From Clostridia bacterium (GTDB lineage: Bacteria > Bacillota > Clostridia > TANB77 > CAG-508): a DNA stretch of 45,775 nt. Location: the NCBI GenBank assembly GCA_017528375.1, contig JAFXOY010000124.1, positions 84,209 to 129,983 on the forward strand, given 5' to 3'. The notes under the pieces are model-generated. The model saw nothing but the letters and a program-made list of their open reading frames with translations. It was not told the origin of the DNA and did no database searches. The translations under genes and the position numbers were made by a program. Below, piece by piece: positions 1-45,775 of this stretch (its first letter is position 1; each line of letters opens with the position of its first letter).

Positions 1-1051
1 CTAAAACAGTAGTAAAAGGCTTCATATCAATTTTAGTAATACGAGATTTAACTTGTGCATCATAAGATACATTTGGAGCCGTAAGATTAAAGACAATGTA
101 CATACCTTCCTGTAAATCTTCTCCAGAAAGATTTTCATCGGTTGATTTAAGCCATTTCTTTTCTTTGAAGAATTTATTAAATTCTCGTGTAATAATTGTC
201 TTAATCTGAGTTATATGTTGACCTGTCTCGGTAAGTCCTGTATTGACATATGGAACAATAGTAGAAGAATAGTTGGATGTGTAAGTAAGTACCATATCCA
301 TTTTATTCTTACCGCGGGGCTCGCTATATGACATATTGAACCTAGTATCAATTAACTCTTTACCTGCGACCGCCGCATCTACTAAATCATCCAATCCTCT
401 TGTTGATTCATAGATAATAGAATTATCCCCACCAAGATTTAAAACAATCTTTAACCCAGGGCAGAGACAGACTATAGTTTGAAATAAATCTTTAATTTTA
501 TTAATTTCAACTTCAGTATGTGTAAAAAATTCTTCTGAAGGCTGCCAAGATACAACAGTGCCATGAGAAGTCCCAGCATCTCTAATCATCCAAGTTTCTC
601 TTTTCTCGAAAACGCCTTCTTTGAATCTTATTTTTTCAACTTTACTATCTCTTGTTGTCTTTACTTCAAGCCAATGACTAAGGAACGTAGTAATTTTACT
701 ACCTATACCAAACGAACCAAGAGATGTTCCTTCATAGGTACCATCTTCTCTATATTTACCAGAAGTATTAAGTACACTAAAAGCTGCTTCAAGGATGGTT
801 TTACCATCTTCTCTAAAAGAATTTGGAATAAAGCCCTGTCCATTATCTTTTACAGTAACGACATCTTTATTTATTGTTACTTCTATCTTTGCTCCAAAAC
901 CATTTCTATATTCATCAATTGCATTAGAAACAATTTCGACCAAAAGCTGAGTAGAATATTCTGTATTACCACAGTAAACTCCTGGACGGAGTCGTGTAAA
1001 CTCTAACGGAGAGAGGCTTTCTATTGAATCTTTTGTATATAATTTTCCCAT
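1..1051 (-). CDS. DNA gyrase/topoisomerase IV subunit B (GyrB/ParE), 3' end outside window
   Basis: N-terminal 350 residues of a type IIA topoisomerase ATPase subunit, which drives strand passage with a GyrA/ParC partner not in the window. Visible GHKL motifs are EIVSNAIDE (Asn/Glu box), DNGQGF (ATP-binding DxGxG) and GSFGIGSK (lid glycine motif), followed by the transducer region. The start is the ATG at 1051, with a consensus promoter just upstream (1085-1113). The reading frame has no TAG over 350 codons, unlike the virion genes, which suits a gene expressed before TAG is reassigned. The family assignment is firm; gyrase versus topoisomerase IV cannot be decided. Confidence 0.9.
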   Translation of the reverse strand, partial: MGKLYTKDSIESLSPLEFTRLRPGVYCGNTEYSTQLLVEIVSNAIDEYRNGFGAKIEVTINKDVVTVKDNGQGFIPNSFREDGKTILEAAFSVLNTSGKYREDGTYEGTSLGSFGIGSKITTFLSHWLEVKTTRDSKVEKIRFKEGVFEKRETWMIRDAGTSHGTVVSWQPSEEFFTHTEVEINKIKDLFQTIVCLCPGLKIVLNLGGDNSIIYESTRGLDDLVDAAVAGKELIDTRFNMSYSEPRGKNKMDMVLTYTSNYSSTIVPYVNTGLTETGQHITQIKTIITREFNKFFKEKKWLKSTDENLSGEDLQEGMYIVFNLTAPNVSYDAQVKSRITKIDMKPFTTVL

Positions 1052-1084
1052 GCATTAATAAACCTTTCTTATTTTTCTAAGTAA

Positions 1085-1113
1085 ATTATATCATAATTTT
1101 TTAAAAAAGTCAA
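1085..1113 (-). promoter_or_regulatory. Promoter of the topoisomerase gene
   Basis: Minus-strand TTGACT, 17-bp spacer, TATAAT. The spacer has the A/T pattern shared by the other promoters of this genome. Confidence 0.8.
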
Positions 1114-1182
1114 GAAAATGAAGTTTCTATCATGTAATTAAAAAATTTTTATTTTTACAGTAACTAGATATTTCTTGCAAAT

Positions 1183-1210
1183 TTGACAACTTAAAAAATT
1201 ATGATATAAT
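1183..1210 (+). promoter_or_regulatory. Plus-strand sigma70-type promoter with no gene behind it
   Basis: Perfect TTGACA (1183-1188), 16-bp spacer, perfect TATAAT (1205-1210). Transcription would start near 1217 and meet the hairpin at 1228-1264 at once, giving an RNA of only about 50 nt. No plus-strand gene follows. Confidence 0.65.
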
Positions 1211-1227
1211 ATTAAAGAGGGAAAAAG

Positions 1228-1264
1228 AAAAAGGGTAAATAGACTAAATCTATTTACCCTTTTA
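1228..1264. terminator. Bidirectional terminator
   Basis: Stem of AAAGGGTAAATAG against CTATTTACCCTTT, flanked by A-run and T-run, so it can act on both strands. It ends the minus-strand lysis operon and the short plus-strand transcript from 1183. Confidence 0.8.
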
Positions 1265-1265
1265 A

Positions 1266-1487
1266 TTATAGTAATGTAATAAACTATGCTTTTACATAGC
1301 CATATATATTATTTTTTATTCTAACCCAATACCATTTTTCACCATCTTTTTCTGTTATAATATTTAAAATTTCTACTTTCTAATTCTATTCAATAACAGG
1401 CATGGCGGTTAAAGGATTGTATTCTTTTCCAGCACCACTTCTAACATATAAAGATTTTGTATTTACTATTCCATATTTTCTTTTCAT
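1266..1487 (-). CDS. Bacterial SH3-domain protein of the lysis cassette
   Basis: A 73-residue protein made almost entirely of one SH3_3-type fold. The pattern is start, SLYVRSGAG, an acidic turn, EKWYWVRI and GYVKA. Such domains bind peptidoglycan peptides and usually sit at the end of endolysins. Here it is a separate gene next to the holin. Three in-frame TAG codons (two close together in EQNQK, one in KAQF) show that the gene is read in code 15; with TAG as stop it would be cut in half. It is the last gene before the terminator at 1228-1264. Confidence 0.8.
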
Positions 1488-1488
1488 A

Positions 1489-1764
1489 TCAGTTTTCCCT
1501 TTTATACGGTTCTGTATATGTTAGTGCTCTTTCGCTGTCTTTTACTCCAGATGTTGTTGGGTCGTTAAGTGCGTTCCATACAGACACAGCAATTAATCCA
1601 AGTACATAAGGGTTACTAATTGCCCCAAGTAAAATTTGTCCAAGAGCTGCCCAGGAAGTCAAATCTTGTAATGTTAATCCTGCATATGCTAAAATTGGTG
1701 TTAAAATTGCTAATATTAATTGAGCAATAAAAACTGGATTTTTAAATCTTATTTTCCAATTCAT
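1489..1764 (-). CDS. Holin, phi-LC3 type
   Basis: 91 residues starting MNWKIRFKNP, the typical start of the phi-LC3 holin family. Two hydrophobic segments follow (about residues 11-30 and 38-60) with a polar C-terminus. Holins form the inner-membrane lesions that time lysis. The start at 1764 is chosen because AAGGAGG lies at the right distance; an upstream in-frame ATG at 1788 would overlap the preceding gene and lacks this site. It lies between a small membrane protein and the SH3 protein in the lysis operon. Confidence 0.85.
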   Translation of the reverse strand: MNWKIRFKNPVFIAQLILAILTPILAYAGLTLQDLTSWAALGQILLGAISNPYVLGLIAVSVWNALNDPTTSGVKDSERALTYTEPYKREN

Positions 1765-1777
1765 ATATATATCCTCC

Positions 1778-2005
1778 TTATTCTTCATCGTATTCTTCTT
1801 CTGCCTCTTCTAAAGATTGACAGTTTGTAAAGAATCCCATTGGCTGTTTTTCTTCTTTTATATCATCATCTGCTTCTATATTTTTTTGAATATTATGTAT
1901 TTTTTCTGCTACAATGCTATTTATTAATGATACGAAAAGGTCAAGCAGAGGAGAAATTAAAAGAACAAATATCATTCCTATAATAAAAAATAAAAGAAAC
2001 AACAT
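1778..2005 (-). CDS. Small membrane protein of the lysis cassette
   Basis: 75 residues: one strong hydrophobic segment at the N-terminus (about residues 1-25) and then a very acidic tail ending EEAEEEYDEE. The start at 2005 follows AAAGGAAA. No family is recognised. Position between endolysin and holin suggests a lysis accessory role (second holin, antiholin or spanin-like), but this is inferred from context only. Confidence 0.6.
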   Translation of the reverse strand: MLFLLFFIIGMIFVLLISPLLDLFVSLINSIVAEKIHNIQKNIEADDDIKEEKQPMGFFTNCQSLEEAEEEYDEE

Positions 2006-2084
2006 ATAAAAATTTCCTTTCTTTTTAATCATATTATACAATGATATATGATTGTATTATTATATATTTTAATTTTTATTGTCC

Positions 2085-2921
2085 TTAAAAAATTCTTGCC
2101 CAGGTCTTTGGTCCGCAGATTCCGTCAACTGCGAAGTTTCCATATACTTTATTAATATTAGCCTGAAAAGCTTTTAAAGCAGTCTATGTATAATAGCCAA
2201 AAATACCATCGCAAGGAACAGCTAAATACCCCATGTATGTTAGTTGCTGTTGTAGTATAGTGACTACCTAACCCTTACTACCATTTTTAATGATAGGCAT
2301 ATATTTCATACAAATTTCTACTGTATTAGACTTATCTTTTGCTAACATTCTGTCTATTTCAGCTTGGACATCTTCATATTTAAAGCCATCTGCGGCAGCC
2401 TGTTTGCGTCTGTTTGCTCCGTTAATATTATTATCAATCATATATTGAGCCTATTCATGTAATGTTCTATTACCAGAAGTGGTATTATTATCAATAATGC
2501 GGTATATCCAAGACCAAGAATTTGTTCCTGTCCCACAATTGTAATAAGTGTGCTTGGGCCAATGTCCAACCCCGGTCTTGCCATTAGCACATATGCCATG
2601 GGTGTCTTCTGGGGCAGCCTAGTATACTCCAGTATTACCGTCCCATGTTGCAACATGATGTCCATTGCTCCACAAGATGTCTCCCCTTTGTAAATTAGAA
2701 GCTTTCCACGGTACTTTTTGGAACCGTGTGGTGTCGGCTAATACGCCCACATTACCGGAGCCCGCATGAAAAGATTCTCCACTTTTGATAATTCCAGCCT
2801 ATAAAAGGGCTAATCTAGTATATTCAGAGCATCCAATTCCATATGGCTTACCATCATAATAATGGTATCTTCCATCTCCAAATTTTTCAAGGGCATTAAT
2901 AAATTTATCAATTTTACTCAT
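2085..2921 (-). CDS. Endolysin: NlpC/P60-like peptidase plus peptidoglycan-binding domain
   Basis: 278 residues. The N-terminal catalytic domain has a candidate nucleophile Cys31 in GIGCSEYTR and His88/His89 in NGHHVATWDG, as in NlpC/P60 and CHAP-like peptidases that cut peptidoglycan peptides. From about residue 155 there is a linker, and from about 200 a PG_binding_1 domain. Five in-frame TAGs interrupt it in the standard code. The last ~120 residues are a close copy of the C-terminus of the neighbouring amidase (2936-3907), so the binding module was duplicated. The RBS AAGGAGGG overlaps the end of that upstream gene. Confidence 0.85.
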
Positions 2922-2935
2922 TTTAAACACCCTCC

Positions 2936-3907
2936 TTATCCAATTAAAATTTTTGTCCAGGTTTTTGGTCCACATATCCCGTCAACAGTAAAGTTTCCAT
3001 ATACTTTATTGATATTGGTTTGGAACGCTTTAAGTGCGGCGTCTGTGTATGACCCAAAGATACCATCTGGAGCCACTGTTAAATATCCCATATATTTTAA
3101 TTCTTGTTGTAATATAGTGACAATATCCCCTTTATCACCTTTTTTAACGTTTGGTAAATATTTAACGCAAATTTGTATATTATTAGATTTATTTTTTGCT
3201 AACATTTTATCGATTTCGGCTTGAACATCCTATGGTTTAAATCCATCAGATATAGCTTGTGCTTTTCGAGCAGCTCCGTTAACATTGTTATCAATCATAT
3301 ATTGAGCCTATTCATGTAATGTTCTTTTTTCACCCGATAATCTTCTATTTACTTCTTTGCAAATCTATGGCATATTCTTTGTCATATATGGTCCAGGACA
3401 AATTTTTCTTCCTTTGTCAGTCCAGTTATGGAGAAGAATATTTCCTTTTGGATCAGGTTCTCTGTTTACAGCCCTGGCCGCCACAACCTCATATTCATCA
3501 GACGGATTAAAAATAGCCTTTCCACCGAGAGAAGGATAGCGTTGGAAGAGGTCTACCATTAGTCTTATTAAGGCTTCTTTTGATGCATTTGAAATGGGCC
3601 AGTCTGAGTCTGTATTTGAACTATTAGATACTTCTATTGTAATTCCTTTTGTGTCAACTCTCCACCAACTGGAGGTCCAAGCACCATACTATTCAGGAAC
3701 ATTGCAAGAAATATCTCCATTGTATCCAATACAATAATTTGCACTATTGTCGTATCCGTTATTAACAAAATATTTAGCACAACCGGCGCCAGTCATTATA
3801 CCCGCCATATGGTGAGGAATAATATATTTAATCTAAGATTCATTTCTTTTATCCCAGTGTTTATCAGTTAAATACTGAGAAGAAGCTAATTTACTTATTA
3901 TTGCCAT
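2936..3907 (-). CDS. Endolysin: N-acetylmuramoyl-L-alanine amidase plus peptidoglycan-binding domain
   Basis: 323 residues. The N-terminus is an Amidase_2/PGRP domain: IIPHHMAG near residue 30 supplies a zinc His, LLHNWTDKG and CPGPYM near 160-180 supply the second metal/catalytic region. A PG_binding_1 domain ends the protein. It cleaves the muramic acid-L-alanine bond. Four in-frame TAGs are present (NESQIK, PEQYG, HEQAQ, KPQDV) plus one in MPQIC. Start at 3907 after AAAGGAGAA. It is the first large gene of the lysis operon, and with the NlpC-like enzyme it gives the phage two different bond specificities on one binding module. Confidence 0.9.
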
Positions 3908-3909
3908 AA

Positions 3910-3984
3910 TTATTCTCCTTTACAATCTTCTTTTAAATCACTATCTTCAGCGATTTCAATTTCTTCTTGTAATACTTCTTTCAT
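3910..3984 (-). CDS. Very small acidic protein at the head of the lysis operon
   Basis: 24 residues (MKEVLQEEIEIAEDSDLKED...), start preceded by GAAAGGAGAAATTAAA, stop TAA. Its final codons contain the RBS of the amidase gene, so it may act as a translated leader. No known family. Confidence is moderate because of the length. Confidence 0.45.
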   Translation of the reverse strand: MKEVLQEEIEIAEDSDLKEDCKGE

Positions 3985-4051
3985 TTTAATTTCTCCTTTC
4001 TTTTGATACTATCTAAATAATATTAAAATTTTAATTTATTTTTTAGTAGAA

Positions 4052-4079
4052 AATGTCCTTTGCTGCTAGCTAGGACATT
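4052..4079. other. Hairpin in the divergent region between lysis and tail genes
   Basis: Arms AATGTCCT and AGGACATT around a 12-nt loop. It sits in the 162-bp divergent gap 3985-4146. I see no TTGACA/TATAAT-type promoter here for either direction, so the tail operon probably uses a different late promoter. Confidence 0.45.
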
Positions 4080-4146
4080 AATAATTTATATTTATTAACT
4101 TTTTTTCATAAAAAATATATCAAGAGATAAAAGGAGGAATGTATAT

Positions 4147-5964
4147 ATGTATAGTAGTAATATTTTCCCACCTATTTTTAATCAATCGTATATGCCAGCT
4201 TTTATTTATACAGGAACTTGTAGGGTTTATTTTGCTTTGTCTAAATATAATTCTATAAATTCTTTATATCATATTGATGCGAATACAGTTGGTGCCGTTC
4301 AAGTATCTGTTAGAAAACAAAAAACAAATATTTCTGCATTGAATCCTTCTGTCTATCCTAGTGATATTAAAATAACTACATTAGGAGTTGATAATACTAG
4401 AAGTGGAGATGATAAATATTATATTGAAATTTCTAATAGTGATATATAGAATGGTTTTAGTTTAAATTAGTATTATAAAGTGCAGATTAGATTTACTTAG
4501 GCGGGCGCAGATTCACCTCCAGTATCAGGAGGTATAGATAATTGGTTAAATGCTAACCTTAATTATTTTTCAGAGTGGTCTAGAGTTGTATTAATTAGAG
4601 GCATTAGTATGCCAGTTTTAGCCTTAAATGATTATCCAGATTTAAGTGAAACAATTGTAATACATAAGAACGATTTAGATATTGTTGGTTCAATTTCTTT
4701 TTCTAATAGTGCCGATTCAGAAACATTAAAAAGTTACAACATTCAGTTATATTGTAATAGTGTTTTATTAGAAGATAGTGGAGAGTTAAATTCTAATAAT
4801 AATTAGATTAATTATTCTATAAAAAGATGGTTATAGCCAGAATAGGTTTATCAAATAAAAGTTCAAATTACTACATAGAATTTATATTCTTGGGACTATT
4901 CTCAAAACATTACAGTTTAGGTTTCTTCAGAAGAATAGCCTGTTTTAAATGTTGATTTAAAATGTACTATGGATAATAGAACGGGTTGTATAAAAGTATT
5001 ATTAATAAATAAATAGAATAATAATGATAATATAGAAGATGAGTTTATTTTTCCTTAGGCTGACACAGAAGATTTTTTAAAGTCTTAGATATTAAAAATA
5101 TATTAGGAAGAGTCTTTTGCCATTATAAACAATAGTGAAAACATTTCTGAAGAAGATGATTTATCTCAAGGGGATAAAATTGTAATAAGAAGGTCTTCGA
5201 GTCAAAATGGTTTCACTATTTGGTAGAAAGTAGATGAATTTATAATTTCATAGTCTTCAACTTTCAACGCTTTATGGTATGATTATACAGTAACACCAGG
5301 GTTTTGGTATAAATATCAATTTATACATTATAATTCTTCTGATGTTAGAACGTCTTCATTAAGAATACCATATGGTTTAATGGTAAAAACAGAAGATATT
5401 TTTTTGATAGGGGATGGAAAACAACTTAATGTTCGTTTTGATCCTCAAATTACTAATTTTTCTTATAAAATTTCTGAAGGTCTTATAGAAACGATTGGAT
5501 CCAAGTATCCCTATATAAGAAGAAACGGTGCGGTAAACTATAGAACATTTTCTTTATCTGGAACAATATCATGTTTTATAGATTTAAAAAATAATTTAAT
5601 GCAAGCGTCTAAAGAAGATGTTTATGGAAGTTCTAAAGATTTATATGATGAATATAATACATAGAATAATATTACATTGTATATAGATGATATATATGAG
5701 AGATTCTTTAGATAGAAGGTTATAGATTTCTTATAGAAAAATAATATAAAACTATTTCGTTCTATGCCTTAGGGAAATTTATTAGTAAAATTAACAAATA
5801 TTAGTTTTACACCTAATACTCAGTTAAATAGACAAATTTATTCGTTTTCTTGTACAATAAATTAGATTGCAGAAGATAGCGTTGATAATTATAAAAAATA
5901 TAATATTTTTAATATTAATAAAGTATAGTTTAATGTTATCAGTTCACAAGAAAGTGGTGATTAA
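4147..5964 (+). CDS. Tail/baseplate structural protein
   Basis: 605 residues read through about 21 in-frame TAG codons, the densest long gene in the window. No enzymatic motif is seen. The C-terminal half (from about residue 410) has features shared with phage tail proteins: an IGDGKQLNVRF start and the KLFRSMPQGNLLVKL segment. In that type of protein the TAG position is usually Glu or Gln, supporting Gln. RBS AAAGGAGGAA precedes the ATG. The stop TAA is 2 nt before the next start, so the two are translationally coupled. Exact position in the virion is not known. Confidence 0.65.
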
Positions 5965-5966
5965 TT

Positions 5967-8084
5967 ATGAAAAATAGATATGCTTATTTAAATGACCAAG
6001 ATTTTCTTGTTGAAATTTCTAATTTGCAAATTGCTACTTTTTTTATAAAAATTAATTTATTAAACTGGTAGGAGAAAATAATAGAGCAGATAGAAGGAAA
6101 AGCTACTCAAGCAAATGTCTATCTTGATGCTAACAGTCTTATAAGAAGAACTGCTAATATAAGCTTAATATTATAGGAAGAAGATAAGGTAAATTTGCTA
6201 TCTTTAAATAAAAAGGTAAGCATAGAAATTGGATATGAAAACGTTACTGATAAATATAAATAGTTTCCTATTTTATGGTTTCCATTAGGGGTTTATGTAA
6301 TTACAAATAAATCTCTTACACAATCTTTAGATAATAATATTGTTTCATTAGAATTAAAAGATAAAATGGTGTTATTAAATGGTGAGTGCGGAGGCACCCT
6401 TCCAGCCTCGGTTGTTTTTGATAACGCCGAAACAATAGATTAGAATGGAAATGTTATTATAACAAGACCAACTATATATCAGATAATTAGAGAGTTAGTA
6501 AATCATTTTGGTAATTAGCAGCTTGGTAAAATTATTATTTCTGATTTAGATATAAGAATTAAGCAGGTTATGAAATGGACAAGTACCTCTCCTTTATATT
6601 TTCTATAGAAAAATGGACAATATTATATGACAATAGATGCTGATGATTATGTTAGTAAGATTGAAGACGGATATACAGATGTTGAAGGTTCTCCTTTTTA
6701 GTATGGTGAAAATGTTGGTTTTATTTTTACTGATTTTACATATCCTGGATCTTTAATAGGAAAACCTGGAGATAGTGTTGTAGATATTTTAGAAACAATC
6801 AAAAATACTTTGGGTAACTATGAATTTTTCTATGATTTAGATGGTAATTTTGTTTTTCAATAGATTAAAAACTATTTAAATAATTCACAGGTAAAATATA
6901 TTTTAGACAGTATGAATAATAATCAACTGGTTCCAGATTATTTATCTGCAACAGGAGAAAGCTATTTTAAAAATTTAAATAATGGAAAAGCTGTTTTTAG
7001 TTTTAAATAGAATAACAATTTAATTTCATCTTATACCAATCAACCAAACATGAACAATATAAAAAATGATTTTGTTATTTGGGGAATTAGAACAGGAACA
7101 GATGGTTATGAAATTCCTATAAGGTATCATTTGGTTATTGATTAGAAACCTAGTATTGGTAATACATATAAAGTTTTTAAATATGTTGATTTAAATGACC
7201 AGTTTTCAGAAAGATGGTATGCTCCGCTTGTATTTGATAGTATTAATGATTTTCCTGAAACAGGTGTTTATGGAGTATTTTATTTAGCAAATAATAATAA
7301 TACTATATATACATGGAAATTAGAAAATAATTTAAATCAGTATGTTGAAATAAATGCAAGTATTGAAAATGTAACAACAAAAGATTGGAGAACTTAGTTA
7401 TATTTTCAAGGTCTTTCAGCATAGCCATATGGAGAAGAAACTAATTTTTATTATAGCTAGCTGCTTTATGAGTGGCCCAGGTTATATAATATTTTACCAG
7501 ATTATGTTTAGAACGGCGTTGTAAAAAATGATAGTGGTTTTAAAGACTTCGTAACAAAAAATCCAAGCGGAATTAATTATTATTTAGATTTTCTTGATCC
7601 AAGAGGAAATGATAAACTTGAAAGATTCTCTGTTAATAATATTGGTAGGAGGTCTAAAATTTAGAATGATGAAAAAGATACTAATTGTGTATTTTAGACA
7701 TGGGTTCCTGATATAATTTTAATTAAAATTGATACATTACAAGAGTCAGAAATGAGCAAGATGAGAGAGGAATGTGTTAGAAGAAGCCAAAATTATTATC
7801 AGGTTCCAGAAGATATATATAATAGTCTTGCTATTGGAGATGGATTATTTTCTTGTTATGAACGAATAAAACAAACAATACAAGAATATGCTTGTTTTAA
7901 TGAGAATATATCAATTCAAACTTTACCATTATATTTCTTAGATGTAAATACTTGTATTGAAGTATAGAATAGCTCAAATGCCATAGAAGGTAATTATATG
8001 ATAAAATCAATGTCATTAAATTTAAGTAATAGCGGAATGGGAACAATGATTATCAATGCATTAAGACAGCTTGAGAAAATTTAA
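5967..8084 (+). CDS. Large tail/baseplate protein
   Basis: 705 residues with about 17 in-frame TAGs. Starts MKNRYAYLNDQDF. A recognisable segment is KDKMVLLNGECGGTLPAS near residue 135, a motif I associate with large tail/baseplate proteins in phages of Clostridia (from memory, not checked). The rest is beta-rich and Asn/Tyr-rich, without enzymatic motifs. It follows the preceding structural gene with no gap and is followed by small virion-type genes. Function as baseplate or tail-tip component is inferred from context. Confidence 0.6.
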
Positions 8085-8131
8085 AAAACTATATTTAAGT
8101 TATTTATTGAGAAAGGAGAATGTTTTCTATT

Positions 8132-8443
8132 ATGAAAATTATTAAACTTATTTCAGAAAAAATTTAGAAATAGTTAGATTGTGCAGAAGATTATGCCAGA
8201 CTAGCAATTGAATATAAAGATACACATCCTGAAGCGGCTAAAACATTTTATGACTTATCTTTGACTAGAATGGATGGAATAAAAATATTACATGATAGAG
8301 TGGTTTCAATAATTAATGCATATAAAGCAGAAAAGGGAGATCCTCCCGCTACGATGATGGCAATATATAATTATTTACATGAACGTAATATTGATAAATC
8401 GATAAGTGTTAAGAAATTACAATAGGTGTTTAAAATGAATTGA
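8132..8443 (+). CDS. Small helical phage protein of unknown function
   Basis: 103 residues, predicted helical, beginning MKIIKLISEKIQKQLDCAED and with the segment YDLSLTRMDGIKILHDR. Three TAG codons in the first 20 codons and near the end. Start chosen at 8132; an in-frame ATG at 8120 is too close to the AGGAG at 8114-8118. Stop is TGA, which shows that TGA keeps its stop function. Occurs in the virion gene cluster; role unknown. Confidence 0.6.
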
Positions 8444-8507
8444 TATAAAAATTTTTTAAAAAGGACAGTTTTTTATAAGTGCATTGTTTTAATTTTTAAG
8501 TTTTTAT

Positions 8508-8536
8508 GAAAATAATATTTTGTTATTTTCTTTTTT
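8508..8536 (+). terminator. Weak A/T-rich terminator candidate
   Basis: Stem GAAAATAA/TTATTTTC with a T-rich tail, in the 165-bp gap after the gene ending at 8443. No other feature is seen in this gap. Confidence 0.4.
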
Positions 8537-8608
8537 CTTCTGGTCACGAAGGGAAAAATAAATATTTTAGCTAAAATTTTATTTATCATCAAAGGAGAAC
8601 AGGAAATT

Positions 8609-9028
8609 ATGTATGGGAATTTGTATAATAACAATCCATATCAAGCAATGTTCGGAGGAACATCTTATAATCAACAACCAAATTTACAACCACAACAGAG
8701 TAATTATTTTGGAGCAAAACAAGAAGTCATTCGTGTAAATGGTAAAAATGGGGCTTAGGCTTATCAACTACAACCAAATTGCAGCGTTTTACTTTTAGAC
8801 GAGACAGCTCCTATAGTGTGGTTAAAAATGACAGATGGAGCTGGTTATCCAACTTTAACTCCATATGACATTGCTCCACATCAAGATGCTGAACAATTAC
8901 AACAAATTGATATAAAATTGCTAGACGAAAGAATTAAAAAATTGGAGGATATTGTAAATGACAAATTCAGCGAATCCAATGTTGAACCTTCTCAACCAGT
9001 CACAAGGCGGGTTATTACAGCTCAATAA
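8609..9028 (+). CDS. Virion-associated protein, unknown function
   Basis: 139 residues: a Gln/Asn-rich N-terminus, a compact beta segment (NCSVLLLDETAPIVWLKMTDGAGYPTLTPY is the region, residues ~54-85) and a C-terminal coiled coil (IKLLDERIKKLEDIV). One TAG (GAQAYQ). This layout with a short coiled coil is seen in small capsid- or tail-decorating proteins of Clostridia phages; the assignment is by resemblance only. RBS AAAGGAGAAC. The last 71 nt overlap the next gene in another frame. Confidence 0.6.
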
Positions 9029-9236
9029 TATAAACAAAATTAAGAGCATGATGAATATTTTAAAAAATTCTAATAATCCATATGCTTTATTACAACAATT
9101 TATTCAGCAAAATCCTAGGGCGCAATAGGTAATGAATTACATTAATCAGAATGGAGGAGATCCAAAACAAGCCTTTTATAAAATGGCACAAGAAAAAGGA
9201 TTGAATCCTGATGAAATATTGAAACAACTTAATTAA
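8958..9236 (+). CDS. Small protein overlapping the preceding gene
   Basis: 92 residues (MTNSANPMLNLLNQSQGG...), helical and Gln/Asn-rich, one TAG. Its RBS GGAGG and first 24 codons lie inside the 3' end of the gene ending at 9028. The overlap is supported by the well-placed RBS and by the sequence continuing open to TAA. Similar short helical proteins accompany the upstream protein in other phages of this type (general knowledge, not checked). Confidence 0.6.
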
Positions 9237-9263
9237 TTTGCAGAAAATGGAAGGAGACCTAAA

Positions 9264-9911
9264 ATGGGTGATAATGGACTTAGCGCTGCAGATGTAGCAT
9301 TACTGAATCGTAACAATGGATGGGACGGAGATGGCATGGGAGGATTCATGTGGATCTTCGCATTGTTAATTTTAGCAGGAGGGGGCTTTGGAGGTTTTAA
9401 TAACGCGATTGGTTATGAAAATCTGGCTACCTCTAATGAAGTTCAAAGAGGCTTTGATAATCAAAACCTTCAGGCTCAAACAAGAGATATTTTAGCTGCC
9501 GTAAATTCCGGAACCGCACAAGCAGTTGCTGCTACTAATCAGACATTCCACGATAATTTAGCAGCTATGCAAAATTTATATAATGAAACATCAAGAGACA
9601 TTGCAAATCTTGCTCTTGGACAAGCTAATTTAGCAGCTTCCCAGGCACAGTGCTGCTGTGAAACAAAGCAGATGATTATGCAAAATAATTATGACGGAGC
9701 CTTAAGAGATGCAGCTACAAATGCTAATTTAACTGCTCAGATTCAGTCTGTAAAAGATATGATTGCACAAGATAAGATTGAAGCTTTACAGAATAGAATA
9801 AATCAGCTTGAACTTCAAAATGCTACAGCGGGTATTGTTAGATATCCAAACTCTTGGACATATAATGCTGGCGCAAATCCATTCTGTGGATGCGGCTGTG
9901 GAACTATGTAA
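9264..9911 (+). CDS. Cys-rich-tailed virion-associated protein
   Basis: 215 residues. A hydrophobic Gly-rich segment (about residues 25-45) is followed by long helical Asn/Ala/Gln-rich repeats, a CCCET motif and a C-terminus ending CGCGCGTM. Proteins with this order (hydrophobic N-terminus, helical body, Cys cluster, Cys/Gly tail) are common in Clostridia phages, but their role is not established. No TAG in 215 codons. RBS AAGGAGACC. A strong terminator follows. Confidence 0.6.
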   Translation: MGDNGLSAADVALLNRNNGWDGDGMGGFMWIFALLILAGGGFGGFNNAIGYENLATSNEVQRGFDNQNLQAQTRDILAAVNSGTAQAVAATNQTFHDNLAAMQNLYNETSRDIANLALGQANLAASQAQCCCETKQMIMQNNYDGALRDAATNANLTAQIQSVKDMIAQDKIEALQNRINQLELQNATAGIVRYPNSWTYNAGANPFCGCGCGTM

Positions 9912-9936
9912 TAGAGCGTATTGAGTACGTCATCAT

Positions 9937-9973
9937 AGAGGGAACGTGTTTAATATGCGTTCCCTCTTTTTTA
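9937..9973 (+). terminator. Rho-independent terminator
   Basis: AGAGGGAACG pairs with CGTTCCCTCT, followed by a T-run. Confidence 0.85.
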
Positions 9974-9996
9974 TTTTAAGAAAGGAAAATAAGATT

Positions 9997-10374
9997 ATGT
10001 TATAGGTATATTCTTTAAATGTTACTGCGGCAGCTGGTGCAACATTTCCTTTAACCAGTGTTACACTTCAAAAGGGATGCACTGCTGAGCTTGTTGGTGC
10101 TGGATCAATTCAATTAAATAAATGTGGCGTTTATATGGTTGCAGTAGATGCAGATGCTGCAGCGGCATCCACGATACAGTTAACTAAAAATGGGGTATTA
10201 CAACCGCAGGCACAATCTGCAGGAACAAGTCCTACCTTTACAACATTAGTACAAGTTCCACAGAATAATACAAATTGTTGCTGCACTTCTCCTACAACAA
10301 TTCAAGTTGTTAATCCAACGGCAGCTGCTGAAACATTAACATCTCTTAATGTTGTTGTAACAAAACTGTGTTAA
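9997..10374 (+). CDS. Jelly-roll-like surface protein
   Basis: 125 residues, beta-rich, starting MLQVYSLNVTAAAG with TAG as the third codon. With TAG as stop no protein would be made, so this start is direct evidence for recoding. The Ala/Thr-rich body, the QLTKNGVLQPQAQS segment and the TNCCCTSPTTIQVVN segment resemble the BclA/TNF-like jelly-roll domains of spore and phage surface proteins. It may decorate capsid or tail. RBS GAAAGGAAAA. Confidence 0.6.
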
Positions 10375-10375
10375 T

Positions 10376-10630
10376 ATGAGTGAAGGTCGTTTTAATTCTG
10401 ATTTTATGGATAGTATGGCATGTATGGGTTTTGCAATAGGTTTAATGAATTTAAAATAGAACCTTGAACAATCAAAAAATAATGATATTATTGATTAGAT
10501 AGGGGCAAAAACCAGTACTATGATTACTATTCTGTAGAAAGATTTATAGGAACAGAATAAAATGTTAGAAGACATTTTAAAACGATTGGATATTTTAGAA
10601 CAAAAGGAGAAGCTAAGGGATGACAGTTGA
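10376..10630 (+). CDS. Small coiled-coil protein
   Basis: 84 residues, with a C-terminal coiled coil (NKMLEDILKRLDILEQKEK) and several TAGs. Its ATG follows the previous TAA within 2 nt and there is no clear RBS, so translation is probably coupled. It overlaps the next gene by 11 nt. Function unknown. Confidence 0.55.
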
Positions 10631-11177
10631 AGAGATTTTTAAAGAATTAGCTACTCATGCTCTAAAAGGTATGATGGTACACGAAGAAATGTGTAATTAT
10701 TATGATTTTTTAGGATTAAAAGGCTATAGAAAATGTCATGAATATCATTTTTTAAGTTAGACTTGTTCTTACAGAAGACTTTGTAAATATTATATCAATC
10801 ATTTTAATAAATTGGTTGAAAGGATTGATTTCAATAGAGAAGAAATTATTCCTAAAAGTTGGTATGCTCATGTAAGACAAGATGTAGATCCTAAAGTGCT
10901 GCGGGAGTCCGTTAAAACAGGTCTTTAGACCTGGGTTGAATGGTAGACGCAAACTAAAAAATTATATCAAGATATGTATAAGTAGTTAATTAATATAGGT
11001 GAAATTGATGCTGCTTAGTTTGTAGAAGAAATGATAGAAGACGTTTCACATGAATTAAAATGTGCTACTATATATCATTTACACAAAAAAGCAATTGAGT
11101 ATGATGCTACTTGTATTATTAGCTAGCAGAAATAGTTACACTGTCTTTTTAAAGAAAAAATAAAATAGATGTATTAA
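10620..11177 (+). CDS. Helical, ferritin-like-fold phage protein
   Basis: 185 residues, all helical, with His/Glu/Tyr-rich helices (MMVHEEMCNYYDFLGLKGY near residue 20, KCHEYHFLSQTCSYRRLCKYY near 40) and a second pair near the C-terminus (HELKCATIYHLHKKAIEYD). The pattern resembles four-helix ferritin-like proteins found in Clostridia phage virion clusters. Eight or so TAG codons. RBS AAGGAGAAGC. Last gene of the plus-strand operon; metal binding is not proven. Confidence 0.55.
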
Positions 11178-11186
11178 TAATAAAAA

Positions 11187-11241
11187 CGGGCGTTGTTGTA
11201 TGTAAGACTTCAGGTTTAATGCAGCATTGCACCGACGTCCG
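11187..11241 (+). ncRNA. Long imperfect hairpin after the virion operon
   Basis: About 15 base pairs between CGGGCGTTGTTGTATG and CATTGCACCGACGTCCG (with G-U pairs and one bulge), with a ~22-nt loop. It lies between the last virion gene and the terminator. Could be a 3' UTR stability or processing element. Confidence 0.45.
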
Positions 11242-11250
11242 CAGTAATAT

Positions 11251-11288
11251 AAAAAAGAGGGGAGTCTTTAATCAGACTCCCCTCTTTT
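11251..11288. terminator. Bidirectional terminator between convergent operons
   Basis: Stem AAAGAGGGGAGTCT/AGACTCCCCTCTTT with A- and T-flanks. It serves the plus-strand virion operon and the minus-strand operon ending at 11295. Confidence 0.88.
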
Positions 11289-11294
11289 GCATTT

Positions 11295-11705
11295 CTAGAT
11301 TATCTTATCTCTTGTTGATATTGAATCTTTAATAGCTTTTTCTAAATTTTTTATGCTATCTTTTATTTCTTCTATATATTTTGTATAATTATCAATTCTA
11401 ACTGATAATTGATGTTCAATCCATTGGGTGTGAAATGTATGATATTCTTTCGGACTATTAAAATACCATATATAATTATAAAAATCTTTTAGTGGCTTTA
11501 ATTGAAGTTTGGCTTTTTTTAGTTCTTTTTTATAAAAATCTAACCAAGCTCTTTGTTCTGCAATTCTGCATCCTGCAAACTCACTAGAAAATTCTATATC
11601 ATTAGGATGTAATTTTGCTTTGCCTACATATCTTCCGCTTTTGTTTTGAAGGACTACGACAGATTCGCCCGTATCTTTATTAAAATTACTATATACTAGT
11701 TTCAT
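11295..11705 (-). CDS. Conserved-looking phage protein; ends at TAG
   Basis: 136 residues: N-terminal beta part (MKLVYSNFNKDTGESVVVLQ) and then long charged helices (coiled coil from about residue 50). Unknown function. It is the only gene in the window whose first in-frame stop is TAG (11295-11297). If TAG is read as Gln, the frame runs 9 more codons to a TAA at 11268, inside the terminator hairpin. This suggests that the gene is normally made while TAG still stops translation, i.e. early. RBS GAGGATTAATT; overlaps no neighbour. Confidence 0.6.
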   Translation of the reverse strand: MKLVYSNFNKDTGESVVVLQNKSGRYVGKAKLHPNDIEFSSEFAGCRIAEQRAWLDFYKKELKKAKLQLKPLKDFYNYIWYFNSPKEYHTFHTQWIEHQLSVRIDNYTKYIEEIKDSIKNLEKAIKDSISTRDKII

Positions 11706-11707
11706 AA

Positions 11708-11965
11708 TTAATCCTCATTAGTTTTAGAAAGAAGATTTTTAATGCCAGATGTAAAGAAACAAGCGATTGCCGCAATAGCACCAAAAAGCATTGGAAGATT
11801 TCCATTTGTAATATTAATGTTTATATATGATAGTCCTTCAACAACCCAGTCCCCAATAATAAGATTTGTAAACCACCCCATTAACCATCCTTCTAAAAAT
11901 GCTAATGTTGGTCCAAAAATCCATATTACTAATGCTCCTAGAATAGTTCCTATAATTTTTCCCAT
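11708..11965 (-). CDS. Small two-segment membrane protein
   Basis: 85 residues with hydrophobic segments at about residues 3-30 and 57-75 and an amphipathic middle (GDWVVEGLSYININITNGN). Start at 11965 after AAAGGAGAAATAAA. Unknown function; membrane location is inferred from the hydrophobic runs. Two nt separate it from the next gene of the operon. Confidence 0.6.
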   Translation of the reverse strand: MGKIIGTILGALVIWIFGPTLAFLEGWLMGWFTNLIIGDWVVEGLSYININITNGNLPMLFGAIAAIACFFTSGIKNLLSKTNED

Positions 11966-11987
11966 ATTTTATTTCTCCTTTATAAAA

Positions 11988-12531
11988 TTATTCTCTATAT
12001 TTTTCAATATCTTTAATAATTTGTTCTATGCTAACAGGCGCTCCGTGAGCATCAATAGCAACATTATAAACACATCCCCATCCATATTGAAACTTATCAC
12101 GAGAGTGAGTGTGCCCGCTTAAGTTCCAAAAGAATCGTTCATCTTCGTGATTAGCTACAAGAGTAGGATAATGAGAAAGATAAAACCTACGTTTTTTACT
12201 ATACTGGTATATGGAAGCCATTCCTAAATCTTCCATACCATATTCATTAACATATCGTTTAATTTTATTATCCGTATCGTGATTACCACGGATAAATTTA
12301 ATACGCCCGTTTAATACTTTGTATACCCTATTCCATTCATATTCATTCCCACTCATACATAGGTCACCGAGAATATAAACAGTATCATCTGGTGTTACGA
12401 TACTATTCCACCGTTTAATCATAGCAGTATCATGTTCTTCGATAGAATCAAACCCACGTGGTTCATATAAAAAATCCTTATCGTGACCGATATGACTAAT
12501 GCAAGTCAGAAGTAAAAAATACCTGACTCAT
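11988..12531 (-). pseudogene. Calcineurin-like metallophosphoesterase, +1 frameshift near the start
   Basis: The body has all later family motifs: GDLCMSG, IRGNHD, YLSHYPT and SGHTHSRD, which bind two metals and hydrolyse phosphoesters. The proper start with AGGAG lies at 12531 and encodes MSQVFFTSDLH (motif I). After CAT TAG (12496-12501), however, the frame closes at TAA six codons later, while the rest of the protein (HIGHDKDFLYEPRGF...) is in the +1 frame. A 7-nt insertion (CATTAGT-like) or one extra T would explain this. Either the gene is broken, or it needs +1 frameshifting, or the assembly has an error. It may act with the adjacent polynucleotide kinase. Confidence 0.7.
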
Positions 12532-12538
12532 AATAAAA

Positions 12539-12680
12539 TCACTCCTTTCTTTTAAAAGAACCTAAATCTGTTCTTGACGCTGTTAATGCTTGCTCAAAAG
12601 TTATATCATAATTTTTTATAAGGAAGATTATATATATTTGACCTACATTTTATGTGTAAATCAGACGTAAAATAATCCAT
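12539..12680 (-). pseudogene. Fragment of a second metallophosphoesterase start
   Basis: A good RBS (GGAAGTGATA) and ATG at 12680 begin MDYFTSDLHI, the same motif I as the gene downstream. The frame then closes at TGA (12606). With one A removed from the A6 run (12612-12617) it would continue as NYDITFEQALTASRTDLG to a TGA at 12539. No further metallophosphoesterase motifs exist, so this looks like a decayed, internally deleted tandem copy. Alternatively it is a small leader peptide. Confidence 0.45.
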
Positions 12681-12695
12681 TATTATCACTTCCTT

Positions 12696-13172
12696 TTATT
12701 TTATATATCTAATTTCATCAAAAATATTATTATATTCTTCAAAAGTAGGCTCTTCAAAAGATTCAAACATGCGGCGGACCGCGTCTACGGGTACATACCC
12801 TCTAGTCCCTTTGCGTAATTCATTCCGTCTAAGACATTCATCAAGCGGGGTCCGCATTACTATTCCAATTATTCTAGTTTTAGTTTTATCAATATCTAGT
12901 GCATTAAACAATTTAGCTCTGGACTTAGGGTTTAAATGAGTGGCGTCCGCAACCACATCATAATTACCTTCAAGATAGTCATCTATTTTATATGTAAAAT
13001 CTTCAAATACTTCTTTTTCTTTTGAAAAATAAGGTTCGTTTTCATTAACTAAGCTAAAACGTATTTCATCACGTGATATCCATATAATACTTGGGTTATT
13101 TTTTATCATATTTTTAACGTAAGTGCTTTTACCGCTACCAGGACATCCTATCATAACATACAGATTATTCAT
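12696..13172 (-). CDS. Polynucleotide kinase (P-loop, T4 Pnk kinase-like)
   Basis: 158 residues. P-loop GCPGSGKSTY at residues 9-18, then WISRDEIR (substrate-binding Asp and Arg), VVADATHLNP and a lid region RTPLDECLRRNELRKG, as in the kinase domain of T4 Pnkp and related AAA_33 kinases. It would phosphorylate 5'-OH ends of RNA or DNA. The 3'-phosphatase domain of T4 Pnkp is missing; the metallophosphoesterase downstream could supply end-processing (inference). No TAG. Starts 8 nt inside the previous gene. Together with the RNA ligase at 15273-16487 it makes an RNA end-healing and sealing pair. Confidence 0.85.
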   Translation of the reverse strand: MNNLYVMIGCPGSGKSTYVKNMIKNNPSIIWISRDEIRFSLVNENEPYFSKEKEVFEDFTYKIDDYLEGNYDVVADATHLNPKSRAKLFNALDIDKTKTRIIGIVMRTPLDECLRRNELRKGTRGYVPVDAVRRMFESFEEPTFEEYNNIFDEIRYIK

Positions 13173-13464
13173 TATTTTTCACCTCTCGTATGAACTGTTT
13201 CCATACTTTTTTTCTATTGCCATTTTCATCAAAGTTTCCGTGTTCAAACTCTAATAAAAAATCATCGAGAGTATATTTTCCTCTTGGTTTTATTTCTACC
13301 ATATTACATTCTTTTTGACAGTTTAAACAAAATAGTTTTTTTAAATGACCTGGTTCTCTTTCTCTGCCGGCAGTTCTTAAAATAGGAACTCCTTTTAATC
13401 CACATTGAGTACAATAAAAATCGCTAATAGATAAATTTCTTATATTTTTATTATGTTTACTCAT
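13165..13464 (-). CDS. Zinc-ribbon phage protein
   Basis: 99 residues with CTQCGLKG and CLNCQKEC pairs forming one zinc site, then a charged C-terminus (WKQFIREVKNN). This layout is common in small phage proteins of unknown function. First gene of the operon behind the promoter at 13507-13535; its 3' end overlaps the kinase gene by 8 nt. Confidence 0.6.
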   Translation of the reverse strand: MSKHNKNIRNLSISDFYCTQCGLKGVPILRTAGREREPGHLKKLFCLNCQKECNMVEIKPRGKYTLDDFLLEFEHGNFDENGNRKKVWKQFIREVKNNE

Positions 13465-13506
13465 AATTAATTTTCCTTTTTTTCTTTATTATTTTTCTAT
13501 ATATAT

Positions 13507-13535
13507 ATTATATCATATTTTTTTAAAGAAATCAA
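13507..13535 (-). promoter_or_regulatory. Promoter, family consensus
   Basis: Minus-strand TTGATT, 17 bp, TATAAT, directly adjoining the palindromic terminator at 13548-13575. It drives the zinc-ribbon, kinase and phosphoesterase operon. Confidence 0.82.
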
Positions 13536-13547
13536 GAGGAAGTAAAA

Positions 13548-13575
13548 GAGATAAAAGATTTAAATCTTTTATCTC
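13548..13575 (-). terminator. Perfect 28-bp palindromic terminator
   Basis: GAGATAAAAGATTT followed directly by its reverse complement. Ends the secreted-protein gene and abuts the next promoter. Confidence 0.75.
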
Positions 13576-13588
13576 AATAAAAATCATA

Positions 13589-15184
13589 TTAAAATTTATC
13601 AATTTTTAATAAATATCCTCCAGTTGGCATCATACCTCTATTAGAACCTTTATAAATTCCACTTTCTCTTGGACTATATTGTACTGGAATACCTCTAAAA
13701 TCATAAAGTTGATTGCCTCCCATTAATGGTGTATTTAAATCTTCAATTTCAACTAATTCTATTGTTATTGGTTGAATTGTTTCTGACTGAATAGGATATG
13801 TAGGCTCCTCAATGGTAACAGTTGTTTCTGGTTGAGTCTCAATTATTTTAGTGGTTTCTTCTTCAATAGGCTATGTAGTGGGTTCTTCTATAACAGGTTT
13901 AGTTGGTTCTTCAATTGTAGTAGTTTCTTCTTCAATTATAGGTTCTTCAATAATAACAGTTTCTTCTTCAACTATTGGTTCTTCAACTATAGTAGTTTCT
14001 TCTTCTGTTGTAGGTTCCTAAATTGGCTAAGAAGCAGTATAGGTTAATAAATCTTTTTTCGTTAAATACTCTCTTTTAGTTGGTTCTACTGGAGTTCTAT
14101 AATTAGGAACATATGTTACATAATTAGGCGTTTCATATTCAACGGGAATATCTGTATTCCAATAATCTGGGATATATTCTTCTACTTTAGTTGGTTCATC
14201 TCCTAAACGACAAAATGAATAGGTATAAAGACTAAGAGCGTTTTTAATTTCTTGATTATCAGTTGTTCCATTTGCATATGAAAATTCTTGTGCTACACCT
14301 TTATACCAAATTGATTCACTATCAACGGCAGTTGACATAAAGATAGTATAGTCAGGCATCCAATAACCATTTGTATAGCCTTCCATATAACGATAAAAGG
14401 CAGCGCTTCTATATCCCATAGCTTCAGATTCACTAATAGTAGTAACAGTATCATTTTTATTTGCTGTGATGGTTTCCCATTCAGCTAATAAAAAATTATT
14501 TTGTAAATCTTCTGAAAAAACAGGGTTATCATTTTCATCAAAATTTACATCATTATCTATTTCTTCTCCCGTATTTTCATTTAAATAAAAATGAATGTTC
14601 ATGACATTATATGTTTCATCGGAAGGTTCGTCTGTCTATTCTACTTTTATTGTTTTTGTTTCTTCTGATGTTGAAGTTTCTGTCCAATCAATGGGGAGTT
14701 CTTCTAATTCTGAGGTTGAATTAGAAAGACCTCGTTCTTTAAACTGTTCAATTTGTTCTTCTATTTTGGCTTGTTCTTCTAATGCTTGTTGATTTTCAGC
14801 AACTTTTTCATCTTCTTCAGCATTATGCTCAATTGCTTCTTGTTGAATTTGTGCTGCTTCAGCCTCTCTTTGTTCATTAATAGTTGCTACTCTCTCATCT
14901 TCAGCAAGATTATAATCAATTGCTTGTTGAACCTTTTCATCTTCTAAACTATTATATTCTAAATCTTGTTGATATTGTTGTAAATCTAATTCATATTGAT
15001 TATCTACTTGTTGATTATATTCATCAACTAAATTATTATATTCATCAACTTGCTGATTATATTCTTGAACAGATTCTTCTGTTAATACTTCTGGTTCAAT
15101 CGGCTAGATTATTTCTTCAGCTTGCACTATCAAACCAATTGATAACAAAAATATTATTACTAAACTAAATAATCTTTTTAACAT
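13589..15184 (-). CDS. Secreted coiled-coil protein with acidic repeat stalk
   Basis: 531 residues, read through five TAGs. A signal peptide is clear: MLKRLFSLVIIFLLSIG, hydrophobic to about residue 20, cleavage site after VQA. Residues ~30-150 form a long Gln/Glu-rich coiled coil with repeated DEYN/QQ units. Residues ~190-380 are a globular region rich in Tyr and Trp. Residues ~385-450 form a low-complexity stalk of EEPxxEEETT repeats. A compact C-terminal domain ends the protein. In the infected cell it would be exported to the cell wall or outside. Role unknown; exclusion of superinfecting phages or an envelope-modifying role is possible. RBS AAAGGAGAGAA; single-gene unit. Confidence 0.75.
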
Positions 15185-15229
15185 CTTTCTTCTCTCCTTT
15201 ATTTTTATTCTTTTATATTTGCAAAAAAC

Positions 15230-15262
15230 TAGGGGCAAAATTATTTATTTTTGCCCCCCTTT
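15230..15262 (-). terminator. Terminator after the RNA ligase
   Basis: GGGGCAAAA pairs with TTTTGCCCC with a T-rich flank on the minus strand. Confidence 0.75.
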
Positions 15263-15272
15263 AAATCTTTTA

Positions 15273-16487
15273 TTATTGATATTTCATTAGATATGTAGGT
15301 GAAACACATTTAAATGATCTAGTTCCGTCAGGAGAGCGGAATACAATTCCTTCTTTCATCTCTCCATCAATCTTAGAAGCTTCGCTATCTACATACTCAC
15401 GCAACTCATCAATAGTATCAGGTAACACATATTGGGGATTTAAAATTGGTACACATGGAATACCTAATGGAATGAGTTTATCATACATCGCTACACTATT
15501 CCAACGTCCAGTATGTGACATAATTAAATTAAATGCAGCAAACTCATGGTTATTTAATCCATAGTTACGGTTCTGAATACCTGATCCATATGTTTCACCT
15601 TGAATAGTAACCCATTCTGCTTCGGGGTATGCCAGTAATAAAAACTCAAGAACCGTTTCCACATCATACTTATCAGCCATTTCCGTGTATACATTGGTTT
15701 CATAAAAGCATTTCTTGTCTGGTTTATCGAATACTACATTACGTGAACATACTAAAAACTCATTCTTTTTAAATCCATGTCCTCTTTTCATGGTGAAAGT
15801 TGTAGAAGTACCGTCAATTTTTTCGGTAGCAATCCACTCTGACTTATCACTTAAAACCCAAAGCATATTTTCTACTCGCTCTTCGTCTGTTTTTACAACA
15901 TAAGAAGGCCAAGAGGATCTCTTATCTCGTTTCTTTCCATAGAATAAGAAAAGTAATTTTTTACCCCACATACGTTTCATTAACCAACGATACGGCTGAC
16001 GAGAAAAAAGTTTCCCATGTCTCTGTGCCATTCGCTTATACTTATCTGCGGGCGCTGCTTTACGCTTATTATCTCCAGGTTCAGCGTAGGTTACACCGAG
16101 GTCCGCAGTTAAAAATTCGCCTTCTGCATAACTTTTACCTTTAATATGAAGATATTCAGTTCCATCACCATCTACGTAATATTCTCCGTTAAAATTCTGT
16201 GCAGACATTAAAAGTCCCTGACTTAATGACTTGCACATCTTTTGGGTCTTAACTTTATAATGTTTCTTAGCAAGAAACTCCATATTAGTAAAAGGTTCTA
16301 CTTCGGGTAACTTTGAATCAATTTCAAAATACACCGCCAAATCACCAGTATGAAATTCATTTTTCCCTACGACAATTGTCCAACCACCTACATGAGCAAG
16401 TTCAACCCTATCATATCCTTCAATTGGAGTAATATTATCAATTTTTACTACATACGCAAGTTCACGTACACCGTTTGAATTTAGCAC
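15273..16487 (-). CDS. RNA ligase, DraRnl/Rnl5-like
   Basis: 404 residues. The N-terminal OB-like domain (RELAYVVKIDNITPIEGYDRVELA...GGWTIVV, residues 8-40) precedes the adenylyltransferase domain, the order of the Deinococcus-type RNA ligase (DraRnl, Rnl5). Nucleotidyl Lys223 lies in EKIDGTS; QGETYG, EGIVFRS (~384) and SFKCVSPTYLMKYQ at the end give motifs IIIa, IV and V. It seals nicks in RNA with ATP. Start is GTG with AGGAGGTGC; it overlaps the upstream gene by 7 nt. No TAG in 404 codons. With the kinase at 12696-13172 it could repair tRNAs cut by host anticodon nucleases. Confidence 0.88.
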   Translation of the reverse strand: MLNSNGVRELAYVVKIDNITPIEGYDRVELAHVGGWTIVVGKNEFHTGDLAVYFEIDSKLPEVEPFTNMEFLAKKHYKVKTQKMCKSLSQGLLMSAQNFNGEYYVDGDGTEYLHIKGKSYAEGEFLTADLGVTYAEPGDNKRKAAPADKYKRMAQRHGKLFSRQPYRWLMKRMWGKKLLFLFYGKKRDKRSSWPSYVVKTDEERVENMLWVLSDKSEWIATEKIDGTSTTFTMKRGHGFKKNEFLVCSRNVVFDKPDKKCFYETNVYTEMADKYDVETVLEFLLLAYPEAEWVTIQGETYGSGIQNRNYGLNNHEFAAFNLIMSHTGRWNSVAMYDKLIPLGIPCVPILNPQYVLPDTIDELREYVDSEASKIDGEMKEGIVFRSPDGTRSFKCVSPTYLMKYQ

Positions 16488-16708
16488 GGCCGCACCTCCT
16501 TAAATGGGATGTTGAAATAATCACAGAATTCAACGAACCTGTCTATGAATTTATCTTCTTCAATATAAAAATAGTCAGATTTATATTTGTCGTAATGCCA
16601 AGACATAAAATTACTAATTAACTGACCCATTCTCCAATCGGGTACACATTTTTTGTGTATAAAACACATTATAGTATATACTTTATCTAATCTATTCGCA
16701 TCTCTCAT
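16481..16708 (-). CDS. Small protein upstream of RNA ligase
   Basis: 75 residues beginning MRDANRLDKVYTIMCFIHKKC, aromatic-rich, with DRFVEFCDYFNIPF near the end. No family recognised. It is translationally coupled to the ligase (7-nt overlap) and lies directly behind the promoter at 16740-16768. It may serve the ligase, but this is only context. Confidence 0.55.
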   Translation of the reverse strand: MRDANRLDKVYTIMCFIHKKCVPDWRMGQLISNFMSWHYDKYKSDYFYIEEDKFIDRFVEFCDYFNIPFKEVRPC

Positions 16709-16739
16709 TTTTCTTTTATCCTTTCCTATTGATATATAT

Positions 16740-16768
16740 ATTATATCAAAAATTTAATAAAAAAACAA
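16740..16768 (-). promoter_or_regulatory. Promoter of the RNA ligase operon
   Basis: TTGTTT, 17 bp (with TTTAAT/ATTTTTGA pattern), TATAAT. The -35 box lies within the arm of the terminator at 16761-16794. Confidence 0.75.
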
Positions 16769-16794
16769 GTAATATAAGAATATTACTTGTTTAA
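16761..16794 (-). terminator. Terminator overlapping the next promoter
   Basis: AAACAAGTAATAT pairs with ATATTACTTGTTT around a 4-nt loop. Its left arm is the -35 region of the ligase promoter. Confidence 0.75.
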
Positions 16795-17355
16795 AGCTTC
16801 TTTTAAAATATTTACTATATTTTTTATTTCAGCTTCTTGTGACCTTTTTTTCTTCTCAGCTTTCTTCTTCTGTTGTCTAATTTTAATTTGTTTCTTCTCT
16901 TCTTCTCTATCTAATTCTTTTGCTTTTTCTAATTCTTCTTTTTTATAGTTTCTAATAGCCTCTTTAACCAGTTTAATATATTTTTTCTCATACTGTAATT
17001 CTTGTGATTTAGCAATAATACCTTCATGAGTTAAAGTTTTACTAAAAAGTAATTTTGCATATGCTAAAAAGCAAGCATATTCAAGAGAAAAGTCATCACT
17101 GTCATCACAAATTGTTTTAATTTTTGTCTTCTCATCAAAAGTAAAACCTACTACTTTAAAAGGATTGAGAATTTTAATATTGGTGATTTTAGGAACTTTT
17201 TCAGAATTTGTGCTACTTAACTATAGTCCCCAATCATTAAGAGAGATTGAATATGATGTAGAAGCAGTGGTAGTGGCAGTATTACAATAATTACTGGAAG
17301 TATTGGAATCGCAATAGCCAATAGTGTTTGATATTATATTATTTTGTTGACTCAT
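16783..17355 (-). CDS. Lys/Glu-rich coiled-coil protein
   Basis: 190 residues: a Ser/Thr/Asn-rich N-terminus, a small folded middle (KITNIKILNPFKVVGFTFDEK) and a highly charged C-terminal coiled coil rich in KKAEKKK. One TAG (GLQLSS). No family recognised; the basic tail could bind nucleic acid. Start at 17355 after GAAAGGAAATAAA; single-gene unit between promoter 17389-17417 and terminator 16761-16794. Confidence 0.6.
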
Positions 17356-17388
17356 ATTTTATTTCCTTTCTTTATTTTTCTTATATAT

Positions 17389-17417
17389 ATTATACCAAAA
17401 TTTTTTTAAAAGGTCAA
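17389..17417 (-). promoter_or_regulatory. Promoter, family consensus
   Basis: TTGACC, 17 bp, TATAAT on the minus strand. Confidence 0.82.
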
Positions 17418-17490
17418 ATATAGTAAATAATATCTTGTTTTTTTTTATAAAAAATAGACTAAAGTTTTATTTATTGGAGGTGATTAAACT

Positions 17491-17820
17491 ATGATTCCTG
17501 CTACAACACCTACTTTTATTTTAAGATTAAAAAATGCAGATGGGTATTTAGCAGATACTATATCTATGAGAGTTGATATAAGACAACAAGATGTTTTAAT
17601 TCAAAAGAACATGGAAGATTTAGTAATAGACACAGAAACAAATTCTGTTGGAATTACTTTAACGCAGAAAGAGACTGCTAAATTTTTATATAAAAAAGGT
17701 AATATAGAAATTCAAATACATGGTTTACTATCAGATGGGGAGACGGCTTGGAAAACCTATGTAGTTGACGTTCCTGTTGATAAAACCTTATCAAAGGAGG
17801 TTATTACGGATGGCAGTTAA
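17491..17820 (+). CDS. Baseplate/tail-fibre base protein
   Basis: 109 residues beginning MIPATTPTFILRLKNADG, beta-rich. It resembles the small baseplate proteins that start tail-fibre clusters in Gram-positive phages, in which a beta-domain carries the fibre. No TAG. RBS GGAGGTGATT. Overlaps the next gene by 11 nt, suggesting coupled synthesis. Confidence 0.55.
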   Translation: MIPATTPTFILRLKNADGYLADTISMRVDIRQQDVLIQKNMEDLVIDTETNSVGITLTQKETAKFLYKKGNIEIQIHGLLSDGETAWKTYVVDVPVDKTLSKEVITDGS

Positions 17821-18475
17821 TATATAGGCAGGAGTTAATATGTTAGATGTTAATATATAGGCAGAAGTTAATATATTAGATCAAGATATTGAAGTTGATT
17901 TTTCTAGCAGTATTATCCATGCTTTTTCACCTACTGTAACGATTGTACAACTTTCAGATGGCACTGGATATTTAATTACTATAACCGATAAAAATGGTAC
18001 TACTTCAGCAAAAATTCCTGTTGTTACTTAGGAAAATATTGATAGAATTATTGCAAATTATTTTTAGACAAATCCTATTATTGAATAGTATATTCAATAG
18101 CATAATATTTCAAATTAGGCTCATGCGGATATTAGAACATTAATTCAATCATAGGTTGAAAGAATTAATACAAGCCTTTCAGCTTTAGAGGTTTCAAAAA
18201 TAACTTATTTTTCAGATACAACTACAAACTGGGCGGCAAAAACATCTTTAGTTTCTTCAGCTGGTGTTTTTTATATATATACAGATTATGAAACAATTGT
18301 TTAGGGTGGAAAAAGAATAAATGTTGCAGGGGTTAAAATAGGAGATGGTACAACTTATGTTGTAGATTTACCTTTTGTTACTGTAACAACAGAAGAAAAA
18401 TAGTTTTGGAATAATAAGGTTAGATGTTATTTATCCTCTTTAGATACTGAAAACCTTGTATTTACAACAAATTAA
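17810..18475 (+). CDS. Tail-fibre/baseplate protein with N-terminal tandem repeat
   Basis: 221 residues. Two near-identical N-terminal units (VNIQAGVNMLD and VNIQAEVNILD, repeat at 17817-17880) are followed by a beta domain (IIHAFSPTVTIVQLSDGTGYLI), a helical linker and a C-terminal segment AGVKIGDGTTYVVDLPFV typical of phage fibre proteins. About ten TAGs. RBS AAAGGAGG. Probably connects fibres to the baseplate. Confidence 0.6.
17817..17880 (+). repeat. In-gene tandem repeat
   Basis: Two ~33-bp units, each with a TAG codon, encoding VNIQAxVNxLD at the start of the fibre-base protein. Confidence 0.75.
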
Positions 18476-18498
18476 AAGAAAGGGGCAATTAAAAGATT

Positions 18499-19125
18499 AT
18501 GGCAGAAATTTCAAAAATTACTTTACCAAGTGGTACAGTTTATGATATAAAAGATGCCTATGCTAGATAGGCAATTTCAGCTATTGTCGGTGGAGATGCT
18601 ATTGTTTTTAAGGGAGTTTCTTCAACATAGTTAACCGATGGTGGAAATTAGAATCCAACAGTTGATTCAACTGTTATTATGGAAAAAAGAACTGGTGATT
18701 TATATTTTTATGGAAATATAGAATTTATTTATGGAGATGATAATAAATGGCATTAGTTAGGTGATTTAAGCAGTCTTGGAAGCCTTGCTTATAAAAATAG
18801 TGCTTCTGGAACGTATACCCCTAATGGATCTGTTGACGCACCAACAATTAGTTTGGCTACAGCCGGATCTACAACAACAATAAAGAATCCAACTAAGGCT
18901 ACTGTTGCTACCGCAGTTACTACCGCAGCGCCAGGGGCAACGGCTCCAAACAATCCAGTAACTTACTATTCTGTTTCAAATTAGACTTTAAGTTTATATC
19001 AAATTGGATACGATACAGGAGATTCTATTACAACTAATGATGTTACAGTTAAGACGGGAGATGGGACATATGAATCTTCTGCGCCAAGCTTTTCTGGGGT
19101 ACAAAGTACAATTACAGTATCTTAA
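18499..19125 (+). CDS. Tail-fibre protein
   Basis: 208 residues with six TAGs. It starts MAEISKITLPSGTVYDIKDAYARQ, the usual entry of phage fibre subunits. It contains WHQLGDLSSLGSLAYKNSASG, where related proteins normally have Glu at the TAG position, supporting Gln. The C-terminal part is a Thr/Ala-rich beta repeat. No good RBS is visible apart from an AAGGGGC sequence 13 nt upstream. Confidence 0.65.
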
Positions 19126-19139
19126 GGTGGTGATTTTAA

Positions 19140-22100
19140 ATGGCAGAAATTAGTAAAATTATAGCTGGAGATGTCACTTATCATTTAAGAGATAGAAATT
19201 ATTGTACTTGTTCAACAGGGGCAAGCACAAAAGCAAAAACTGCTAGTCTTGAAGGATTTGTATTAACAACGGGATCTGTTGTAAATGTTAGATTTGCTAA
19301 TTCTAATACAGCATCAGATCCCACTTTAAATATTAATGATACTGGCGCCTATGCCATTAAGCTTTACGGTTCGACTGCAGCAAGCACAGCCGTAGCATCA
19401 TCATGGCAGGCTGGTTCAGTTGTAACACTTATATTTGATGGCACATATTGGATGATTGGTCATGGATACGATGCCAATACAACATATTCAGCTATGAGCG
19501 CGTCTGAAGCTACAACTGGTACTTCAACAACAGGGCGGCTTATTGGAGCAAAAGTTTTACATGATAAAATTAACAGCATGCTTCCTGATTCAATGACTGC
19601 GGAGGAGGCTACTGCGGGAACCAGTACGACAGCGAGAACTATTTCAGCAAAAATATTACAAGATAAAATTGAAGAAATGAAACAAACAAATGCTGAAATG
19701 GGACAAGGATATGGAATTAGTGGAAATTCAATAGTTACAGGATCAAATGAGTTGCCATATCCATTTGCAGAAACTACTAAAACTGTTAACGGCATAACAT
19801 TTACGGATAATGGAGATGGATCTATTACAATAGATGGGACTGCTACCGATGATACTAGATTTAAATTCTGCGAAAATCTCACTTTAATAGATGGAATTGA
19901 ATATATTGCTTCTTTCTCAGATAGTTCGTATGATTCGCTTGCTGATTTATATGATTATAATAATAGTACTACATACTATTATTTAGAAAAAGCAGAATCT
20001 CAATCTCAAACTGACATTTCTGGTTCATTTTATTTTGAGCCAGATTATCCGTCAGGAACTATAGATGAGTTAGGTATTAGGATTGGTGTCGGAGACACCT
20101 TTGATAATTTTGTGGTTTATCCAAAAATATCATCTGATGACTCTACTCGTTGGGAACCATACACTCAATCATTGACAGTAACATTTCCATCATATGAATT
20201 AGTAGAAGGCGGCATTGTTGTTGTAAAAATGAACATAGATGTTCCTGCGGGCGTTGGTATGAACATTAACAGTACCGGGGTATTACCAATTAAATATAAA
20301 GGGTCCGCAATTACTTCAAACATAATATCAAGTGGAGATACTGTAACTTTTGTATATTCAAATGGAAATTATCACTTAATTTCAATAGATAGTGGTGGGT
20401 CTTATACACTTCCAACAGCGTCCGCAGATACATTAGGTGGTATCAAAGTTGGAGAAAATCTTAGCATTAATAATGGAGTTTTATCAGCAAGCGGCGGCAC
20501 TTATGAAAGTAAGGCTGCAGTAAGCGGTGGAACAGATGTTTCTCTTGTTACAACTGGATAGAAGTATACATGGAACACAAAGATGAACAACTATGGTACT
20601 TGTAGTACTGCAGCCAATGTTGCAGCAAAGACGGTTAGTTTATCTGGATTTGTATTAACAACCGGGTCTGTTGTAAATGTTAGATTTGATAATTCTAATA
20701 CAGCATCAAGTCCAACTTTAAATATTAATGATACTGGTGCTTATGCAATAATGAAGTATGGATCAACCGCTCCTGGAATTACAGCGGCATCAAGCTGGTA
20801 TGCTGGTAGTGTTATAACATTAATTTATGATGGTACATATTGGGTAATGGTAGATTTTAATGTTACTGGTATGTATATTGCATCATATGGTAGTTCAACA
20901 TATGCTGAAGTTTTAGGAGCGTATCAAGATAATAAGATAATTTATTGTAGAGCTTCATCTAATGCCAATCCTGCAACTGGCAATCAATTAAGAATGGCTT
21001 TTTTAGCATATATTAATAATCAAACAACACCAACAGAATTTGAATTTCAATATTATAGAAGCGTGGCTACTCATTCTAATACACAACAAGGTGATCAAGT
21101 TTTTGTTTATAAACTTAAATCAGCATCAGGGTGGGAAGTATCAACAAGATAGGCTTATACAAAAATTGTAAATGGTACTGGATTAAATGGAAGTTATTCT
21201 AATGGAGCATTAACATTAAATCACTCTAACTCTGTTACAGCACAGACAACATAGGCTATATATCCAATTAAAATAGATGCACAAGGACATATTAATAGTT
21301 ATGGTAGTGCCGTCACGCCATTAACTGCAGATTCAACTTTAGATGCAACAAAATTATCTGGAACCGTTCCAAGAGCATCTTTACCAAGTAACTATGGCAC
21401 TTGTAGTACTGCAGCCAATGTTGCAGCAAAGACGGTTAATTTATCTGGATTTGTTTTAACAACCGGGTCTGTTGTAAATGTTAGATTTGATAATTCTAAT
21501 ACAGCATCAGATCCAACTTTAAATATTAATGATACTGGAGCTTATGCCATTAAGCTTTACGGTTCGACTGCAGCAAGCACAAGCGTTAACGCATCATGGC
21601 GTGCTGGTTCGGTTGTAACTCTCATATTTGACGGTAACTGTTGGATGATTGGTCACGGTTATGACGATAATACAACATATTCAGTTATGTCAGCGTCAGA
21701 AGCTACGACTGGTACTGCCACAAGCGCAAGAACTATTTCTGCAAAGGTTTTGCATGACAAAATCGAAGAAATGCAAAAAACAAATGCAGAAATGGGTCAA
21801 GGATACGGAGAGGTTGATTCAATTACACGCACTGGAAAAAACATGTTGCCGTATCCTTATGAAGACACAACAAAAACTATATATGGCATTACATTTACGG
21901 ACAATGGTGACGGTACAATCACTGCGAACGGAACTGTTGATAGCGGTTATAACGCCGTATTTGTACTGGCAGATTCTCCACTTGATGAGATTAACCCGTC
22001 TGGAGAGAGTGTTATACTGAGCGGATGCCCAGAAGGTGGAAGTTCTTCAACATACTGTGTTTATTGCTTGATGCAAGCTGTTACAGCTCGTGATTATGGT

Positions 22101-24752
22101 AGCGGGGCTAATTTTGGGCATCCAATTTATTACGCTGCGATAGTTATTTATTCTGGCACCACAGTAAATAATCTTACATTTAGCCCAATGATAAGACTTG
22201 CTACTGAGTCAGCAGATTGGGAGGCATATAACGGGCCAGAAGTCTCAGTAACATTACCATCTTACGAATTATCCGAAGGCGGCATTGTGGCTGTTAAAAC
22301 AGACGATGAAATAACCAGAGGGTCGTTACTCAATATTAATGATACTGGCGCTAAGCAAATACTTAATCAAGTAAGGCCTTTAAAAGATAGTGAAATTTGT
22401 AGTGGGGATACCGCAACCTTTATTTATTCTAATAATATATATCATTTATTGTCAGTAGACAGATGGCAAAATTTAGCCACGCCGTCATCTCCTGGCTTAA
22501 TGTCAGCATCTGATAAAGATAAATTAAACACTGTTGCCCGTAATGCAAACAATTATTACTTGCCAACGGCATCGGCAAATGTTTTGGGTGGTGTTAAAGT
22601 CGGAACAAACCTTTCGATTTCAAGCGGAGTGTTATCAGCTACTGATACAACATATTCAGATGCAACTACATCAGATGCGGGACTTATGTCTGCTACCGAT
22701 AAAACGAAACTCGATGGGATTGAAGCTGGTGCAAATGCTTACACACTTCCAGCGGCGTCCGCGGATACATTAGGCGGAGTAAAAGTTGGTACAAATTTAT
22801 CAATTTCTGATGGGGTGTTGTCGGCTACTGATACAACATATGAAAGTAAGGTTGCTGCTAGTGGTGGTACAGATGTTTCATTGGTTACTACTGGCGAGAA
22901 ATTTAAATGGAATATGAACGATTATTGTACATGTTCAACAGGAGCTTCTACGGCAGATAAAACCGCAAGCCTAGATGGATTTGTGCTGGATACAGGAGCT
23001 TCCGTAAAAGTTAAATTCACAAATACGAATACTGCGGCTAATCCCACTCTGAATATTAACAGCACTGGTGCTAAATCAATCATGCAGTATGGCACTACTG
23101 TGGCAGGAACTACAGCAACAGAGTCTTGGGATGACGGAGCAGTTGTAGAGTTTGTCTATGACGGCACAAACTGGGTCATGCAAGGGCGGAACACGATTGA
23201 TGCGGTCAGCAAAGCTAATGGTGGTACGTTTAGCGGAGATGTAACTGTCGATAAAGCCGATGGAACAACATCGACACAGGGATGGTCGTCGGTTTTAATC
23301 GGAAACAATAAAGCTATTGGAACGGAAGGGAATTCTGGTGGAGATTTGCAAATCTATGGCAGAACATCATATAAGACAGAGTTTATCTCCCCGCCAAATT
23401 CTCCTACAGCAAATAGGGTTATTACTATTCCCGATGAAAGTGGCATGCTTATGACCGACCAAGGCGGCACGTTTAGCGGTCATATATATGTTGACAAACC
23501 AAGTAATGGAACATGGCAAGGCTATTCATCTATTGTACTTGGGAACGACAAGGCGGTCGAAACGAATGGAAACTCTCGTGGACAAGTAATGATTTATGGA
23601 ACTGGTACAAACTTTGCTACTATAAATGCAGACCCCACTGCAGACAGAACTATAAGTTTACCCGATGCAAGTGGAACAATTGCACTGGATACAGCAGCCA
23701 GCCAGAGTGCAGCCGGGTTAATGTCCGCAGCGGATAAGACCAAACTCGACGGGATCGCAGCCGGCGCGAATGCTTACACACTGCCGGTCGCATCGTCTTC
23801 CGCATATGGCGGCATAAAGGTTGGCAATAATTTGAGTATCACCGATGGTGTACTGAATTACACACTGCCAATGGCAAAAGCGGATACACTGGGCGGCATT
23901 AAGGTAGGAACTAACCTGTCTATCAACGCCAGCACTGGCGTACTGTCAGCAACCGATACAACCTACAGTGCTGCTACGCAGTCTGCAGCTGGACTCATGA
24001 GTGCGGCCGATAAAAAGAAGCTGGATGGCGTAGCTACGGGTGCGAATGCTTACTCATTGCCGACAGCATCAGCCTCTGCGCTTGGCGGCATCAAAGTAGG
24101 AACCAACCTGTCTATATCGAATGGAGTGCTGTCTGCGACCAACACAACGTATAGCGCGGCTACGCAGTCTGCAGCTGGGTTAATGTCTGCAGCGGACAAG
24201 AAAAAACTAGACGGAGTAGCAACAGGTGCAAACGCTTATTCCCTACCGACAGCATCAGCCTCAACACTGGGTGGTATTAAAGTAGGAACTAATTTATCTA
24301 TATCGAGCGGGGTGCTGTCCGCAACAAATACCACATACAGTGCTGCTACGCAGTCTGCAGCTGGGTTAATGTCTGCAGCGGACAAGAAAAAGCTGGATGC
24401 GATTACGCCGTATCCGACAGCATATTCAACGTCCGGTAACTGGAAGCGACTTACCTTTTCAAACAAGATCCAAATCCTCTGGTGTACGCAGACAATCAAC
24501 GGAGTGAATGTGACCTCAGGCTGGGGATCTGGCTACTACGCAAGGATCGGATATTGGACTTTCCCGTGGGCGTTTAATGCCGTGCCTACGGTTGTTGCGT
24601 CTTTACAGGGGGCAAGCGGCGGCGACGTCATACTTGAGTATGATGGGAGCTGCACGGCATCAGCAACACAGACATATTATGCCTTTAGGCCAGCATCTGG
24701 GTCGAACATTAACATTACTGTTGGAATTATAGCCTTCGGTACATATTCATAA
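19140..24752 (+). CDS. Giant tail-fibre protein, 1870 residues
   Basis: A single frame in code 15; three TAGs (20559, 21150 and near 21250) would cut it into fragments. Module A (CTCSTGAS..KTASL.GFVLTTGS..VRF.NSNTA.PTLNINDTGA) occurs four times, near residues 20, 482, 750 and 1260. Module B (SAAGLMSAADKKKLDG, then ANAYSLPTAS, GGIKVGTNLSI) is repeated many times after residue 1090. This repeat plan is typical of phage side fibres that bind the host surface. The C-terminal ~110 residues (YPTAYSTSGNWKR...) are a non-repeat tip. The 3' part is visibly richer in G+C and free of TAG, unlike the 5' part, suggesting recent recombination. The three TAG codons align with Glu in other copies (TTGEK versus TTGQK). 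Confidence 0.85.
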
Positions 24753-24818
24753 AATAAATATTGTGGCTTTTTATGGGTAATAATAAATGAAATGAAAACA
24801 ATAATGGAGGTGTAATAA

Positions 24819-25073
24819 ATGACAGGCACATTAACTAGTATAGGTGGTTTAATAGGAAAACTTTATTAGATAGAATAGCTATCTATTTTTGCTGAAGTCC
24901 TTTAGGGAGTATCAGTACCTATTTATGATGGTGTGACTGAATTCACACCATCCCCAGAAATACAAACTATTAAAATAAACGGATATAGAGGAATCTCTGA
25001 TATTACAATTAATCCGATTCCATCAAACTATGGATTAATTACTTGGAACGGATCTATTCTAACAGTGTCATAA
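24819..25073 (+). CDS. Small tail-fibre accessory protein
   Basis: 84 residues: MTGTLTSIGGLIGKLYQIEQLS followed by a short Ig-like beta segment ending NYGLITWNGSILTVS. Three TAGs. RBS AATGGAGGTGT. Similar short proteins lie between fibre genes in Clostridia phages. Possible fibre chaperone or adhesin cap; not proven. Confidence 0.55.
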
Positions 25074-25087
25074 GGAGGAAATAATAC

Positions 25088-25762
25088 ATGGCAAAAAATG
25101 TAATAATTAATGGAGTAACATACAATTCGGTTCCAAGGGTTAATATTCCTATATCAGGAGGCGGAATTGCTTAGTTTTATGATATATCAGATGCTACATT
25201 AGATTCTGGTAATAAGATGCTTGATGGCATAACCGCCTATGCGGCGGGAACGAAATATACCGGTTCGATACAAACCAAAACGACAAGTGATTTAACAGTA
25301 TCGGGGGCGACTATAACAGCCCCCGCAGGATATTATGCTTCTTCTGCAAGCAAAACGGTAGCAACAGGAGGAGTTTCTGTTCCAGCTACTTCTATTACTG
25401 CTAATCCTTCTATTAGTGTATCTAGCTCTGGTCTTATTACAGCAACTACTACCGCTTCACAAAGTGTGTCTCCCTCTATAACAGAGGGATATATAACTAC
25501 TGGAACTGCCGGAACAATTACAGTAAGCGGATCTACAACAGAACAACTTGTAACAAAAGCCGCCACAACATATACTCCAACAACGTCAGATCAGACAATC
25601 GCTGCCGAAACCTATTTAACCGGCGCGCAGACTATAAAAGGAGACTCTAATTTACAGGCACAAAATATAGCAAGTGGAGTTACTATTTTTGGTGTAACGG
25701 GTTCTCTTACAACTCCAGTCATATCACAAGATGGAACAACAAAAGTTTTATCTATTTCATAA
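25088..25762 (+). CDS. Beta-repeat fibre protein
   Basis: 224 residues; one TAG near residue 31. N-terminus MAKNVIINGVTYNSVPRV, then LDGITAYAAGTKYTGSI and several repeats of the form TISVSGxTVTAPAGYY, a pattern common in phage structural proteins with G+C-rich, host-like codons. RBS AAGGAGGAAATA. Confidence 0.6.
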
Positions 25763-25773
25763 GAGGTGATTTT

Positions 25774-26535
25774 ATGGCAAATATAACTTTAATGGGAGCA
25801 GATTACCTCGATGTTCCGTCTATTATTTTACCAAAAACTGGTGGTGGAACAGCACAATATAACGAAACACAATTCCATACATGGATGGGTGATAACTGCA
25901 TTCTGCTGAACAATAATCTGTTTTCACAGGACATCAAATTAAGTGCTACATCATTTGATTCATGGACGGCTTCAACTACTGCCGGAACGATCCTTGCAGC
26001 ACAGAACGGTACTGTCACCAAGATCGATTTGGAGAATTATGAGTATTATATAGAATGGACATGGTGCATTGATCTGAAACAGCTAGAAGGGGCAACGATG
26101 GAAGCCATGCCCGACCGAACTTATGGAGAGTTCTATCAAGTGGTGCATCAAAGACCGTATGGTCTAGCCAGTTTTGAGACTGAAGCGGACACCTACAACT
26201 ACTGTACAGTCCTGTTCACAAGTAGCCAGTACAACATCTATTACAACACATCAGGAACACACACATGGACAACAACAATGTACGGAGTGTATTGCACGAA
26301 CACAGCAGGTACATTGAGTTCCACATCATCTTTGACACCTAACTTGACCCCAAAATCCCCGGCTATCACAGCGAGATGCAACAAAAGTTATTTTGCAACG
26401 GATAGGAAGACGGAGATCGATTCGGCAAATTCGACTATCAAAGTAGTAGGTAAATTGTATAGGGTAGATCGAGACTCTAGTCCGATCAAAAATATGTATA
26501 TGAACGCAGTGCATCTATATTCGTATCCACTTTAA
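25774..26535 (+). CDS. Receptor-binding or fibre-tip protein
   Basis: 253 residues without TAG. N-terminus MANITLMGADYLDVPSIILP and then a domain rich in Trp, Tyr and Thr without known motif. Position at the end of the fibre cluster and the higher G+C of its body suggest a host-specificity module that was exchanged as a cassette. RBS AAGAGGTGATTTT. Confidence 0.5.
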   Translation: MANITLMGADYLDVPSIILPKTGGGTAQYNETQFHTWMGDNCILLNNNLFSQDIKLSATSFDSWTASTTAGTILAAQNGTVTKIDLENYEYYIEWTWCIDLKQLEGATMEAMPDRTYGEFYQVVHQRPYGLASFETEADTYNYCTVLFTSSQYNIYYNTSGTHTWTTTMYGVYCTNTAGTLSSTSSLTPNLTPKSPAITARCNKSYFATDRKTEIDSANSTIKVVGKLYRVDRDSSPIKNMYMNAVHLYSYPL

Positions 26536-26541
26536 AAGATA

Positions 26542-26587
26542 AAAAAAATGGTGTTATCAATATAATATTGATAACACCATTTTTTTA
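26542..26587. terminator. Bidirectional terminator between fibre cluster and DUF2828 gene
   Basis: Long stem AAAAAAATGGTGTTATCAAT / ATTGATAACACCATTTTTTT with a short loop. Confidence 0.9.
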
Positions 26588-26596
26588 TTTTGATTT

Positions 26597-28081
26597 TTAT
26601 TTGATATTTTTATATCTATCTGAACAGATGGTTTCTAAGCAAAGCTCCCATCCAGTCTTTCCTGTAATTACCTGTTTAAAGATAATGGGAGACGCACCAG
26701 ATACAAAAGAGACGCTAGGTCCTTTATCCAAGATAGTATTATTTCTCGCATTGACATTCCAATAAACGAGTCTTGGAAACTCTAATCCGTATGTTTCCCA
26801 TTTCTTTCTTACTGTTTCCATCTCTGTTAAACCATATCCCCTGGAGCAAGCATAGTCAATTTCCATATCAGAAATGACAACAATAGTCTTAGGAATATCT
26901 TCTTTCTTTACTCCCTTTTTCATTGCAATCTTAAACAAAAGGTCAAAGGTTGCAACTAAATTTGTATTATCACACAAATTTGTCTGATAAATGCGGCGGA
27001 CCTTGTCTACGAAATCCACACCACTGGTTTCAATCAGCTGGGGTCTGGATGCAAAGCTGATATAGTGGTTCTTAAATGGACCACCAAGGCGTTCCGCACA
27101 GTATAATCCTAATCCAATGGCAATGTCAATTGGATCGACAGCTCCCTGTCCCCAGGTCATAGATCCAGAGGTATCTACGACACACATCATGCTGCATTTT
27201 TCACCATTTAAATAATCAGGAAGATTTTCCCAATATTTATTAATCATGGCTCTATCAGTTTCATCTGTGCTTCTATGATAATATGAAAGAGCCTTTGTTA
27301 CTACTTCATAAGGATATAATACACCCGCATTAACTTTAGTTGTTTTATCCTTTGCAAATGCTTTATATTTTTCAGCAATAATATCTCGTCTAGCAAAGGC
27401 ATTTTTATAAATTAAACCAGCACGAGATGGAATTTTAGAGAAATCAATTTCATCCCACCTGTTAGCAGACATAAGTTTTTCAAGAACCTTAATATGCTCA
27501 CGCAGTCTTGAAAGAGTTTTTCTGTAAGCAGATGCAGAAATACCAAGATATTCTCTAGTTCTTTTAGCGAGCATCTTTGTTTCTTTAGAAGAAGCGTTTT
27601 CACTTTTAAGCCATTTTGCGAGTAAGCTAATTCCTGTTTTATCTGTACCGTTCATAACGTCAGACATATCTCTTTCCAGCTGAAGTTTGACTAATTCAAA
27701 CATTTCACCTTCAAGTGGTGTGTCTACAAGAATATAAAGGTCATCCCACCTACCATACTCTGAAATATATTCAAGATTTCTGCGAACCGCTTCAGAATGG
27801 TTTTCAGCAAGCCACTTCATACAGACGCGGAAAAAGCGTCTTTCACCCTGGCCCCCGCGACAATCACGAATATAAAACAGGCATTTAAGAGCAAGCTCTT
27901 CATTCTCTTCGAAGGCTTTTTTAAACAATAAAATGCAATCTTCATCGCTGCGCTGTCTATACGCTGCCCCAAATGCGAACAAATCATATACCTGGTTCAT
28001 GGTAGACTTATAGGCAAGCCCGCCATTTTCAGTATATTTATAGTTATTTTCTTCTTTAAGTTGATTCATAAATGTATTCAT
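26597..28081 (-). CDS. DUF2828/vWA protein, Ro60 (TROVE)-related
   Basis: 494 residues. Helical-repeat N-terminal part with the DUF2828 signatures YDLFAFGAAYR, YIRDCRGGQGER (~70-81), EYGRWDDLYIL (~108), ISLLAKWLKSE (~151) and RWDEIDFSKIPSRAG (~208). A von Willebrand A domain follows, with MIDAS DTSGSM at 303-308. The arrangement of helical ring plus vWA is that of TROVE/Ro60 proteins, which bind misfolded RNAs and tRNA-like Y RNAs. No TAG in 494 codons. It converges on the fibre cluster and adjoins the tRNA region. RNA binding here is inferred from family relation and neighbours. Confidence 0.78.
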   Translation of the reverse strand: MNTFMNQLKEENNYKYTENGGLAYKSTMNQVYDLFAFGAAYRQRSDEDCILLFKKAFEENEELALKCLFYIRDCRGGQGERRFFRVCMKWLAENHSEAVRRNLEYISEYGRWDDLYILVDTPLEGEMFELVKLQLERDMSDVMNGTDKTGISLLAKWLKSENASSKETKMLAKRTREYLGISASAYRKTLSRLREHIKVLEKLMSANRWDEIDFSKIPSRAGLIYKNAFARRDIIAEKYKAFAKDKTTKVNAGVLYPYEVVTKALSYYHRSTDETDRAMINKYWENLPDYLNGEKCSMMCVVDTSGSMTWGQGAVDPIDIAIGLGLYCAERLGGPFKNHYISFASRPQLIETSGVDFVDKVRRIYQTNLCDNTNLVATFDLLFKIAMKKGVKKEDIPKTIVVISDMEIDYACSRGYGLTEMETVRKKWETYGLEFPRLVYWNVNARNNTILDKGPSVSFVSGASPIIFKQVITGKTGWELCLETICSDRYKNIK

Positions 28082-28117
28082 ATCCTTTTATCTCCTTACT
28101 TTTGTCAAAGTATTTTA
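28079..28117 (-). repeat. Leader repeat copy 1
   Basis: 39 nt that differ at one position from 28600-28638. Each copy forms the 5' leader and RBS (AAGGAG) of its gene and contains TTTGACAAAAG. It may be a shared promoter and translation-control unit. Confidence 0.7.
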
Positions 28118-28152
28118 TGTTTATTTATACTTTTTACATTTATTACAAATCT

Positions 28153-28602
28153 TTATATTTCATTAATAGCTTCAAATTGTCCACCAATCTTTGCAGCACA
28201 ATCATCACACCAGGGACAAATCCATCCAAGTGAAATTTTAGTAGCTGGTTTACCACATCCTATGCAAGTTTTTTCCGAAATATCTTCATATTTTCTTATA
28301 ATATCGTGTACTTTACAGCCTACAGGAATACCATTATCATAGATACGAAGATAGCCAAACTTTTCTTTGATTTGTACAATAATATATTTATCAGCATAAT
28401 CAAATTCATCTAAAGCCTCTTTTAGCTCTTGACAAAGTTGTTCTCCGAAAGCAATGCGCCAACCATCGGGTATGCTATCAAACCAGGTATAATCATAATC
28501 ATAATCATCTGGTACATAATATGAATGTGTATCATAATCATATTCTTTAAAAGCTAGAAATGGATATTTATCAACAAGCTCTTTATTTTTAATATTAATC
28601 AT
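28153..28602 (-). CDS. Zinc-ribbon phage protein
   Basis: 149 residues. N-terminal acidic/Tyr-rich part, a middle QIKEKFGYLRIYDNG and a C-terminal zinc ribbon with CIGCG...WICPWCDDC. No enzyme motif. Start at 28602 after AAGGAGATAAAAGGAT. The leader (28600-28638) is nearly identical to that of the DUF2828 gene downstream, suggesting co-regulation. Confidence 0.65.
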   Translation of the reverse strand: MINIKNKELVDKYPFLAFKEYDYDTHSYYVPDDYDYDYTWFDSIPDGWRIAFGEQLCQELKEALDEFDYADKYIIVQIKEKFGYLRIYDNGIPVGCKVHDIIRKYEDISEKTCIGCGKPATKISLGWICPWCDDCAAKIGGQFEAINEI

Positions 28603-28638
28603 ATCCTTTTATCTCCTTACTTTTGTCAAAATATTTTA
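28600..28638 (-). repeat. Leader repeat copy 2
   Basis: See 28079-28117; 38 of 39 positions are identical. Confidence 0.7.
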
Positions 28639-28644
28639 AAACAA

Positions 28645-28701
28645 CAAGAGGCGTCTTTTCTCCCTAAGAATGTTTAAAGTATAAATTGCTGTTTGCCTCT
28701 T
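28645..28701 (-). ncRNA. RNA element E1 (ACAGCAA family)
   Basis: Closing stem AGAGGC/GCCTCT brackets AACAGCAATTTATAC, the sequence shared with elements at 29684, 29875 and 32247. Shortest member. It lies just downstream of tRNA-Asn and in the leader of the gene ending at 28153. Confidence 0.5.
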
Positions 28702-28705
28702 TGAG

Positions 28706-28777
28706 CGGGAATACTAGGATTCGAACCTAGATAATACGGTTAACAGCCGTAGGTCTTAACCATTGGACGATATTCCC
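28706..28777 (-). tRNA. tRNA-Asn (GTT)
   Basis: 72 nt. Acceptor GGGAATA/TATTCCC, D arm, anticodon stem TACGG/CCGTA with loop CTGTTAA, T loop TTCGAAT, discriminator G. No encoded CCA. Confidence 0.92.
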
Positions 28778-28932
28778 ATGTGAAAGTTTTTTATTTCTTA
28801 ACGGATAACTTTCAACCGAAGCGATTAAAGGATCACGCTCATACTTATCGACTGACTTGGCGAGGGAACATACCTCATTTTATGCATTTGTTTGCTTTTG
28901 CCTCGGTTACCAACCTTAACGCCAGTCTTCCA
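28778..28932 (-). other. Unexplained spacer between tRNA-Gln and tRNA-Asn
   Basis: 155 nt without a complete tRNA. It has a GGTT-GGT-AACC hairpin and short stretches that look protein-like in two frames (for example VDKYERDPLIASVESYP), so it may be the remnant of a small gene or an unrecognised RNA. Confidence 0.3.
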
Positions 28933-29004
28933 CAGGCCCAGCTGGATTCGAACCAACAAATGCAGGAATCAAAATCCTGTGTCTTACCATTTGACTATGA
29001 GCCT
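28933..29004 (-). tRNA. tRNA-Gln (TTG)
   Basis: 72 nt. Acceptor AGGCTCA/TGGGCCT, anticodon stem CAGGA/TCCTG with loop TTTTGAT, T arm TTGG-TTCGAAT-CCAG, discriminator G. It reads CAA, and possibly CAG by wobble. It is distinct from the CTA-anticodon tRNA at 30122. Confidence 0.88.
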
Positions 29005-29032
29005 AAAATGGGGGATGAAACCCCCGCTTTTA
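29005..29032 (-). terminator. G/C hairpin upstream of tRNA-Gln
   Basis: GGGGG and CCCCC around a 6-nt loop with A/T flanks. Could be a terminator or a processing hairpin in the tRNA transcript. Confidence 0.55.
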
Positions 29033-29045
29033 AATAAATAATTTT

Positions 29046-29161
29046 CTATGGCGGTCGTGCCGAAACCCTCCCATATAAACACGACTTATTCCAGTTTTAC
29101 TAGTACCTGGCGAGATTTATTTTCGTATCAGGATTTGCAAAATCATCCTCCCCAACCATAG
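29046..29161 (-). ncRNA. Structured RNA closed by a 7-bp acceptor-like stem
   Basis: 116 nt whose ends pair (CTATGGT with GCCATAG). Inside are a GATTT-TGC-AAATC hairpin, a CCTG...CAGG stem and GTCGTG...CACGAC. The cloverleaf-like plan is not a normal tRNA: no standard D or T loop is seen. Candidate novel RNA; a Y-RNA-like partner of the DUF2828 protein is possible but unproven. Confidence 0.4.
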
Positions 29162-29179
29162 ATTTTATATATTATTTAT

Positions 29180-29494
29180 TTAAAAATTTAAGAAATCATG
29201 TACCAGGTTTAAGAAATTAAGACTAGGAGTTTCCTCGTCTGATACCTGATAAGAAGTATGGAAATATCCATAATCTTTGGTAAATTCTTTAAGCAACTTA
29301 ATTGCTTTCTGTTGTGCTACATTTGCTTCCTTTAAAGCATTTTCAACTTCTTTAGCTCTAATCGCCCTTGCTGCCTTCTTTGCTTTTTCGGCAGCTTCTT
29401 TTTCTTCATTAGCTTTCTTAACCTTGTTTTCTGCTTCAATCAAAGCTTTCTCGGTGTCAAAAAGCTGTCTACATACATCACTATAAAATCTCAT
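29180..29494 (-). CDS. Small coiled-coil protein
   Basis: 104 residues, mostly one Lys/Glu/Ala-rich coiled coil (LIEAENKVKKANEEKEAAEK near residue 18). RBS AAGGAATTAAC. The C-terminus (LNFLNLVHDFLNF) is amphipathic. Lies between tRNA genes. Function unknown. Confidence 0.55.
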   Translation of the reverse strand: MRFYSDVCRQLFDTEKALIEAENKVKKANEEKEAAEKAKKAARAIRAKEVENALKEANVAQQKAIKLLKEFTKDYGYFHTSYQVSDEETPSLNFLNLVHDFLNF

Positions 29495-29590
29495 TTTGTT
29501 AATTCCTTTCTTAACAAATTATTTTTGGCAGGGGAGTCGGCGCCCAGACTACCTAAAACCAAGTTCCACCCTTTTGATTTAGGATTTTAA
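29495..29590 (-). other. Structured leader of the coiled-coil gene
   Basis: Two hairpins: CCTAAA...TTTAGG and AGTC-TGGGCGCC-GACT. They lie between the tRNA-like gene at 29591 and the RBS of the gene at 29494. Could be a processing or regulatory leader; no known riboswitch is recognised. Confidence 0.35.
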
Positions 29591-29675
29591 TAAGGATGGT
29601 AGGAATTGCACCTACGACCCGGCTCTCGTTGTTGTTTTCCGTGTACACGCCACTCTACTACTGAGATACATCCTT
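29591..29675 (-). tRNA. tRNA-like gene with expanded anticodon region
   Basis: 85 nt. Acceptor AAGGATG/CATCCTT, D arm CTC-AGTAGTA-GAG and T arm GTAGG-TGCAATT-CCTAC are intact. About 38 nt replace the normal 23 between D and T arms, and no regular anticodon stem-loop can be drawn. Either a class II tRNA that I cannot resolve or a tRNA with an insertion. Confidence 0.5.
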
Positions 29676-29683
29676 ATAATATC

Positions 29684-29803
29684 AAGACAATTTTTTTTCG
29701 CGCTCTACCTATTGAGCTATATACGAATCATCTCGTATAATCAGATTTGAACTGATAACATCGGGTTTACAAGACCATTTAATAATATTGCTGTTATTGT
29801 CTT
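29684..29803 (-). ncRNA. RNA element E2 containing a permuted tRNA precursor
   Basis: Leader AAGACAAT pairs perfectly with trailer ATTGTCTT. The leader then has AACAGCAAT, shared with the other E elements. Between them lie the 3' half, a 6-nt linker and the 5' half of tRNA-Thr. Transcription starts just upstream from the promoter at 29817-29845. Confidence 0.75.
29699..29776 (-). tRNA. Circularly permuted tRNA-Thr (TGT)
   Basis: On the minus strand the 3' half (29776-29733) precedes the 5' half (29726-29699), separated by a 6-nt linker. Joined as 5' half + 3' half they form a perfect tRNA. The acceptor is TCGTATA/TATACGA, the D stem GCTC/GAGC, the anticodon stem CGGGT/ACCCG with loop CTTGTAA, and the T stem ATCAG/CTGAT with loop TTCAAAT. 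The break is between positions 28 and 29, in the anticodon stem. Both the acceptor and the anticodon stem are complete only across the permutation, so chance is very unlikely. It needs circularisation or ligation plus cleavage of the linker. Confidence 0.85.
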
Positions 29804-29816
29804 TTCTATTATTTAT

Positions 29817-29845
29817 ATTATATAATAATTTTTATTAAAAATCAA
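29817..29845 (-). promoter_or_regulatory. Promoter in front of the permuted tRNA
   Basis: TTGATT, 17 bp, TATAAT on the minus strand. The RNA would start about 10 nt before the AAGACAAT arm. Confidence 0.8.
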
Positions 29846-29874
29846 ATTAAAACCTTATATGGCGGACACCGCCC

Positions 29875-30005
29875 AAGACACGTTTTTAACCACTCTTTAC
29901 GGGGGAAATAGTTGAGACCCCTCCTTAAAAAGTAAAACAATATCACATTTTAAAAATTATCTATTTTTTTATACTTGTCAAAGTTATATTTGCTGTACGT
30001 GTCTT
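29875..30005 (-). ncRNA. RNA element E3 (ACAGCAA family)
   Basis: Leader AAGACACGT pairs perfectly (9 bp) with trailer ACGTGTCTT; ACAGCAAATATAAC follows the first arm. Inside is a GGGG...CCCC hairpin after TTTTTAAGGA. A GGCGG-TGT-CCGCC hairpin lies directly downstream (29858-29870). A possible promoter (29954-29981) lies within it. Confidence 0.55.
29954..29981 (-). promoter_or_regulatory. Possible promoter inside element E3
   Basis: TTGACA, 16 bp, TAATTT. Weaker -10 than the family consensus. Confidence 0.4.
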
Positions 30006-30014
30006 ATTACTAAA

Positions 30015-30056
30015 TACCCCCAGCCGGATTCGAACCGGCGACGTCTGATTTAAATT
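30015..30056 (-). tRNA. tRNA 3' portion without recognisable 5' half
   Basis: T arm GCCGG-TTCGAAT-CCGGC, acceptor strand TGGGGGT and discriminator A are present, with an ATCAG half of an anticodon stem. The matching 5' strand ACCCCCA is absent on either side. Partial gene, or one half of a split tRNA. Confidence 0.6.
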
Positions 30057-30121
30057 AACTACCATTCTTTTTCAGTGTATTTATTTATCTCACTTTTTTT
30101 CTTTTGACCTCAAAATTTTCA

Positions 30122-30212
30122 TCGACGGTAGGGGATTCGAACCCCTGACCTTCCTCACGGAAGGGATGCCGGTTTTAGAGACCGGGGACTTAAACCGCTT
30201 GTCAAACCGCCG
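30122..30212 (-). tRNA. Amber-decoding tRNA (anticodon CTA), Gln-like with long variable arm
   Basis: 91 nt. Acceptor CGGCGGT/ACCGTCG (one G-T), D arm GAC-AAGCGGTTTAA-GTC, anticodon stem CCGGT/ACCGG with loop CTCTAAA, T arm AGGGG-TTCGAAT-CCCCT, discriminator A. The D arm (AAGCGGT) and the CCGGT...ACCGGCAT anticodon region closely resemble bacterial tRNA-Gln. The variable region carries an extra CCTTCC-GTGA-GGAAGG helix, as in class II tRNAs. This is the tRNA expected to read the many in-frame TAGs. Gln charging is inferred from the body and from TAG replacing Glu/Gln positions. Confidence 0.88.
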
Positions 30213-30265
30213 AATTATTATTTATTTAAACAGCTTAGACCGCTTGCCGATGGGGACTTTTTATA

Positions 30266-30499
30266 TTACGATGCCGTTTCTGTTTTAACGACCGCATCCT
30301 TTTTAGCTTTTCTACTTTCTTCTTCTTTTGCTTTTGATGCTTCCATTCTAGCAAACATTCTTTTGCTATGAGCATATTCAGTTAGCCTATTGACTTTATT
30401 TTTAAATTTTTCATACTCAATAGCTTCTTTAACAGAATCTGTTCTTGTTGCTTTTCTGTTCTTTTTTATAATTTCTTTTGTTGTAACTTCTTTTTTCAT
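30266..30499 (-). CDS. Small basic helical protein
   Basis: 77 residues, MKKEVTTKEIIKKNRKATRT..., highly Lys-rich, helical, ending DAVVKTETAS. RBS AAAGGAAGGTAAA. Could bind RNA; no family recognised. Lies between the amber tRNA and tRNA-Thr. Confidence 0.5.
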   Translation of the reverse strand: MKKEVTTKEIIKKNRKATRTDSVKEAIEYEKFKNKVNRLTEYAHSKRMFARMEASKAKEEESRKAKKDAVVKTETAS

Positions 30500-30523
30500 A
30501 TTTTACCTTCCTTTTTTATTTTA

Positions 30524-30596
30524 AGCCTCCGCTCGGGTATGATCCGAGATTACTAGGTTACAAATCTAGGGTTTTATCCGTTTAAACTATAGAGGC
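30524..30596 (-). tRNA. tRNA-Thr (TGT), conventional copy
   Basis: 73 nt. Acceptor GCCTCTA/CGGAGGC with an A-C mismatch at the last pair, D stem GTTT/AAAC, anticodon stem CTAGA/CCTAG (inner A-C mismatch), loop TTTGTAA, T stem CTCGG/CCGAG. Same anticodon as the permuted tRNA at 29699-29776, so Thr(TGT) is present twice, here with defects. Confidence 0.75.
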
Positions 30597-30600
30597 AAAA

Positions 30601-31127
30601 TGGATCATCTAGGATTCGAACCTAGGACCGTCCGGTTCATATCTAGCTCACTTACCTATTTAAAACCTCCTTAGCAATATAATCTTTGGCAAAACTAATT
30701 CCTTTAATTTGTCCATTTCGTGTGGGAATTAAACGTAAATTTTTTTCAGTTTTCCCACATTCAGAGACTGGAATTAAATAACATTCATTGTTATACCAAG
30801 TACAAAAATAATCAATATTATCATTTTGATAATGGGCATGAGTTACTTTTCCATTTACAAAATGACTAGAACAAGTTGCAAAACTTAATTTTTCTCCATC
30901 AGAAGTACATGATTTTACTTGAATTTTTAAAAGCTGTTTACCAGTATCTAAAATAAAATCATATCTTACAGGATTTTCTGGCGTAGATACTGTATATCCT
31001 AACTCTAAAAAATAAGTTTTACATTTTAATTCGGTAATAATACCTTTAAGATTAGTATCCATAAATATTTTAGGTATGTTATTGCTTGATATGAGCCGGA
31101 TGCTCTAACCAACTGAGCTAGTGATCC
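30601..31127 (-). tRNA. tRNA-Met (CAT) interrupted in the anticodon loop
   Basis: 5' exon 31127-31091 ends in the anticodon (…CCGGCTCAT), 3' exon 30637-30601 begins AACCGGA. Joined, they give acceptor GGATCAC/ATGATCC (one mismatch), D stem, anticodon stem TCCGG/CCGGA with loop CTCATAA, T stem CTAGG/CCTAG. The 453-nt insert (30638-31090) starts after U36 and ends in G, the exon and intron ends expected for a group I intron. It is almost filled by the endonuclease gene 30652-31062, so space for a ribozyme core is lacking. The insert ends extend the anticodon helix: TCATATC against GATATGA. Confidence 0.85.
30652..31062 (-). CDS. PD-(D/E)XK homing endonuclease, I-Ssp6803I-like, inside tRNA-Met
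   Basis: 136 residues matching the small PD-(D/E)XK homing nucleases: GIITELKCKTYFLELGYTV, then PVRYDFILD (catalytic Asp), KIQVKSC (catalytic Lys) and a C-terminal DNA-contacting region. In the cyanobacterium Synechocystis, I-Ssp6803I is encoded in a tRNA-fMet group I intron and cuts the pseudopalindromic GGCTCATAACC anticodon sequence. The uninterrupted form of the present tRNA would have exactly CCGGCTCATAACCGG. The gene leaves only 27 and 15 nt of non-coding insert. No TAG. Homing into tRNA-Met anticodons is therefore strongly suggested. Confidence 0.85.
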   Translation of the reverse strand: MDTNLKGIITELKCKTYFLELGYTVSTPENPVRYDFILDTGKQLLKIQVKSCTSDGEKLSFATCSSHFVNGKVTHAHYQNDNIDYFCTWYNNECYLIPVSECGKTEKNLRLIPTRNGQIKGISFAKDYIAKEVLNR

Positions 31128-31136
31128 GTTATATTA

Positions 31137-31194
31137 AGCCGATATTCGGACTCAGACTGAAAATCCGCCGCACTACCAATTATGCTATATCGGC
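31137..31194 (-). tRNA. Truncated tRNA-Glu-like gene without a T arm
   Basis: 58 nt. Perfect acceptor GCCGATA/TATCGGC and a normal D arm, but only one further arm, CGGA-TTTTCAGTCTGAG-TCCG, containing a TTC anticodon context. The T arm is missing. Either a decayed gene or a minimal tRNA. Confidence 0.55.
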
Positions 31195-31203
31195 ACATAA
31201 ACG

Positions 31204-31292
31204 AGGAAGGAGAGGGATTTGAACCCTCGAACGGTCCTATCCGTTAATGATTTTCAAGACCATCTCCATAAACCAAACTCGGACACCCTTCC
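31204..31292 (-). tRNA. tRNA-Ser (TGA)
   Basis: 89 nt class II. Acceptor GGAAGGG/TCCTTCC, anticodon stem ATGGT/ATCAT with loop CTTGAAA, long variable arm ACGG...CCGT, T loop TTCAAAT. Confidence 0.88.
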
Positions 31293-31319
31293 AAAATTCT
31301 CTGTTTTTAGACACTTTTT

Positions 31320-31450
31320 GGTACAGAGGAGTAGAAACCTCACCACCGCCGTCGTCGCTCACGAGACCACTACATTAAGCACGGAATGATTACCGTTCGT
31401 GCGCTGGACCTCAACCAGCCGGTCATATCCTGTCAATTCAGGATTTATGT
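31320..31450 (-). ncRNA. G/C-rich structured spacer between tRNA-Glu and tRNA-Ser
   Basis: Consecutive hairpins ATCCTG-AATTGA-CAGGAT, GCTGG-TTGAGGT-CCAGC and GCACG...CGTGC, then a stretch ending TTTCTACTCCTC that resembles a T arm. GC content is higher than in the surroundings. No regular tRNA can be drawn. Confidence 0.4.
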
Positions 31451-31458
31451 GGTTGAAA

Positions 31459-31531
31459 TGACTCGTGGCGGAATTGAACCGACCGTTACGGGATTGAAAG
31501 CCCCGTGAATTTGCCACTATTCGAACGAGCC
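31459..31531 (-). tRNA. tRNA-Glu (TTC)
   Basis: 73 nt. Acceptor GGCTCGT/ACGAGTC, anticodon stem CGGGG/TCCCG with loop CTTTCAA, T loop TTCAATT, discriminator A. Confidence 0.9.
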
Positions 31532-31536
31532 ATAAA

Positions 31537-31607
31537 TAGAAAATGTCGGATTTGAACCGCTCCCCGTGTTCCCAAAACACGTATGCTACCATTACACCAC
31601 ATTCTCT
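31537..31607 (-). tRNA. tRNA-Pro (TGG)
   Basis: 71 nt. Acceptor AGAGAAT/ATTTTCT, anticodon stem CGTGT/ACACG with loop TTTGGGA, T loop TTCAAAT. Confidence 0.88.
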
Positions 31608-31618
31608 ATACGAAAGAG

Positions 31619-32215
31619 TTAACCTTCGGTTTCTAAAACAACATATTCAACTCTATTCCACATATGATAATCACGCAATGCTTCAATTAATTGCCGCAAA
31701 ATAAATGATTCATATTCTTTTGTATTATAATCAGGATATGCATAATACATATAATCTGAAGCGTTTGGTTTTGTATATTCATAACCCTCATCATCTTTTA
31801 TGGGTTGATTTTTACCAAACATCATTTCATGCTGTAACTTTGCTGCATAAATTTCAGGACTAAGAATATCGTAGAAACCTTCAAAATTATTATATTTATC
31901 ATCTTCATATGCTTGAACATCCTTAATTAAGAAATAACCTGTCTTGATATAACTTCCTACAGGCAAGTCCTTTTCAGAAAGATATTTTACATCAAGGTGT
32001 TTAACTTTATCCCAATCTTCATATTCAAATTCTTTACGAAGTTCTTCTGAGCTTTCTTCTTCAGAGACAGTATAAAACTCTTCATGTAAATCCGAAGCAA
32101 AAGATCTGGAACGACTAATCATCGGTTTTAACTTACCATTTGCATTATAAGGACCCCATGGATAAATTTTTCCATCTTTTTTATATCCGATATAATAATT
32201 ATAATAATAACTCAT
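31619..32215 (-). CDS. Tyr-rich phage protein of unknown function
   Basis: 198 residues starting MSYYYNYYIGYKKDGKIYP. Acidic middle (EEESSEELRKEFEYEDWDKV) and aromatic-rich C-terminus. Start at 32215 after AAAGGAGGGCGCT; an upstream ATG at 32248 lacks an RBS. No TAG and no enzyme motif. Its leader holds RNA element E4 (32247-32369), right behind a consensus promoter, so expression may be controlled by that RNA. Confidence 0.65.
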   Translation of the reverse strand: MSYYYNYYIGYKKDGKIYPWGPYNANGKLKPMISRSRSFASDLHEEFYTVSEEESSEELRKEFEYEDWDKVKHLDVKYLSEKDLPVGSYIKTGYFLIKDVQAYEDDKYNNFEGFYDILSPEIYAAKLQHEMMFGKNQPIKDDEGYEYTKPNASDYMYYAYPDYNTKEYESFILRQLIEALRDYHMWNRVEYVVLETEG

Positions 32216-32246
32216 AGCGCCCTCCTTTGTATTATATATTTTTATC

Positions 32247-32369
32247 AAGACAGGGGAATTTTTCTAACCGTGAATCCGAGAGCTTATTAAAAATTCCTTA
32301 AAATTTCACTACTTTAATTAAATTCTTCGCCTATTATCAGAAAAAGTTAATTTGCTGTTACTCTGTCTT
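32247..32369 (-). ncRNA. RNA element E4 (ACAGCAA family) in a gene leader
   Basis: AAGACAG pairs with CTGTCTT; AACAGCAAATTAAC follows the first arm. Inside is a 9-bp hairpin GGAATTTTT/AAAAATTCC preceded by TTTTAA. Position between promoter and RBS makes a riboswitch-like role conceivable. Confidence 0.55.
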
Positions 32370-32383
32370 TCTTTCTTATTTAT

Positions 32384-32412
32384 ATTATATAATAATTTTT
32401 TATAAAAATCAA
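32384..32412 (-). promoter_or_regulatory. Promoter, family consensus
   Basis: TTGATT, 17 bp, TATAAT, upstream of element E4. Confidence 0.8.
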
Positions 32413-32419
32413 TTAATTA

Positions 32420-33212
32420 TTATTGATTCCTAAGTTTTTCAACCTCTCTAGTTATTTCAGGCTGATATTCTTCCATTATCTCATCCCAATCACCAATGTA
32501 TTCATAAACATTCTCTGCCGTTGGATCTTCAATAGCTTCAACGTATTTTTTTAACATTCCAAAATCTTTTTCATAGCAATGGAATGAATTTGCTCTATGA
32601 GTATAAGTACCCATTTCAATTCCTAATGCATCTGCAATTCTTTTTTGCAAGAGAATAAGAGCAAACATATTCATAAAATTAGCTTTACAAGCATCATTGC
32701 TACGGAATAAAACTTTGCAATGAAGTTTATCTTCTCGTATAAAATATTGTATATGCTGAAGACATGCGGGATCCCCGTCGAATGCATCAATGGATGGGTC
32801 CCTTACTAGCATAACCGCCCGCCGCGAAGATGGATTGCGTTTAAGTTCATTAATAACAAAATCTATTTGATTTAATGAAATTTGATTAGGTGCTTTTATT
32901 GTATTGTCAATTGGATAATTTACAATTCTATCGTGATAAGTATAAGTCCAATTTCCTTTATCAATTTCAAAATCAAGGATGCCATCTAACACTTCTTGGC
33001 GATACTGTTCTAATTCTCTTGGTCCACCTATAAACAATTTACTAATCATAGGTTCAGTAAGTGGCTGTGTAATAATAATAGTGGCTGAAATTTCTTTTTG
33101 TGTAGTATTCCAGTCTGCACAATCTGTAATTTCTCCAAATCTCTATAAATTAATCAAAGCCATATGATAAGCCTATGGTAAAGTTCTTTCTTGAATAAAA
33201 AATTCTCTCATC
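32420..33212 (-). CDS. Thymidylate synthase (ThyA family), +1 frameshift near the start
   Basis: Body of the ThyA family: SKLFIGGPRELEQYRQ, the active-site region DPACLQHIQYF with the probable catalytic Cys, FRSNDACKANFMN and YTHRANSFHCYEKDF (dUMP contacts). It makes dTMP, or a hydroxymethyl analogue, from dUMP/dCMP. The RBS-borne start at 33212 encodes MREFFIQERT. The frame must then gain +1 at an A4 run on the plus strand (33180-33183) to continue LPQAYHMALINLQRFGE..., with two TAGs. One extra base in the homopolymer, real or artefactual, would explain it. As read, the intact part begins only at an internal ATG (33164 or 33049). Confidence 0.75.
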
Positions 33213-33244
33213 TTTCTTTTCTCCTGTTGTTAATGTTTGAAAGC

Positions 33245-33314
33245 AGGAAGGGAAGGAATCGAACCCTCATCTTGGCTTTTGGAGAGCCTTATACTACCAT
33301 TGTACTACCGACCT
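33245..33314 (-). tRNA. tRNA-Trp (CCA)
   Basis: 70 nt. Anticodon loop CTCCAAA, T arm with TTCGATT, discriminator G as usual for Trp. The acceptor AGGTCGG/CCTTCCT has two mismatched middle pairs, so function is uncertain. Confidence 0.72.
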
Positions 33315-33320
33315 ATAAAA

Positions 33321-33404
33321 TGCGGCTGGAGGGAATCGAACCCTCACTGTATCTCTACAACGGGATTTTAAGTCCCGCGCGTCTGCCTATTCCGCCACAG
33401 CCGC
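33321..33404 (-). tRNA. tRNA-Leu (TAA)
   Basis: 84 nt class II. Acceptor GCGGCTG/CAGCCGC, anticodon stem CGGGA/TCCCG with loop CTTAAAA, long variable arm, T loop TTCGATT, discriminator A. Confidence 0.9.
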
Positions 33405-33432
33405 TCATTCGATGCCGTTTATTGTATAACGG

Positions 33433-33521
33433 AAGGTAAGGGATAAAAATGCAGGAAACAAATATTAAATTATTCATATTGAAAATTATATTCTTTGTTT
33501 CCTGCTTTAAATATTACCTTA
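33433..33521 (-). terminator. Long hairpin after the NUMOD1 gene
   Basis: GCAGGAAACAAA (33451) pairs perfectly with TTTGTTTCCTGC (33494), with outer pairing AAGGTAA/TTACCTT and a ~31-nt loop. Likely terminator or processing signal between the gene ending at 33526 and tRNA-Leu. Confidence 0.6.
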
Positions 33522-33525
33522 TTTT

Positions 33526-33891
33526 TTACTTAGAAGATTTTACATATTCATCATACTCATCTTTGAAATACCAAAGATAACCATAAGCACGGTGAGTCTT
33601 AGTTCTTCCGTTCAAGGCATCTCCAATACCAGATTTACCCTCTTTGTTGATAGCTGCCAGAGCTTCTTTCTGAGTTGCATATTCTCCAACAATCTTTCCA
33701 GTTTCTTCATCAATCTGAAGAACGCCACTCTTATTTGGACTCTTGCGTTTCTTAGCCGCTGCCGCCTCAGCTTCTTCAATCATAGCAAGAACTGCATCCA
33801 ATACTTCAAGTGTCTGATCCTGAATACCAGGATCTAATTCCGCTGAATTTTCAAAATAGAAAATTAATCCTTCTACTGTTTTCTTATCCAT
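33526..33891 (-). CDS. NUMOD1-type DNA-binding protein
   Basis: 121 residues. N-terminal helical part and a basic linker (AAAAKKRKSPNKSG), then a NUMOD1 domain: VLQIDEETGKIVGEYATQKE, KSGIGDALNGRTKTHRAYGYLWYF. NUMOD1 repeats normally lie at the C-terminus of GIY-YIG or HNH homing endonucleases and recognise DNA. Here there is no nuclease domain. It could be a remnant, a regulator, or a partner of the GIY-YIG protein at 36586-37482. RBS AAAGGAGTATTT. Confidence 0.7.
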   Translation of the reverse strand: MDKKTVEGLIFYFENSAELDPGIQDQTLEVLDAVLAMIEEAEAAAAKKRKSPNKSGVLQIDEETGKIVGEYATQKEALAAINKEGKSGIGDALNGRTKTHRAYGYLWYFKDEYDEYVKSSK

Positions 33892-33931
33892 ATAAAAATA
33901 CTCCTTTTATCTCATTAAATTAATTACTTAA

Positions 33932-33991
33932 TTCTCAGGTAAGGAATCGGACCTTACTTATATTGCTTGCATTACCAATATGCTACTGAGA
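33932..33991 (-). tRNA. tRNA-like gene lacking the anticodon arm
   Basis: 60 nt. Acceptor TCTCAGT/CCTGAGA, D arm GCAT-ATTGGTA-ATGC and T arm TAAGG-TCCGATT-CCTTA are intact, but only about 12 nt lie between D and T arms. No anticodon stem-loop exists. Confidence 0.55.
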
Positions 33992-34049
33992 CACCTTATT
34001 TATTTACAGAAAGGAAGGAAAAAAGTGATTTAATAAACAATCACATTAA

Positions 34050-34121
34050 TTGCGGAGACGGGACTTGAACCCGTACCCTTCACGTTATGGGCGTGCTAAG
34101 CTGCCGTTGCTCTACTCCGCT
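34050..34121 (-). tRNA. Initiator-like tRNA-Met (CAT)
   Basis: 72 nt. Anticodon loop CCCATAA in a CACG/CGTG stem, T stem ACGGG/CCCGT. Pairs 2-7 of the acceptor (GCGGAG/CTCCGC) are perfect, but 1:72 is an A-A mismatch. A 1:72 mismatch and the GAGCAACGGCAGCTT/CATAAC..GAAGG pattern are hallmarks of bacterial initiator tRNA. Position 33 is C instead of T. Confidence 0.75.
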
Positions 34122-34138
34122 ATGTTCTCCGATTTTGT

Positions 34139-34190
34139 TAGAGGAGAATCGGAAAACTCCTATATGACTAGCCCATTGGTCTATACCTCT
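34139..34190 (-). tRNA. tRNA-like gene lacking the anticodon arm (second)
   Basis: 52 nt. Ends AGAGG/CCTCT pair, D stem GAC/GTC with GGG in the loop, then directly GGAG-TTTTCCGATT-CTCC as T arm. No anticodon arm. Confidence 0.45.
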
Positions 34191-34204
34191 CTTTCTGAGA
34201 GTTA

Positions 34205-34397
34205 GAATAAAAAATAAGTATCTTCAACCCTTTCCACGGCTCCCATACTAACTATTATAGCCGAAATTTTTTGCGCTAATGGTACTGGTGTATCATCTCA
34301 CTCCACTACGATGACTGGGTTCTTCCAGCGGTCTCTCAAAGAAGAGTTGCTGCAGACTCTTCTAAGTTACGATTGATATTCTTTTCTATTTCTATTA
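34205..34397 (-). ncRNA. ~190-nt structured RNA with its own promoter
   Basis: Starts behind the promoter at 34400-34428. Hairpins GAAGAGT-CTGCAGCA-ACTCTTC, CTGG-AAGAAC-CCAG, TCATC...GATGA and CGGCT...AGCCG follow, and it ends with AGTAT...ATACT and a T-run (34207-34217) that can serve as terminator. The first loop contains CAGCAA, as in the E elements. No open reading frame. No known family is recognised. Confidence 0.65.
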
Positions 34398-34399
34398 AT

Positions 34400-34428
34400 A
34401 GTATAACAAAAATTTTTTAAAATGTCAA
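34400..34428 (-). promoter_or_regulatory. Promoter of the 190-nt RNA and downstream tRNAs
   Basis: Perfect TTGACA, 17 bp with TTTTAAAAAATTTTTGT, TATACT. It adjoins the terminator at 34429-34450. Confidence 0.82.
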
Positions 34429-34450
34429 CTAGCTGTGTTAACCCAGCTAG
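34429..34450 (-). terminator. Terminator of the large non-coding RNA
   Basis: CTAGCTG pairs with CAGCTAG around GGTTAACA; the T-rich tail is the next promoter. Confidence 0.7.
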
Positions 34451-35334
34451 GGAGTTCTGGTATCCAACCTCGTTAATTAACCATTCATAACGACTAGACA
34501 ATGCCATTCTCTCTTGTTTTTCCTCTTGAAAAACAAACTCCGTATTGCTACTGCATTAAAAAAGTCATTAGAACAAATATCTTTCCTCTTAAAATATCTT
34601 AGTACAGATATTTCTCTAAATGTCCTATATGGGAGTTGCACCCATACACAGGAAGGGATTGAACCTACTATGTTCTGATTTTATAGGACACGCGGAAACC
34701 AGGTTTATGGATTATTAAATCTGGTCCCGCCTCCTTGTCACTCATTTATATATATAAAGAGTAAGCATTTTGGGTGTCTTACCCAGAATAAAGATTAGTG
34801 CGGGTGGTAGTCAGCCTTTAGGAATCCCGCCCATCCCTAGTTAACTCCCAGCTTAACTAAACTGATAGTTCGTTCCCGTGAACTATAACGAATGATTTTC
34901 GGTCTAACAATGTTGAAATCAATAAAAACACGACTTGACTCACAAGTTTACATTTACGTTGACAGGGAGTAAATGAATCCCACGAGGTGAACACTACTGA
35001 CGAGTGTTTGTGAATATTTCAAAAAAGGAGTTTACTTTGCCTCTTTATATCCCGTTTGCCACTTCTGCCACATACCATTTAAGTCGGTGGTAGTTTAACT
35101 CCAAAATCCATGCTAACGGCAGTTCTTGTTTTTTTAACTTTTTGGCACAATTACTTTACTTAAGCCTCAGGAGCCTCGTTTGTTGCTGTAGGGTTTGCAA
35201 CCCGCTGTTTGTACGTTATATCTTGTCAATCCAAGACTTACGCTCCTCAAAGCGCCCCAGATGGGTGATGCTCCCACTACCTGTAGTTCGACAGACTACC
35301 GACTCTGCTGTTTGTCCTCAGGGGCATTTTATAA
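34451..35334 (-). ncRNA. Large (~0.9 kb) ornate non-coding RNA, GOLLD/ROOL-like candidate
   Basis: No credible coding frame on the minus strand, but dense hairpins. Examples are GCCCC...GGGGC, GTAG...CTAC, CGCT-TTGAGG-AGCG, GGGTT-GCA-AACCC, TGGGT-AAGAC-ACCCA and a tRNA-like unit (34629-34698) with closing TGTCCTA/TAGGACA and T arm ATGGG-TGCAACT-CCCAT. It lies in a phage tRNA cluster, is bounded by a promoter-gene unit upstream and a terminator downstream, and has the length of GOLLD RNAs (phage RNAs near tRNAs, sometimes with an internal tRNA). Family membership is a proposal from size and context only. Confidence 0.6.
34629..34698 (-). tRNA. tRNA-like unit inside the large RNA
   Basis: 70 nt. 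Acceptor TGTCCTA/TAGGACA and T arm ATGGG-TGCAACT-CCCAT are perfect; D and anticodon regions are irregular, with a possible loop TTCAATC. Fits the internal tRNA known in some GOLLD RNAs. Confidence 0.45.
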
Positions 35335-35469
35335 TTAAAAATGTTCAATTACTGGATAACAATATTTATCATACCAACTGGGTTCGTAAGTATATTCTAC
35401 TTCATCTTCTTCCCAATAATATTCTTCACACTGAATTTCACAATCATAGCTATCGTAATAATCAAACAT
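35335..35469 (-). CDS. Very acidic Tyr-rich small protein
   Basis: 44 residues, MFDYYDSYDCEIQCEEYYWE..., nearly half Asp, Glu or Tyr. RBS GAAAGGAAAATAG and a consensus promoter upstream support the gene. A DNA-mimic or anti-restriction role is possible from composition, without further evidence. It directly precedes the large RNA, with no terminator between them. Confidence 0.55.
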   Translation of the reverse strand: MFDYYDSYDCEIQCEEYYWEEDEVEYTYEPSWYDKYCYPVIEHF

Positions 35470-35501
35470 TTTCTATTTTCCTTTCTTTATTTTATATATA
35501 T

Positions 35502-35530
35502 ATTATACACAAAAATTTTAAAAAAGTCAA
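35502..35530 (-). promoter_or_regulatory. Promoter of the acidic protein and large RNA
   Basis: TTGACT, 17 bp with TTTAAAATTTTTGTG, TATAAT. Confidence 0.82.
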
Positions 35531-35562
35531 ATATTTTTCTTCTTATTGATGTTAACTTTTAA

Positions 35563-35847
35563 TTACTTCCTTTTATAACAGTTTGACCAGAAATTAAAAA
35601 ACTCCTCAATTGTTGGATACATTTCTTTCCATTTTGGATTTTCATAATATTCTTGTTCTGCTTTTTCCCAAGTCCATCTTGAAACATAATCATGTATATT
35701 CCAAGAACAATACACTTTTTTATAAAAGCCTTTATTAGACAAGTCTTTTTCTTGTCGAACTGCTTTATTAGCAAAACGCTTTGATTTTTTAGTTGTTTTT
35801 CTACGCCCGTCTGTGCAAAAAGGACGTTTTTTAAAGGAACGACTCAT
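35563..35847 (-). CDS. Basic Trp/Tyr-rich phage protein
   Basis: 94 residues beginning MSRSFKKRPFCTDGRRKTTKK, basic N-terminus and aromatic C-terminal half (SWNIHDYVSRWTWEKAEQEYY). Proteins of this make-up are frequent in phages of gut Clostridia. The start resembles ribosomal protein S19 but the rest does not. RNA binding is plausible. RBS AAGGAGATATTA. Confidence 0.6.
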   Translation of the reverse strand: MSRSFKKRPFCTDGRRKTTKKSKRFANKAVRQEKDLSNKGFYKKVYCSWNIHDYVSRWTWEKAEQEYYENPKWKEMYPTIEEFFNFWSNCYKRK

Positions 35848-35863
35848 TAATATCTCCTTAAAA

Positions 35864-35958
35864 TTATCGGGTAAGGATTTGCACCTTACATAGTTTTAAG
35901 TATTGGTGGTTACATACCTTTCCCCACTCCCAAGCGTCTACCTATTCCGCCACCGATA
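35864..35958 (-). tRNA. tRNA-Leu-like gene with irregular anticodon region
   Basis: 95 nt. Acceptor TATCGGT/CCCGATA (one mismatch), Leu-like D arm GGCGGAATAGGTAGACGC and T arm GTAAGG-TGCAAAT-CCTTAC. The region between contains ATACTTAAAACTAT (a TAA anticodon context) preceded by an extra TGGGAGTGG...CCACCA stretch. Possibly a tRNA-Leu with an insertion. Confidence 0.55.
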
Positions 35959-35964
35959 TATAAT

Positions 35965-36252
35965 TTATATAAAAAATTTCCTTTTTCTACTTTCAGAATT
36001 TACCCAAAGAGTAAATTTATGACAATCATTATAATTTTTCCACTTCCACAAAAGAAGATTTTTGTCCTTGATATATTTAAAATCAATAGCACCAAATCTA
36101 TCTTTTAATAAAAGAATATAATCTGTTAATGAAATTCCTAACATTCTTGCGGGCAAATACCAAGCATTACTATTATTTGCTAAATCTGAAACATCCCCAG
36201 AATGCCATCCTGATACCGATTCCCACTCAGAATATTTAAGAATATGAGCCAT
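35965..36252 (-). CDS. Small phage protein of unknown function
   Basis: 95 residues, starts MAHILKYSEWESVSGWHSGDVS, with the segment WYLPARMLGISLTDYILLLKDR. No TAG. RBS AAAGGAGAAGAAA. Twelve nt after the previous gene; unknown role. Confidence 0.55.
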   Translation of the reverse strand: MAHILKYSEWESVSGWHSGDVSDLANNSNAWYLPARMLGISLTDYILLLKDRFGAIDFKYIKDKNLLLWKWKNYNDCHKFTLWVNSESRKRKFFI

Positions 36253-36263
36253 TTTCTTCTCCT

Positions 36264-36584
36264 TTAAAGACCGAGTGAAGCTAATAGATTAGCAACATTT
36301 TCTTTTTCCTCTTGACTAACCTCTAAAGTTTCCGATGAAACAGGTGGGGTCATATATCCTGATACCTCTTCTGCTCCAGGTGGAGAAAAAGCACTTGCGG
36401 GAGCCCCCGTTTCACCTAAATTAGTTTTTGCAGCTGTTAATTGTAATTTTATTTCTATATTTTCAGAATTTTCTACAATAGGGATTCGAAGGATTTTATC
36501 TTCTTCTTCAAAAAATGCATTAGGATAAATTTCCATTATCTTTTTAAAAATTTGTTGTTTTGCTACTGTACCTTTAGCTGCCAT
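36264..36584 (-). CDS. Small phage protein with acidic Pro-rich tail
   Basis: 106 residues. N-terminal domain MAAKGTVAKQQIFKKIMEIYPNAFFEEEDKILRIPI, common in gut phage proteins, then a flexible Pro/Ser/Glu-rich tail and a short C-terminal helix (ENVANLLASLGL). RBS ATAGGAGAATTAAA lies in the end of the GIY-YIG gene. Function unknown. Confidence 0.6.
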   Translation of the reverse strand: MAAKGTVAKQQIFKKIMEIYPNAFFEEEDKILRIPIVENSENIEIKLQLTAAKTNLGETGAPASAFSPPGAEEVSGYMTPPVSSETLEVSQEEKENVANLLASLGL

Positions 36585-36585
36585 T

Positions 36586-37482
36586 TTAATTCTCCTATTC
36601 GATATACTTTTTCCAAGTTAAGGGTTCTTTTGTAATTGGGTGTTTTCCTGCGGTTTTTCTAGTTCCATTACAAACAGATGAGATACTTGTTGCACTTTTT
36701 AATCCACACCACTTACTAGCATCTTTCGCAGAATTAAATATCTATCCTGTTTGTATACAAATAACTTTAATACCATTACCTTCTGGTTTTGCCAATCTTT
36801 TTTTTCTATTTTCTTCATTATCATCTTCTACAAAAAGCCAATGATATCCTCCAGCCGTTCTTCTTTCTCCTGTGCATACGGAACGAATATTATTAGAATT
36901 AATTTGTAATATACGACCTGCTTCTCCTGAGGATTTATAAATTTCATTCGTTTCAAGACAAATAACAGCTTTTTCGTTCCAATGAGAAGTATTTATAGTT
37001 GCTTCTTTAATTGCTTTTCTGTGTTCTTCGGAAAGCTATGCTCTAACATGACTATTATAATACTATTCATCAGCATATTTATCTTTCATTAACTGAGAAA
37101 AATATTCTTTATATCCAGGTTGTTCCCATCTCTTTTTCATATTTTCTCTATATTTTTCTCTAGTTGCTTCACTTATTGTATTGGGACAATTTTGACCTCC
37201 CTTAGAACAATTATATCCTCTATCTTCTTTATAACTTTCATATTGTAATATATAAAATTGTTCTCTTTCATTAATTTTATTTTGGGGTATATCTGTTTCT
37301 AAAATTTCATGCTAAAAATTTTCCCAACCATACTTTTGAATTGCTTTCCAAAAATATGGACACTAAATATAATTATTCCCATTTTTACCCCATCTATATT
37401 CTGGTTTTTGACAAGTTTGTCCAATATAAACTTTATTATTTATTTTATTAGTGTGTTTGTAAACACAATAGATTTTTTCCAT
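36586..37482 (-). CDS. GIY-YIG homing endonuclease with NUMOD repeats
   Basis: 298 residues through six TAGs. GIY-YIG nuclease domain: YCVYKHTNK...NKVYIGQT at residues 5-23 (Cys variant of GIY), RWGKNG, NEREQFYILQYESYKEDRGYNCSKGG. Central NUMOD3-like helices (SEATREKYRENMKKRWEQPGY) and two IENR1/NUMOD1-like modules (KAVICLETNEIYKSSGEAGR; KVICIQTGQIFNSAKDASKW) bind DNA. The last codons are TAG GAG AAT TAA: if TAG stops, the protein ends three codons earlier, so it works in either code at the end but not inside. Free-standing in this window. Confidence 0.85.
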
Positions 37483-37571
37483 AACAACATATTCTCCTTT
37501 TTTATGATATAAAAAATGAAAATATAAAATTATTATACTTTAACCTCAACTTTTTCTCTTTTGATATTTAT

Positions 37572-37600
37572 ATTATATCAAAAATTTTATTATTTATCAA
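37572..37600 (-). promoter_or_regulatory. Promoter of the GIY-YIG operon
   Basis: TTGATA, 17 bp, TATAAT. The -35 overlaps the last codons of the gene ending at 37590. Confidence 0.75.
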
Positions 37601-38399
37601 TTTGTACCGCTATTTTTTCAGACTTTAGAAATTCTTCTAGTTCTATTATCTTATCGCATATATGACAAGATGGTTTAATGCCCTGGGCGCAGCTTTTCCC
37701 GCAATTTAATCTATGCTCTCCAAAACGGGGTAGCATATATTGACTATTTTCATCTCCAATATATCCTACAATAATTTGAGAAAGATTACCATGCCAAAAC
37801 TGGTCTTTAGCATAAATTTCATATAATGTATTTATTTTTGTTACATTTCTACTATCAACATAAAATTCAAAAGTATCAATTATACCATCATATAGGTAAA
37901 TATCTTCAGGTCTTACAAAAAATGTTTTTATTGATTCAGTTCTGTCCCAACTAGATTGACAAACATTACAAAACGCTCTCAAAGACTTGCCATTTTTTTT
38001 AGCATTTTTGCTTAATATTTTAGCAGAAAATGCTAATTCTTCTGCAATAAAGATGTCTGTTACCTCTAAAGATAAAAATCCTTGAAATTTATCCCAAGTT
38101 GTTATAAATTCACTATAATAATGAGGAATATTATTTTCAACTAATAATTCTTCAATATTAGGTTGATAAAAAGGAAAGCATGAAATTAATTCACACTCAG
38201 GATATTTCTCCAATAATGCTTTAATTATTTTAATATCATCTTCTTGAAATTCTATATCAAATATCATATTAATACGATGAGTTTTATATTTTTCAACAAA
38301 CTCATCTAATTCTTTTATTTTTGGCTTATAGTTAATATTAAATTGAACATTCTAGTTTATATATTTAAAATCTCTTACAAAAGGAACTGCAAATTGCAT
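37590..38399 (-). CDS. TIM-barrel-like phage protein, peptidase-U32-like
   Basis: 269 residues; start moved to 38399 (MQFAVPFVRDFKYINQ) because the frame continues upstream through one TAG. The sequence alternates strands and helices (INMIFDIEFQ, ECELISCFPF, SLEVTDIFIAEELAFSAKIL, LRAFCNVCQSSW, FFVRPEDIYLYDGIIDTFEFYV), like the barrel of U32-type proteins. It ends with Cys-rich LNCGKSCAQGIKPSCHICD, possibly a metal or Fe-S site. Biochemical role unknown; some U32-type proteins take part in tRNA or ubiquinone hydroxylation, which would be notable next to a tRNA region. Confidence 0.55.
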
Positions 38400-38438
38400 T
38401 ATATTTGTCCTATGCCTTTCTCATATTTTCTTATATAT

Positions 38439-38467
38439 AGTATACCAAAAATTTTTAAACTTTTCAA
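38439..38467 (-). promoter_or_regulatory. Promoter, family consensus
   Basis: TTGAAA, 17 bp with TTTAAAAATTTTTGG, TATACT. Confidence 0.78.
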
Positions 38468-38491
38468 GCAAAAATATCTAATTATATGTTT

Positions 38492-39175
38492 TTATCCTTC
38501 AAAACCCGAAAAATCAAATATAATTGGACGACTATTTAAATAACCTATGTTACTGTCATTTAAATCATCCCAGCCATTTTCTGTTAAAAAATTTGAAAAA
38601 TCTGTTAAAGCCTGGTTTCCATAATAAAAACGAAAATCTGTAAGCCAGTTTTCATTTGTAAGATAATCAAATTTTCCTAAGCCACAAATTGAACGAGTGG
38701 TTTTCTTCTCTTCTTCGGTATAATGTTTAGAGTGTACAGAATCATAATAAGTTTCACATTTTTCTTGAATATAAATAGGATACCCATTTAAATATCCTAA
38801 TAATTCAATTTTTGCTAAATATTTTTCAAATCCAAACTGTTTAGCATATTCATATCTTTCTACTTCTAAGGCACAGTAATCCCAAGGACAATCTCCTCCT
38901 GCGTTGCAGTAAGGATCAAAAAATTCCTGAAATTCTTCTTCTGTCGGATACCATATATCTTCTGAAAGTTCTCCTGTGTATGGAATTTTAATTACATAAT
39001 CACCGTTCACGGATATAATGGCGAGCTTGGAGGCCCCATGGCTATAATAATAATCACCAGAAGCACAGTTAAGGCTATCAAATAAATCATCGTTTAAATC
39101 CTCATAAAAATCATTTCCTATTTTAAGGGGGGCATTTTTAAAAACCTCTCTTAATTCTTCTTTATTGTACGTCAT
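38492..39175 (-). CDS. Protein-kinase-like phage protein
   Basis: 227 residues with an abbreviated kinase fold. KLAIISVNGDYVIKIPY (residues ~49-65) gives the beta-3 Lys, DYCALEVERYEYA the helix-C Glu, then hinge GYPIYIQEKCETYY, catalytic-loop-like DDLNDSNIGYLNSRP and IIFDFSGFEG in place of DFG. The HRD Asp is altered. Aminoglycoside-phosphotransferase-like or pseudokinase; target unknown. No TAG. RBS TGAGG; own promoter at 39212-39240. Confidence 0.6.
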   Translation of the reverse strand: MTYNKEELREVFKNAPLKIGNDFYEDLNDDLFDSLNCASGDYYYSHGASKLAIISVNGDYVIKIPYTGELSEDIWYPTEEEFQEFFDPYCNAGGDCPWDYCALEVERYEYAKQFGFEKYLAKIELLGYLNGYPIYIQEKCETYYDSVHSKHYTEEEKKTTRSICGLGKFDYLTNENWLTDFRFYYGNQALTDFSNFLTENGWDDLNDSNIGYLNSRPIIFDFSGFEG

Positions 39176-39211
39176 ATGTAAAACCTCATTTTTTCTTTAT
39201 TTTACATATAT

Positions 39212-39240
39212 ATTATATAATAATTTTTATAAAAAATCAA
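39212..39240 (-). promoter_or_regulatory. Promoter of the kinase-like gene
   Basis: TTGATT, 17 bp, TATAAT; -35 adjoins the terminator hairpin 39238-39268. Confidence 0.82.
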
Positions 39241-39268
39241 GGGAAACGTCCTTAAACGCTTCCCTTAT
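39238..39268 (-). terminator. Terminator abutting a promoter
   Basis: GGGAAACG against CGCTTCCC with a short loop. A second hairpin (AAGAAGGA 39274-39281 with TCCTTCTT 39315-39322) covers the end of the upstream gene. Confidence 0.65.
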
Positions 39269-39310
39269 TATATAAGAAGGAGGAACTGCCTATGAATAAT
39301 AATAAAATAT

Positions 39311-40168
39311 TTATTCCTTCTTAATAATACAACGAGATAGAACGGTCTGTTTGATTCCCTTGTAAACCGTATGGTCTTTTACCGTACCAGTAAGAAGGAC
39401 TTTGTCTCCAATTTCAATATCCTGACAAGAGGAAGTAATCCATGTAAGGATATTTTCACCGAGAGTGAATGTATAGATGGTAGACATACCGTAATATCCA
39501 TCAATTGTGCGGGCGGCGGTTAATGTCACACAAAGGTCCCGTAATCTTTCCTTAATATCCCCAATAAATTCTGAATGAGATTCAGGTACAAGGGAGGAAA
39601 GGGCAGCGTCCGCAACTTCTTTGGCTTCCTTTCTGATTTCAAATCTTTTTGTAATTGGAAACCATTCGTAAGCATCTTCGAACTTAATACTTACCATACC
39701 ATATCCTTCAGGTACGTCAAGCGGTTTATTACTATACCAGCCTAGTTCCTTACAGAACTTGCATCCTTCTTCTTTAAGCCAGTCCTTGATTTCATAGGTG
39801 CTGCCGCCACCAACGAGCCAGATTAAAGGATTTTCGGGATCATATCCCCACTCAGCAAGCTTAGCCTTTTTGTTTTCTTCGCTCTGGTCGATTGCAGCCT
39901 GTCGACGGGCTTCCGCAACCTCAATTCTTCTTTCTTTTGCTCTTGCCTGTGCCGCAACATATTTAATATATTCTTCGGGAGTATAAATTTTAACTTCTTT
40001 TTGAAGATAAGAGCTGCCTCCACATTTAAAGCAAACACCGAACCAAGCGTATTCTCCAGTGCCACCACATTTATCGCATTTTGTTCTAATAATAGCTTTG
40101 TGATTAGTTTCATCAACACTTTTAATTTCCCAGTTTTCATAGCTCGGGGCAACTTTCCATTCTGTCAT
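39311..40168 (-). CDS. DnaJ-type zinc finger and OB-like protein
   Basis: 285 residues. CDKCGGTGEYAWFGVCFKCGG (residues ~31-51) is a DnaJ central-type zinc finger unit. A charged helix (AQARAKERRIEVAEARRQAA) and a middle domain (DPENPLIWLVGGGSTYEIKDWLKEEGCKFC) follow. A C-terminal OB-like segment (GDKVLLTGTVKDHTVYKGIKQT) could bind single-stranded nucleic acid. No TAG. RBS AAGGAAGTATTAA. Wide occurrence in gut phages is known to me, function is not. Confidence 0.65.
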   Translation of the reverse strand: MTEWKVAPSYENWEIKSVDETNHKAIIRTKCDKCGGTGEYAWFGVCFKCGGSSYLQKEVKIYTPEEYIKYVAAQARAKERRIEVAEARRQAAIDQSEENKKAKLAEWGYDPENPLIWLVGGGSTYEIKDWLKEEGCKFCKELGWYSNKPLDVPEGYGMVSIKFEDAYEWFPITKRFEIRKEAKEVADAALSSLVPESHSEFIGDIKERLRDLCVTLTAARTIDGYYGMSTIYTFTLGENILTWITSSCQDIEIGDKVLLTGTVKDHTVYKGIKQTVLSRCIIKKE

Positions 40169-40212
40169 AATTAATACTTCCTTCCTTTTTCTGTTTTCCT
40201 TTTGATATTATT

Positions 40213-40241
40213 ATTTTATCAAAAATTTTTTAAAAAATAAA
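40213..40241 (-). promoter_or_regulatory. Promoter, family variant
   Basis: TTTATT, 17 bp with TTTAAAAAATTTTTGA, TAAAAT: both boxes weaker, spacer conserved. Confidence 0.6.
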
Positions 40242-40245
40242 GAAA

Positions 40246-40275
40246 AGTAGAGATTATTTTACAATCTCTACTATA
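40246..40275 (-). terminator. Terminator
   Basis: GTAGAGATT pairs with AATCTCTAC; ends the membrane-peptide operon and adjoins the promoter at 40213-40241. Confidence 0.75.
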
Positions 40276-40415
40276 AAACCCAAAATAAAAAGAAGAGAAG
40301 CACAAAAAAGGATTATTGATATAACCCAGTTGTACCAATAAGAATCTATTGAAGTGATCTGTCTAAAAAATAATATAGTTGCAAATAAGAATAAAACACC
40401 ACAAATTAAAAACAT
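40254..40415 (-). CDS. Small two-span membrane protein
   Basis: 53 residues with hydrophobic segments at about 2-17 and 29-50 (WVISIILFCASLLFILGF). Starts 2 nt after the stop of the next peptide gene upstream, so it is translated by coupling. Stop codon lies in the terminator arm. Function unknown. Confidence 0.5.
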   Translation of the reverse strand: MFLICGVLFLFATILFFRQITSIDSYWYNWVISIILFCASLLFILGFIVEIVK

Positions 40416-40417
40416 AA

Positions 40418-40501
40418 TTATTGTCGCTTCTGCCCCCCTATTGCACAGCCAATCGCAAAAGCTAGTGCAAATATACCTAATCCTATTAAAAATCCAACCA
40501 T
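40418..40501 (-). CDS. 27-residue membrane peptide
   Basis: MVGFLIGLGIFALAFAIGC... with one hydrophobic span and a basic end (QKRQ). Overlaps the upstream stop (TAATG). RBS GAGGG. Small size lowers confidence. Confidence 0.45.
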   Translation of the reverse strand: MVGFLIGLGIFALAFAIGCAIGGQKRQ

Positions 40502-40743
40502 TATACCCTCTTTTCTACCTGTTGAGCAATATAATTCATTTGTCTATCGGAAATGCTATTTAAAGACAGCCCATGTTTTCTTAAAATAGCATCTTGAATA
40601 TCTGCATCATTAATATCATATCCATTATGGTATGCTTTTATAAAATCATTAATAGAAGCATTAATTTTAGCTACATCTGTTGAAACCCAGGAGTCCACTC
40701 CTTCCGCTTCGCTAAGAAAAAGAAACTGGTCTAATTTTAACAT
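40501..40743 (-). CDS. Small helical protein
   Basis: 80 residues, MLKLDQFLFLSEAEGVDSWV..., helical with HGLSLNSISDRQMNYIAQQV near the end, which could be a UBA-like or helix-turn-helix motif. RBS AGAGGTGAT within the end of the upstream gene. Unknown function. Confidence 0.5.
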   Translation of the reverse strand: MLKLDQFLFLSEAEGVDSWVSTDVAKINASINDFIKAYHNGYDINDADIQDAILRKHGLSLNSISDRQMNYIAQQVEKRV

Positions 40744-40748
40744 CTATA

Positions 40749-40913
40749 TCACCTCTGTTCCTCTTGTAATATATCATATGCTTTGTTTAATCTATTAATT
40801 ACTTCAAATTTAAAATATCCATCTTCAACTTTTTCAGCATCAATAATACAATCATGGATTAATACAACTAATGTTTTATAATCGTCTTCTGAAAATATAA
40901 CTGCTTTTTTCAT
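40749..40913 (-). CDS. 54-residue helical protein
   Basis: MKKAVIFSEDDYKTLVVLIHDCIIDAEKVEDGYF...; stop is TGA. RBS AGGAGTTTAAAA. In a tight operon. Unknown function. Confidence 0.5.
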   Translation of the reverse strand: MKKAVIFSEDDYKTLVVLIHDCIIDAEKVEDGYFKFEVINRLNKAYDILQEEQR

Positions 40914-40928
40914 TTTTAAACTCCTGTT

Positions 40929-41204
40929 TTAATATAAATCTTCTGAATATAGTTCAATTTCATCTTTTAAAGATTTACGACGCCTATCTTCAGCACTAAG
41001 TTGTCCACATCTTAATGCTTCTGTATAAGCTCCTTTTCTATCAAGAAAATCTCCAGATGATGTAAGAAAGCCTTGAATTATTTTGAAGTCTTTATAGTCT
41101 ATACCTAAATCTTTTAATATAATATAACCATCCGAATGTCTATGACATGGTAATATTATATCAGATAAACTATCATGTAATTTTAAAGCTGCACATAAAA
41201 TCAT
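40929..41204 (-). CDS. Conserved phage-type protein of unknown function
   Basis: 91 residues: MILCAALKLHDSLSDIILPCHRHSDGYIILKDLG... GFLTSSGDFLDRKGAYTEALRCGQLS. The HRHSDG and GDFLDRxEA-like patterns recur in gut-phage proteins known to me without assigned function. Overlaps the upstream gene by one base. Confidence 0.6.
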   Translation of the reverse strand: MILCAALKLHDSLSDIILPCHRHSDGYIILKDLGIDYKDFKIIQGFLTSSGDFLDRKGAYTEALRCGQLSAEDRRRKSLKDEIELYSEDLY

Positions 41205-41662
41205 TATTCAACCTCCATTGCATCATAGAACGCTTTAATCGCGGGAACCAGATTATTCCATAATTCAGCGACTTCCGCACTGTTTTCAATCATAAATTTT
41301 CCTGCCCAGTCTGTTGCCGCATATTCTTCAGGAATGTTATAATATTCCATATCATCTTTCGCATTATTAGCAATTCTCCAATAATTAACTTCATCTTCAT
41401 CATCAAAATCATCTTCAGTTTGATTATGACCAAGTTCATGCAGAACACTCCAAAGAAAGATGTCTGCATGAACAGGATTTAAAGATTCAGCAAAATGAAT
41501 AAAACTTTCTGCGTGTTCATCGTTTACTAATAAAGCATATGTAATTGTATTAGAACTAGAATCATAGGAAAAATCAGTTCCTGGCTCAGCAACACAATCA
41601 AAAGGAGCAAAGAACTCATTTAAAATATTAGTAATCTGATTCAATTCTTTATTAGCAAACAT
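41204..41662 (-). CDS. Zinc metallopeptidase-like protein (HExxH)
   Basis: 152 residues with HELGH at 75-79 and a downstream acidic region EEYAATDWAGKFM that can give the third ligand, as in minimal gluzincin/ImmA-like peptidases. Acidic overall. It could cut a host regulator, for example a repressor, but no target is visible. No signal peptide. RBS GAAAGGAAGT; first gene of the operon behind promoter 41694-41722. Confidence 0.7.
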   Translation of the reverse strand: MFANKELNQITNILNEFFAPFDCVAEPGTDFSYDSSSNTITYALLVNDEHAESFIHFAESLNPVHADIFLWSVLHELGHNQTEDDFDDEDEVNYWRIANNAKDDMEYYNIPEEYAATDWAGKFMIENSAEVAELWNNLVPAIKAFYDAMEVE

Positions 41663-41693
41663 CTTTTTTACTTCCTTTCTATTTTCTATTATT

Positions 41694-41722
41694 ATTATAT
41701 AAAAAATTTATAAAAAAATAAA
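41694..41722 (-). promoter_or_regulatory. Promoter, family variant
   Basis: TTTATT, 17 bp, TATAAT; -35 overlaps the terminator arm at 41720. Confidence 0.65.
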
Positions 41723-41746
41723 GTAAGTAGAAAAACTACTTACTTT
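41720..41746 (-). terminator. Terminator
   Basis: AAGTAAGTAG pairs with CTACTTACTT around AAAAA. Confidence 0.8.
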
Positions 41747-41783
41747 AAATTATTATTCTTCCGCATCTATAATATCTGAAATC

Positions 41784-42086
41784 TCAGATGAAAGGGGGAA
41801 GAGGGAAATCACTATCTTTTATGTTTTTTTCTACTGCCTCAGCTGTTGCTTCAGGAAACTTTTCTTTAAAATTTTTTTCAAGCATTTGTAAATTTATATG
41901 TTCTTGAAGAAAAGGTACTGTAGTAGAGTTTGCAGTCATTTCAACATTATATAATTCTTTTACTTTTGCAATAATATTTTCTTTTTGTTTTAATACTTCT
42001 TCATATTGCTTAATCATTTTATTAAGCTATTTAATATAAGAAATAAGCTAAATACAAGTTAATTCATTTAAAATTTTATCATCCAT
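41784..42086 (-). CDS. Helical phage protein, possible 3' frameshift
   Basis: 100 residues; start set at 42086 because two TAGs link MDDKILNELTCIQLISYIKQLNK to the longer body. Coiled coil in the first half. The frame ends ...DFPLPPFI at TGA. In the +1 frame after the C5 run (41794-41798) it would end SSEISDIIDAEE at a TAA, a more usual acidic tail. This suggests one extra base or +1 slippage on CCC-C. Function unknown. Confidence 0.55.
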
Positions 42087-42111
42087 GTTTATATATCCCC
42101 TTTTATATTAA

Positions 42112-42603
42112 TTACCTATCAAAAAAATAAATTATTCTTACGTCTGAAAAAGATCCGTCATAATCCCAGAAGAAGTCATCAAAATCCAATACGTATTCTA
42201 TTCTTTTTACTAAATCTATTATAGGATTTTCTTTGTATCCGTTAATTAAAAAGTCCTCTTCTTTTCCTTCATAATCGTAATCTCTGACTTTTGGATTATC
42301 TTTTAAATACAATTTTACATCGGCTAAATTTGCTTCACTGAAATCATAACATCCATATCCCCCTTTTTTATATTCATCTATTTGATTTTTTAAATCTTGA
42401 GGGAGATTCTTTTCATATAGAGGCTTAACTGGAAAATCATCTTCTTTTCCCGAAAGATAGTCAAATAATTCTCCATTTCTTCCTGGATATAAATCAATAG
42501 GAACATAATTATTTTTATCGTCTTTTTTATAAAGTTTAATTTCTTTATATGTATTTAAATCTCTATCGAATTTTACAATAGTCAGATGAATATCAACACC
42601 CAT
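42112..42603 (-). CDS. Phage protein starting MGVDIH, unknown function
   Basis: 163 residues. MGVDIHLTIVKFDRDLNTYK, then YPGRNGELFDYLSG and a C-terminal acidic/aromatic part (LDFDDFFWDYDGSFSDVRI). Proteins with this MGVDIH start and GRN-E-F motif are common in phages. The start at 42603 is preferred to an ATG two codons upstream because of RBS spacing (GGAAG). No TAG. Confidence 0.6.
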   Translation of the reverse strand: MGVDIHLTIVKFDRDLNTYKEIKLYKKDDKNNYVPIDLYPGRNGELFDYLSGKEDDFPVKPLYEKNLPQDLKNQIDEYKKGGYGCYDFSEANLADVKLYLKDNPKVRDYDYEGKEEDFLINGYKENPIIDLVKRIEYVLDFDDFFWDYDGSFSDVRIIYFFDR

Positions 42604-42650
42604 AATCATACTTCCTTTCTCTTTAAATGTTTTCTTTTTTCTTCAATTAT

Positions 42651-42679
42651 ATTGTAACAAAAATTTTTTAAAAAATCAA
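42651..42679 (-). promoter_or_regulatory. Promoter of the MGVDIH gene operon
   Basis: TTGATT, 17 bp with TTTAAAAAATTTTTGT, TACAAT. Confidence 0.75.
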
Positions 42680-42682
42680 TAT

Positions 42683-42702
42683 AATGACATCATTATGTCA
42701 TT
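42683..42702. promoter_or_regulatory. Inverted repeat between divergent promoters, operator candidate
   Basis: AATGACAT-CATT-ATGTCATT, perfect 8-bp arms, placed just upstream of the minus-strand -35 and 45 bp from the plus-strand -35. Typical size for a dimeric repressor site. Confidence 0.5.
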
Positions 42703-42747
42703 CATATGTTAATTTTTTAATAGATATTGGTATATTATAATCTCTAT

Positions 42748-42776
42748 TTGACTTTTTTAAAGATTTTTGATATAAT
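42748..42776 (+). promoter_or_regulatory. Plus-strand promoter, family consensus
   Basis: TTGACT, 17 bp with TTTAAAGATTTTTGA, TATAAT. Drives the genes from 42799. Confidence 0.85.
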
Positions 42777-42798
42777 AAATAATAAAAGGAGAATAGTT

Positions 42799-43008
42799 AT
42801 GATTGTACTTTGTAAGGTTACAGAATGTAAATATTGTTCAAGTAGTGGCTTTTGTCATAATAAGCTTTTAGTTTTAACCCCTCAAGGAACCTGTAGTAGA
42901 ATTTATGATAACAAAGGGAGGATGAAGCCAAATTGGAATTTTGACGAAGAAGAGTCCCAAGAAGAACAAAAGAGGGAGGAAATTGATGATACTAAAAAGG
43001 ATAATTAA
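42799..43008 (+). CDS. Cys-rich small protein
   Basis: 69 residues. CKVTECKYCSSSGFCHNKLL and GTC give a four- to five-Cys cluster, probably zinc-binding, followed by an acidic tail. Start at 42799 after AAAGGAGAATAG. Overlaps the next gene by 23 nt. No TAG. Confidence 0.65.
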   Translation: MIVLCKVTECKYCSSSGFCHNKLLVLTPQGTCSRIYDNKGRMKPNWNFDEEESQEEQKREEIDDTKKDN

Positions 43009-43879
43009 TATATTGATTATATTAGAATTAATAATACTAATTAGTATATTTGGAATGTTTTTTATTAAAAAGGACAAACCTATACCTAAGGCTAGTATTG
43101 TAATAAGACCAGTTTCTGTGCATGAACAACCAACGCCCGCCTTAAACATTAGGTTTGCTTTTGTTGACTAGAAATTTGAAGAGTGCCGTTAGGAATTAAA
43201 TGTTGTTGATAGTGCCATATAGCCTACAACCAACGAAGTTATTAATATCGATTATGAAAATTAGGTTTATGTAGAAGAATTTGTTTAGTAGTATCAATAG
43301 TATGAAGAATCCATACTTATGGCTATTGCAAATGAGGAGATTGAATATTATGAAGTAGAGCAATACGAATATAATTATTTCGGAACAACAGTAGAAGAAG
43401 AAACTTATCAAGAGACAGAAAATGAGATAGAGGGAGTTTCGTACTAGGAGCTAGAAGAAGAAGAATTGATTTAGGATGCAGCGGACGTTGAATCTTCAAA
43501 CGGTACCGTAGGAAATCAAATAGTTGATTATGCTAGACAATGGATTGGCGTAACTCCTTATGTTAATTGGTATGATAGAATGGAAGATGGCTATATTACC
43601 AACTCTCTTGAAAATGGAACAGATTGTTCGGGCTTTGTTTCGTTAATTTACGATTCGTTTGGTATTGTAACGTCCGCAGCATCTGATGATTACCAATATA
43701 TGTCAAATATTGACTATGAAGATTTATAGGCTGGGGATGTTGTGGTCTATGGTAATGGAGGTCATGTTGCAATTTATTCAGGAGAAGATACTGTAATACA
43801 TTGTAGTAATTAGGATGTTGGAACTATTTAGAGTGATATGTGGTATAGAGATCCAACGGGTTATGTTCATATAGAGTAA
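42986..43879 (+). CDS. Membrane-anchored NlpC/P60 peptidase
   Basis: 297 residues, twelve TAGs. An N-terminal membrane segment (ILIILELIILISIFGMFFI, residues ~8-27) anchors the protein outside the cell. A long acidic Gln/Glu/Tyr-rich linker (~70-165) follows, then an NlpC/P60 domain: GTDCSGFVSLIYD (catalytic Cys), GDVVVYGNGGHVAIYSG (catalytic His) and VIHCSN. It would cut peptidoglycan peptides. Because it is anchored, it is more likely to act in wall remodelling or exclusion than in lysis. RBS GGGAGGA inside the previous gene. TAG density is extreme in the linker (QQYQQY). Confidence 0.8.
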
Positions 43880-43891
43880 GGAGAAGTTAAA

Positions 43892-44134
43892 ATGATTAAT
43901 GTTGATTTTATAGGAAAAAAGGGTTTGCATATACAAGGAGATATTTCTGCAGTTAGTGCAGAATGTATTCTTATTATGAGAGAAATTTATAAAAGAAATA
44001 AATAGGTCTATGGAGAAACAATAGCACAAGGATTATTAACTAATATGTTAGTAAAAGCCATTGTTGAAGATGTAGAAGAGGCTCCTGTAAAATGGGAGGT
44101 TAGTGACGAAGAAAAAATTGCTTATATGGATTAA
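43892..44134 (+). CDS. Small helical phage protein
   Basis: 80 residues, one TAG. MINVDFIGKKGLHIQGDISAVSAECILIMREIYKRNK...; the pattern of a short strand pair and helices recurs in small phage proteins of unknown function. RBS AAGGAGAAGTT. Confidence 0.55.
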
Positions 44135-44148
44135 GAAGGAAGGATAAA

Positions 44149-44601
44149 ATGAAAGTAGGTATTACTGGACACAGGACTCCAAGAATAAGAGGAAAAGAGA
44201 AGGATATTGAATGTTGGATAAGCGGGCAGTTAAAAAATTTAAAGGCGTGTTATAAAGACATTACTTTAATTACGGGGATGGCAGATGGTGTTGATCAGAT
44301 TGCTGCATTAGCCGCAATTAAATTAGGAATTGGTGTGGAATGTTATTTTCCTTATAAATATAAATTACATTCGAATCAGCAATATATTGTTGATAATGCA
44401 ATTGAGGTAAAATATATTGCTGAAAATTATTTTGGAAAGGGAACTTATATCAATAGAGATAGAAAGCTAGTTGAAGATTCTGATGTAATGCTGGTTGTAT
44501 GGGATGGAATTGCTACTGGCGGAACCTATTATACTTATAAATATAGTAAAACATTAGAGAAAAATATGTTCCTGTATCCTTGGAGAGGAGCGGTTTTATA
44601 A
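44149..44601 (+). CDS. SLOG-superfamily protein (YpsA/DUF1273-like)
   Basis: 150 residues. MKVGITGHRTPRIRG at the start and TLITGMADGVDQIAA, EDSDVMLVVWDG, TGGTYYTYKYSK form the Rossmann-like nucleotide-binding fold of SLOG proteins (relatives of DprA and LOG). Such proteins are proposed to bind nucleotide-derived ligands; the phage role is unknown. RBS AGAAGGAAGGAT. No TAG. One-base overlap with the next gene. Confidence 0.8.
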   Translation: MKVGITGHRTPRIRGKEKDIECWISGQLKNLKACYKDITLITGMADGVDQIAALAAIKLGIGVECYFPYKYKLHSNQQYIVDNAIEVKYIAENYFGKGTYINRDRKLVEDSDVMLVVWDGIATGGTYYTYKYSKTLEKNMFLYPWRGAVL

Positions 44602-45323
44602 TGAATTAGATCCAGGAAAATCTAAACATTGATCGGGGGCCGCGCATAATGATTCATACTTGCAATTCAAGATAGTGGTATGTTTATGATTTTTTGATTC
44701 CCTCTCTTGTTGAACAAGGTATTGAAGAATAGGATATAAAGGTTTGGCATGATTATACTAGAATTGGTAATTTACAAAGTTTTGTAGCAAGTATGAAATG
44801 GATTAAAGAAAATTGTGATCCAGCTCTTGCGATTTGGCATATTCAAGACGATGTTGTTATAAGTAAATATTTTAAACAAGAGATAGAAAAAGAGTATTAG
44901 GGGATAGCCTGCGGGTTCTGTTGTTATGATTGGAATGGCGGGACCATTAGTAAGATTGGACGGGTTCCCGCAAAAGATATGTGGTTTTCATTTCAATGTA
45001 TAAGAATTCCTAATAAATTAGCTGGATAGTTTTATGATTGGTTTTATAAAAACGCGGTTGTCGATAATCGTTTATGGGGGTTATATAAGGAGGGAAAACA
45101 TGATGATGAGTTTTGGCGAACCTTTATATATAATAATCATATACGAGAACATGTAATAAATTTAAAACCTAGTATAGTTGATCATATAGATTGGATGATT
45201 GGCAATAGCACAATAAATGATAGGGGGACTAATAATATTAGAAGAGCCTTCTATTGGTAGGACCATGGAGAAGTGCGGGAGCTGGAACGAAAACTGCATG
45301 AGGCTGGTCGATATGTTAGATAA
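44601..45323 (+). CDS. Glycosyltransferase-like protein (GT-A fold)
   Basis: 240 residues, six TAGs, the first at codon 3. RGPRIMIHTCNSRQWYVYDFLIPSL begins the fold; IWHIQDDVVISKYF (~85) gives a DDD-type metal/nucleotide-sugar motif; KHDDEFWRTFIYNN (~165) and LKPSIVDHIDW (~190) resemble the acceptor end of family-25-like transferases. It may modify phage DNA bases, capsid or host surface; which one cannot be told. Overlaps the SLOG gene at TAATG. Confidence 0.7.
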
Positions 45324-45775
45324 GACGGGGACCGCCGCATGATAAAAGTGTTACAAAAATAAAATATAATGAGTTTTAAATAATTAGGGGGATAAGACGA
45401 AAATTCGAGTTTTTCATTGTTTTTTCAATAAAAAACGGGGGATTTAAGTTTCAAAAACTAAGATATTTTGCGGGGGCCTGGGACTTTAAAAAATAATTTT
45501 AAATCGGGGGTCATGTTGCTTTCAACTGGCTCCCGCATTTTTACAAGGGGAACCTTTTTGCATATTCTATATGAAGAATAAGGCTCGCCAGCTTCGCAGG
45601 CTCGGCGGGCTTCGCCCAGCACCCTCGCTGGATTCTAGCTCGCTTCGCTCGCAAAGAATCTGCGCGAAGTAATAGAGAAAGACTAGGAAAAGATTTATTA
45701 GGCGATTACTATTTTTAGAAAAGTGTGCTAAATTTATCACTCGCTTTAAATATATAAGGAGTGATAAATTTAGCA
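45324..45775. other. Non-coding end region with G-runs, G/C hairpins and terminal inverted repeat
   Basis: 452 bp without a credible gene. Four GGGGG tracts occur at roughly 30-50 bp spacing (near 45387, 45436, 45473, 45505). They are followed by a G+C-rich patch with nested CTCGCTTCGCTCGC-type hairpins (45583-45670). The stretch is unlike the rest of the genome and may be a packaging, replication or recombination site. Confidence 0.45.
45726..45775. repeat. Perfect 17-bp inverted repeat at the window end
   Basis: TGCTAAATTTATCACTC and its exact reverse complement around a 16-nt A/T loop. It could be a terminator-like hairpin, a genome-end structure or the cause of an assembly break. Confidence 0.8.

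What the first reader, a model, noticed from the sequence alone, without database searches (positions are those of the whole stretch)
29684..29845. Circularly permuted tRNA-Thr in a phage tRNA array
Seen: promoter, then AAGACAAT arm, then the 3' half of a tRNA, a 6-nt linker, the 5' half and a complementary ATTGTCTT arm. Rejoined, all four stems are perfect, and two of them (acceptor, anticodon) exist only across the permutation. Known: permuted tRNA genes are described in red and green algae and some archaea, where processing uses a bulge-helix-bulge site and a tRNA ligase. Inference: the outer helix aligns the ends, and the phage kinase and ligase could close the ring. I know of no phage example.
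Basis: partly seen in the sequence, partly recalled or inferred. Interest (0 to 1): 0.95.

Follow-up and report, generated by a model that had tools for sequence, protein, structure and literature searches.

The report
Phage Y RNA with permuted tRNA
A phage-like genome encodes a small RNA whose middle is a complete tRNA written in swapped order, and it looks like one of a family of phage Y RNAs that go with a Ro-like protein rather than a tRNA gene waiting to be spliced.

Summary
In detail: on the minus strand, 29803-29684, an 8-bp outer stem encloses a tRNA-Thr(UGU) in permuted order. ARAGORN accepts it rejoined at 28/29 but not linear. The stem plus ACAGCAA module recurs three more times in the window and dozens of times in other phages, on the strand of a DUF2828/DUF7788 protein named Ro-like in mycobacteriophages. 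Rfam's Y RNA model YrlA, itself in permuted-tRNA order, matches full length but below threshold (29.7 vs 69 bits). I conclude: a phage Y-type RNA with a tRNA-mimic head that, unusually, keeps the anticodon arm. Sixteen such composites were found, ten permuted and six in normal order with the Y hairpin inserted at the same 28/29 point. Anticodons differ between 92%-identical bodies, and five of 16 pair Tyr or Ser anticodons with short variable loops, which argues against decoding tRNAs, though not decisively. Protein binding and function are inferred, not shown; Ro homology is likely, not proven.

The parts
29684..29803 (-). E1: Y-type RNA with permuted tRNA-Thr(UGU) head (the finding)
29796..29803 (-). 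5' arm of outer (Y) stem AAGACAAT
   Evidence: pairs 8/8 with 29684-29691
29684..29691 (-). 3' arm of outer (Y) stem ATTGTCTT
29788..29794 (-). conserved ACAGCAA motif at the inner side of the Y stem
   Evidence: shared by E1-E4 and other phages
29762..29776 (-). anticodon hairpin GGT-CTTGTAA-ACCCG (positions 29-43)
   Evidence: same form in 16 elements
29740..29756 (-). T-arm
29733..29739 (-). acceptor 3' strand TATACGA
   Evidence: 7/7 with 29720-29726
29727..29732 (-). GATGAT loop capping the acceptor stem
29720..29726 (-). acceptor 5' strand TCGTATA
29702..29717 (-). D-arm
29699..29700 (-). CG, positions 27-28, able to pair with 42-43 across the permutation
29817..29845 (-). promoter-like TTGATT-17-TATAAT upstream of E1
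   Evidence: not above shuffles, but near-identical upstream of E3
29875..30005 (-). E2: second Y-type element, no tRNA head recognised
32247..32369 (-). E3: third Y-type element, no tRNA head recognised
28646..28701 (-). E4: fourth Y-type element, short hairpin
26597..28081 (-). Ro-like RNA-binding protein, 494 aa (phrog_850; DUF2828 + DUF7788, weak vWA), inferred partner
15273..16487 (-). RNA ligase (phrog_968, PF09414 + PHA02142 OB domain)
30524..30596 (-). ordinary tRNA-Thr(UGU), making E1 redundant as a decoder

Best explanation
E1 is a phage-encoded Y-type noncoding RNA. Shown from sequence: its ends pair as a stem next to a conserved ACAGCAA, and the enclosed head is a full tRNA mimic in T-arm, acceptor, D-arm order with an acceptor capped by a loop and an anticodon arm that can close across the 28/29 break. 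Inferred: the stem plus ACAGCAA module is bound by the phage's own Ro-like protein encoded 1.6 kb downstream, and the tRNA-like head is the effector part that draws a tRNA-binding enzyme to the particle. The likeliest targets are host anticodon nucleases (the head as a decoy), host PNPase, or RNA-repair enzymes, as proposed for bacterial Rsr/YrlA particles. It works as transcribed; no splicing or ring closure is needed.
For: YrlA model full length 1-114 at 29785-29676, 29.7 bits, E 0.0021 in a 5.8-kb scan; the YrlA consensus runs T-arm, acceptor hairpin, UA, D-arm. The module ACAGCAA + 7-bp stem: 70 in window + 39 viral loci vs mean 6.2, max 12 for 30 scrambled motifs; 41 in 14 Ro-phage loci (14 of the 681 records, chosen by me to span hosts) vs mean 4.5, max 8. 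In those 14 loci 39 are on the Ro strand and 2 opposite; 0.33/kb within 3.5 kb of the gene vs 0.02/kb beyond; T4 tRNA region 0. Loci fetched by the RNA pattern alone: 21 of 42 new ones hold the Ro-like gene in the fetched DNA, 21 of 21 on the same strand, vs 7 of 119 loci from a looser pattern. 24 elements with permuted heads in 17 sources, with varied acceptor pair types (159 of 168 cells paired, swapped-partner mean 77.6; selection required most of these pairs). Ro-like annotation in mycobacteriophages. RtcB and an RNA ligase near the Ro-like gene in Listeria LP-048.
Against: E1 is below the YrlA gathering score (29.7 vs 69); no YrlA at gathering score in 7 named Ro-phage loci. Pfam TROVE does not match the window's genome; profile comparison with bacterial Rsr is modest (probability 57%, E 1.1e-4, clearest at the vWA motif), PDB sequence searches find no Ro60, and no structure could be predicted. 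By the strict rule KVP40 and CBB have no element within 6 kb and the faecal phage MT837221 only a variant seen by eye; 12 of 39 viral loci have none on the Ro strand; 21 of the 42 pattern-fetched loci show no Ro-like gene in the fetched DNA. The full anticodon arm is not explained by the Y reading alone. No binding or expression data.
Confidence: 0.76

Rival explanations
1. A true permuted (interrupted) tRNA gene: the Y stem holds the ends, nucleases trim to 28 and 29, the phage RNA ligase seals, and RNase P and 3' processing open the acceptor loop to give tRNA-Thr.
For: Rejoined cloverleaf perfect; 16 of 16 elements of this junction class rejoin into an ARAGORN tRNA; 6 of the 10 permuted ones encode ACCA, and one TCCA, after the acceptor 3' strand; an RNA ligase is present; normal-order versions also break at 28/29; the normal isoacceptor was not seen in the fetched stretch of 10 of 16. 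Short-armed normal tRNA-Leu genes (77-79 nt) occur in such phages, so a short-armed Leu(UAA) body (L165) is no misfit and anticodon change in a phage tRNA is not in itself odd.
Against: Five of 16 have Tyr or Ser anticodons on bodies with a 4-7-nt variable loop, while the 13 normal tRNA-Tyr and tRNA-Ser genes are 82-93 nt long; anticodons differ (GAA/GUA; GUA/UAA) between 92%-identical elements; no bulge-helix-bulge in the fold; a normal Thr(UGU) is present; the junction insert is a module with its own family.
Confidence: 0.09
2. Two-piece tRNA: the acceptor loop is cut out as in permuted two-piece tmRNA, leaving two RNAs held by the acceptor and Y stems, with a CCA end that could be charged. 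It need not exclude Ro binding.
For: Encoded ACCA plus a short spacer in 6 of the 10 permuted 28/29 elements; E1's acceptor loop could be an RNase P site (inference).
Against: E1 itself encodes no CCA; 7 of 24 permuted heads have 3-nt loops; E1 shows no tmRNA match.
Confidence: 0.07
3. A rearranged tRNA remnant without function.
For: The array holds other odd or broken tRNAs; a normal Thr(UGU) is present.
Against: All stems are perfect, the same junction recurs in other contigs, and stems and acceptors vary in pair type while staying paired.
Confidence: 0.04
4. A structured phage RNA unrelated to Ro, linked to the Ro-like gene only because both sit in tRNA arrays.
For: Many elements sit inside tRNA arrays; half of the pattern-fetched loci show no Ro-like gene in the fetched DNA; Ro homology rests on annotation and a modest profile match.
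Against: In LeBron (no tRNA genes in the 41-kb region) and in 6ec, PC14 and LAh_6, with one, three and no annotated tRNAs in the stretch, elements lie right beside the Ro-like gene; density falls from 0.33 to 0.02 per kb away from it.
Confidence: 0.15

Closest known systems
Bacterial Y RNA YrlA (Rfam RF02553), Ro60/Rsr partner
   Same: Outer stem from both ends; head in T-arm, capped acceptor, D-arm order; linkage to a Ro-type protein, with RtcB/RNA ligase near it in Listeria phage LP-048.
   Different: Below the Rfam score; an ACAGCAA module beside the stem, not seen in the YrlA consensus; several per phage with varied heads; a subset keeps a complete anticodon arm; the linked protein is DUF2828/DUF7788 rather than PF05731.
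[quoted passage not shown]
   Same: 3' half precedes 5' half with a short linker between acceptor strands.
   Different: No bulge-helix-bulge in the predicted fold, a recurrent module at the junction, anticodons that drift or misfit, phages as carriers.
Two-piece tmRNA (recalled)
   Same: Permuted tRNA-like domain with acceptor strands joined by a loop.
   Different: No tmRNA match for E1; anticodon arm present.

Membership tests
YrlA Y RNA (RF02553) | stem formed by the 5' and 3' ends | tested here: met
   8 bp in E1; 24 of 24 permuted elements have 6-7 of the first 7 paired, by selection
YrlA Y RNA (RF02553) | head in T-arm, acceptor hairpin, D-arm order | tested here: met
   alignment to the consensus
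YrlA Y RNA (RF02553) | Rfam gathering score 69 bits | tested here: not met
   29.7 bits; best of four loci scanned 38.4; 0 at gathering in 7 named loci
YrlA Y RNA (RF02553) | Rsr (TROVE, PF05731) gene in the genome | tested here: not met
   0 in own genome, which may be incomplete; a Ro-like DUF2828/DUF7788 protein instead
YrlA Y RNA (RF02553) | binding to the Ro protein and PNPase | not testable with these tools
   needs biochemistry
Ro60/Rsr protein (for 26597-28081) | RNA-binding domain plus vWA domain | tested here: inconclusive
   DUF2828 + DUF7788, VWA_2 below cut-off; hhalign to bacterial Rsr 57%, E 1.1e-4 with the DxSGSM motif aligned; no Ro60 in PDB sequence searches; no fold
Circularly permuted tRNA gene | 3' half before 5' half, perfect cloverleaf when rejoined | tested here: met
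Circularly permuted tRNA gene | bulge-helix-bulge at the junction | tested here: not met
   forced tRNA-like fold shows an 8-bp stem with 7-nt and 19-nt single strands, no BHB (by eye)
Circularly permuted tRNA gene | mature rejoined tRNA | not testable with these tools
   needs RNA from infected cells

The most novel reading that the evidence does not exclude
These phage arrays hold a working bridge between tRNA and Y RNA: one composite RNA (complete tRNA joined to a Ro-binding stem at 28/29) exists as two circular permutations, ended either at the tRNA acceptor or at the Y stem, and the Ro-like particle displays an intact anticodon loop as bait against host anticodon nucleases; losing the anticodon arm would give YrlA-type Y RNAs.
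Probability: 0.3. Interest if true: 0.88.

Novelty: new variant of a known kind. Interest (0 to 1): 0.7.

Why it matters
It gives a testable RNA partner and binding module for a phage protein found in 681 of 50,697 phage records, among them laboratory phages such as Felix O1 and LeBron. It explains an apparent permuted phage tRNA without splicing, and shows Y-type RNAs with complete tRNA heads, including normal-order and permuted forms of one composite. That bears on how Y RNAs arose from tRNAs, on why phages carry tRNA arrays, and on the suggestion that YrlA may compete for an anticodon nuclease (PMC7790460, passage seen).

Tried and rejected
Considered and rejected or left open: (1) ring-closed tRNA maturation, see rivals. 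(3) A first motif scan without a fixed spacing was too loose; one search lists nested duplicates and a few likely false rows. (4) Four rows (L013:6892, L037:320, L043:24057, L016:17535) and one of the 17 rows (L146) were dropped by eye as false before counting; L065 matched both orders and was classed normal by eye. Of the 28 hits about half are ordinary tandem tRNAs. The five confidences are not exclusive and sum to more than 1. The papers that define bacterial Y RNAs (PMC4201824, PMC6047535, PMC10870794, PMC6281776) are not held, so phage Y RNAs may be described there. [quoted passage not shown] PMC7824862 (passages) says some jumbo phages have a TROVE protein, which in cells works with a tRNA-like partner; PMC8190616 (passage) lists one YrlA in mycobacterial prophages. 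In those listings (titles and abstract starts) and in the passages read I saw nothing on the ACAGCAA module or on permuted tRNA heads in phages.

Full report
What is there. The finding is on the minus strand. The unit at 29803-29684 is AAGACAAT, one base, ACAGCAA, an 11-nt AT-rich linker, then GGT-CTTGTAA-ACCCG, variable loop, T-arm, acceptor 3' strand, GATGAT, acceptor 5' strand, D-arm, GCG, an A-tract and ATTGTCTT. Joined at 28/29 it is a clean tRNA-Thr(UGU) for ARAGORN (117.2), and nothing is called in the linear gene. A looser rule for permuted tRNAs gave 4 hits in five mononucleotide shuffles of 574,638 nt on both strands, so a top-score hit in a 45.8-kb window is not chance.

First clue. 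At gathering score Rfam lists tRNAs in the window but nothing at this site. The permissive scan of 28500-34300 gives YrlA, the bacterial Y RNA, over its full length at 29785-29676 (29.7 bits, gathering 69, E 0.0021). The YrlA consensus line itself reads outer stem, T-arm, acceptor-like hairpin, UA, D-arm: Y RNAs of this type are permuted tRNA mimics. A review (PMC8394870, passages) describes YrlA as a basal stem that tethers the Ro-type protein and a domain resembling the D, T and acceptor arms.

Second clue. The outer stem and ACAGCAA are not private to this unit. Three more elements lie on the same strand: 30005-29875, 32369-32247 and 28701-28646. The gene at 28081-26597, 1.6 kb downstream, is phrog_850 'RNA-binding protein' (E 5e-123) with Pfam DUF2828 and DUF7788. 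Its homologues are in 681 of 50,697 phage records and are annotated 'Ro-like RNA binding protein' in mycobacteriophages. Pfam TROVE itself has no match in the window's genome. A profile of 20 homologues aligned to three bacterial Rsr proteins gives probability 57%, E 1.1e-4, with the DxSGSM vWA motif aligned; PDB sequence searches find no Ro60. So Ro-like is likely but not proven here; no structure could be computed.

The association. A rule (7-bp stem ending 1-4 nt before ACAGCAA) finds 70 elements in the window and 39 viral loci, against a mean of 6.2 and maximum of 12 for 30 scrambled motifs, and 41 in 14 Ro-phage loci that I chose from the 681 records, against 4.5 and 8. In those loci 39 lie on the Ro strand and 2 on the other; density is 0.33 per kb within 3.5 kb of the gene and 0.02 beyond. 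Eleven of the 14 have at least one on the Ro strand: Felix O1, FADO, LeBron, 6ec, Porthos, LP-048, PC14, BcoS-136, LPCS28, phi1_175008 and LAh_6. KVP40 and CBB have none in the 6-kb flanks, and MT837221 only an ACAGCAG variant seen by eye. Among the viral loci 63 are on the Ro strand and 2 opposite, and 27 of 39 loci have one; the T4 tRNA region has none. The reverse test used the RNA pattern alone as bait: of 42 new loci 21 hold the Ro-like gene in the fetched DNA, all 21 on the same strand, against 7 of 119 loci from a looser pattern.

The heads. Permuted tRNA heads recur: 24 elements in the window, nine viral loci and seven named phages (four rows dropped by eye). Pair types in the acceptor stem vary widely while staying paired (159 of 168 cells; swapped partners 77.6 on average), but elements were chosen for mostly paired acceptors, so the variety is the evidence, not the percentage. 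Seven of 24 have a 3-nt acceptor loop. Other elements carry a tRNA in normal order (for example L005:5938-6051, L008:2157-2268) or no recognised tRNA.

The special subclass. E1 keeps the anticodon arm. All 16 rejoin into an ARAGORN tRNA, and 11 of the 15 loci other than the window hold the Ro-like gene in the fetched DNA. The two sets are circular permutations of one composite. Against a decoding role: elements 92% identical carry GAA versus GUA (L016, L115) and GUA versus UAA (L104, L165); five of 16 (L104, L115, L143, L175, L065) combine Tyr or Ser anticodons with a 4-7-nt variable loop, while the 13 normal tRNA-Tyr and tRNA-Ser genes are 82-93 nt long. The normal isoacceptor is present in 6 of 16 cases, the window included. 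For a maturation role: in the other 10 it was not seen in the fetched stretch, which is often short; 6 of the 10 permuted members encode ACCA after the acceptor strand and one TCCA; and short-armed normal tRNA-Leu genes (77-79 nt) in such phages show that the Leu(UAA) case (L165) is no misfit.

Mechanism. Shown: the anatomy and the linkage. Inferred: the stem and ACAGCAA are the Ro-like binding site; the head recruits or baits a tRNA-handling enzyme. In Deinococcus the Y RNA tethers Rsr to PNPase, and a competitive inhibitor role against an anticodon nuclease has been suggested for YrlA (PMC7790460, passages). A head with a real anticodon loop fits the bait idea best; I give that about 0.3. 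LeBron's Ro-like protein, RNA ligase and kinase are each toxic on overexpression (PMC13148394, passages), and LP-048 has RtcB and an RNA ligase near its Ro-like gene.

Verdict. Observation confirmed; interpretation as a ring-closed tRNA gene unlikely; best filed as 'works like a Y RNA', with YrlA membership not granted because the Rfam score and TROVE features were tested and not met. New variant of a known kind.

Noticed in passing
window 30601-31127, minus: A tRNA-Met(CAT) split in its anticodon loop by an insert that holds a PD-(D/E)XK endonuclease ORF (30652-31062), with little room for a full group I intron.
   Followed up: partly
window 4147-8084, plus; 30121-30213, minus: TAG seems to be read through: two adjacent ORFs hold 21 and 17 TAG codons, and the array has a CTA-anticodon tRNA.
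   Followed up: partly
window 31137-31194, minus: A 58-nt tRNA-like match with hardly any T-arm (Rfam 32.5 bits).
   Followed up: no
window 29591-29675, minus: A tRNA-like match with an odd anticodon/variable region, not called by ARAGORN (Rfam 37.3 bits).
   Followed up: no
window about 30013-30057, minus: An orphan tRNA 3' half next to element E2; its 5' half was not looked for.
   Followed up: no
window about 29042-29160, minus: A tRNA-Cys(GCA)-like stretch with extra sequence in its arms, seen by eye only.
   Followed up: no
L016, L029, L041 (several sites): tRNA-Leu genes of only 77-79 nt, shorter than the 82-93 nt of the tRNA-Tyr and tRNA-Ser genes listed with them.
   Followed up: no
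L029:16824-17417: A ROOL RNA (324 bits) in the same stretch as Y-type elements and the Ro-like gene.
   Followed up: no
L044 (MT837221), about 700-1900: An RtcB-like frame, recognised by eye, between Y-type elements and the Ro-like gene.
   Followed up: no
L012:1032-1307 and L047:2118-2468: tmRNA genes in two of the Ro-like phage stretches.
   Followed up: no
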